DNA from: Thioploca sp.
Lineage (GTDB): Bacteria; Pseudomonadota; Gammaproteobacteria; Beggiatoales; Beggiatoaceae
Direction of reading: 5' to 3'
DNA: 37,890 nt
Assembly: GCA_030627235.1 (NCBI GenBank)
Contig: DAOUSL010000014.1
Span: 1 to 37,890 of the forward strand
Positions 1-37,890 of this stretch are shown one piece after another. A model generated the notes under the pieces. It made no database searches. It saw nothing but the letters and a program-made list of their open reading frames with translations, and was not told where the DNA came from. A program made the position numbers and the translations under genes. Position 1 is the first letter of the stretch, and each line of letters begins with the position of its first letter.

Positions 1-2
1 AA

Positions 3-107
3 AAAATTCCTATTTTTGATAAGGAACATTTATATCTGGCTATTGCTGATTCTCTTAATATTATCACTTCTTCTGATGCTCGTAATTACTTTATACATTA
101 TCTTTAA
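3..107 (+). pseudogene. C-terminal scrap of a probable IS630-type transposase
   Basis: The frame is open from the left edge and stops with TAA at 105-107. It ends with residues like LAIADSLNIITSSDARNYF, which resemble the C-terminal tail of IS630/DDE transposases (alternating hydrophobics, then a DA..WF-like end). Only about 34 codons are visible, so this is either the end of a gene lying to the left or a degraded remnant. The family call is recalled from motif resemblance only and is tentative. Confidence 0.3.
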
Positions 108-134
108 TTTTGGGTCACTACTATTCGGGAATTG

Positions 135-593
135 CTATACTTCATCCACAGCTTCCATAAAACAAGCAATATCTAATTCAGCAATTTGGTCAAGCTCTTG
201 TCTTTTAGGCAGAATCATTTGTTGCAATTCTTTTACTATATCTAATTCTGCACTCATTCGTTTATTTTCTACTGCTAACTATTTATTTAAATCAATAATT
301 TTCTGGTTTGCTTGTTCTAGTTCGGCAGTATGTTTTTGAACTTTAAGTTCTAATTCTTGATTATCCTGCTTTTCTTGTTCAATAAAACGTAAATAGGAAC
401 GAATCCTATTGATTAATTGAATTGTATCAATTGGTTTAGTTAAATAATCTGCTGCACCATTGGCGAAACCTTGTTGCCGAAATTCTTCTGATTTATAAGC
501 TGCGGTCAAAAATACAATTGGAGTATATTTGGTTTTCTTTCTAGCTCGGATTAAGGCAGCAGTTTCAAAGCCATCCACCTCAGAATATTGTCA
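135..593 (-). pseudogene. Broken response regulator with RsbU/SpoIIE-type phosphatase linker
   Basis: The frame begins with the second half of a receiver domain (VDGFETAALIRAR, then FLTAAY and the conserved KP of YLTKPID), followed by a coiled coil. The receiver's first half, including the acidic pair and the phospho-acceptor Asp, is missing; an in-frame TGA lies at 591-593. A TAG at 279-281 interrupts the coiled coil. The same frame then continues with ELQQMILPKRQEL and a final ACFMEAVDEV, the signature linker between receiver and PP2C/SpoIIE phosphatase domains in RsbU-like regulators. It breaks off at TAG 135-137 just where the catalytic GGDYYD motif should start. N-terminal truncation, an internal stop and loss of the phosphatase domain make this a dead gene. 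Confidence 0.65.
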
Positions 594-606
594 AACATCT
601 TGCAAC

Positions 607-1242
607 TCATCGAATTGAATCAGTTTGTGGCATTAGCTTCTTGACAAAATCACGATTGAAAGCGTACCAAATTATTGGAACTGCTAACCCACAAGCAAAA
701 TATGCTAATAATAGTTGTACATGGCTGAATAGATTAAGCATCCATTTGGAATAAATTGGGGCAGGGTATAAATAACCATAGTGGTAGATAAATTCTGCTC
801 CGCCACTTGCGGTTATAGTTGCGATTGAATGAAATACCAACAGCCATAAAACTATTGTGGTTAGTAGAAAAATTATAGAGTTTCCAACAATTTGATTAAA
901 AATTCGTCGTTTAGGAGTGGCTAAAAACCAAGCCCAAAGAACTGGAAAACCAACGGTATAAATTAACAATGGACTAACGGAAACTGTCCAACGTCTATGT
1001 TGACTTGTATCTTTGGGTTGTTGTTTGGTTAATAAATTGGTGCGAACAAACCATCTATCACCTTTTGATTCGTGCAATTCGACTTGTTCTTGATGAAACC
1101 ATAAACTTGCCATTTCCCCAACAACGATACGCAATCCGGGTAAAATTACTGAGTTGACGGAGAACCACCAGAGTATAAAGGCTGGAATTAGCCATAGCAA
1201 AAAATGGAGGGTAAATTTTATTAAGGGATTAAGCTGTTTCAT
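607..1242 (-). CDS. Exosortase H-associated membrane protein
   Basis: A predicted membrane protein of about 211 residues. It has an N-terminal membrane segment (LLWLIPAFILWWF), a soluble loop of about 80 residues, and three further hydrophobic stretches. It overlaps the end of xrtH by 14 bases on the same strand, the arrangement known for the small membrane protein that accompanies exosortase H. An upstream in-frame Met at 1287 gives a longer N-terminus; I chose the Met at 1242 (MKQLNPLIKF) because the longer start lies deep inside xrtH and the extension adds nothing recognisable. Role inferred from context: helping XrtH process or sort secreted IPTL-type proteins at the inner membrane. The assignment rests mainly on the partnership with xrtH; family membership needs a profile search. 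Confidence 0.6.
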   Translation of the reverse strand: MKQLNPLIKFTLHFLLWLIPAFILWWFSVNSVILPGLRIVVGEMASLWFHQEQVELHESKGDRWFVRTNLLTKQQPKDTSQHRRWTVSVSPLLIYTVGFPVLWAWFLATPKRRIFNQIVGNSIIFLLTTIVLWLLVFHSIATITASGGAEFIYHYGYLYPAPIYSKWMLNLFSHVQLLLAYFACGLAVPIIWYAFNRDFVKKLMPQTDSIR

Positions 1243-1729
1243 TAATTTTAACTGGATGAGTAATGACGTAATATAACCAGCTTCCAAATATAACTATCAT
1301 GCTAATATTTATCAGGACTATCCAAACTTGTTTATGAGCTAGATCGAAATATTCTGGCATCCAGTCGCCAATATAAAACAAAGTAATTAAGCGGAAGATA
1401 TTTATAGCTTGGAAAGCAAGTAAACCAAGACCAATTCCCCAGAGTTTTTGTTTCCAACCGCTGTCAAATACAACGATGGCGGCGAGTAATAGCCATGAGG
1501 CTGAAAGAGCGGAACAGTCATCAGCTACTTCTAGGGCAAAGCCGTGAGTTCCATGTCTCATAACTCGGTCAATGAGTATCATGTTGTCGTCAAAGAGGTG
1601 GATAAAGAAGCCTGATATTTTGGCTAGTAATAAGCAGAAGAGGTTGATTGCCGGAAGAAGGGCAGACCATTCAAGTGTGGCAAGGCCGAATAAGGATAAA
1701 ATACAAAAAATGGTGAGGAATTTGGTCAT
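1229..1729 (-). CDS. xrtH: Exosortase H, membrane sorting transpeptidase
   Basis: A 166-residue multi-pass membrane protein with the three catalytic residues of the exosortase/archaeosortase family in the expected places: Cys72 in VADDCSALSAS, Arg113 in INIFRLITLF and His132 in DLAHKQVW, each at the edge of a hydrophobic helix. The short length and DDCSAL context match the compact XrtH subgroup, which recognises proteins ending in an IPTL-x-x-W-G tripartite tail (motif, membrane helix, basic end). The enzyme should cleave such substrates at the inner membrane and pass them to a surface anchor. The next gene is the likely XrtH partner, and a candidate substrate lies about 1.2 kb away at 2883-3479. 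Start is the Met just after the minus-strand upstream gap; no strong Shine-Dalgarno is visible. Confidence 0.8.
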   Translation of the reverse strand: MTKFLTIFCILSLFGLATLEWSALLPAINLFCLLLAKISGFFIHLFDDNMILIDRVMRHGTHGFALEVADDCSALSASWLLLAAIVVFDSGWKQKLWGIGLGLLAFQAINIFRLITLFYIGDWMPEYFDLAHKQVWIVLINISMIVIFGSWLYYVITHPVKINETA

Positions 1730-1807
1730 AGCGTTTAAGTTAATGTAAATTTCATTAGTTTATCTTGGAGACAAACCTATCAGATGCTCAAGAAAGGTGT
1801 TAAATAG

Positions 1808-2469
1808 TTATAAATTTTCTATAATTTTCTTTAAATATTCCCAATCTTTAATCAATCCAGCTTTAAGAAATGATACAAGTTTATCTTCATAATCTTCTCT
1901 TAAATATTGCTTATCGTGTGTAGCGAGGTCTGTATTCCAAATATTAATTTTTGGGTCAAATTCCTTAATTTCTGGAAATATCTTTGCTCTTAAAATTGTT
2001 GCCATCTGAATATAACATCCAATATTATTTTTGCCTTTTCGATCAGGCAAGCATTGGTCAATAGCTAGGTTTAATGCTTTAAAAATATTCCCTCCATCAT
2101 ATCACGTAGCTGAAGTAAATGTTTATTTAAAAAAATATCAATTACATGAAAATGAAATGTTGGTGATAATTTTTCGGCCGCATAAATAAGAAAATGTAAT
2201 TGTGCATATGTTTTTGATGCTTTACCTCGTCCTTTGGAAAAGACAATTTCATCAGGATTAATATTCAATTCTTTTGCAATGATTCGGATAAATCCTTGAG
2301 TAGCTTTTGATTGTAAGAAAAGAGTTTGATTTATTACCTTTTTTCCATCTAATACTCTTTGAACATTACCCAAACTAAACAAGTCAGTTAATGAACCAAC
2401 GGCTGTTTTATGATAAATATCTAATGTACCATTTAATAATGCTACATTCATCAATTGATTTGTCTTCAT
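1808..2469 (-). CDS. KilA-N-like DNA-binding protein, split by a -1 frameshift
   Basis: The first frame runs from ATG 2469 to TAA 2071. The -1 frame continues to 1808, giving about 220 residues if joined. Residues 50-110 (KATQGFIRIIAKELNINPDE, then KGRGKASKTYAQLHFLIYA and LSPTFHFHVIDIF) resemble the KilA-N fold seen in phage and mobile-element proteins. The second part (LPDRKGKNNIGCYIQMA, then EDKLVSFLKAGLIKDWEYL) has a similar composition and looks like the natural C-terminal half. The two frames meet at T_TTA_AAG (2083-2077), a legitimate -1 slippery heptamer; the zero-frame stop follows one codon later. This could be programmed frameshifting, a recent one-base deletion, or a sequencing error in the T run. 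The KilA-N assignment is by eye and moderate. Confidence 0.5.
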
Positions 2470-2734
2470 TTATAATATGGAATTATAGGTTAAAATACTA
2501 TTTTTTTATATTATATATAGTATAAAAATAAAGATAATTATCATATTAATTTAAAGGTTAATATAAACGGGCAAATCTGGTGGTATGTGGGTACATTTAC
2601 AGGTTTTAACTCATGCGATTGGAAAATCTATTTTTCTTAATTTTTGGAGGAGGGAATAATTACAAATTATTATTTAATATTTTTAACTATTTAGCTTGAC
2701 AAGTAACAGAGTATCTACATAACTTTGTTATCAG

Positions 2735-2855
2735 CAAAATCGTAGGGTGTATAAGCGAAGCGTCATACCCAAATTAGAATTAACCAGAAAGCGGGAGTTA
2801 GTTGATTATGTATATGTGGTGTATGACGCTTTCGCTCATACACCCAACGGATTTC
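2735..2855. repeat. MITE-like imperfect palindrome (GTAGGGTGTAT family)
   Basis: The left arm at 2745-2768 (GGGTGTATAAGCGAAGCGTC and on) pairs with 2821-2845, with one mismatch and one inserted base. Similarity continues outward: AAAATCG at 2735 faces the complement of CGGATTT at 2848-2854. The loop is about 50 bases. There is no coding capacity. It sits just inside the left end of the 18-bp-bounded insert. Confidence 0.7.
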
Positions 2856-2882
2856 GAATTTTCTAATCAAGTATTATGCGGC

Positions 2883-3479
2883 TTACGAGTTCAACCAATT
2901 TGTCGAATATCGCCGCCGCATCATCCATCCGGTCACGATTAAGGAGAAGAATACGGAACCGAGGGATACCCATGACTGTAGAATAGGAGCGGCTACCGGA
3001 AGCGAGGTGTGGACTTGATGATTACTGAACCCCGTCCCCACGGTGAAATCACAAGAATAGAACTCCCCGTCGAGTTCGTTACTAAAATAGTGGGTTCCTG
3101 TCCCGATGGAGGCAGTATCGTTGGTCTAGGTGCAGGAATTGCCAACACAAAGAAACGAATTGAATTGTAAAGCAGTGTCGCAGGAAAGAGGCACGTCCGC
3201 CTGGTAGTCGGCGGGAGTACCGTCCACGAGATAAGCGACCGCCACATTTGAAGCGCATGAATTGTTCCAGTTATAATCGCACCAAGAGAAACTCGTAACT
3301 CCAACCCCAGGGGCCAGACAGGCAGCGAAGCCAAGTCCCGGGGTCATGGTACCACAGGATACTAGCCCACATAAAAGCCACCGTCTCCAATACTGTTCAA
3401 TGCGTTTTTTAGATACACTTTTTCTATTATTATAAATAAGTTGAGATGACTTACCCCCCCCCATCAATTTTAGTGCCAA
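2883..3479 (-). pseudogene. Secreted protein with IPTL-like C-terminal sorting signal, G9 tract and in-frame stop
   Basis: The reading frame opens at ATG 3479 and has a hydrophobic export segment at residues 34-52 (RRWLLCGLVSCGTM, then GLGFAAC). A cysteine-containing extracellular domain follows, up to a TAG at 3126-3128. The same frame then stays open for 80 more codons to TAA at 2883-2885. That part ends in APILQSWVSLG, a membrane helix and MMRRRY. This three-part tail matches an IPTL-CTERM sorting signal (IPTLSEWG-type), with P, L and W in register. With the TAG read as an amino acid the protein would be 198 residues. Nine consecutive G lie at codons 6-9, so slippage by one base would throw the whole gene out of frame. 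Base composition is far GC-richer than the neighbours. It is either a recent nonsense pseudogene or a suppressed/phase-variable gene; it is the obvious candidate substrate for the nearby XrtH. Confidence 0.65.
3453..3462. repeat. Homopolymer C9/G9 tract near a start codon
   Basis: Nine C on the plus strand (G9 in the coding sense) directly follow the sixth codon (ATG) of the IPTL-like gene. In a genome this AT-rich a run of nine G is rare, and its position early in a surface-protein gene is typical of slipped-strand phase variation. The exact run length should be confirmed with reads. Confidence 0.6.
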
Positions 3480-3710
3480 TTATAGGTAACTTAATTAATA
3501 ATGTAGTTAACATTTTATATCCTTAAAAAGTTAGTTAAAAAATTAAAAACAACATTGCAATATACACTACATATCTTATATATTAATTGATATATGTCAA
3601 CTGATTAAATCGTTTTTTTGCGTTTTCAGTTAGTTATATTTAAATTAGAGTTAAGGTAGATACTCTGTTACTTCCCAATCACCTGCTCCTAAAAATTTAT
3701 ATACAGCCGG

Positions 3711-3815
3711 GTAGGGTCGGTGCAATGAAATGAAACCGACCGAATATGAATCAATAATTTATGTGTTTGTTTATATATCGTAATGGTCGGTTACGCTTTG
3801 CTGCACCGACCCTAC
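3711..3815. repeat. MITE-like palindrome (GTAGGGTCGGTGCA family)
   Basis: Left arm 3711-3741 starts with GTAGGGTCGGTGCA and ends with CCGACC. The right arm 3785-3815 is its imperfect inverted copy, starting with GGTCGGTT and ending with CACCGACCCTAC. An AT-rich loop of about 43 bases lies between. It has no coding capacity and lies between the 18-bp-bounded insert and the 3' end of the kinase-phosphatase gene. Confidence 0.75.
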
Positions 3816-3872
3816 AATTACTTCGTTTATACATTTTACGAGTTTATATGAAGAAAATATATGTTTATCAGG

Positions 3873-5144
3873 CTAGTGGAGCAAAGGTTTAATAGAATTA
3901 TAGTAAATATGTTTAGCGGTTATTGAAACTAGTTCTTTTTCTGGATAACGTAATGCGGTTAATTTTCCTCCAAAAACACAGCCAGTATCAATACAAATAG
4001 TGTTATTAACCCATTTGCTATCAGCAACTGGAGTATGCCCATAAACTACTGTTGCTGAACCATTATAATCATTAGCCCAATTATAACGGATTGGAAAACC
4101 AGATTCTTCTCTACCAATAACTTTACCATACAGAGCGAACTCATAAACTTTTCCAGTTTCCCGCCCTTGTAATTCTTCAGTTAAACCAGCATGAGCCACC
4201 ACTAATTTGCCAGCATCAAATAGATAATGTTCTGCTAAATTATTTATGAATTTAATTACCTGTTTATGGAAATTTTCAGAAGTATTTTCTAGCTGATTTA
4301 TTGATTCTTCTAATCCATGTACCAATTTAACATTATGACCTTTCAATTTACGCAATAATTTTACATCATGATTGCCTTTTATACAAAAAGCATTACCTGT
4401 AATAACCATGTCCATAACTAATTGCAAAACTTGGGGAATTTTTGGTCCTCGATCAACTAAATCTCCTAAAAATATTACTTTCCGACCTTGTGGGTGAATT
4501 ACTGTATATTTAGAAGCAGAAAATTGGATTTGATAACCTAATTGTTCTAATAAAACAACTAGTTCGTCAAAACAACCATGTATATCTCCAATAATATCAA
4601 AAGGTCCAGTTTCGTGTTGCATATTACAAGCTAAAGGTATTAATTTAATTTCACTATTATCGACCTCAGCAGCAGAATTTAATACTGTAATTTGCTTGAA
4701 ACCTTCATGTTTCATATTACGCAACGAACGTTTAAAATTATCATATTGTTGATTAATAATCGTAGAATCAAGATTACGGTTAGAACGTTGTTGGCTTCTT
4801 TCTTGGCATAACTCATTTGGTAAATCAAATGCAATTGCTACTGGAGCAATATGGTATTTTCTGGCTAGATATAATAGTGAACTGCGTGCCTTAGCTTGGA
4901 TATTAGTAGCATCAATAATAGTTAGCTTACCAATTGCAAGTCGTTTAGCTACAATGGAATGTAAAATTACAAATGCTTCTTTGGTAACAGATTGATCAGT
5001 TTCGTCATCAGCAATCATAGCTCGACAATAATCTGATGATAATACTTCTGTTTTTTTAAAATGTTTTTTAGCAAAAGTTGATTTACCACTGCTTGATACT
5101 CCAATCAATAAAACCAGTGATAATTCCGGTATTTTTATTTGCAT
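3873..5144 (-). CDS. Polynucleotide kinase-phosphatase (Pnkp-like, no ligase domain)
   Basis: A 423-residue two-domain protein. Residues 1-170 form a P-loop kinase with Walker A GVSSSGKS (15-22) and the IIDATN strand typical of the AAA_33/Pnkp kinase. Residues 183-400 are a calcineurin-like metallophosphatase with GDIHG (186-190), GDLVDRG (227-233), GNHD (257-260) and GH (369-370), all metal-binding motifs intact. This order matches the first two modules of bacterial Pnkp, an RNA/DNA end-healing and sealing enzyme; the family's C-terminal ligase module is absent. Termination comes right after the phosphatase domain, and downstream DNA is a repeat and the mobile insert. No Hen1 partner is visible. 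It could be a natural end-healing enzyme or a C-terminally truncated Pnkp. Start is the only sensible Met upstream of the P-loop. Confidence 0.8.
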   Translation of the reverse strand: MQIKIPELSLVLLIGVSSSGKSTFAKKHFKKTEVLSSDYCRAMIADDETDQSVTKEAFVILHSIVAKRLAIGKLTIIDATNIQAKARSSLLYLARKYHIAPVAIAFDLPNELCQERSQQRSNRNLDSTIINQQYDNFKRSLRNMKHEGFKQITVLNSAAEVDNSEIKLIPLACNMQHETGPFDIIGDIHGCFDELVVLLEQLGYQIQFSASKYTVIHPQGRKVIFLGDLVDRGPKIPQVLQLVMDMVITGNAFCIKGNHDVKLLRKLKGHNVKLVHGLEESINQLENTSENFHKQVIKFINNLAEHYLFDAGKLVVAHAGLTEELQGRETGKVYEFALYGKVIGREESGFPIRYNWANDYNGSATVVYGHTPVADSKWVNNTICIDTGCVFGGKLTALRYPEKELVSITAKHIYYNSIKPLLH

Positions 5145-5184
5145 ATCAGATATTTACAGTCCTAAAAATATAAGTTATTAAATA

Positions 5185-6606
5185 TTAATTTTTCACTTGT
5201 TCTTCTAATAATTCAGTTTGTAACTCCTTGTATCTAGCATCTATTCTAGTAGCCAAATAAAAATCATTTTTTACCTTTTGTAAAGCTTTTTTTAAATGTT
5301 CAATGGCAATAGCTGTTTGACCTTTTAAATAATAATTCTCAGCTAAGGCAAAATATGCTTCTGCTTCTGTTCCATTTGCTTTATAAGCTTTAGCTAATAG
5401 AAAATAATAATATGGATTAGTAGGTAAAGATATATCTAATAATACATTTTTTGCTTTGACAGCCATTTTATTTTGCAATAGTTTTTCAGCATAATCTAAC
5501 CCTAACATTTTATCATGTGGATAAATTTGTAAAGCCTGTTCATATTCTCGTATAGCTTGAGTGTCATTTTTTTTGGATAAAGCTAATTTTGCTTTTAAGA
5601 TACGAAACATAACTCTATCACTATCATTTTTTAATAACCAGTCAATTTGAGTTTGCACTCCATCAGTACGCATATTGATTAACAAAGTTAAAGCTAACGC
5701 ATAACGGATAGCACGTTCATCCCGATAATTATCAGTCTCCAACATTGTCTGTAACATTTTTAATAACTTAACTTTATTATCAGTGGTTGATACTAATAAT
5801 TTGGCTTTCATTAGATTATACAGTGGATTTTCTGGTTTTAGCTTAGTTGAATATTTGGCAGCTCGATCATTAGCTTCAGCTATACGATCAGTGGTAACCG
5901 GATGAGTGAGTAATAAATCTGGTAAGTTAGTTGTGGAATGACGATTTGCTGCTTGCATCCGTTCAAAAAAGTTTGGCATATTAACAGGTGAAAAACCCGA
6001 ATTAGCTAAAGTTTGAATTCCAATTCGATCTGCCTCTTTTTCATGAATTCGAGTAAAATTAATTTGCATTTGAATATTGCCAGCCATAATTGCAGCAAAA
6101 GCAGCTTGTCCAACTTGTGGAGCTATCCCAGTAACTACAGCAGCGGCTATAATAGCAGCAATTTTGGGAACAGTAAGACGTTGAGAAGCTTCAATAGTAC
6201 GGGCAATATGACGTTGAGTAACATGGGCAATTTCATGAGCTAATACAGAAGCTAATTCACCTTCACTATGAGTTGTCATAATTAACCCACTATGAACTCC
6301 AATAAAACCACCAGGCACTGCAAAAGCATTAATGGAATCATCTTTAATAACAAAAAAATGAAAGCTTTGTTTTGGATTTTCACTATATGAAACTAGTTTA
6401 TTTCCCAATACATTGAGATAATCATTTATTTGAATATCATCAATAACTTCCACATGTTTGCGCAACTGACGAATAAACGCCTTACCAAGTTTTTCCTCAT
6501 CTGCTGGCGACATGATCACATCAGCAGAAATACCTATTTCCGGTAGTTCTATTGCTGTACAAGAAAAAGAAATTATCCATAAAAGTAATAATAGCCAGTT
6601 ACGCAT
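5185..6606 (-). CDS. bepA: BepA-type periplasmic M48 metalloprotease/chaperone with TPR domain
   Basis: A 473-residue protein with an N-terminal signal peptide (WLLLLLWIISFSCTA). The M48 domain has the zinc motif HEIAH at 124-128 and the third ligand Glu in HEKEADRIG near 191. The C-terminal half is helical TPR-like repeats (PENPLYNLMKAKLL, AIREYEQALQIYPHD, YYFLLAKAYKANG, AIEHLKKALQKV). This layout and length match BepA/YfgC, which assists and quality-controls LptD and other outer-membrane proteins in the periplasm. A Cys in the signal region (SFSC-TA) might suggest a lipobox but the consensus is poor. The gene stands alone, reading away from the unknown genes to its right. Confidence 0.88.
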   Translation of the reverse strand: MRNWLLLLLWIISFSCTAIELPEIGISADVIMSPADEEKLGKAFIRQLRKHVEVIDDIQINDYLNVLGNKLVSYSENPKQSFHFFVIKDDSINAFAVPGGFIGVHSGLIMTTHSEGELASVLAHEIAHVTQRHIARTIEASQRLTVPKIAAIIAAAVVTGIAPQVGQAAFAAIMAGNIQMQINFTRIHEKEADRIGIQTLANSGFSPVNMPNFFERMQAANRHSTTNLPDLLLTHPVTTDRIAEANDRAAKYSTKLKPENPLYNLMKAKLLVSTTDNKVKLLKMLQTMLETDNYRDERAIRYALALTLLINMRTDGVQTQIDWLLKNDSDRVMFRILKAKLALSKKNDTQAIREYEQALQIYPHDKMLGLDYAEKLLQNKMAVKAKNVLLDISLPTNPYYYFLLAKAYKANGTEAEAYFALAENYYLKGQTAIAIEHLKKALQKVKNDFYLATRIDARYKELQTELLEEQVKN

Positions 6607-6689
6607 ATTTGTCTCATTTTTTAGATTAGTTCTGATTCATTGTAAGAAGTATACGTGATATCAGAAACTAATGTTATTTTGGAAGGATG

Positions 6690-7677
6690 TTACTCCAGGT
6701 CTGAATCATCACAGTAATATTCTCCTTCAGATATTTCAACACATTGATCAGAGTCAGATGATTATATTGAGGAATCAAATTCTAAAACTTCATAAGATTC
6801 ACTGCTACGAGTTGTTTGAGTATCATCATTTGTAATTGCAATTCGGTATTTTACCATCACCATTACTAATAATACTTGGTTCAATCTCTTTTGTGACAGT
6901 TTCATTTTGTATTTCAAAACTAGGAGTTATAACATATTTATCATCATAATATTTCACTGCAAAAGTGCCATCAGCATTATAAATTACTTTTTCAACTCCA
7001 TCAAACTTTAATAACTCTTCTATAAAAATATCTGTATATAATAGAGTTGGTCGAATAATTTGTGAACTACCATCTGAATAAGTTACTGTTCTATTGGTAG
7101 ATTCTTTTATAGAATTATTAGTATCTGGAATAACTAATGGGTCGAAAATTACCACCTCATATATGGAATTACTGGAATTTTCGTTAGGATATTTCAACAA
7201 CACATCTCCTTTTTCACCCAAAGATATTTCACCATCTATTATTTCTGCCAAATCTACTAGGTCTTTAGATGCAGGAATAACTTTATATTGCTGTCCATCC
7301 AAGGTAGTTATCTTGTAAAATCCTCCAGAATCAATTGATAAACCACTAGAATTATTATTCATGTCAACTTGAACTGAATAGTCTGTATCCATAAAAAAAC
7401 TATGTTCAGTAGTTTTACCATTAATTTCAACAGTTGAATTTAAAATACCGTTTTCATTTTGACTAACAGTAATTTGAATATTTTCTTTTTCCGCAGTTTG
7501 GGTAAGTGAAACTTGCATATCATTTTCTACACTAATTCCCTTTCCGCCAACACTAAAACCAGCTTTGAGGTTAGGCATTTCCGGTAATTTTACTGTATCA
7601 GGTACATTTAGTGATAAAGTTTGTAAGGTAAATTTAATTCCTATTGGAGGTGTTAATTTTCCTGAATCTGAATCCAT
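6690..7677 (-). CDS. Unknown acidic beta-rich protein, C-terminus frameshifted
   Basis: The main frame spans 7677-6826 and gives 283 residues with no signal peptide or membrane segment. Composition is rich in N, S, D, E and beta-branched residues. Repeated motifs such as YNADGTFAVKYYDD and SNGDGK suggest a beta repeat. At the A4 run near 6853-6856 a +1 shift turns the short end KIPNCNYK into KYRIAITNDDTQTTRS, which fits the preceding repeat pattern better. That frame reaches a TAA at 6762-6764 and then a further acidic stretch ending at 6690. The natural C-terminus is therefore probably lost by a one-base change plus a stop. I do not recognise the family. The gene lies just downstream of the coiled-coil gene at 7819-8508, separated by a hairpin. 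Confidence 0.55.
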
Positions 7678-7703
7678 CTAATTTTTTTTAAGTGATTAAA
7701 TCA

Positions 7704-7722
7704 GCTGGGTTGAGAACCCAGC
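7704..7722. terminator. Hairpin between the coiled-coil gene and the unknown gene
   Basis: A perfect 8-bp stem, GCTGGGTT with AACCCAGC, closed by a GAG loop. It sits about 100 bases after the stop of the 7819-8508 gene in the transcription direction. No convincing T run follows, so it could be a terminator or an RNA-processing hairpin. Confidence 0.5.
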
Positions 7723-7818
7723 ATTAATTATATATAAATTATAGCTGGAAATAATGATAGTAGTATTTAATTAAAAGTTTTCCAGTAAATTATTATCTTA
7801 TAACCCATCCAAAAAATA

Positions 7819-8508
7819 TTAGTCAATTTCAGGTTTTTCTGGAGAACCTGTTGACATGCGAGTACCTAAATCTGTAAAAAATGTTGCCAATTCTGATTTA
7901 TCTACTTTCTCTTCATATAATTGAGCTACTTCTTTATTTAACAAACTAACCATAGTTTCATTTTGTTGTCTAGTTTGCATGGATATTTCTTGAATTTTAG
8001 TATGCATTTGTTGGCGTAAACTTTTTATTTCTTTACTACATTGCTCATCTAATTGGGTAATTTTATTAGTGAGTTCATTCTTTAAAGTTTTTAATCCATG
8101 TTCTAAATCAGTTAATCCAGTCTGACGTTCTTGACGATCTATTTTAACTTTATCATCTAAAACATCTAATTCACCTTCAACTCGTTCCTCTAGCGTTTTT
8201 AGACGTTGAAACATATCTTCTCTAAAGTGCATGTTTTCTTGATTAAAACGTTCCTCAAGACGTTTAAAGCGTTTGTCATAATCACGCATCTGCCCACCAA
8301 ACAATAATTCACGGACATCATGCATACTACCACCAGCAGCTATAGCACTTTCAGCCAAATTTTGAGGAGTAGTTGTAGTAGTAGTTTCTGATTTTTTTAA
8401 GCTAGATTCAGCAGCACGCAATTTAGTATCAAGACTTCCCATATCAGGTTGTCCATTTGAGGCTGAAACAACTCTATGAGATTTTGTATCATTAGGCTTG
8501 TGAGACAT
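7819..8508 (-). CDS. Cytoplasmic coiled-coil protein of unknown function
   Basis: A 229-residue hydrophilic protein with no signal peptide or membrane segment. Residues 1-55 are low complexity, including a run of six Thr. A conserved-looking segment (MHDVRELLFGGQMRDYDKRF) lies near 60-80, and a long heptad-patterned coiled coil runs from about 75 to 210 (RLEERFNQEN, RLKTLEERVEGEL, LKTLKNELTNKI). I recognise no catalytic domain. Similar RELLFG-plus-coiled-coil proteins occur in filamentous bacteria as I recall, but I cannot assign a role. It reads in the same direction as the unknown gene downstream and RluB upstream. Confidence 0.7.
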   Translation of the reverse strand: MSHKPNDTKSHRVVSASNGQPDMGSLDTKLRAAESSLKKSETTTTTTPQNLAESAIAAGGSMHDVRELLFGGQMRDYDKRFKRLEERFNQENMHFREDMFQRLKTLEERVEGELDVLDDKVKIDRQERQTGLTDLEHGLKTLKNELTNKITQLDEQCSKEIKSLRQQMHTKIQEISMQTRQQNETMVSLLNKEVAQLYEEKVDKSELATFFTDLGTRMSTGSPEKPEID

Positions 8509-8599
8509 AATTTCTATCCATATAAATAATAGTGAATTGCTAACAGGTAATTGATAATAATTCCATAATTATTGGCAATTTCTAATTCTAAAAAGATGC

Positions 8600-9349
8600 T
8601 TATTTGATAACAATGGCTCGTAATAATTTCTGTTGGCTAGAATTATCAAGCTTAATATGTTGACCTGCTCGTAAACTTTTAGGTAAAACAATTGGTCCAA
8701 AACGAATTCTAATCAATCGACTAACCTTTATACCCTGAGATTCCCATAAACGTCGCACTTCATGCTTACGACCTTCAGTTAGTATTACATTATACCAATG
8801 ATTAGCTCCTTTACCACCAGCAATCTGAATATCGGTGAAACAAGCTTTTCCATCTTCAAGTTCAACTCCATTTCTTAAACGTTGGAGCATCTCATTATTT
8901 ACTTCACCAAGAACCCGAACTGCATATTCTCGTTCCATACCAGAAGATGGGTGCATTAAACGATTTGCTAAATCACCATCATTAGTTAATAAAATTAATC
9001 CTGATGTATTAAAATCTAAACGGCCAATATTAATCCAACGACCATTTGTTAATGGTGGTAAACTCTTAAATATTGTATTACGTCCTTCTGGGTCATTGCG
9101 AGTACAAATTTCACCACTAGGTTTGTGGTAACATATAATCTGTTGGGTTTGTCCAGTAAATGTCGCTTTAGCTAATTTACGTCCGTCAACTTTAATTTCA
9201 TCATTGGTACCAACTCGGTCGCCAAGTGTAGCAACTTGTTGATTAACTTTAATTCTACCAGTTTGAATCCAAGTTTCCATTTCTCGGCGTGAACCTAAAC
9301 CGGCTCTAGCCAAAACTTTTTGTAATTTTTCAGTGGGTTGGGATTTCAT
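8600..9349 (-). CDS. rluB: 23S rRNA pseudouridine synthase RluB-type
   Basis: A 249-residue protein with an N-terminal S4 RNA-binding domain (LQKVLARAGLGSRREMETWI) and a RsuA/RluB catalytic domain carrying the active Asp in GRLDFNTSGLILLTND (about residue 112). The later motif EGRKHEVRRLWESQG is typical of this family. The likely role is isomerising a uridine in helix 80-93 of 23S rRNA. It lacks the long basic tail of E. coli RluB, so it is somewhat short; RluE or RluF are less likely because the S4 domain and motif order fit RluB best. The start lies 4 bases from the stop of the upstream nuclease-like gene. Confidence 0.85.
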   Translation of the reverse strand: MKSQPTEKLQKVLARAGLGSRREMETWIQTGRIKVNQQVATLGDRVGTNDEIKVDGRKLAKATFTGQTQQIICYHKPSGEICTRNDPEGRNTIFKSLPPLTNGRWINIGRLDFNTSGLILLTNDGDLANRLMHPSSGMEREYAVRVLGEVNNEMLQRLRNGVELEDGKACFTDIQIAGGKGANHWYNVILTEGRKHEVRRLWESQGIKVSRLIRIRFGPIVLPKSLRAGQHIKLDNSSQQKLLRAIVIK

Positions 9350-9352
9350 TAT

Positions 9353-9951
9353 TTATGTTAAATGTCTAATGTTAAGGGATTCGTGTTCTTCTAAATGGTG
9401 AATAAAATATATTTTAATAACTTGTTGTTTACCATCTAGATAGTAAGGTACTTCTATAGGGGAAATTTTATTTCCTTTAGTGAGAGTTTTACTTTTGCCT
9501 GTTTTTATATCAAAGAGTAATCTTTTAATAATTATACTTTTATTGAAATCAAAAAATTCTTTGGCGATTTTTTCAAGATAAAAAATAAAAGTTTCTGAAC
9601 TTCTAAATTTATTGACATATCCTTTAGGATCGGTAGATTTTAATTCGCACAAACATACAATTAATTCATTTTCAACAAGAGTAAATATTACACCATCACA
9701 TACTTTTCGTAGTCCATATTCTTTTTCATTGTTTAAAAACGAACTTAAGACATAACTTTTATCATTAGGGATATCTATATTAAATGCAAAACTATAATTA
9801 ATATCTAAACCAGCTATTGTAACTTTTTTAGTATTGCACTGCTATCTGTTTCATGAAGAATAACGACTCCATTACCATATTTATTCTTAATCTCAACATT
9901 AATTTTTGGATCTTTTAAATTGATGATTTTTCTGAATACTTCAATGGACAT
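9353..9951 (-). CDS. Nuclease-like partner of the AAA ATPase, expressed through a -1 frameshift site
   Basis: ATG 9951 directly follows the TAA of the ATPase gene (TAAATG), so translation is probably coupled. The zero frame gives 43 residues, then reaches A_AAA_AAG (9829-9823) and a TAG at 9816-9814. A -1 slip at this heptamer enters the frame that stays open to TAA 9353, giving a 199-residue product. That product has the spacing of a PD-(D/E)xK nuclease core: Asp86 in VCDGVIF and Glu103-x-Lys105 in CLCELKSTD. Downstream are basic and aromatic residues. Alone, the second frame would have to begin at the Met in MCELKS, inside the core, which is not plausible. Either programmed frameshifting or a one-base loss in the A run explains it. 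The nuclease identity is inferred from the D...ExK pattern and the ATPase neighbour. Confidence 0.6.
9823..9829 (-). promoter_or_regulatory. A_AAA_AAG slippery heptamer, candidate -1 frameshift signal
   Basis: In the zero frame the codons are CTA AAA AAG TTA CAA TAG. The heptamer is the same as the efficient E. coli dnaX signal and the one used by many IS elements. The -1 frame after the slip is exactly the frame encoding the rest of the protein. No obvious strong downstream stem or upstream Shine-Dalgarno stimulator was found by eye. Confidence 0.5.
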
Positions 9952-11319
9952 TTAAATACCCTTTGCAAGCGTTATCTCAGTAAAAGCACAGTTAATATCG
10001 CCAATTTCTTTATCAAAACTATTAACTTCAATACCATATTTTGTAATAGGAGCTTCTGTTAAAGTTTTATTTTCCGCTATATAAACTTTAATATGAGAAG
10101 GAAGTAAATTATCATCTATTGAATATTTAAGTTTTTTTAACACTTCATCTTTATATTCAAAATCATCACTCAACATAATTAAATTATTCAATTCTTTAAT
10201 TAAATAATCACTATGGGTAGTAATAAAAACTTTGATACCTACTTTAACTAAACGAGCAAAAAGTCTAGCTAATTTACGTTGATTAGCCGGATGTAAATTT
10301 AACTCAGGTTCATCAATCATCAAAATATCGCCTTTTTTAGCCATAGAAATGATATAAAAATATAGTTCTAACATTGATTTAACTGCTGATGAAGCCATGT
10401 AAACTGGAATTCTTTCTTTACGACGACCTTTTTTAAATACAAACAAAATTTGGTTACTTTCTATCTTATATTCCCCTCCAATAATTTCTTGCATCATTTT
10501 AAGAAATTCAGGATGTTCTTTGATTAATTGACTTTTCTTTTTACTATGAACATCAACTATATCTCGAACAAAATCAATCCCTTTTTTAATTGGACGTGCA
10601 TAACGTGAAGTTACTTCTTCAAACATACCAAGATAAAAAGTATCTTCAAATATCAGATCTACGTTTTGTAACTGTTCAACAAATATACTTTTCTTAATAT
10701 CTAGTCCTTTATAGAAAATAGAAATCCCTGTTCTTTCTGAAGAAATAGCAAATGGATTAGAAAAATAGCTTCCAAGTAAAGCTTTACCAATGCTTAAGTT
10801 TATAAAATGTTTAGTCATAGAAAGGGATGGAGGAGATATATTTTCATCCTCAATTAGTAAAGATATGTGTAAAATACTTGAATTTTCTTGTTTCTCAAAT
10901 AATAATATATCTTCATTATCGGCCGTTTTAACACTACTTTTAAATGAATTATCTTTATAATTATTATTAGATGAATAAAAAGCTTTAAATTTGGTTGTTT
11001 TGAAAAAATCTTCATGACTACTAAAAATTTTGGGTAAATATTTAATATAATCTTTTGATAAATCCGTTAAAGTTTCATCTATTGTTTGAATAAAATTATT
11101 TAAATCCAATTGAATAGAACCATCACTGTAAAGCTTTGTTAATTTTTCTTCTGGAATATCAAAGGAGATACTTTTGTTCCATATATCTAAAAAACCAAAA
11201 ATAGCATAACTTGCGTAAGTTTTTCCAGTATTATTATCTCCACAAATAATCGTCAAATCACCTAATTCAACAGTTGTTTCTTTATCGAAAATACCCAAAT
11301 TTTTAAATGTAAATTTCAT
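9952..11319 (-). CDS. AAA ATPase of the ABC/OLD-like (AAA_15/AAA_21) class, probable defence component
   Basis: A 455-residue protein. It starts with the typical strand MKFTFKNLGIF, then Walker A GDNNTGKT (27-34). The C-terminal half carries a signature-like helix (MASSAVKSMLELYFYI, 308-323), Walker B ILMIDEPE (332-339) with NLHP, and the switch THSDYL (368-373). The 270-residue insertion between the halves is variable, as in stand-alone RecF/OLD-like ATPases of phage-defence systems. There is no TOPRIM domain. The stop abuts the start of the nuclease-like gene, giving a two-gene module comparable in plan to Septu or PARIS but with a different partner. Its start codon is only 5 bases from the divergent waaC start. 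The defence role is inferred. Confidence 0.75.
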   Translation of the reverse strand: MKFTFKNLGIFDKETTVELGDLTIICGDNNTGKTYASYAIFGFLDIWNKSISFDIPEEKLTKLYSDGSIQLDLNNFIQTIDETLTDLSKDYIKYLPKIFSSHEDFFKTTKFKAFYSSNNNYKDNSFKSSVKTADNEDILLFEKQENSSILHISLLIEDENISPPSLSMTKHFINLSIGKALLGSYFSNPFAISSERTGISIFYKGLDIKKSIFVEQLQNVDLIFEDTFYLGMFEEVTSRYARPIKKGIDFVRDIVDVHSKKKSQLIKEHPEFLKMMQEIIGGEYKIESNQILFVFKKGRRKERIPVYMASSAVKSMLELYFYIISMAKKGDILMIDEPELNLHPANQRKLARLFARLVKVGIKVFITTHSDYLIKELNNLIMLSDDFEYKDEVLKKLKYSIDDNLLPSHIKVYIAENKTLTEAPITKYGIEVNSFDKEIGDINCAFTEITLAKGI

Positions 11320-11324
11320 ATTCT

Positions 11325-12335
11325 ATGCAAATATTAATAGTTAAGACTTCTTCTTTAGGAGATGTAATCCATACTTTGCCGGCAATAACTGATGCTCAAC
11401 AACATTATCCAGATTTACAGATTGATTGGGTGGTTGAAGAAGCATTTGCAGAAATACCAACTTGGCATTCAGCAGTTAAACAGGTTGTACCAGTCGCATT
11501 TAGACGTTGGCGTAAACAAATTTTAACAACTTACTTTAATGGGACTTGGCATCAGTTTAAACAAGTGTTACGCTCTAAGCAATATGATAAAATTATTGAT
11601 GCTCAAGGCTTAATTAAAAGTGCATTTCTTACTTATCAAGCTATAGGATTGCGTTGTGGTTTAGACCGTTATTCTGCTAGAGAACCATTAGCTAGTATTG
11701 CTTATCAACAAAATTATAATATTCTTAAACAACAACATGCTGTTACCAGAACTAGACAGTTGTTTGCTAATATACTTAACTATCCTTTGCCAAATACCCA
11801 ACCTGATTATGGGATTATAAAATATTTTCAGCAACAAACCAATAATAAACAGCCAAAAATAGTATTTTTACATGGAACTACTTGGTTAACTAAACATTGG
11901 CCAGAAAATAATTGGTTAAATTTAGCAAAGTTGGCAACTGCTACTGGAGTGAAAATATATGTGCCTTGGGGAAATTCTAATGAACAGCAGAGAGCGATAA
12001 GGATTGCTTCAGTTCATGAAAACATCAGTATAATTCCCAAAAGTAATTTATATGACTTAGCTATTATTCTAGCACAGTCTCAAGCAGTAATTGGAGTAGA
12101 TACTGGCCTAGCTCATCTTGCCGCCGCATTAGCTGTACCTTCAATTACTTTATATGGTGCAACTCAGCCAGCTTTGACTGGAACTTATGGTAATAATCAA
12201 CAACATTTATCAGCTAATGTCGATTGCTCTCCATGTTTTAATAAAAAATGTTCGGTAAATTTAATTTGTTATGCTGACTTATCAGTAGAAAAAGTTTGGA
12301 ATAAACTACAAAAATTATTAGTTAATAAAAATTAA
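11325..12335 (+). CDS. waaC: ADP-heptose:LPS heptosyltransferase I
   Basis: A 336-residue GT9 enzyme that adds the first heptose to Kdo2-lipid A at the inner face of the inner membrane. The N-terminus MQILIVKTSSLGDVIHTLPA is the classical WaaC start and fixes the start codon. The nucleotide-sugar binding segment includes FLHGTTWLTKHWPENNW and the late motif GVDTGLAHLAAAL followed by ITLYGAT. Length fits the family (about 320). It is divergent from the ATPase gene with 5 bases between start codons, so its promoter and ribosome-binding region must lie inside that gene. Usual lipopolysaccharide-core neighbours are not present here. Confidence 0.9.
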   Translation: MQILIVKTSSLGDVIHTLPAITDAQQHYPDLQIDWVVEEAFAEIPTWHSAVKQVVPVAFRRWRKQILTTYFNGTWHQFKQVLRSKQYDKIIDAQGLIKSAFLTYQAIGLRCGLDRYSAREPLASIAYQQNYNILKQQHAVTRTRQLFANILNYPLPNTQPDYGIIKYFQQQTNNKQPKIVFLHGTTWLTKHWPENNWLNLAKLATATGVKIYVPWGNSNEQQRAIRIASVHENISIIPKSNLYDLAIILAQSQAVIGVDTGLAHLAAALAVPSITLYGATQPALTGTYGNNQQHLSANVDCSPCFNKKCSVNLICYADLSVEKVWNKLQKLLVNKN

Positions 12336-12474
12336 GTTCAATATTATTAATATTTTAGCTTAAATAATCTATAGCAATTAGTAATTAACTTTAACAACTA
12401 CTAATTATTAGGATAAATTATCCCCTCTGGAAATATTTAAATTTTTAATAGTAGTTAAATTTAAATCCAGAAGA

Positions 12475-12834
12475 TAATTATTGGACTAATTGTGATCGTA
12501 ATTTTTTGACAATTCGATTTGATGAAATAGAGCGATTGGAATTTATTCGTAATCAATTTAAAGTGATGTAAATAAAGCTTTAGATGTGGTTGATAGCCGT
12601 GATATCGCTAATGAAGAGGTTAAATAATATTCGGGATTTAATCGCTAAAATGGATGCTGATTATAGAAAACCAGTTTTAGCTGTTCATGGTGGTACTAAT
12701 GCTTATTGTTTTAATCAACCAGAAACGTCTTTTGGCATTTAAATAGTCCTAGGAATTATAAAGTAATTGATACAGCTATAGGAATGTTACTATATTGCGA
12801 AGAAATTAGAGGTGTTTTTTGCAACATTATAAAT
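12475..12834 (+). pseudogene. Decayed gene of unknown family, several frameshifts
   Basis: Coding-like sequence hops between frames: CDRNFLTIRFDEIERLEFI, then VNKALDVVDSRDIANEEV, then NIRDLIAKMDADYRKPVLAV with HGGTNAYCFNQPETSF, then WHLNSPRNYKVIDTAIGM and LLYCEEIRGVF. Each junction needs only a one-base change, so this was a single protein gene that has lost its frame at three or more points. I do not recognise the family. The gap between waaC and the ClpP-like gene is otherwise AT-rich noncoding DNA. Confidence 0.5.
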
Positions 12835-12851
12835 CATAAAATATTAATTTT

Positions 12852-12897
12852 TACCGTTATAAGGTTGATCAAAACATTTATCCACCATATAACGGTA
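12852..12897. terminator. Inverted repeat downstream of the ClpP-like gene
   Basis: TACCGTTATA (12852-12861) pairs perfectly with TATAACGGTA (12888-12897) across a 26-base loop. A short T run lies on the plus-strand left side, which in the minus-strand direction reads as A, then T after the right arm. It lies just past the stop of the 12916-14343 gene and may end its transcript. The large loop makes this uncertain. Confidence 0.35.
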
Positions 12898-12915
12898 TTA
12901 ATTTCAAGAACTATT

Positions 12916-14343
12916 TTAACGAAAATATTTATATGGATTATACAAGTAATAAACATCCATAGGTGTCAAATGTGGCAATTTAACATAACGATTACCTGTA
13001 GAGTCTACTTTTTCTTCTCTAGCAAAAATAAACATTTCTTCTTCTTCTTCCACATCAGTTGGTTTATAATTATAAGAAGCATCTCTTATGTCTTTAACAA
13101 TATTATCTACCCACTTTAGTTTAACAGCATTATCACCGAATTCAATCCAATCACCGGAAGAACTATTTGCATACATATTTTTTACAAATTCATCCATCGT
13201 AATACCCATTTTCTTTGCCACTGGTGACATAACACGTTTTGTCCATTCTTTGCCCATTTTTAATTCTTCTTCTATTTCGGTAAGATTTCCATACATAAAA
13301 CTCATCATTTGATGATGGACGATAATCGCATTTGGATAGGTAAAAGAACGTTCGGCTAAAGAAGTAATTATTGCGGCCATACTTGCAGACAATGCCTTTA
13401 CCACCACATAAACAGGAGCTTGACTATTTTGCATTGCTTCTAAAATTTTAGAACCTTCCATTACTGAACCACCATAACAACGATCTATCACTAAAAAAAT
13501 TGGGAATTTAGTATTCTTATTATTAAAGTAATGAATTCGTTCATTAACATATTCAGCAGTTCCTGGAAAGATGACTATATCTAAATCTATTTTTCTATCA
13601 CTAATAACTAAATGACCATCAACAAAAGGTTCTATTAAATATTTAACAGATTTATTTACTTGGCTTTCCCAAATTTCTTTCTGATCTCTTTCTGCAATCT
13701 TTTCGCCTAATTCTTCAATTCTGAGAGTACGTTTATTACGTTCATACTCTAACTTGGTCATTTCAAAATTAAGTTTAGTAGTTTCTAATTGGATTCTTAA
13801 TTCTTCATACTTATTCTTTTCTTCTACAATGGAATTATGCATTGCAAGTTGTTCATGTTCTTTTTCTAATGACATCAACATTTGCTTTTTTTCATACTCA
13901 TGGATTTGGCTTTCAAGTTCCAGTTTACTTTTCACTGATTCTAAATTAGACACAAGCTGTTGGCGTTTAGCGATTTTTAATTCATTTTCTAACAACAATT
14001 TTTCTTTTTCAGAAACTAAATCTGCTAACTTTTCTCGATTTTTTTCACTCAAAAACTCATTCTGCAACTGCAATTTATCTTTTTCTTTATGTAACTGCAT
14101 TAACTCTTTCTGATGTTCTTCAGACTGAATTGTATTTTTCGTCGATAATATCGCATTTTTTAATTTTAGCAAGTCATATTGCCTTTTTAACTCTTTAATT
14201 TCAGGGTCTTCACCTGTAGTTAAAATATCAAGCTTTTTTATAACAGCCTGTGATTTATTATCAGTAACTTTACTAGGTGTTTCATCTTGAGCAATAACAT
14301 TTCCGACAAATACTAGTAGTATTATTATAACGTATTGTTTCAT
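12916..14343 (-). CDS. Exported coiled-coil protein with a ClpP-like serine protease domain
   Basis: A 475-residue protein. It has a signal peptide (MKQYVIIILLVFVGNVIAQ) and a long charged coiled coil at about 45-225 (KLQLQNEFLSEKNREKL, LESQIHEYEKKQML). A Clp/crotonase-fold domain follows at 240-420. The glycine loop CYGGSVMEGSKILEAM matches ClpP's SPGGSV region. The catalytic triad looks complete: Ser321 in ALSASMAAI, His344 in IVHHQMM and Asp398 in SSGDWIEFGD. An acidic patch (EEEEE, 432-436) precedes the C-terminus. ClpP normally works in the cytoplasm with an AAA unfoldase; the signal peptide puts this one in the periplasm, where no ATP is available. The coiled coil may assemble the oligomer or gate substrates. 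S49/SppA-like enzymes are an alternative, but the Ser-His-Asp arrangement favours ClpP. The gene is monocistronic; flanks give no partner. Confidence 0.7.
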   Translation of the reverse strand: MKQYVIIILLVFVGNVIAQDETPSKVTDNKSQAVIKKLDILTTGEDPEIKELKRQYDLLKLKNAILSTKNTIQSEEHQKELMQLHKEKDKLQLQNEFLSEKNREKLADLVSEKEKLLLENELKIAKRQQLVSNLESVKSKLELESQIHEYEKKQMLMSLEKEHEQLAMHNSIVEEKNKYEELRIQLETTKLNFEMTKLEYERNKRTLRIEELGEKIAERDQKEIWESQVNKSVKYLIEPFVDGHLVISDRKIDLDIVIFPGTAEYVNERIHYFNNKNTKFPIFLVIDRCYGGSVMEGSKILEAMQNSQAPVYVVVKALSASMAAIITSLAERSFTYPNAIIVHHQMMSFMYGNLTEIEEELKMGKEWTKRVMSPVAKKMGITMDEFVKNMYANSSSGDWIEFGDNAVKLKWVDNIVKDIRDASYNYKPTDVEEEEEMFIFAREEKVDSTGNRYVKLPHLTPMDVYYLYNPYKYFR

Positions 14344-14394
14344 AAAATTTTTCCAAGTTATAAATAGATTTATTATCTATTGTAAATAATAGTA

Positions 14395-16128
14395 TTAACA
14401 AAGTGCTTTATCAGCAACATTTTCTAACATTTTAGTCATATCTTCTGTACAAAGGGGAGTACTAAAATAATAACCTTGAATAATTTCACATTGCTGGTTT
14501 CGTAGAAATTCTAGTTGTTCTAAAGTTTCAACTCCTTCAGCGATAACATATAAACGTAAACTATGTGCTAAAGCAATAATTGCCTTAGTGATAGCTGCAT
14601 CATCATTGTCTGTTGGAATATCTTTCACAAAGGAACGATCTATTTTCAAGCTATTAACTGGGAAACGTTTTAAATAACTTAAAGAAGAATATCCAGTACC
14701 AAAATCATCAATGGAAATTTTTATTCCTATTGAACGTAATTCAGTTAACAATGAAATAATATTATTTATCTCATCAGTTTCTTCTGCCATTAATACGCTT
14801 TCTGTTAGCTCCAACTCCAAATAAATTGGATCAAGTTCACTATCAATTAAAGCTTTTTTAATCATTTGTAACAAATTATCTGACTCAAATTGCCGACTTG
14901 ACATATTAACAGATATTCGTAAAGGAGGAAAACCAGCTTGCTGCCAAATTTTATTTTGTTTACAAGCAGTGCGTAATACCCATTCTCCAATTGGAATAAT
15001 CAAACCCATTTCCTCAGCAACTGGAATAAACTTAGTTGGTGATACTAAACCTAATTCTGGATGTTGCCAACGTATTAAAGCTTCCGTTCCAATTATTTTA
15101 CCACTATTTGTTTCTATTTGAGGTTGATAATAAACTCGTAATTCATTTTGGGATAATACTTTACGCAGTTGATTTTCTAAAATCAATCTTTCTAATGCAA
15201 CTTCATTCATTTTAGTGGTAAAGAACTGATAAGTATTTTTACCATTTGCTTTAGCTCTTGATAAAGCGGTATCAGCATTTTTAAGTAAAATTTTTCCGTC
15301 TGTTCCATCTGCTGGATAAATACTAATTCCCATACTAGAAGTAACTACTATTTCATGAGAATCAAGTACTATTTGATTACTAATATTATCCAATAAACAC
15401 CGTGCCATTTCACTAACATCTTTAACAACATTATTAGTCTCAAACATTACTACAAATTCGTCACCACCAATTCTAGATACTGTTGCTCCTAATTTATCTA
15501 TAATTTTAGTTAATCGTTGGCCAATTTTTTTGAGCATGTTATCACCAGTTTCATGCCCTAAAGAATCATTTATGATCTGAAAACTATCTAAATCCATGGC
15601 TAATACAGCCACATTTTTCTTAGTACGTTTAGCACTATTTATTGCTTGAGTCAATCGTTCTAACAATAAACTTCGATTTGGTAGTCCAGTTAAGGTGTCA
15701 TAATTAGCCAGATAAGCCAATTTTTCTTCTGTCTCTACTAAACGTCGATAACGATTAAGCCTAGTTATAGTACGAATTCTAGCTCTTAATTCAGCTCGGT
15801 CATAAGGCTTACTCATAAAATCATCAGCCCCAGATTCTATACCACGTAAACGTGATTCACGATCATCAAGAGCTGTCACCATTACCACTGGTAATTCTGC
15901 TAATCTAGGGTCTGCTCGTAAACGTTGGCAAACTTCAAAACCATCCATACCAGGCATCATTACGTCCAATAACATTAAATCTGGAGACAATTCTATAGCT
16001 TTTTTTAAACCTTCTTCACCGTTTTTTGCAAATTCTAACTTATAACCTTCAGTTGATAGTAAAACTTCAACCGTATAACGGGAAATTAGTTCATCATCTA
16101 CAATTAAAATAGTGCTTTGTTCAGGCAT
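14395..16128 (-). CDS. Response regulator with GGDEF and EAL domains (c-di-GMP turnover)
   Basis: A 577-residue protein. The receiver (1-120) has the acidic pair Asp11-Asp12, phospho-acceptor Asp55 in LLDVMMPG and Lys107 in SKPYD. A GGDEF domain follows, with an intact GGDEF motif at 221-225 and NDSLGH. The EAL domain has EAL at 349-351 (GTEALIRWQHPELG) and the DDFGTGYSSL motif. All key catalytic signatures are present, so it may make and/or degrade cyclic di-GMP; no RxxD inhibitory site is visible just before GGDEF. It lies 15 bases after the stop of a single-domain receiver gene on the same strand, so the two are probably one operon. No histidine kinase is in the window. Confidence 0.88.
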   Translation of the reverse strand: MPEQSTILIVDDELISRYTVEVLLSTEGYKLEFAKNGEEGLKKAIELSPDLMLLDVMMPGMDGFEVCQRLRADPRLAELPVVMVTALDDRESRLRGIESGADDFMSKPYDRAELRARIRTITRLNRYRRLVETEEKLAYLANYDTLTGLPNRSLLLERLTQAINSAKRTKKNVAVLAMDLDSFQIINDSLGHETGDNMLKKIGQRLTKIIDKLGATVSRIGGDEFVVMFETNNVVKDVSEMARCLLDNISNQIVLDSHEIVVTSSMGISIYPADGTDGKILLKNADTALSRAKANGKNTYQFFTTKMNEVALERLILENQLRKVLSQNELRVYYQPQIETNSGKIIGTEALIRWQHPELGLVSPTKFIPVAEEMGLIIPIGEWVLRTACKQNKIWQQAGFPPLRISVNMSSRQFESDNLLQMIKKALIDSELDPIYLELELTESVLMAEETDEINNIISLLTELRSIGIKISIDDFGTGYSSLSYLKRFPVNSLKIDRSFVKDIPTDNDDAAITKAIIALAHSLRLYVIAEGVETLEQLEFLRNQQCEIIQGYYFSTPLCTEDMTKMLENVADKALC

Positions 16129-16143
16129 AATATTAAATTAGGA

Positions 16144-16503
16144 TTATAGAAGTCTATTTATAACTTTACATAAATCATCACGTTTAAAAGGCTTAGATAC
16201 AATTTCAGAAGCTCCTAAATCTAAACATCGAGTTCTAGCAACAGGATCAGCCCAACCAGTCACCATTACTATTGGCAAATCAACAAAATCAGCTCGTAAT
16301 CGGCGACAAACTTCAAAACCATTCATACCTTTCATCATAACGTCTAATAATACTAAATCTGGAACCATAGCATAAGCTCTTTCCAAACCTTGTTTGCCAT
16401 CTTCAGCAAATACTAAAGTGTAGTCTGATTCTAATAATGCTTCTATAGTACGACGGGAAATAATTTCATCATCTATAACTAAAATTGTGGTTTTATCTTG
16501 CAT
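16144..16503 (-). CDS. Single-domain response regulator
   Basis: A 119-residue stand-alone receiver: Asp11-Asp12 acidic pair, phospho-acceptor Asp54 in LVLLDVMMKG, Thr near 83 in MVTGW and Lys in SKPFKRDD. It has no output domain. It is very similar in sequence to the receiver of the following GGDEF-EAL protein (both share the LLDVMM...GFEVCRRLRAD core), so the pair probably arose by duplication and may be phosphorylated by the same kinase. The upstream gap to phaB is 429 bases. Confidence 0.85.
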   Translation of the reverse strand: MQDKTTILVIDDEIISRRTIEALLESDYTLVFAEDGKQGLERAYAMVPDLVLLDVMMKGMNGFEVCRRLRADFVDLPIVMVTGWADPVARTRCLDLGASEIVSKPFKRDDLCKVINRLL

Positions 16504-16932
16504 AATTATTTGAAGATATTTTGAAAAATTGGAATCAGTCCTATATTAAGATGATAATTCATAATTTGTTTAAATACTAAAATTACAACTAAAGATATTA
16601 ATCGCTAACAAAAGCAGTTCATAAAGAAGGTTCAAAGAATAAACTTTGGTTCATTAGACAAGATAGGTTATCTAACTCATTTACGCAGGAATCAGGAACA
16701 ATTACTTCTAGTATACTTGGATAAATCAGTGGTTGCAACTTCTGTAGTTTTTGATTCAAATATTAGAATTTATCTTTAATATATAAACTAGTTAATTCAC
16801 ATTTTATGTGTATTTTTTTCAGTTTATTATTAATATTTTAGTTCTATCTATTTTTAAATAGGATATATTTGCGTTGTATTTTAAAATAATATTTTTAAGA
16901 CCATTTAAACTTAAGTATTTAATAGGGTTATT
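16504..16932. other. Gene-free stretch between the receiver gene and phaB
   Basis: These 429 AT-rich bases hold no ORF with family resemblance. Around 16600-16790 a plus-strand frame (TKAVHKEGSKNKLWF and on) is open for about 38 codons and a second one for about 48, but neither looks like a known protein. I see no tRNA, riboswitch or clear hairpin. The promoter for the receiver-GGDEF-EAL pair probably lies at the left end. Confidence 0.5.
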
Positions 16933-17667
16933 TCAACCCATATGCATACCACCATTAATAGCAATATTAGCACCAGTTATAAAACCAGCCTCTTCAGCAG
17001 CTAGGAATATTACAACTCTAGCAATTTCATCAGGATTACCTAAACGTCCAACCGGAATTTGACTTACCATTTGTTTTATAACTTTGTCACTCATGGCAGC
17101 AACCATAGAAGTATTGATATAACCAGGAGAAATTGTATTTACAGTAATACCTTTACGAGCTGATTCTTGAGCAAGTGCCATAGTAAAACCATGCATACCA
17201 GCTTTAGCGGCTGAATAATTAGCTTGACCAATTTGACCTTTTTGACCATTTACAGAAGAAAGATTAATAATCCGTCCAAAACCACGGTTTCTCATTCCAG
17301 TAATAACTTGCTTAGTAACATTAAACACACTATCTAAGTTAACCCGTAATACAGAACTCCACTGGTCTGATGTCATTTTGTGCATAAAACCATCTTTAGT
17401 GATACCAGCACAATTAACTAAAATATCAATTGGCCCAAGTTTTTCTTCAGCCTCTTGTACCATTTTAGTAGCAGCATCAAAGTTAGATACATCACCTTCA
17501 GCAATAGCAAAATTAAATTCTGCATGTTTCACTTGCCAACTTTCACCGTCATCAACACCACGCAACCAAGAGGCTGCAACTTTATAGCCTGAATTAGCTA
17601 ATGCTATGCAAATTTCAGTTCCAATCCCACCTGTTCCACCAGTAACCAGTGCAACTTTATTAGTCAT
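16933..17667 (-). CDS. phaB: Acetoacetyl-CoA reductase
   Basis: A 244-residue short-chain dehydrogenase. It has the cofactor loop TGGTGGIG (9-16), NCAG, the catalytic Ser138, Tyr151 and Lys155 (YSAAK) and the family-specific end GANIAINGGMHMG, which is diagnostic of PhaB rather than FabG. It reduces acetoacetyl-CoA to (R)-3-hydroxybutyryl-CoA with NADPH, feeding polyhydroxybutyrate synthesis. A good ribosome-binding site (AGGAG) lies about 8 bases before the ATG. No phaA or phaC is adjacent, so the other steps are encoded elsewhere. Confidence 0.9.
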   Translation of the reverse strand: MTNKVALVTGGTGGIGTEICIALANSGYKVAASWLRGVDDGESWQVKHAEFNFAIAEGDVSNFDAATKMVQEAEEKLGPIDILVNCAGITKDGFMHKMTSDQWSSVLRVNLDSVFNVTKQVITGMRNRGFGRIINLSSVNGQKGQIGQANYSAAKAGMHGFTMALAQESARKGITVNTISPGYINTSMVAAMSDKVIKQMVSQIPVGRLGNPDEIARVVIFLAAEEAGFITGANIAINGGMHMG

Positions 17668-17781
17668 TTATTATGGCTCCTAATTAAAAAAAGTTTATTG
17701 TAGCATATATTCTAGCATCATTTGATATTTGTAATAATAATTTATATAAAATCATTAGTATAGAGATTAAAATATTATATC

Positions 17782-17842
17782 GGGTAACCACAATGGATTA
17801 CCCAAATATTATTTATGTAATGGTAATCCTTTATGGTTGCCC
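17782..17842. repeat. Palindromic repeat (GGGTAACCACAA family)
   Basis: Left arm 17782-17803 (GGGTAACCACAATGGATTAC and on) and right arm 17822-17842 (GGTAATCCTTTATGGTTGCC and on) are imperfect inverted copies. The unit is a diverged relative of the GGGCAACCACAAGGGATTGC repeat at the right end of the window. It lies between phaB and the antiporter gene, both on the minus strand. Confidence 0.65.
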
Positions 17843-17855
17843 TAATTTCCTAAAT

Positions 17856-17895
17856 AATTAAGAATTAAGAATTAAGAATTAAGAATTAAGAATTA
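17856..17895. repeat. Tandem heptamer AATTAAG, about 5.7 copies
   Basis: Five perfect copies of AATTAAG and a partial sixth run right into the stop codon of the antiporter gene (17893-17895). Shorter runs of the same heptamer occur at about 19404-19436, next to the stop of the GH57 gene. The repeat may be a slippage product of AT-rich 3' regions. Confidence 0.8.
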
Positions 17896-19317
17896 ATGAG
17901 CTTCTTGTTTCCGTAACAAGTAATTCAAGATAGGTGGAGTTAGTAAAGTAGTCAAAATTACCATGATGATTACCACTGAGAATAATTCATCAGAAATAAC
18001 TCCAAGTTGTTTACCAATCATCGCAAAAATCAATCCAACTTCACCACGTGGAGCCATACCCCAACCTATAATCCACTTATTTACTCCTGGCCCAGCAACT
18101 AAACCAGCGGCTAATTTACCAATAAATGCTATAACAGTGATTACCAAAGCAATCCCAACGATCTTAGGATCAGATAAAGTTGCTAGATTTACTTGCATTC
18201 CAGTTACAATAAAAAATAATGGTACTAGAAAATCACCTAATGGAGCTACTAAACGATCTAAATGTTGATCATTATATTTTTCTAATTCTTTATTTACCTT
18301 GTCACGAGTATTTTTATCTGCATTTACCATTGCAACTTGCATATTTTTATTAATCTCAGGGTTGTCAAATACTTTAAAATGCACTGGTTCTAACATTAAT
18401 CCAGCGGCAAAAGCTCCTACAATTGGAGCTAAACCGGCTAAATGAGCAAGATAAGCAAATAATAAACATAAAATTATGGCCACAGAAAACTTCATTTCAT
18501 GACCACTATGAATCATAGAAAATAACCTATTTACCAAAGGAGAAAATAAGCTACCCAAGACCAAAGCTCCAACTAAAAAAATAACTGCTTTCAAGGTAAT
18601 CCAACTGATAGAAGGGTCTGGTATTACATAAGGGAAATTCTCTACTAATTGAAAAGTAGGCATAACTGTGACAGCACCAGTAACAACAATTGCTGATACT
18701 ACCGCTAAGATAATCAATCCCATTACATCATCAATAACAGCAGCTCCCAACACAATTTGAGCCTCTCTGGTTTGTAATTTATTTAAATCTTTAAATACTC
18801 GACCAGTAATCCCGACTGAAGTAGCAGTCAAAGTTGCTCCTAAAAATAAGTAAGCATTAGGGTCAAGACCTGGCATTAACCACATACCAGCAACATAACC
18901 AAGGGTAAAAGGACTTATTACACCAACACATGCCACCAAAAGAGCTTGTAATCCTACTTTCTTCATCTCTTCGATGTAGGACTCCAGACCGATTTGAAAT
19001 AGTAGAATCACTACGCCTAATTCAGCAAGGAATAGAATGATTGGGTCATGTTTCATAGGTTCAAACCAACCAAAACCTACTAAAATTAAATTACCCAATA
19101 AAACTCCCATTACTAACTCACCTAATACTGCAGGCTGTTTAATTTTTTCAATAAAACTAGAAGTTTTAGCCAATAATAATAAGACTGCAATCCATAAAAA
19201 ATATTCAGGAATTTTAGAATTACCACCACTAGCATATGCCATTGGCATTAAAAACATCAAAAACATTAGTCCCCACAGTTGGAACCGTTTATTTAGATTA
19301 ATTCGTAAATTTTTCAT
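17893..19317 (-). CDS. Cation/proton antiporter, CPA2 (KefB/NapA-like) family
   Basis: A 474-residue integral membrane protein with about 12-13 hydrophobic segments. Features typical of CPA2 antiporters are LGELVMGVLLGNL near the N-terminus, LGATLTATSVGITGRVF and the ion-site region GAAVIDDVMGLIIL, whose Asp pair is characteristic. A cytoplasmic loop of about 45 residues (NPEINKNMQVAMVNADKN) splits the transporter core, but no RCK/TrkA-N domain follows. It probably exchanges Na+ or K+ for H+ at the inner membrane for pH and ion homeostasis; the ion cannot be told from the sequence. The start includes a probable signal-like first helix. It is a single gene between repeats. Confidence 0.85.
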   Translation of the reverse strand: MKNLRINLNKRFQLWGLMFLMFLMPMAYASGGNSKIPEYFLWIAVLLLLAKTSSFIEKIKQPAVLGELVMGVLLGNLILVGFGWFEPMKHDPIILFLAELGVVILLFQIGLESYIEEMKKVGLQALLVACVGVISPFTLGYVAGMWLMPGLDPNAYLFLGATLTATSVGITGRVFKDLNKLQTREAQIVLGAAVIDDVMGLIILAVVSAIVVTGAVTVMPTFQLVENFPYVIPDPSISWITLKAVIFLVGALVLGSLFSPLVNRLFSMIHSGHEMKFSVAIILCLLFAYLAHLAGLAPIVGAFAAGLMLEPVHFKVFDNPEINKNMQVAMVNADKNTRDKVNKELEKYNDQHLDRLVAPLGDFLVPLFFIVTGMQVNLATLSDPKIVGIALVITVIAFIGKLAAGLVAGPGVNKWIIGWGMAPRGEVGLIFAMIGKQLGVISDELFSVVIIMVILTTLLTPPILNYLLRKQEAH

Positions 19318-19433
19318 AATGTTACTCTTAAATAAAAATTATAATAATTCTTAATTATGAATACTTAATCCTTAAATAAAAAAGCTTTCGAGTTTAGATT
19401 TTAATTAAGAATTAAGAATTATATAATTAAGAA

Positions 19434-21161
19434 TTAACCACGCCGCATCACACCACCAGCATCAGGATTACCACCACCATGAGTAAAAGCATGAGCCAAA
19501 TATTCTGGTGGAGTCGTACCTAATAATTGATATAAACGAGTTAAATGTAAGCGATATAAATGATCGAAATCCTGTACTGCTTCGCTTGGGTTTTCACCAC
19601 CAAACCACCAGCACCAATCAGAACCTTCGCAAATTGCTAGTTGACGTGTAGCAGCTTCCTGTTGTTCTAAAGTTAAAGTAGATATTATTTCATTGAACTT
19701 ATGTTTAGCTTCAATCAACATTTCCCAACCCTTATTCTTATCTGGGTCTCCAATCCAAGTAGAAAATGTACCATAAACCCAGCTTCCAGCTACTAAATGA
19801 TTTAGTTTAGCAGATTCTACTTCAAGACATTTACTGAAAGTTGTTAATTCTAATTTATCATTATTGGATAACTTTTCATATAAAGCACTAAGGAAATAGT
19901 AAGCATTATTTGGAAAATATTCCCAAGCATTTTCACCATCTAAAATAATACTAACGACTTTAGCTTCATTGTTGCTAGTAGCAATCCCTTCTAAATGATG
20001 AATAAAATTACCTACTGCATCATCACCATGCCAGTTGGAATATTCAAAACCAATTAAATCTGACAAATTATCGTCACGGAAAAAACAATGTACTGAACTA
20101 TCATGTAAACTATATGGTTGATGTACCGACAAATCTTCTAATTCAGATTTATCTAAACTATTGCGTAATACTCCACCACCACTAGCAATCCATTGGATTC
20201 CATACTGTTCTAACAATCTAATTGTAGCTTCACTAACACCACCTTCAGAAGGCCAGCAACCTTGTGGAATAAACCCAAAATGTTTTTCAAATACCTTGAA
20301 TCCTTCCTTAACATGCCATTCAACTCTTTCTTTGCCATCAGGATAGTTACCTACATTAGGCAAAGTAATATCTGGCATTGCTTCTTTAGCTGAATTAATG
20401 TCCAACATCAATGGCATAATAGGATGAGCATATGGAGTAAATGATAGTTCTACTTGACCACGTTCTGCCAAAACTCTATAGCGAGGAATTATACTACCTA
20501 ACAATTCTCCTATAATTTCTAATAGTTGTAAACGGTCAGCTTTATTAAATTTTCGACCTTTTTCAATTAAAATTTTTACTCTAGAATCAGTATGATGTAC
20601 AGTTTCTCCTAACCATGCTAGATGATACCACATCAATAAATCAATTAAATATTGTTCATCTAAATAAGCCAGAATTTTTGGATTTTGCTTAATTATGATT
20701 ACTAGTTCAGTTAATTCTTGATAAGGTTTAAAACGTTTAATTAACCGTTCTTCATTTGCTCGCATACACTGTTCAATCAATACTAAACAAGCATTTGCCA
20801 AGCTTTGATGTTTTGGGTCTACTGTTTCAACATTATCAGTATTATGTAATTTTTGCCCTATAAAAGGAGTATAAACTTGGTCACTATTTAATGCTGCTAA
20901 TAAAGGATCAAGGATTGGAGTTTTATCCCGCAAAAATGCTTGAATTTGTTTTACATAATCATCAATCTGTTCTAATAAAGTTGGAGCAAAATTTACTACT
21001 GCACAGGCATTAGGAACTGCTTCCAAATGGGCTGCCATATCAACATAATCTTTAATTCCATGCAAATAAGTCCATGGTAATTTATACTCATTACTACAAG
21101 AATCAAAATATGCTGGTTGGTGCATATGCCAACATAATACTACTTTTAATTTTTCAGACAT
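19434..21161 (-). CDS. Glycoside hydrolase family 57 (amylase/branching-enzyme type)
   Basis: A 575-residue cytoplasmic protein beginning with the GH57 hallmark CWHMHQPAY (10-18). The catalytic nucleophile is probably Glu306 in GCWPSEGGVS and the acid/base is Asp408 in SIILDGENAWEY. Other conserved segments are FTPYAHPIMPL and WIASGGGVL. GH57 enzymes act on alpha-glucans such as glycogen, as 4-alpha-glucanotransferase, alpha-amylase or branching enzyme; the exact activity cannot be fixed from sequence. The DWCWWFGG segment near residue 517 and the C-terminal DUF1957-free end are typical of the amylase-like branch. No glycogen genes are adjacent. Confidence 0.85.
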   Translation of the reverse strand: MSEKLKVVLCWHMHQPAYFDSCSNEYKLPWTYLHGIKDYVDMAAHLEAVPNACAVVNFAPTLLEQIDDYVKQIQAFLRDKTPILDPLLAALNSDQVYTPFIGQKLHNTDNVETVDPKHQSLANACLVLIEQCMRANEERLIKRFKPYQELTELVIIIKQNPKILAYLDEQYLIDLLMWYHLAWLGETVHHTDSRVKILIEKGRKFNKADRLQLLEIIGELLGSIIPRYRVLAERGQVELSFTPYAHPIMPLMLDINSAKEAMPDITLPNVGNYPDGKERVEWHVKEGFKVFEKHFGFIPQGCWPSEGGVSEATIRLLEQYGIQWIASGGGVLRNSLDKSELEDLSVHQPYSLHDSSVHCFFRDDNLSDLIGFEYSNWHGDDAVGNFIHHLEGIATSNNEAKVVSIILDGENAWEYFPNNAYYFLSALYEKLSNNDKLELTTFSKCLEVESAKLNHLVAGSWVYGTFSTWIGDPDKNKGWEMLIEAKHKFNEIISTLTLEQQEAATRQLAICEGSDWCWWFGGENPSEAVQDFDHLYRLHLTRLYQLLGTTPPEYLAHAFTHGGGNPDAGGVMRRG

Positions 21162-21262
21162 TAGTTAATTAATTTTAAAAAATATTAAGGAAAATTTTGA
21201 ATATAGAAATTTGTAATTTAACTATATCCCAAATGAAATGGAAAAATACTTCAAAGTTATTA

Positions 21263-22648
21263 TTACTTTACAGTAAACCAATCCAATTTTTCTCGCAATT
21301 TTACCACATCACCAATAATAATTATACTGGATAATTTGATATCAGCCTTAGCCACAATATCTGGTAAAGTTTCTATAGTCCCAATTAAAACTCGTTGATC
21401 TTGGGTAGTAGCTTTTTGTATCAGAGCTGCTGGTTTGTTAGTTGGCATACCATGTTTAATCAACTCTTTGGTGATAATTGGTAATCCACGTAAGCCCATA
21501 TAAATAACAACTGTTTGATTAGGCTGAGATAATGCTGTCCAATTTAAATTCATAGTATTATCTTTTAAATGGCCAGTAACAAACATACAAGATTGAGCGT
21601 GATCACGATGAGTTAAAGGAATACCTGCATATGCTGAACTACCAGTCGCAGCAGTTATCCCTGGTACTACTTGAAATGGAATTCCTTCATCCATCAAAGT
21701 TTCAATTTCTTCCCCACCTCTACCAAATAAAAATGGATCGCCACCTTTTAAGCGTAAAACTCGTTTGCCCTGTTTAGCTAATTTAATTAATAATTTATTA
21801 ATTTCATATTGAGGTACTACATGATTAGTTGGGGCTTTACCAACATAAATTCGTTCTGCTTCAAAACGTACTAAATTTAATACTCCTTCTGAAACCAAAC
21901 GATCATATAATACTACATCAGCCTGTTGCATAAGCCGTAAAGCTCGAAAAGTTAGTAAATCTGGGTCACCAGGTCCACCACCAACCAAATAAACTTCACC
22001 TTGTCCATCTGGTTCAGCAGTAGTTTTAGTTAGTAACTTTTCTATTGCTTTAGTTGCTATATCTTTATTGCCAGCTAATAATGATTCTGCAATTGGACCT
22101 TGTAAAACTTTTTCCCAAAATCTACGGCGCTCATCAAAAGGTAGATGTTGTTTTACTTTGGCACGAAAACTTGCTACAAATTCCGCCAATCTTCCATAAT
22201 TTGCTGGAACTACTGATTCTAAACGAGATCGTAATAAACGAGCTAATACTGGAGATGCTCCACCAGTAGATACAGCAATTTGTACTGGCGAACGGTCAAT
22301 GATAGATGGCATAATAAAAGTGCATAATTCAGGTTGATCTACAACATTAACTGGGATACCTTGGGTTTGTGCTAGCTGTGATACTTGTTCGTTAACCATT
22401 TTATCATCAGTAGCAGCTATAACTACCCGATATTGATGTAAATCAGTTAACTCAAAATTACTTGCTTGGTGAATAATACGTCCAACATTGGCCCATTCGA
22501 CCAATTGTTCAGTTAACTGAGGTGCTACTACAGTAACAATTGCTTGGGCTCGTAATAATAATTCAACTTTACGAGCTGCTATAGTACCACCACCAACAAC
22601 CAATCCAGGCTGATTACGGATATTTAAAAAAATTGGCAAAAAGTTCAT
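21263..22648 (-). CDS. cysG: Siroheme synthase, trifunctional
   Basis: A 461-residue fusion, very close to the family length. Residues 1-215 are the precorrin-2 dehydrogenase/ferrochelatase part, with the NAD-binding loop VVGGGTIAARKVELLL and the region TFIMPSIIDRSPVQIAVSTGG. Residues 216-461 are the SAM-dependent uroporphyrinogen-III C-methyltransferase: VYLVGGGPGDPDLLTFRA, LYDRLVS, GGDPFLFGRGGEE and VVPGITAATGSSAYAGIPL. It converts uroporphyrinogen III to siroheme, the cofactor of sulfite and nitrite reductases. Divergent from tusA-dsrE2 across a 222-base gap, which fits a sulfur-metabolism context. Confidence 0.93.
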   Translation of the reverse strand: MNFLPIFLNIRNQPGLVVGGGTIAARKVELLLRAQAIVTVVAPQLTEQLVEWANVGRIIHQASNFELTDLHQYRVVIAATDDKMVNEQVSQLAQTQGIPVNVVDQPELCTFIMPSIIDRSPVQIAVSTGGASPVLARLLRSRLESVVPANYGRLAEFVASFRAKVKQHLPFDERRRFWEKVLQGPIAESLLAGNKDIATKAIEKLLTKTTAEPDGQGEVYLVGGGPGDPDLLTFRALRLMQQADVVLYDRLVSEGVLNLVRFEAERIYVGKAPTNHVVPQYEINKLLIKLAKQGKRVLRLKGGDPFLFGRGGEEIETLMDEGIPFQVVPGITAATGSSAYAGIPLTHRDHAQSCMFVTGHLKDNTMNLNWTALSQPNQTVVIYMGLRGLPIITKELIKHGMPTNKPAALIQKATTQDQRVLIGTIETLPDIVAKADIKLSSIIIIGDVVKLREKLDWFTVK

Positions 22649-22857
22649 ATTTTAGTAATTCATAGTTACTTCTGGAATTAGAAACTCAAAACATCAAATC
22701 TATATATTATACAATATATATAACAATTTAAAGAAAGTAAGCTAAAGTTCTTTACTTTTACGCTATATTATAATATTATGTTATTCCTGAGCAATGTTAA
22801 TTTCTGATAGAAATTCTATCTTAAATTACCTTTATTAGATTTTGTTTAACAATTACA

Positions 22858-22863
22858 GGAACA
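22858..22863 (+). promoter_or_regulatory. Ribosome-binding site of tusA
   Basis: The AGGAAC-like stretch about 8-13 bases before ATG 22871 fits a Shine-Dalgarno and supports that start. The intergenic region to cysG (22649-22870) otherwise holds AT-rich promoter-like DNA and an imperfect inverted repeat (AAAGTAA ... TTACTTT) near 22735-22758. Confidence 0.4.
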
Positions 22864-22870
22864 GAAATAA

Positions 22871-23101
22871 ATGGCTAATTTTGATCAAGAACTAGATGCT
22901 AGCGGTCTTAACTGCCCTTTACCTATTTTGCGAGCCAAAAAAACTCTCAATGGTATGGAAAGTGGACAAATTTTGCGTATAGTTGCAACTGATCCAGGTT
23001 CAGTTAAAGATTTTGAGGCATTTGCCAAACAAACTGGAAATGAATTGATGGAATCCGGTGAAGAAGATGGTAAATACACATTCTTGCTCAAAAAGAAATA
23101 A
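22871..23101 (+). CDS. tusA: TusA/SirA-family sulfur carrier
   Basis: A 76-residue protein with the hallmark CPxP motif: Cys15 in LNCPLPILRAK. The remainder (ATDPGSVKDFEAFAKQTGNEL) is the standard TusA fold. The Cys carries a persulfide and passes sulfur to partners. Located 30 bases before a DsrE2-like gene on the same strand, the arrangement known from sulfur-oxidising bacteria (rhd-tusA-dsrE2) where the pair moves sulfane sulfur toward the Dsr or Hdr oxidation routes rather than to tRNA thiolation. The rhodanese partner is not in the window. Confidence 0.92.
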   Translation: MANFDQELDASGLNCPLPILRAKKTLNGMESGQILRIVATDPGSVKDFEAFAKQTGNELMESGEEDGKYTFLLKKK

Positions 23102-23131
23102 TATACTGCAACTTAATTATGAGGACATTTT

Positions 23132-23602
23132 ATGTCTGATGAAAAAAAACTTGCAATAATTGCAACTAAAGGTTCTCTTGATTGGGCCTACCCGCCTTTT
23201 ATTTTAGCATCTACTGCAGCAGCATTAGGATATCAAACGCAAATATTTTTTACTTTTTATGGCCTTGAGTTATTAAAAAAAGATTTAAATTTGCAAGTTA
23301 CCTCTTTAGGTAATCCAGCAATGCCAATGCCAATGCCAGTACCAGTAATCATACAAACCATACCTGGTATGCAGGCTATGATGACTAGTATGATGAAGAA
23401 AAAAATGAAAAGTAAGGGTGTTGCTAGTATTGAAGAGTTACGTGAACTAAGCATAGAAGCTGAAGTAAAAATGGTCGCCTGTCAAATGACGGTAGATTTA
23501 TTTGAATTTGATACCAAAGATTTTATTGATGGTATTGAATATGGAGGAGCTGCAACTTTCTTTGAATTTGCTGGCGAATCTGATGTCTGTTTATATGTAT
23601 AA
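23132..23602 (+). CDS. dsrE2: DsrE2-like sulfur-transfer protein
   Basis: A 156-residue DsrE-fold protein with the DsrE2 features: N-terminal LAIIATKGSLDWAYPPFILA and a putative sulfur-carrying Cys117 in EVKMVACQMTVDLF. A hydrophobic stretch (about 60-80) with alternating Met-Pro (AMPMPMPVPV) is followed by a methionine-rich basic segment (MTSMMKKKMKSKG); the methionine/hydrophobic segment is typical of DsrE2, often predicted as membrane-associated. A ribosome-binding site GAGGA lies about 8 bases upstream. It is co-transcribed with tusA and probably exchanges persulfide sulfur with it. Confidence 0.85.
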   Translation: MSDEKKLAIIATKGSLDWAYPPFILASTAAALGYQTQIFFTFYGLELLKKDLNLQVTSLGNPAMPMPMPVPVIIQTIPGMQAMMTSMMKKKMKSKGVASIEELRELSIEAEVKMVACQMTVDLFEFDTKDFIDGIEYGGAATFFEFAGESDVCLYV

Positions 23603-23740
23603 TTAGTTTTTGCCAACTTATCTTTAAGTCACAAATATTCCTAGAATCATGTGGCTTTTATTAAGTTGGATACTACTAAATTCCCCGCCTAATATCAATA
23701 ATTATTAACTTATCCAAATTTAATAAATAATATTGAAATA

Positions 23741-23766
23741 GTTGGGCTATATTCTACTAACCCAAC
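23741..23766. terminator. Hairpin downstream of erpA, shared with dsrE2
   Basis: GTTGGG (with partial extension) pairs with CCCAAC across a loop of about 14 bases. It sits 20 bases past the erpA stop and downstream of the convergent dsrE2 gene, so it can serve as a bidirectional terminator. A second weaker hairpin (AAGTCACA ... TGTGGCTT) lies at about 23626-23660. Confidence 0.55.
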
Positions 23767-23787
23767 TTATATCAAATTACTCGAAAA

Positions 23788-24144
23788 CTAAACTGTAAAT
23801 GAAGAACCACAACCACAAGTTGTAGCTGCATTAGGATTACGAATCACAAACTGAGAACCTTCTAAGTCTTCAACATAGTCGATTTCAGCACCAGCTAAAT
23901 ACTGATAACTCATTGGATCAATTAATAGTTTAACACCTTGATTTTCAACTACAGTATCATCTTCTTGAACGCTTTCGTCAAAAGTAAAACCATATTGAAA
24001 ACCAGAACAACCACCACCTTGAACAAATACTCGCAACATTAAATCAGTATTATTCTCTTCTTCAATTAATTGTTGAACCTTAGTAGCAGCTCCGTCAGTA
24101 AATAATAAAGGGGAAGGCATAACTTCGTCTTGTGTTTCACTCAT
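23788..24144 (-). CDS. erpA: Iron-sulfur cluster insertion protein ErpA
   Basis: A 118-residue A-type carrier. The three conserved cysteines are present: one in [13 protein letters not shown] and the CGCG pair in TTCGCGSSF near the C-terminus. The sequence [18 protein letters not shown] is characteristic of ErpA rather than IscA. It receives Fe-S clusters from the scaffold and inserts them into target apoproteins in the cytoplasm. A ribosome-binding site (GGAG) lies about 8 bases before the ATG. It follows merR on the same strand with a 46-base gap. Confidence 0.92.
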
Positions 24145-24190
24145 AAAAAAACTCCATAAAATTTAAATGTATGACAATACTATTAGCAAA

Positions 24191-24538
24191 TCAAGATTTC
24201 AAAATATTTAAAACTTCTTCAAGTTCTTTTCTTAATTGACGAACCATATCTTTTTGAGAAGCTGTATTAGCTGTCCCGGCTAAATATTGTTTAGCACCAC
24301 CAATTGTAAAACCACGTTCATATAATAAATTACGAATTTGTCGGACTAGAACTACATCTTCACGTTGATAATAACGCCTATTACCACGTCTTTTTATTGG
24401 ACGTAGTTGAGAAAATTCTTGTTCCCAATATCGTAAAACATGTGGTTTAACTGTGCATAACTCACTAACTTCGCCAATTGTAAAATAACGCTTTTCCGGG
24501 ATCAGTGGTAGTGGACTAAGATTCGTCGATTCCAACAT
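24191..24538 (-). CDS. MerR-family transcriptional regulator
   Basis: A 115-residue protein with a winged-helix MerR domain ([20 protein letters not shown], then [15 protein letters not shown] and [16 protein letters not shown]) and a short helical tail. There is no effector-binding Cys set, so the inducer is unknown. Its start overlaps the end of ihfA by 23 bases, meaning the two are translationally coupled. The ihfA-merR pairing is a common gammaproteobacterial arrangement; the regulator's target is not known. Confidence 0.88.
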
Positions 24539-24818
24539 AAGAACTTACTCGTGATCTAAGTTTTTGTCCAGACTTAAATGTCACAACCCGACGAGCAGTT
24601 ATAGGTATTTCTTCTCCTGTCTTAGGATTACGTCCTGGTCGTTCTTTTTTATCTCGTAATTCAAAATTTCCAAATCCAGATAATTTAACTTTCTGGCCTT
24701 TTTCCAAAGTTAATCGGATTTCTTCAAAAAATGCGTTTACCATTTCATTAGATTCCCGTTTACTGAAACCAACTGCTTTAGAAAGTTCATCTATTAATTC
24801 AGCTTTAGTCAATGCCAT
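24516..24818 (-). CDS. ihfA: Integration host factor subunit alpha
   Basis: A 100-residue HU/IHF-family DNA-bending protein. The signature [20 protein letters not shown] followed by [10 protein letters not shown] and the C-terminal SGQKLRSRV are typical of IHF alpha. As a heterodimer with IhfB it bends DNA sharply and supports recombination and sigma-54 promoters. It lies 2 bases after the pheT stop, the standard pheT-ihfA arrangement, and overlaps merR. The partner subunit ihfB is about 7 kb away on the same strand. Confidence 0.94.
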
Positions 24819-24820
24819 AT

Positions 24821-27226
24821 TTATTCTCTTAATTTTGCCCCTAAGGTCTGTTCAAGTTTATTTATTAATTGTCTAACTATATCATCAATTTCTGAATCAG
24901 TTAGACTACGTAAGTCAGATTGAAATAATAATCCAATTGCCAAACTTTTCTGGTCTAATGGTATTCCTTTGCCTTGATAGACATCAAAAAGTTGTAAATC
25001 AATTAAAGTTTCAAAATTCATTTCCCAAATACAAGTTTGTAATTGGCTTATATTAACATCTTGCGATACAACTAATGCTAAGTCTCTTCGTATCGATGGA
25101 TATTTAGAGATTTCTTTAAATTGTGGTAAAGATACTTTATATAGTGGCAATAACCGTAATTCAAAGAGGTAAACTGGTGCTTGAAGTTCTAATTCTTGAA
25201 TCAAGCTTGGATGTAACGCTCCTAACAAACCAATATTTTCATTATTACAATAAATAGCTGCTGTTTGACCAGGATGTAAAGCTGGATGAGTTGTTGGAAC
25301 AAAATGATAATTAGTGTGAGAAATTAAAGCTTCCACATCAGATTTAGCATCAAAAAAATCAATTGCTTGTTCAGTTTGTCCCCATTGCTCAGACCAACGC
25401 ATACCACTTACAACACCAGCTAACATTTGTTCTTGCTCTAATTCTTCAGATTTAATAAATCTTAGTCCAGTTTCAAATAGACGCACTCTATTCATTTGCC
25501 GTTTTTGATTATATTGTACGATTGGCAATAGACCAGCCCATAAAGTAGTTCGCATTACTGCCATATCTTTAGCAAGTGGATTAGCTAATGTCATCAATTT
25601 AGCTTTTGGATCAAGTTTAGCTTGTAATCCAGGCTCAACAAAACTATATGTTATTGCTTCTTGATAATCACGTTGTACCAATATACTTTGTAACTGCTCT
25701 AAAGCTAAAGTTGGTTGTGACGACAAGATTAAATCAGATTTTGGAAGTTTAGTTGGTATATTATCATATCCATAAATTCTAGCCAATTCTTCAATTAAAT
25801 CAACTTCAAGACTAATATCAAATCTATAGCTAGGTGGACACACTTCCCATACTAATTCTTCAATTTTTTCGGTTGATAACGGTAACTTAAAGTCAGTATC
25901 TGATAAAATAGAACTATACGGAGTTACCGTCATTCCTAAACTAGTTAAAATCCGTGGAATTTCTATTGATTTTATTTTAATCCCTAATAATCTTTTAACT
26001 TTAGAAGAATATAATTTAATAACTGGAACTGGTATTATAGTATCATCTATAGTTTCAATTATTGGGCCTGGTTGTCCACCAACAATATTTATTAATAGAG
26101 ATGTTACTCGTTCCATAGCCCGACGTTGTAACTGTGGATCAACTCCACGTTCAAATCGATGGGATGAATCTGTATGCAATTTATAACGTCTAGCAGTATT
26201 AGATATTGAAGTTGGGGCAAAAAAAGCACTTTCCAAGAAAATATTGTTAGTTTTATTAGTTACTCCAGAATCTTGTCCACCCATAATCCCAGCAAGTGCT
26301 AGAGGTTTCTCATGATCTGCAATTACTAAACTTTGCTCATTTAAATCAATAGTTCGTTCGTCTAATAAGGTGAGTGATTCACCAGCTTGAGCCATTCTTA
26401 CTTTTATACCACCAACTAAATGATTAAGATCAAAAGCATGCATTGGCTGACCTAATTCTAATAATACATAATTAGTAACATCTACCACCGCATTAATAGA
26501 ACGAACTCCACTACGCCGTAATCGTTCTTGCATCCAAATTGGAGTTAGAGCCTTAATATTAATATTATTAATAACTCGTCCAACATAATGTGGACAAAGT
26601 TCATGACTGTCTATTGGTAAGGTATCTTTAATTTTAGCAGACACTGGAGAACAGTCTAAGTATGTCAATTTAGATTTAGTTAAAGCTCCAACTTCACGAG
26701 CTACTCCCTCAATACTCAAACAGTCACCACGATTAGGAGTTAAATCAATTTCAATACTAAAATCTTCTAATTGCATGTATTGCCGTATATCAACCCCAGC
26801 AGGAGCATCTTTTGGCAATACCATTATTCCATCTGAATGTTCTTCTAATCCTAATTCCTTACCCGAACATAACATACCAAAGGAAATAATACCACGTAGT
26901 TCAGATTTTTCAATTTTTAAATCACCAATTCTAGCTTTAATCAGAGCGGCTGGGGTTTTCATCCCAATACTAACATTACTTGCCCCACAAATGATGTTTA
27001 ATATTGGTTCATCTTCTCCAACATTTACTTTGCAAATACTAAGTTTTTTGGCATTTGGATGTGGTTCGACGGAAACGATTTCTCCTACAACAACTAGATT
27101 AAATTTAGATGCAACTGGCTCAATTTTATCAAATTCTAAACCTGCCATTGTCAAACGTGCCATTAATTCATCGGTTGAAATAGGTGGATTAACCCATTCA
27201 CGTAACCAATTTTCACTAAATCTCAT
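24821..27226 (-). CDS. pheT: Phenylalanine-tRNA ligase beta subunit
   Basis: An 801-residue protein, the usual gammaproteobacterial length. It has an N-terminal tRNA-binding EMAP-like domain ([20 protein letters not shown]), a B3/B4 editing domain ([27 protein letters not shown]), B5 and the catalytic-like core ([20 protein letters not shown]) and a C-terminal FDX-ACB anticodon-binding domain ([18 protein letters not shown]). It forms the alpha2-beta2 synthetase that charges tRNA-Phe. The alpha subunit gene pheS, normally directly upstream, is missing here; pyrF takes its place 35 bases upstream. Confidence 0.95.
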
Positions 27227-27261
27227 TAATAATACCTAAAATAATTGTGAATTGTAAACTT

Positions 27262-27969
27262 TTACTTAGTTGATTTCTTAAAGTTCGCAATAGATGTTTC
27301 TATGTCTAATAATGCTTGTAATGGGTCTGAAGCTGCTGTTATTGGGCGACCAATTACTAAATAATCTGCTCCATTTTGTAATGCTTGAACTGGAGTCATA
27401 GTTCTTTTCTGATCGTCATTTACTGTAACTGGACGAATACCTGGCGTAACTAGTTTAAAGTTATTGTCCAAATGTTTGCGTAATAAAGTAATTTCTAATG
27501 GTGAGCAAACCATCCCGTCTAAATCACAATTATTGGCTAAATTTGCTAAACGCAATACATTATCTTCTATTGTACCTTGTAATCCTACTGCTGTTAAGTC
27601 ATCTTGTGCCAAACTGGTTAATATACTGACTGCAATTAATAGTGGTTTTGTTGTATGTTTATCGATAGCTTTTCTAGCTGCTAACATCATATCACGTCCT
27701 CCTAAAGCATGAACATTAACCATCCATACTCCTAAATCGGCCGCAATTGAGCAGGCATTAGCCACTGTATTGGGAATGTCATGATATTTTAAATCCAAAA
27801 AAACTTCAAATCCTTTAGTAATTAATTTTTCAACTAAAGCTGGCCCACTACGAGTAAATAGTTCTTTACCAATTTTAACTCGACAACGTTTATGTTCTAA
27901 TTTTTCTATAAGTTCTAAGGCTAATTCTGGTTTTGGAAAATCTAAAGCTATTATTATTGGGCTGTTCAT
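27262..27969 (-). CDS. pyrF: Orotidine 5'-phosphate decarboxylase
   Basis: A 235-residue TIM-barrel enzyme making UMP, the last step of de novo pyrimidine synthesis. The catalytic region FLDLKYHDIPNTVANA contains the Asp-Lys-Asp-like set; PIIIALDFPKPE at the N-terminus and TPGIRP and DYLVIGRPITAA near the end bind the phosphate. In many Gammaproteobacteria pyrF directly follows lapB; here the DUF262 gene and a methyltransferase remnant stand between them. Confidence 0.94.
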   Translation of the reverse strand: MNSPIIIALDFPKPELALELIEKLEHKRCRVKIGKELFTRSGPALVEKLITKGFEVFLDLKYHDIPNTVANACSIAADLGVWMVNVHALGGRDMMLAARKAIDKHTTKPLLIAVSILTSLAQDDLTAVGLQGTIEDNVLRLANLANNCDLDGMVCSPLEITLLRKHLDNNFKLVTPGIRPVTVNDDQKRTMTPVQALQNGADYLVIGRPITAASDPLQALLDIETSIANFKKSTK

Positions 27970-28002
27970 TTAATGACGGTTATTTGTTTTCTCATAACAT
28001 AG

Positions 28003-30048
28003 TTATTTAAATTTAATAATTAATTCATCTTCAGAATTAAATATAGTTAAAGCTGCTTTTATTCTTTCAAATTTTCCTTTATTATCAAAATTAGATTCTA
28101 TAAAATAAGTTTCATTCAAAACAATAGCTTGTCTTAATTTATTTTTATCTTGAGTTAAATTTAATTTTGTAAGTAGTTCAGTAGTAAAAAATGACTCTGG
28201 TTGTAAATCAAATAGAGTTTTCATTACTTCAGAATATAATTCAGTAACTTTTTTTATATTCAACTTTTGATCGAAAAAAATTGCATATTCCAGTTTTTTA
28301 TTGGTAGGATTATCTGCATCAAATATATTTACTTCATCTAGGACAGACTCATTTATTTCTGCTGATGGAAACTTCCAAACTTTCAAGAAACGTTCTTTAA
28401 TTAATACAAAACGTTCTTCTATTTCTATTTTCCCCCATTTATCAATAGTTGATAAAGAACGATTTAACCAAAGGCGACTATATTTATAACCTTGTTCTTT
28501 ACCATCAGAATTCATGTCCCTTTTTTGTACAAATGGTTTATTACCCAAGCTTCCATTGTTACCAGAAAGTGTAAGATTAGCAATAGTATTCAGATAATTT
28601 TCCTTTATAAAACTATAATCTTCACCTAAATCAACCTTCCACTTTGGATCAGGATTTTGTGGAAATATATGTTCTGTTGTGAGATTATTAATCTGAACTA
28701 ATTCTTTATTTTCAAAATTTTCTAAACGCTCAAAAAAATAAATCCTATTTCTGGGTTTAATTCCATATATGTCTTTTTCTTTTAAAGAATTTATAACTTC
28801 CTGGTCTGAAGGGAATTTTTGACTACTTTTTTTTCTCAGCAATGATTTTTCAATAGATGCTAAATAATCATATTTATCCACATCATCATATAATTTCATA
28901 AAAATTTTGTTAAGAGAACCTGTTGGCAATCCAATTATAAAACGTCTCCAAACAAATGATTGGATTAACTCAAGAACATTTATAAATACGCTTTTATTAA
29001 TTAATTTACTTGAATAATCATCGTAAACTTTTATCAAAAATGGATACGCTACATTTACTTCTAAATGATTAATATATTTAATTTGAAGCCTTATATCTTT
29101 ATCAAGTTCGTTTTCAGGATTGATTAATTTATTATAATATAAAGCAAATCTTTTTATTGGAGATAAGAACTCTTCTAATTTTTCAACTGTGCTGGTAGGA
29201 AATTTATCTTTAAATATTTGATAAACATTATTTCTAGTTGGTATTTTTTTATCTAAAAAAGTAAGATAATCTCTTAAAAAATCAGATACTCTATTTACTG
29301 CAGTTTTTTCTTCTTTAGCAAGTTTTTCTATTATTTCCCAATAATTTTCATAAATTCTTTGTTGGCTTTTCCGTTTAAGCCCCATTAAAATATAATTCCT
29401 AATAAGATCAGCTTGTGAAAGATCTAATCCAGTTGAATTCAAACTTTCAAAAATTCTTTGTGGATCGTCATTTTTTCTATCAAGGGATATTTCAACAAAC
29501 ATAATTTTAGACAATCCTTTTAAAATCAATTCGTAGTTTTCTTCAATAATCAAATTTTTAAGATAATTAAAATTATCAATTAGACGTGAAAAATCGGAAT
29601 ATTCTTCTTCAGAGGAATTTCTTAATAAATGTTTCAAAGCACGATCATTATTCTCTGTTGGCCTCAATTTCAATTTTTCATTTTCTGATGTATTTTTATT
29701 TATCAGATATGTTTCATTAATACGATTAACCAATCGTTCTTCTTTTAATTCAATAGCTAATTTATAAATTACCAAATAAATCAATGTTACTGTGGTTAAC
29801 CTTTGTTGACCATCAATAATAGTTAATTCTGTAATTCCAGATGCAGAGTAAACATCGTCATGTATATAAACAATGCTACCAATAAAATGAGCCTTTATAT
29901 CCTCATTATTTCCTATATCAATAATATCATTAAATAATTTTTTGCATTGCATATAAGTCCAATCATAATTTCTTTGATAGACAGGAATAACAAATTGAGC
30001 ATCATTTTGTCCTAAAAACTTATTTAATTTTAATTCTTTTGCGTTCAT
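28003..30048 (-). CDS. DUF262/DUF1524 (GmrSD-type) restriction nuclease
   Basis: A 681-residue protein. The N-terminal DUF262 domain has the NTPase-like motifs IPVYQRNYDW (21-30) and DGQQRLTTV (79-87); the C-terminal DUF1524 region has the HNH-like motif TTEHIFPQNPDP, with His460, and an Asn-rich block (NTIANLTLSGNNGSLGNKPF, from 487). This is the single-polypeptide form of the type IV enzyme GmrSD, which cleaves phage DNA carrying modified bases. Both expected motifs are intact, so the enzyme is probably active. The ATG overlaps the TGA of a degraded cytosine-methyltransferase frame, and the gene stands between lapB and pyrF in an otherwise conserved operon. No partner is needed for type IV action; its original role may have been alongside the methyltransferase. 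Confidence 0.8.
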   Translation of the reverse strand: MNAKELKLNKFLGQNDAQFVIPVYQRNYDWTYMQCKKLFNDIIDIGNNEDIKAHFIGSIVYIHDDVYSASGITELTIIDGQQRLTTVTLIYLVIYKLAIELKEERLVNRINETYLINKNTSENEKLKLRPTENNDRALKHLLRNSSEEEYSDFSRLIDNFNYLKNLIIEENYELILKGLSKIMFVEISLDRKNDDPQRIFESLNSTGLDLSQADLIRNYILMGLKRKSQQRIYENYWEIIEKLAKEEKTAVNRVSDFLRDYLTFLDKKIPTRNNVYQIFKDKFPTSTVEKLEEFLSPIKRFALYYNKLINPENELDKDIRLQIKYINHLEVNVAYPFLIKVYDDYSSKLINKSVFINVLELIQSFVWRRFIIGLPTGSLNKIFMKLYDDVDKYDYLASIEKSLLRKKSSQKFPSDQEVINSLKEKDIYGIKPRNRIYFFERLENFENKELVQINNLTTEHIFPQNPDPKWKVDLGEDYSFIKENYLNTIANLTLSGNNGSLGNKPFVQKRDMNSDGKEQGYKYSRLWLNRSLSTIDKWGKIEIEERFVLIKERFLKVWKFPSAEINESVLDEVNIFDADNPTNKKLEYAIFFDQKLNIKKVTELYSEVMKTLFDLQPESFFTTELLTKLNLTQDKNKLRQAIVLNETYFIESNFDNKGKFERIKAALTIFNSEDELIIKFK

Positions 30049-30250
30049 AAATAGTTTATTTTATAACATCCTGAAGATTCTTGTGACGGGATAGTTGGAT
30101 GAGTTCCATGTATTGAATAAATTCTATTTGGGATGTACTCTTGATAAATTTGAAGTATTTGCTCTAACTCCTTTTTTCCAACCATTCTTAATTTTTATAA
30201 CCAACAAAAATTAACCCAGATTCTTGTAGTTTAGGATTTTTTATTTAAAG
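30045..30250 (-). pseudogene. Remnant of a DNA (cytosine-5) methyltransferase
   Basis: Three pieces in different frames line up with the target-recognition and C-terminal region of Dcm-like enzymes: NPKLQESGLIFVGYKN, then GWKKGVRANTSNLSRVH, then NRIYSIHGTHPTIPSQES with SGCYKI. Each switch is a one-base shift and stops interrupt it. The N-terminal catalytic part is gone. The last frame ends in a TGA overlapping the DUF262 start (ATGA), so the two genes were once an operon. The match is from remembered family motifs and is fairly distinctive. Confidence 0.6.
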
Positions 30251-30280
30251 TATATTCATCTTATTGCTAATAATTCAAAA

Positions 30281-30385
30281 TCACCTTAATTTATCAAGAA
30301 AATCTTCTAATTTAGGTTTTGGTATTTTTCTAAGTGTTTCAAATTTAAAATATTTAATTTTAGTAGCAACAATTTTATAAAAAAT
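30281..30385 (-). pseudogene. Short unidentified gene end after lapB
   Basis: An open frame of about 34 codons ends KIKYFKFETLRKIPKPKLED then FLDKLR and TGA at 30281-30283. It overlaps the end of lapB in another frame and has no start of its own. It looks like the C-terminal tail of a lost gene of the same defence insert, but I do not recognise the family. Confidence 0.3.
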
Positions 30386-30387
30386 TA

Positions 30388-31542
30388 TTATGGATTAATA
30401 CCTTGTACAGATTTAAAAGTACTCCATTGTTTACAACTTGGACATTGCCAATATAATTTTCGGGCAGTAAAACCGCATTGATTACATTTATAAGCAGGTT
30501 TATTTTGTAATAACTGAGTCGTCAAATCCTTAAGCAATAATAAATGCTCACGAGTAATACAGTCCGTTTTAGATAAAACTAAACCCAGTAAATATTCAAG
30601 CCCACGTAGTGATGGATGCTTATGTATCTGTTCTACAATAAAGTCTACAGCTTGTTGTTCATCTGATTGCTGTTTGATGATATTAGCTAACATCAACATA
30701 GGAGCAATTCCACCATAATTATCTAATATATGCCATAAATATTCAGTAAATTCTGACTGTTGGCCTATTTCCTTATAACAAGTCTGTAAAGGTTCTACCA
30801 CTTCACTTAGATAATCAGGGGACTGCTGCTCAATACATTTAAAAGCTAAAATGGCTTGTTTATATTCTTGCTGATTTAAAGCTAAATTTCCTTTTAACAA
30901 ACTAGCTCGGACACAATTAGAATCCGTTTTTAAAGCTTTTTGTATAACCTTTAATGCAACATCATATTGTTGTTGCCGAAGATATACCTCAGCTTGTTCA
31001 CAATAATATTGCGCTATTACAACATGAATAGGCTCTTCATAGATAGATGCTAATTGTTGTGCAGTACTAATTGAATTAGTCCAATCATGTTCCTGTTGAT
31101 ATATCTCCAACAACTGATGTAAAGCTGAAAACTTATGGAGATCGGCTTCTACCAATTCCTGAAATAAAGTTTCAGCCCTATCTAATAAACCTGCATGACG
31201 ATAGTCTTTACCTAACTCAAACAAAGCTAAACTACGTTGTTGAGGATGCAAAGCAACTTTTTTAATTAGATTTTGGTGAATACGAATGGCTCTGTTCACT
31301 TCACCTCGACGACGAAATAAAACTCCTAAGGCAAGATGAGTTTCAACGGTATCACTATCAATTTCAATTAATCTGATAAAAATATCAATAGCTTTATCAG
31401 GCTCTTCATTGAGTAAATAATTTAAACCTTTGAAATAATCGGGAAACAAATTTACTGATGTTTTTTGTTCCCGTAACTGTGCCATAAACCACCCAGAGGC
31501 TGCCGCCACTGGCAATAATAGCCACAACAAATCAACAATCAT
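30388..31542 (-). CDS. lapB: Lipopolysaccharide assembly protein LapB (YciM)
   Basis: A 384-residue protein. It has one N-terminal membrane helix (VDLLWLLLPVAAASGWFMA), about nine TPR repeats facing the cytoplasm, and a C-terminal rubredoxin-like metal knuckle with two CxxC pairs (CNQCGFTARKLYWQCPSC). LapB controls LPS synthesis by regulating FtsH-mediated LpxC proteolysis. Length and the metal knuckle match E. coli LapB (389). It usually follows lapA, which is absent: only 80 bases separate it from ihfB. Confidence 0.93.
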   Translation of the reverse strand: MIVDLLWLLLPVAAASGWFMAQLREQKTSVNLFPDYFKGLNYLLNEEPDKAIDIFIRLIEIDSDTVETHLALGVLFRRRGEVNRAIRIHQNLIKKVALHPQQRSLALFELGKDYRHAGLLDRAETLFQELVEADLHKFSALHQLLEIYQQEHDWTNSISTAQQLASIYEEPIHVVIAQYYCEQAEVYLRQQQYDVALKVIQKALKTDSNCVRASLLKGNLALNQQEYKQAILAFKCIEQQSPDYLSEVVEPLQTCYKEIGQQSEFTEYLWHILDNYGGIAPMLMLANIIKQQSDEQQAVDFIVEQIHKHPSLRGLEYLLGLVLSKTDCITREHLLLLKDLTTQLLQNKPAYKCNQCGFTARKLYWQCPSCKQWSTFKSVQGINP

Positions 31543-31622
31543 CTATGTTAAGCCACTTTAGGCAAACTCATGTTTTGAATCGAATATTTTTAAAAACTAT
31601 TCAATTAATTTTAGTTCTATAA

Positions 31623-31943
31623 TTAACGTTTTTTAGAACGTTGCTTTCCTTTTTTAGTTTTACTACTAACATTAACTCGTTCTCGTAATTCCTTACCAGC
31701 TTTAAAATGAGGAACGTATTTTTCTGGCAATTTTACTGGTTCACCAGTTTTAGGATTACGTCCTAATCTAGCAGAACGAAGATGTAAAGAAAAACTTCCA
31801 AATCCTCGAATTTCTATCCTCTCTCTTTCTTCTAAGGTACGAGTCATTTGTTCAAGGATTGTTTTAACAGCTAATTCAATATCTTTATGGGATAAATTGC
31901 TTTGTTTTCTAGCTATTACTTCAATTAATTCAGACTTTGTCAT
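31623..31943 (-). CDS. ihfB: Integration host factor subunit beta
   Basis: A 106-residue HU/IHF-family protein with the beta-subunit features [47 protein letters not shown] and a basic tail ([12 protein letters not shown]) longer than in E. coli IhfB. With IhfA it bends DNA at recombination and promoter sites. It lies downstream of rpsA as in other Gammaproteobacteria, separated by about 100 bases of AT-rich DNA holding short inverted TTATCAGTTA motifs. Confidence 0.94.
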
Positions 31944-32048
31944 ATTATTCAGTTATCAGTTAATTAATTATCGATTATTAATTATCAGTTAAAATTATAA
32001 ACTAGTATAATTACTAATCTATAATTCACTGATAATCAATAATAGAAA

Positions 32049-33827
32049 TTATTTTTCCACTGGTTCTTTTTCCACTGGTTCTTTTTCCACCGGTTCTTCT
32101 TCCACCGGTTCTTTTTCCACCGGTTCTTTTTCCACCGGTTCTTCTTCCACTGGTTCTTTTTCTTGAGTTTCTATCTGCTCTTTCAAAATATCACCTATGG
32201 TTGCTCCACTAGATTGCTGAGAATCAGCGTAATCTTGAACAGCAGTTGCTTCTTTTTCTGCAATTAAAGCTTTAACAGATAGGCTTATTGCCCGTTTACG
32301 ACGATCTATACTAATTATCTTAGTTTCAACTTCATCATCTACTTTCAAAAAATGTTGAGCATCTTCAAGGCCATCAGACATTTCTTGAGTCCGTAAAGTA
32401 CCTTCGACATTTTCTTCTAATAAGATAACAGCACGATTACTTTCAATTTCAGTAACAGTTCCTTTAACTACACTACCTTTAGGATTTTCAGCAACAAAAT
32501 TGGAGAAAGGGTCTTTATCAAGCTGTTTAATACCCAATGAAATTCTTTCACGTTCTGCATCAACTGCTAACACAACGGCTTCAACTTCATCACCTTTCTT
32601 ATAATCACGTATTGCTACTTCACCAGGAACATTCCATGAAATATCTGACAAATGAACTAAACCATCTATGCCACCATCTAATCCGATAAAGATACCAAAA
32701 TCAGTGATCGATTTAATATGACCAGCAACTTTATCATTTTTATTATGGCTAGAAGCAAATTCTTCCCATGGATTAGGATAACAATGCTTAATACCTAATG
32801 AAATCCGACGACGTTCTTCATCAATATCAAGAACCATGACTTCAACTTCATCACCTACTTGAACTATTTTAGAAGGATGAACATTCTTATTAGTCCAATC
32901 CATTTCAGAAACATGAACTAAACCTTCAACTCCTTCTTCAATTTCTACAAAGCAACCATAATCTGCTAAATTAGTTACTTTACCAAATAGACGGGTTCCA
33001 ACAGGATAGCGACGTGCAATATCAAACCAAGGATCTTCACCTAATTGTTTAAGACCTAAAGAAACTCTAATTCGTTCTCGGTCAAACTTGAGGATTTTAA
33101 CATCAATCTCGTCACCAACATTTACAACTTCACTAGGATGTCTTACTCGTCTCCAAGCCATGTCAGTGATATGTAATAAACCATCAACACCACCTAAATC
33201 AACGAATGCACCATAATCAGTAAGATTTTTAACCACACCCTTTAATACAACACCTTCTTGCATTGTTTCTAGCAATGCTTCACGTTCTTGAATATTTTCT
33301 TTTTCTACTACTGCTCGACGTGATACAACTACATTATTACGACGTTTATCAAGCTTAATTACTTTAAAGTCTAAAGGTTTGCCTTCCAGATAAGTAGTGT
33401 CACGTACTGGTCGTACATCTACTAATGAACCAGGTAAAAAAGAACGAATATCATTTACATTAACGGTAAATCCACCTTTTACTTTTTCAGTAATTATACC
33501 GATAATAGTGTCGTTATTCTCAAATGCCTGCTCCAATCCTTTCCAAGCAGCGGCACGTTTAGCTTTTTCACGAGATAACTTAGTCTCTCCATACCCATCT
33601 TCAACTGCATCTAAAGCTACTTCAACTTCATCACCAACTTCTACTTCAAGCTGACAATTCTCATTAAAAAATTGTTCAATTGGGATAACGCCTTCAGACT
33701 TAAGACCAGCATTTATAATTACTACATCTTGACGTATTTCCACTACTATACCGGTAATTATACTACCGGGTTTCATATGTTTTTCAGATTGACTTTCTGC
33801 AAACAATTCAGCAAAACTTTCGCTCAT
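32049..33827 (-). CDS. rpsA: 30S ribosomal protein S1 with an EPVEK-repeat tail
   Basis: A 592-residue protein with six S1 (OB-fold) RNA-binding domains. Recognisable repeats include [40 protein letters not shown] and [20 protein letters not shown]. The usual length is about 557; the extra residues are a C-terminal tail of seven EPVE(K/E) pentapeptides. No clear Shine-Dalgarno precedes the ATG, as is normal for rpsA, and a small perfect palindrome (CCACAATTTTGTGG) lies in the leader at 33912-33925, a possible structure in S1 autoregulation. It follows cmk on the same strand. Confidence 0.95.
32052..32156. repeat. 15-bp tandem repeat encoding EPVE(K/E)
   Basis: Seven near-identical 15-base units (plus strand CCACYGGTTCTTYTT-like) end the S1 gene and encode alternating EPVEK and EPVEE. 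Low-divergence in-frame units suggest recent expansion; length can change without a frameshift. Confidence 0.85.
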
Positions 33828-33911
33828 AATCAGCTATTTTAATTATCAGTTTTTTAATTATTTCAAAAAAATTATTTAAATTATTTGAATTATATTTAAA
33901 CTGAAGTTGAG

Positions 33912-33925
33912 CCACAATTTTGTGG
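33912..33925. promoter_or_regulatory. Perfect palindrome in the rpsA leader
   Basis: CCACAATTTTGTGG is a perfect palindrome (a 6-bp stem with a two-base loop) about 85 bases before the rpsA start, between cmk and rpsA. It may be part of an RNA structure in the rpsA leader, a protein-binding site, or a weak terminator for cmk. Function is unproven. Confidence 0.35.
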
Positions 33926-34029
33926 TTAGTTAATATTTACTTAAAATTATGAAGAAAAATTCACAAAACAAACTTGTAAAATTTCTTATACATAGATATT
34001 AAGCACTATAGTTTAGGTATTTAAATTTC

Positions 34030-34695
34030 TTAAAATACCATTTTACTCACAATACATTCCACCACTTCTTCAATTGATAATTTTGTTGTATCAATGGTAA
34101 AAGCATCAGATGCTGCTATTAAAGGTGCGGTGGTACGTGTAGTATCACGTTGATCACGATTAGCTATTTCTACGGCTAGTTCAGATAGTTTAACATATAT
34201 CCCTATATTGATCAACTGTTTATAACGTCTTAATGCTCGTTCTTCACAACTTGCGGTTAAAAAAAATTTATATTTAGCTTTTGGAAAGACTACTGTTCCC
34301 ATATCTCTACCGTCTGCTACTAAGCCTGGCAAAGTATAAAATGCTCGTTGTCTAGCTAATAAAGCTGTACGAACTTCAGGGTTAACTGCAATTTGTGAAG
34401 CTATTTTACCGTAAGTTTCATCACGTATTTCTGTAGCTATATCATGTCCAGCATAAATTATTTGGAGTTTGCTTAAATCTGCTAATGAGATAAATTTAAC
34501 ATCTAATTCAGTTGCTAATGCTACTAGTTTAGTTTCATCATCTATAGATACTTGATTACGTTTTGCAACTAATGCTAATATTCTATATAAAGCCCCACTA
34601 TCAAGTATATGCCAGCCCAAATACTTAGCTATTTTCAAACTAACAGTACCTTTGCCAACTCCGCTTGGGCCATCTATGGTAATGATATTTTCCAT
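34030..34695 (-). CDS. cmk: Cytidylate kinase
   Basis: A 221-residue P-loop kinase with IDGPSGVGKGTVS (Walker A), LVADGRDMGTVVFP and the LID-like region REXXXR-type (ANRDQRDTTRTTAPL) characteristic of bacterial CMP kinase. It phosphorylates CMP and dCMP. The gene order cmk-rpsA-ihfB is conserved in Gammaproteobacteria. It lies 5 bases after the FmdB-like gene on the same strand, so the two are probably co-transcribed. Confidence 0.94.
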   Translation of the reverse strand: MENIITIDGPSGVGKGTVSLKIAKYLGWHILDSGALYRILALVAKRNQVSIDDETKLVALATELDVKFISLADLSKLQIIYAGHDIATEIRDETYGKIASQIAVNPEVRTALLARQRAFYTLPGLVADGRDMGTVVFPKAKYKFFLTASCEERALRRYKQLINIGIYVKLSELAVEIANRDQRDTTRTTAPLIAASDAFTIDTTKLSIEEVVECIVSKMVF

Positions 34696-34700
34696 TAATA

Positions 34701-35015
34701 TTAATCAGTTATTGTTTTAGAAAAATCTGGTATGGTCTCTGGTTTACCAGCTTCCATATAACGACTTTCATTACCACGCTTAGTAACATTTTCATATACA
34801 CCATCATCACGTTTAACTAGTTTGGTAAAACCTAAATCACGCAATTCGGCATTACTCTTAGATTTTCCAATGGCAATACGTGAAATACGTTTACGCACTA
34901 TTTCTTGACAATTAGGACATTTTACCAACGGTTCATCTTTAATAGATTGCTTTATTTCAAATATTTTTCCAATTGAACATGTTTTATCTAAATGTTCGTA
35001 TTCGTATATTGGCAT
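34701..35015 (-). CDS. FmdB-family zinc-ribbon protein
   Basis: A 104-residue protein starting MPIYEYEHLDKTC, the FmdB/CxxC regulatory protein signature. The second metal pair CPNC is intact (CPNCQEIVRKR), but the first site has only one Cys (TCSIGK) instead of CxxC, so the zinc ribbon may be incomplete or use another ligand. FmdB-like proteins are often regulatory; the exact role is unknown. It sits upstream of cmk. Confidence 0.75.
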   Translation of the reverse strand: MPIYEYEHLDKTCSIGKIFEIKQSIKDEPLVKCPNCQEIVRKRISRIAIGKSKSNAELRDLGFTKLVKRDDGVYENVTKRGNESRYMEAGKPETIPDFSKTITD

Positions 35016-35049
35016 AATTTATTCTATAATTTAAAATTAAAAAATCGAT

Positions 35050-35097
35050 AAATTTATGATATTATTATTCAAATTTGAACAATAATATCATAAATTT
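35050..35097. terminator. 48-bp near-perfect AT palindrome
   Basis: AAATTTATGATATTATTATT and on pairs with its inverted copy with a single mismatched pair and no loop. It lies between the end of the OmpA-type gene and the start of the FmdB-like gene. It could end the upstream transcript or be extruded as a cruciform; no GC clamp or T run is present, so it is not a classical terminator. Confidence 0.45.
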
Positions 35098-35156
35098 AAT
35101 ATTTCAATAGCTAAATTGAATATGTTTAATCATTTAAAAAATAACTTTATGATATA

Positions 35157-36065
35157 TCAATTTCCAAAATATTGTATCTCAATTTCTATTCTAGTATTTT
35201 TTTGTTTAATTATTGGTGATATACCATATGCAATTGGTTTATGATATCCATGACCAATAGCTTGAATTCGTTCTATAGAGATACCTCGTTCTACAAGTGC
35301 GTTGGCTATTGCTGTAGCTCGTTTTTGAGATAATTTTAAATTCAGTTCATCACGGTTAACTGCGTTAGTGAAAGTATCTGTATGAGAATGAATTTTAATT
35401 ATACCATTATAGAGTTTGCGTAAAGTTGCTGCAATTTCATCAAGCTGATTCTTATTTGTTCGTCTTAAAGTAGAATTTTTAAATTTAAAATTATAAAAAG
35501 AGAATATTGGTTGTACGATTAAATTTATTCCACAATCTGAAAGACTTTTATTAAGTTTAGAATTACTTTCTGGATCATATAAAAGCAATAAATTTTCTTG
35601 AGATATAATTTGATCAGAATCTACAATTGCATAATTTTTTTTAGTTAATAGCTGTGTAATTCTTGTTTTAGAATCCAAATCTATTTTACATATTTGTAAA
35701 TGGGCTTCTAAACTAAGGATAAATTGATTTTGTTCGTAATATAATTCTCCTAAATCGTACCATGCTTCATAAAGATCATTCTTTTGCTTTAATGCTTGTT
35801 TATAATGTTTAATCGCTTGAGAATATTCTCCTGCATTTTCCAACACAAATGCCAAAGAATTATGGATTTCCGGCATATCAGGACAAAGTTGTAGAGCTCT
35901 TTTCAATAACCTTTTTTGTTTAGAAATAACATGCTTTTTAGAATATAAATCATAAGCTTGATAGAGTAATTCATTGGCTTGTTCACAAGTTTCGGTAGCC
36001 ATAGTTATTGGCATCATTAAACTAAACAATACCATTAACATAAATTTTAACTTTAAAATAATCAT
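35157..36065 (-). CDS. TPR-OmpA envelope protein
   Basis: A 302-residue exported protein with a signal peptide (MIILKLKFMLMVLFSLMMPI). TPR repeats follow (NSLAFVLENAGEYSQAIKHY, YEAWYDLGELYYEQNQFILS), then a C-terminal OmpA-like peptidoglycan-binding domain (IKIHSHTDTFTNAVNRDELN, LSQKRATAIANALVERGI, IQAIGHGYHKPIA). It probably anchors to peptidoglycan in the periplasm. A longer reading frame extends to 36179, but its first 38 codons lie in a palindromic repeat and precede the signal peptide; the Met at 36065 is the real start. The repeat begins only 9 bases before this start, so the gene's upstream signals are partly supplied by the repeat. Confidence 0.82.
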   Translation of the reverse strand: MIILKLKFMLMVLFSLMMPITMATETCEQANELLYQAYDLYSKKHVISKQKRLLKRALQLCPDMPEIHNSLAFVLENAGEYSQAIKHYKQALKQKNDLYEAWYDLGELYYEQNQFILSLEAHLQICKIDLDSKTRITQLLTKKNYAIVDSDQIISQENLLLLYDPESNSKLNKSLSDCGINLIVQPIFSFYNFKFKNSTLRRTNKNQLDEIAATLRKLYNGIIKIHSHTDTFTNAVNRDELNLKLSQKRATAIANALVERGISIERIQAIGHGYHKPIAYGISPIIKQKNTRIEIEIQYFGN

Positions 36066-36074
36066 TTTTACAAC

Positions 36075-36201
36075 AATACCTTCGCCAATGCCAGAATGTT
36101 TCGGGAATGAGGTCGATTTCCTGAAACCCAAGTAACGTAAGAGTTTCGGGAAATCCGCTTCGCTCCATTCCCGAAACAACTATCTAATTGGCGAAGGTAT
36201 T
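36075..36201. repeat. MITE-like element upstream of the TPR-OmpA gene
   Basis: Terminal inverted repeats AATACCTTCGCCAAT (36075-36089) and ATTGGCGAAGGTATT (36187-36201) are perfect. A second inner pair (GTTTCGGGAATG and CATTCCCGAAAC) lies inside. Total length is 127 bases with no coding potential. Both families of ends differ from the GTAGGG repeats in this window. Confidence 0.75.
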
Positions 36202-36345
36202 ATTACAAGATACACTAATTTAAATTACTTAATATATTTATTCCTTAATTTTTTATTAATAATAACTAAAATAGTGGTTAGAATACTAAAAATCATTATT
36301 TTATATATTTAAAATTTAGGTTTTACAATTATAAATTGACATTAT

Positions 36346-37656
36346 ATGCCAAATTCTATTCTTATTTTATCATCAGATGTAGTCACTGAACGTATGGCTG
36401 GTCCGGCTATCCGCTATTGGGAATTTGCTAAATCCCTAGTTAATGATTTTCAGGTTACATTGGCAATTCCAAATCCGATATCTGAAGTCTCTAGTTCAAT
36501 TGAGCCAGTACGTTTAGTTCAACATAAACATGAAAATATTGAAAAACTAGTAGATCAACATGATATCATTATTTTTCAAGGTTTTATCTTTGATCATTAT
36601 CCATTGCTATATGAAACTAATAAAATCCTAGTTGCAGATTTATATGATCCAATTCCTTTAGAGGGTTTGGAACAACATAATATTGATATCGATAACCAAA
36701 TTAACATGATGAATAATCAACTCAAACGAGCTGACTATTTTTTATGTGCTAGTGAACGCCAACGTGATTTATGGTTAGGACATTTATTAGCTTTGGGGCG
36801 AATTAATTCATTTACATATCAAAAAATCCAACAACGGATAATAACAGTTCCATTTGGCTTACCAAACATTAAACCACATCGTACTGGGATAGGTTTTGAT
36901 CATAAAGATAGTTTTATTTTATTATGGGGCGGTGGAATTTGGGAATGGTTTGATCCATTAACTTTAATTAGGGCGACTAATCGTTTATTACCAGATTATC
37001 CAAATATAAAATTAATTTTCTTAGGAACTCAACATCCTAATCCAAGTATTCCAATAATGCCTAAACAGCTCCAAGCTGAAGCATTAGCTAAAGAATTAAA
37101 TTTATATAATAAACAAGTTATCTTTCAAAGTGGATGGGTACCTTATGCTGATCTGGCGAACTATCTGCTTGATGCTGATGTTGGAGTTAGTGCTCATTTT
37201 AATACATTAGAAACTCATTTTTCTTTTCGCACTCGTATATTACATTATTTATGGGCTAACAAACCAATTATTACCACAAATGGTGACGTATTGGCTGATG
37301 CTATTATTGCTAATAATGCTGGTATTGTAGTAGAACCAGAAGATGAAGATGGTTGGATCTCTGCGATTAAAACAATGTATGAATCTAAACATTACACAAC
37401 TTATATAAATGGTACTAAAATACTTGCTAAGAAATATCAGTGGTCTGCTGTCACTCAACCATTAAAAAATTTATGTATTAATGCTAGTTTAGCTCCTGAT
37501 ATTATTATAGAAAATGGGGTAAGAAAATCTATGGTATGGAATTGTGAGCTTGAGTATAATATATTAAAAAAACGCTTAGAAATTATTGAAAATTCTAATT
37601 CTTGGAAAATAACAGAACCATTACGAACTATGCGTAGCTTTTTTAGTAAATCATAG
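36346..37656 (+). CDS. GT4-family glycosyltransferase
   Basis: A 436-residue GT-B enzyme with an N-terminal Rossmann domain (PNSILILSSDVVTERMAGPA) and the GT4 donor-binding domain (DSFILLWGGGIWEWFDPLTL, then LIFLGTQHPN, FQSGWVPYADLANYLLDADVG). The E-x7-E-like region is reduced near NAGIVVEPED. A retaining transferase that probably builds an extracellular polysaccharide or glycan; the sugar and acceptor are unknown. The start follows AAATTGACATTAT with no strong Shine-Dalgarno, and no partner glycan genes are in view. Confidence 0.8.
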   Translation: MPNSILILSSDVVTERMAGPAIRYWEFAKSLVNDFQVTLAIPNPISEVSSSIEPVRLVQHKHENIEKLVDQHDIIIFQGFIFDHYPLLYETNKILVADLYDPIPLEGLEQHNIDIDNQINMMNNQLKRADYFLCASERQRDLWLGHLLALGRINSFTYQKIQQRIITVPFGLPNIKPHRTGIGFDHKDSFILLWGGGIWEWFDPLTLIRATNRLLPDYPNIKLIFLGTQHPNPSIPIMPKQLQAEALAKELNLYNKQVIFQSGWVPYADLANYLLDADVGVSAHFNTLETHFSFRTRILHYLWANKPIITTNGDVLADAIIANNAGIVVEPEDEDGWISAIKTMYESKHYTTYINGTKILAKKYQWSAVTQPLKNLCINASLAPDIIIENGVRKSMVWNCELEYNILKKRLEIIENSNSWKITEPLRTMRSFFSKS

Positions 37657-37664
37657 CAATATCT

Positions 37665-37692
37665 CGTAGGGGCAATCCCTTGTGGTTGCCCA
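37665..37692. repeat. Inverted copy of the GGGCAACCACAA repeat
   Basis: CGTAGGGGCAATCCCTTGTG and on is the inverse of the tandem units at 37795-37887, about 100 bases away. Together they form a large imperfect palindrome after the glycosyltransferase gene. Confidence 0.7.
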
Positions 37693-37770
37693 ATGTTTGC
37701 TCCAACGTTTGCCCAACATAATTCTCATTGAATTAATTGTAATTTGATAATATTAATATATTTACTGTAT

Positions 37771-37890
37771 TTTGGGCAAGGGATTGTCCCTACAATTTGG
37801 GCAACCACAAGGGATTGCCCCTACAATTTGGGCAACCACAAGGGATTGCCCCTACGATTTGGACAACCACAAGGGATTGCCCCTACGATT
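37771..37890. repeat. 31-bp tandem repeat array (GGGCAACCACAAGGGATTGC)
   Basis: After a shortened first copy at about 37771-37794, three full 31-base units follow at 37795-37825, 37826-37856 and 37857-37887 with one or two differences each; the array continues past the window edge. Units abut directly with no spacers, so it is not CRISPR. Each unit contains the GGGCAA...TTGCCC inverted arms. Confidence 0.85.

Follow-up and report, generated by a model that had tools for sequence, protein, structure and literature searches.

Probable inactivation of a PD-T4-4-type nuclease gene by a recent one-base loss, in a genus of giant sulfur bacteria in which the pair decays

An ATPase gene and its nuclease-like partner lie side by side in the window, a 37,890-nucleotide stretch of a Beggiatoaceae genome (G000) from the same genus as Ca. 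Halobeggiatoa sp. HSG11 (G010); the partner breaks off at A_AAA_AAG, a classical -1 slippery heptamer, and resumes in the -1 frame. We asked whether this heptamer is a signal for programmed frameshifting or the scar of a mutation. The features of the locus are as follows.

9952..11319, minus strand: PD-T4-4_A-like ABC/AAA_15 ATPase, 455 aa, intact frame, with P-loop GDNNTGKT and Walker B ILMIDEPELNLHP
9814..9951, minus strand: frame-0 part of the PD-T4-4_B gene, from ATG to a premature TAG, 45 aa
9823..9829, minus strand: A_AAA_AAG heptamer in slippery phase, the point at which the frame breaks; HSG11 has seven A and one frame here
9353..9832, minus strand: -1-frame portion of PD-T4-4_B (159 aa and the stop codon), which bears the nuclease-core D and ExK
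9638..9697, minus strand: predicted catalytic stretch CDGVIF...CELKS (D-x16-E-x-K), with ExK conserved across homologues
9346..11321, minus strand: unit common to the window and HSG11, 89% identical in DNA, in a different chromosomal context

The second gene (B) begins with an ATG at 9951, immediately after the ATPase stop codon TAA, and the frame opened by this ATG runs for 45 codons to a TAG (9951..9814). The break reads ATA CTA AAA AAG TTA CAA TAG, with the heptamer at an offset of 122 from the ATG, in phase 2. From before the heptamer down to 9353, the -1 frame stays open for ~162 codons and carries both the D (codon 9697-9695) and the ELK (9646-9638) of the putative nuclease core; a read-through product of the two frames would comprise 199 aa, with ...AILKKVTIAGLD... 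across the junction. A previous reading of this DNA, made from the sequence only, had described abutting genes, A_AAA_AAG at the break and D...ExK in the -1 frame, and in all of this it was correct. The pair is flanked by a pseudouridine synthase gene and a heptosyltransferase gene, with hardly any promoter space on either side: 5 nt separate the ATPase ATG from the divergent heptosyltransferase ATG (11319-11325), and 3 nt separate the B stop from the start of the next gene (9353/9349). Elsewhere in the window, the ORFs of positions 1-3500 are fragmentary; among them are a truncated response-regulator domain (282-578), a KilA-N-like ORF (2074-2469) and further ORFs at 2993-3479. Positions 36040-36240 contain a dispersed repeat of ~130 nt (query 17272-17405), which recurs dozens of times in G010 and G011.

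Both genes match the PADLOC profiles of the PD-T4-4 defence system, in agreement with the proposed ATPase and nuclease-family partner of a defence module. The ATPase matches PD-T4-4_A over residues 1-450 (E 1e-138) and Pfam AAA_15 (1e-27), and the 199-residue read-through product, for which a profile search had been suggested, matches PD-T4-4_B at 6e-20. The -1 frame alone still matches PD-T4-4_B at 2e-16 and includes the D and the ELK, which shows it to be real coding sequence. The PADLOC candidate PDC-M47 is also recognized (PDC-M47A at 5e-130, PDC-M47B weakly at 2e-6), but both genes score higher with the PD-T4-4 models. PD-T4-4 came to light in a functional selection performed in E. coli (Vassallo et al. 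2022, PMC9519451), and published work places its second protein among the PD-(D/E)xK nucleases (PMC10952713; PMC12137116 Extended Data Fig. 4). The window pair resembles it in (i) its layout, a two-gene operon of an AAA_15/ABC-type ATPase followed by a ~200-residue PD-(D/E)xK-type nuclease, and in (ii) its strong profile matches, nearly full length for A and covering most of B; it differs in that B is split by a one-base loss, and its anti-phage role is a prediction from sequence. Because of the premature TAG after 45 codons of B, we class the pair, by its profile matches, as a degenerate member of PD-T4-4. A second PD-T4-4 pair, assigned by profile, lies in the same genome on contig C437 (L041 2782-4092); there the nuclease gene is intact and expressible, in contrast to B in the window.

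The PD-(D/E)xK fold of B rests mainly on the motif and the literature, since the AlphaFold model of an intact B homologue (L046, from Ca. Albibeggiatoa) is of low confidence (mean pLDDT 54). With this model, Foldseek gave no match below 0.001, and PD-(D/E)xK enzymes, among them McrC, Card1 and DdmD, make up most of the best VIA rows at Z ~5, which agrees with such a fold but is no proof of it. The ExK is invariant in the B alignment (A4). A search of solved structures by sequence returned none for B, and for A matched a generic ATPase motif only.

To judge the break itself, we compared the site with homologous B genes. In HSG11, whose ATPase is 85% identical to that of the window, the site reads CTA AAA AAA GTT, with seven A, and the frame continues; some 90 nt downstream, however, B is disrupted there by the gain of a T and a 6-nt deletion, a lesion that a -1 shift would not restore. 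Across a family-wide search of 43 genomes, splits or in-match stops were confined to two B genes, those of G000 and HSG11. The close homologues in other genera are in one open frame in all seven cases: four of them (G041, G040, G028, G031) carry A_AAA_AAA or A_AAA_AAG in slippery phase at the corresponding Leu-Lys-Lys-Val motif and encode the entire protein in frame 0, and three (G001, G030, G008) have no slippery-phase heptamer there. Homologous loci are also found in Ca. Albibeggiatoa, Ca. Parabeggiatoa and Thioploca, and intact B genes lie 3' of the ATPase in further named genomes. The order to which the window belongs comprises a single family with 25 genera, in accord with the Beggiatoaceae, for which 25 GTDB genera are given (PMC11172852). 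As the homologues are unshifted and the breaks are confined to G000 and HSG11, the heptamer is best explained as a side effect of Lys codons that follow a codon ending in A. Indeed, the heptamer here stems from the Leu-Lys-Lys-Val stretch common to the homologues, and among 26 other genes of the window A_AAA_AAG is found in phase two times; the heptamer is within what chance allows, unlike the open -1 frame. The sequence-only reading had named uniformly unshifted homologues that lack the heptamer as evidence against its frameshift. Uniformly unshifted they are, but the heptamer is not absent from them, several carrying A_AAA_AAR with the full protein in frame 0.

Beyond these loci, a class-wide search with the B alignment in 369 sampled genomes found B in the G000 genome only. 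Viral contigs yielded neither a relative of the ATPase nor an exact copy of the break, and plasmids yielded no B match and only short DNA matches to the ATPase at 60-80%. In Ca. Parabeggiatoa (L047 5211-6418), a partial second ATPase, limited to its first 175 residues, lies after the pair and may be a tandem or decayed copy. In Nitrosomonas communis Nm44 (L056 3572-5133), a distant ATPase homologue is spread across several frames and the next ORF encodes only 80 aa, which is likely to be another decayed pair.

The strongest alternative to a mutational scar is programmed or otherwise useful -1 frameshifting, by which a small, fixed share of full-length nuclease would limit a toxic effector, as the sequence-only reading had proposed. 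The heptamer lies in the correct phase for it and is that of the dnaX site (PMC5009743), among the most shift-prone in E. coli (PMC4066793, PMC5009743); it thus shares heptamer and phase with -1 frameshifting in dnaX and IS elements. It differs from them in having neither stimulators nor conservation as a shift site, and in that its homologues are unshifted. RNA folding downstream of the site was weaker than in shuffled sequences (z +1.0 to +1.7, pseudoknot-free folding), no Shine-Dalgarno-like motif (AGGA/GGAG-like) was present in the 30 nt upstream, and conservation of the site among homologues that would need a shift was not found. Two further candidate explanations were tried and rejected: (i) hidden constraint at the site, where the perfectly identical stretch of 25 codons that G000 and HSG11 share looks striking but lies within the range of shuffles (median maximum 27), and (ii) an internal restart of the nuclease, for which the -1 frame offers no ATG, GTG or TTG before the catalytic D, the first listed being the TTG at 9652. 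Published criteria assign to pseudogenes a frame transition whose site is not conserved and which occurs in no more than two genera (PMC3711429), and the pattern here fits these criteria rather than those of a programmed shift.

The age of the lesion bears on the same alternative. Between G000 and HSG11, A has a dN/dS of 0.25 and B one of 0.24 (bootstrap 0.13-0.44), so that B appears to have been under selection until recently and the lesions to be young. This coding signature is intact on both sides of the break, and the polarised amino-acid changes in B, small in number, are 1 on the G000 branch against 7 on the HSG11 branch; both observations speak for recoding, and the few changes on the G000 branch would also be compatible with continued production by slippage. 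Against it stand the HSG11 gene, unshifted at the site and broken elsewhere in a way beyond -1 repair, the unshifted homologues and the missing stimulators, as well as the related WonB, which is restrained through Lon-mediated proteolysis and not through recoding (PMC12137116), and the decay of the locus by other routes in the genus. We therefore consider programmed shifting in a fixed ratio improbable.

These other routes are seen at and around the same site. The unit common to G000 and HSG11 is exactly the pair (9346-11321), which in HSG11 adjoins nitrate-reductase-like genes instead (neighbours named by eye from translations). At the same site in G012, 292 nt remain, in which ~150 nt of the ATPase start are joined to the decayed end of B. 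In G009, the closest relative over the window, ~20 nt separate the flanking start codons and no pair is present; the site is apparently empty, through loss or as the original state. In G011, the ATPase is cut after 63 codons and no close B was found in its incomplete assembly; the G012 assembly is likewise incomplete, and for both genomes pair loss refers to the site examined. The cut in G011 adjoins an inverted repeat (CCCAAACTCCAGTTTGGTAACGC, L042 1300-1460), which may be a small mobile element.

If the A run had been misassembled or misread, the gene would be intact, and a lesion of one homopolymer base in an otherwise conserved gene is what such an error would look like. We compared the proteins of the other window genes with the syntenic stretches of G009, G010 and G012: over 26 genes, which span 26.3 kb and include 61 homopolymer runs of at least 6 (6-8), no frame break was seen, which makes an error at the A run unlikely; moreover, the lesion that HSG11 carries in this gene is a different one. 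Quite doubtful, too, is the view that the one-base loss was a tolerated or selected "savior" change, with leaky -1 slippage keeping a trace of a toxic nuclease. Were it true, an all-or-nothing defence effector would have become a low-dose effector. Phase variation, in which slipped-strand changes between six and seven A would switch the nuclease off and on, accords with six A in G000 and seven in HSG11 but is scarcely credible, given that Lys codons account for the run, which is short, that the homologues have no lengthened tract, that HSG11 with its seven A is off for another reason, and that runs of 6-8 in other genes keep their frame.

Taken together, we conclude that a recent one-base loss most probably inactivated the effector of a decaying PD-T4-4-type pair, and that the heptamer is not a selected signal. 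This conclusion is based on profile membership, intact copies elsewhere and independent lesions in relatives. The pair would consist of an ABC-ATPase sensor and a PD-(D/E)xK-type nuclease effector, whose gene would recently have lost one A from the homopolymer that encodes the conserved Leu-Lys-Lys-Val stretch; A_AAA_AAG would be what remains of the shortened run, without selection as a signal. The main product would then be an inactive 45-residue fragment beside an intact ATPase, which favours the other option considered in the sequence-only reading, a dead effector: B stops at 45 codons and the locus decays in the genus. The nuclease has thus presumably lost its function. Low-level ribosomal slippage may still give traces of full-length nuclease, as frameshift-prone heptamers without stimulators in E. 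coli exceed no-motif controls 2.1- to 10-fold (control 0.055%; PMC4066793); such a trace is plausible, and its use is unsupported.

For the intact system, our working model follows WonAB of Vibrio cholerae (PMC12137116), also an ABC-ATPase sensor with a PD-(D/E)xK nuclease, which its authors call similar to PD-T4-4. WonAB nuclease is active only with its ATPase and acts in abortive infection through a translation stop, and Lon proteolysis keeps WonB under control (PMC12137116). By the authors' account, the two systems differ in ATPase inserts and a C-terminal extension, a comparison made here by description. By analogy, the window-type ATPase would sense infection and license the nuclease, upon which growth would stop; the nuclease would be toxic only with the ATPase, and the ATPase without B should give no defence.

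In AT-rich genomes, a one-base loss in a run of Lys codons can yield a perfect-looking A_AAA_AAG, and the heptamer alone is therefore weak evidence for programmed shifting. For the family, these findings place a published defence system in giant sulfur bacteria, along with its repeated breakdown: a single genus shows two distinct frameshifts in the nuclease gene, an ATPase cut short, a remnant left by deletion and a site that is apparently empty.
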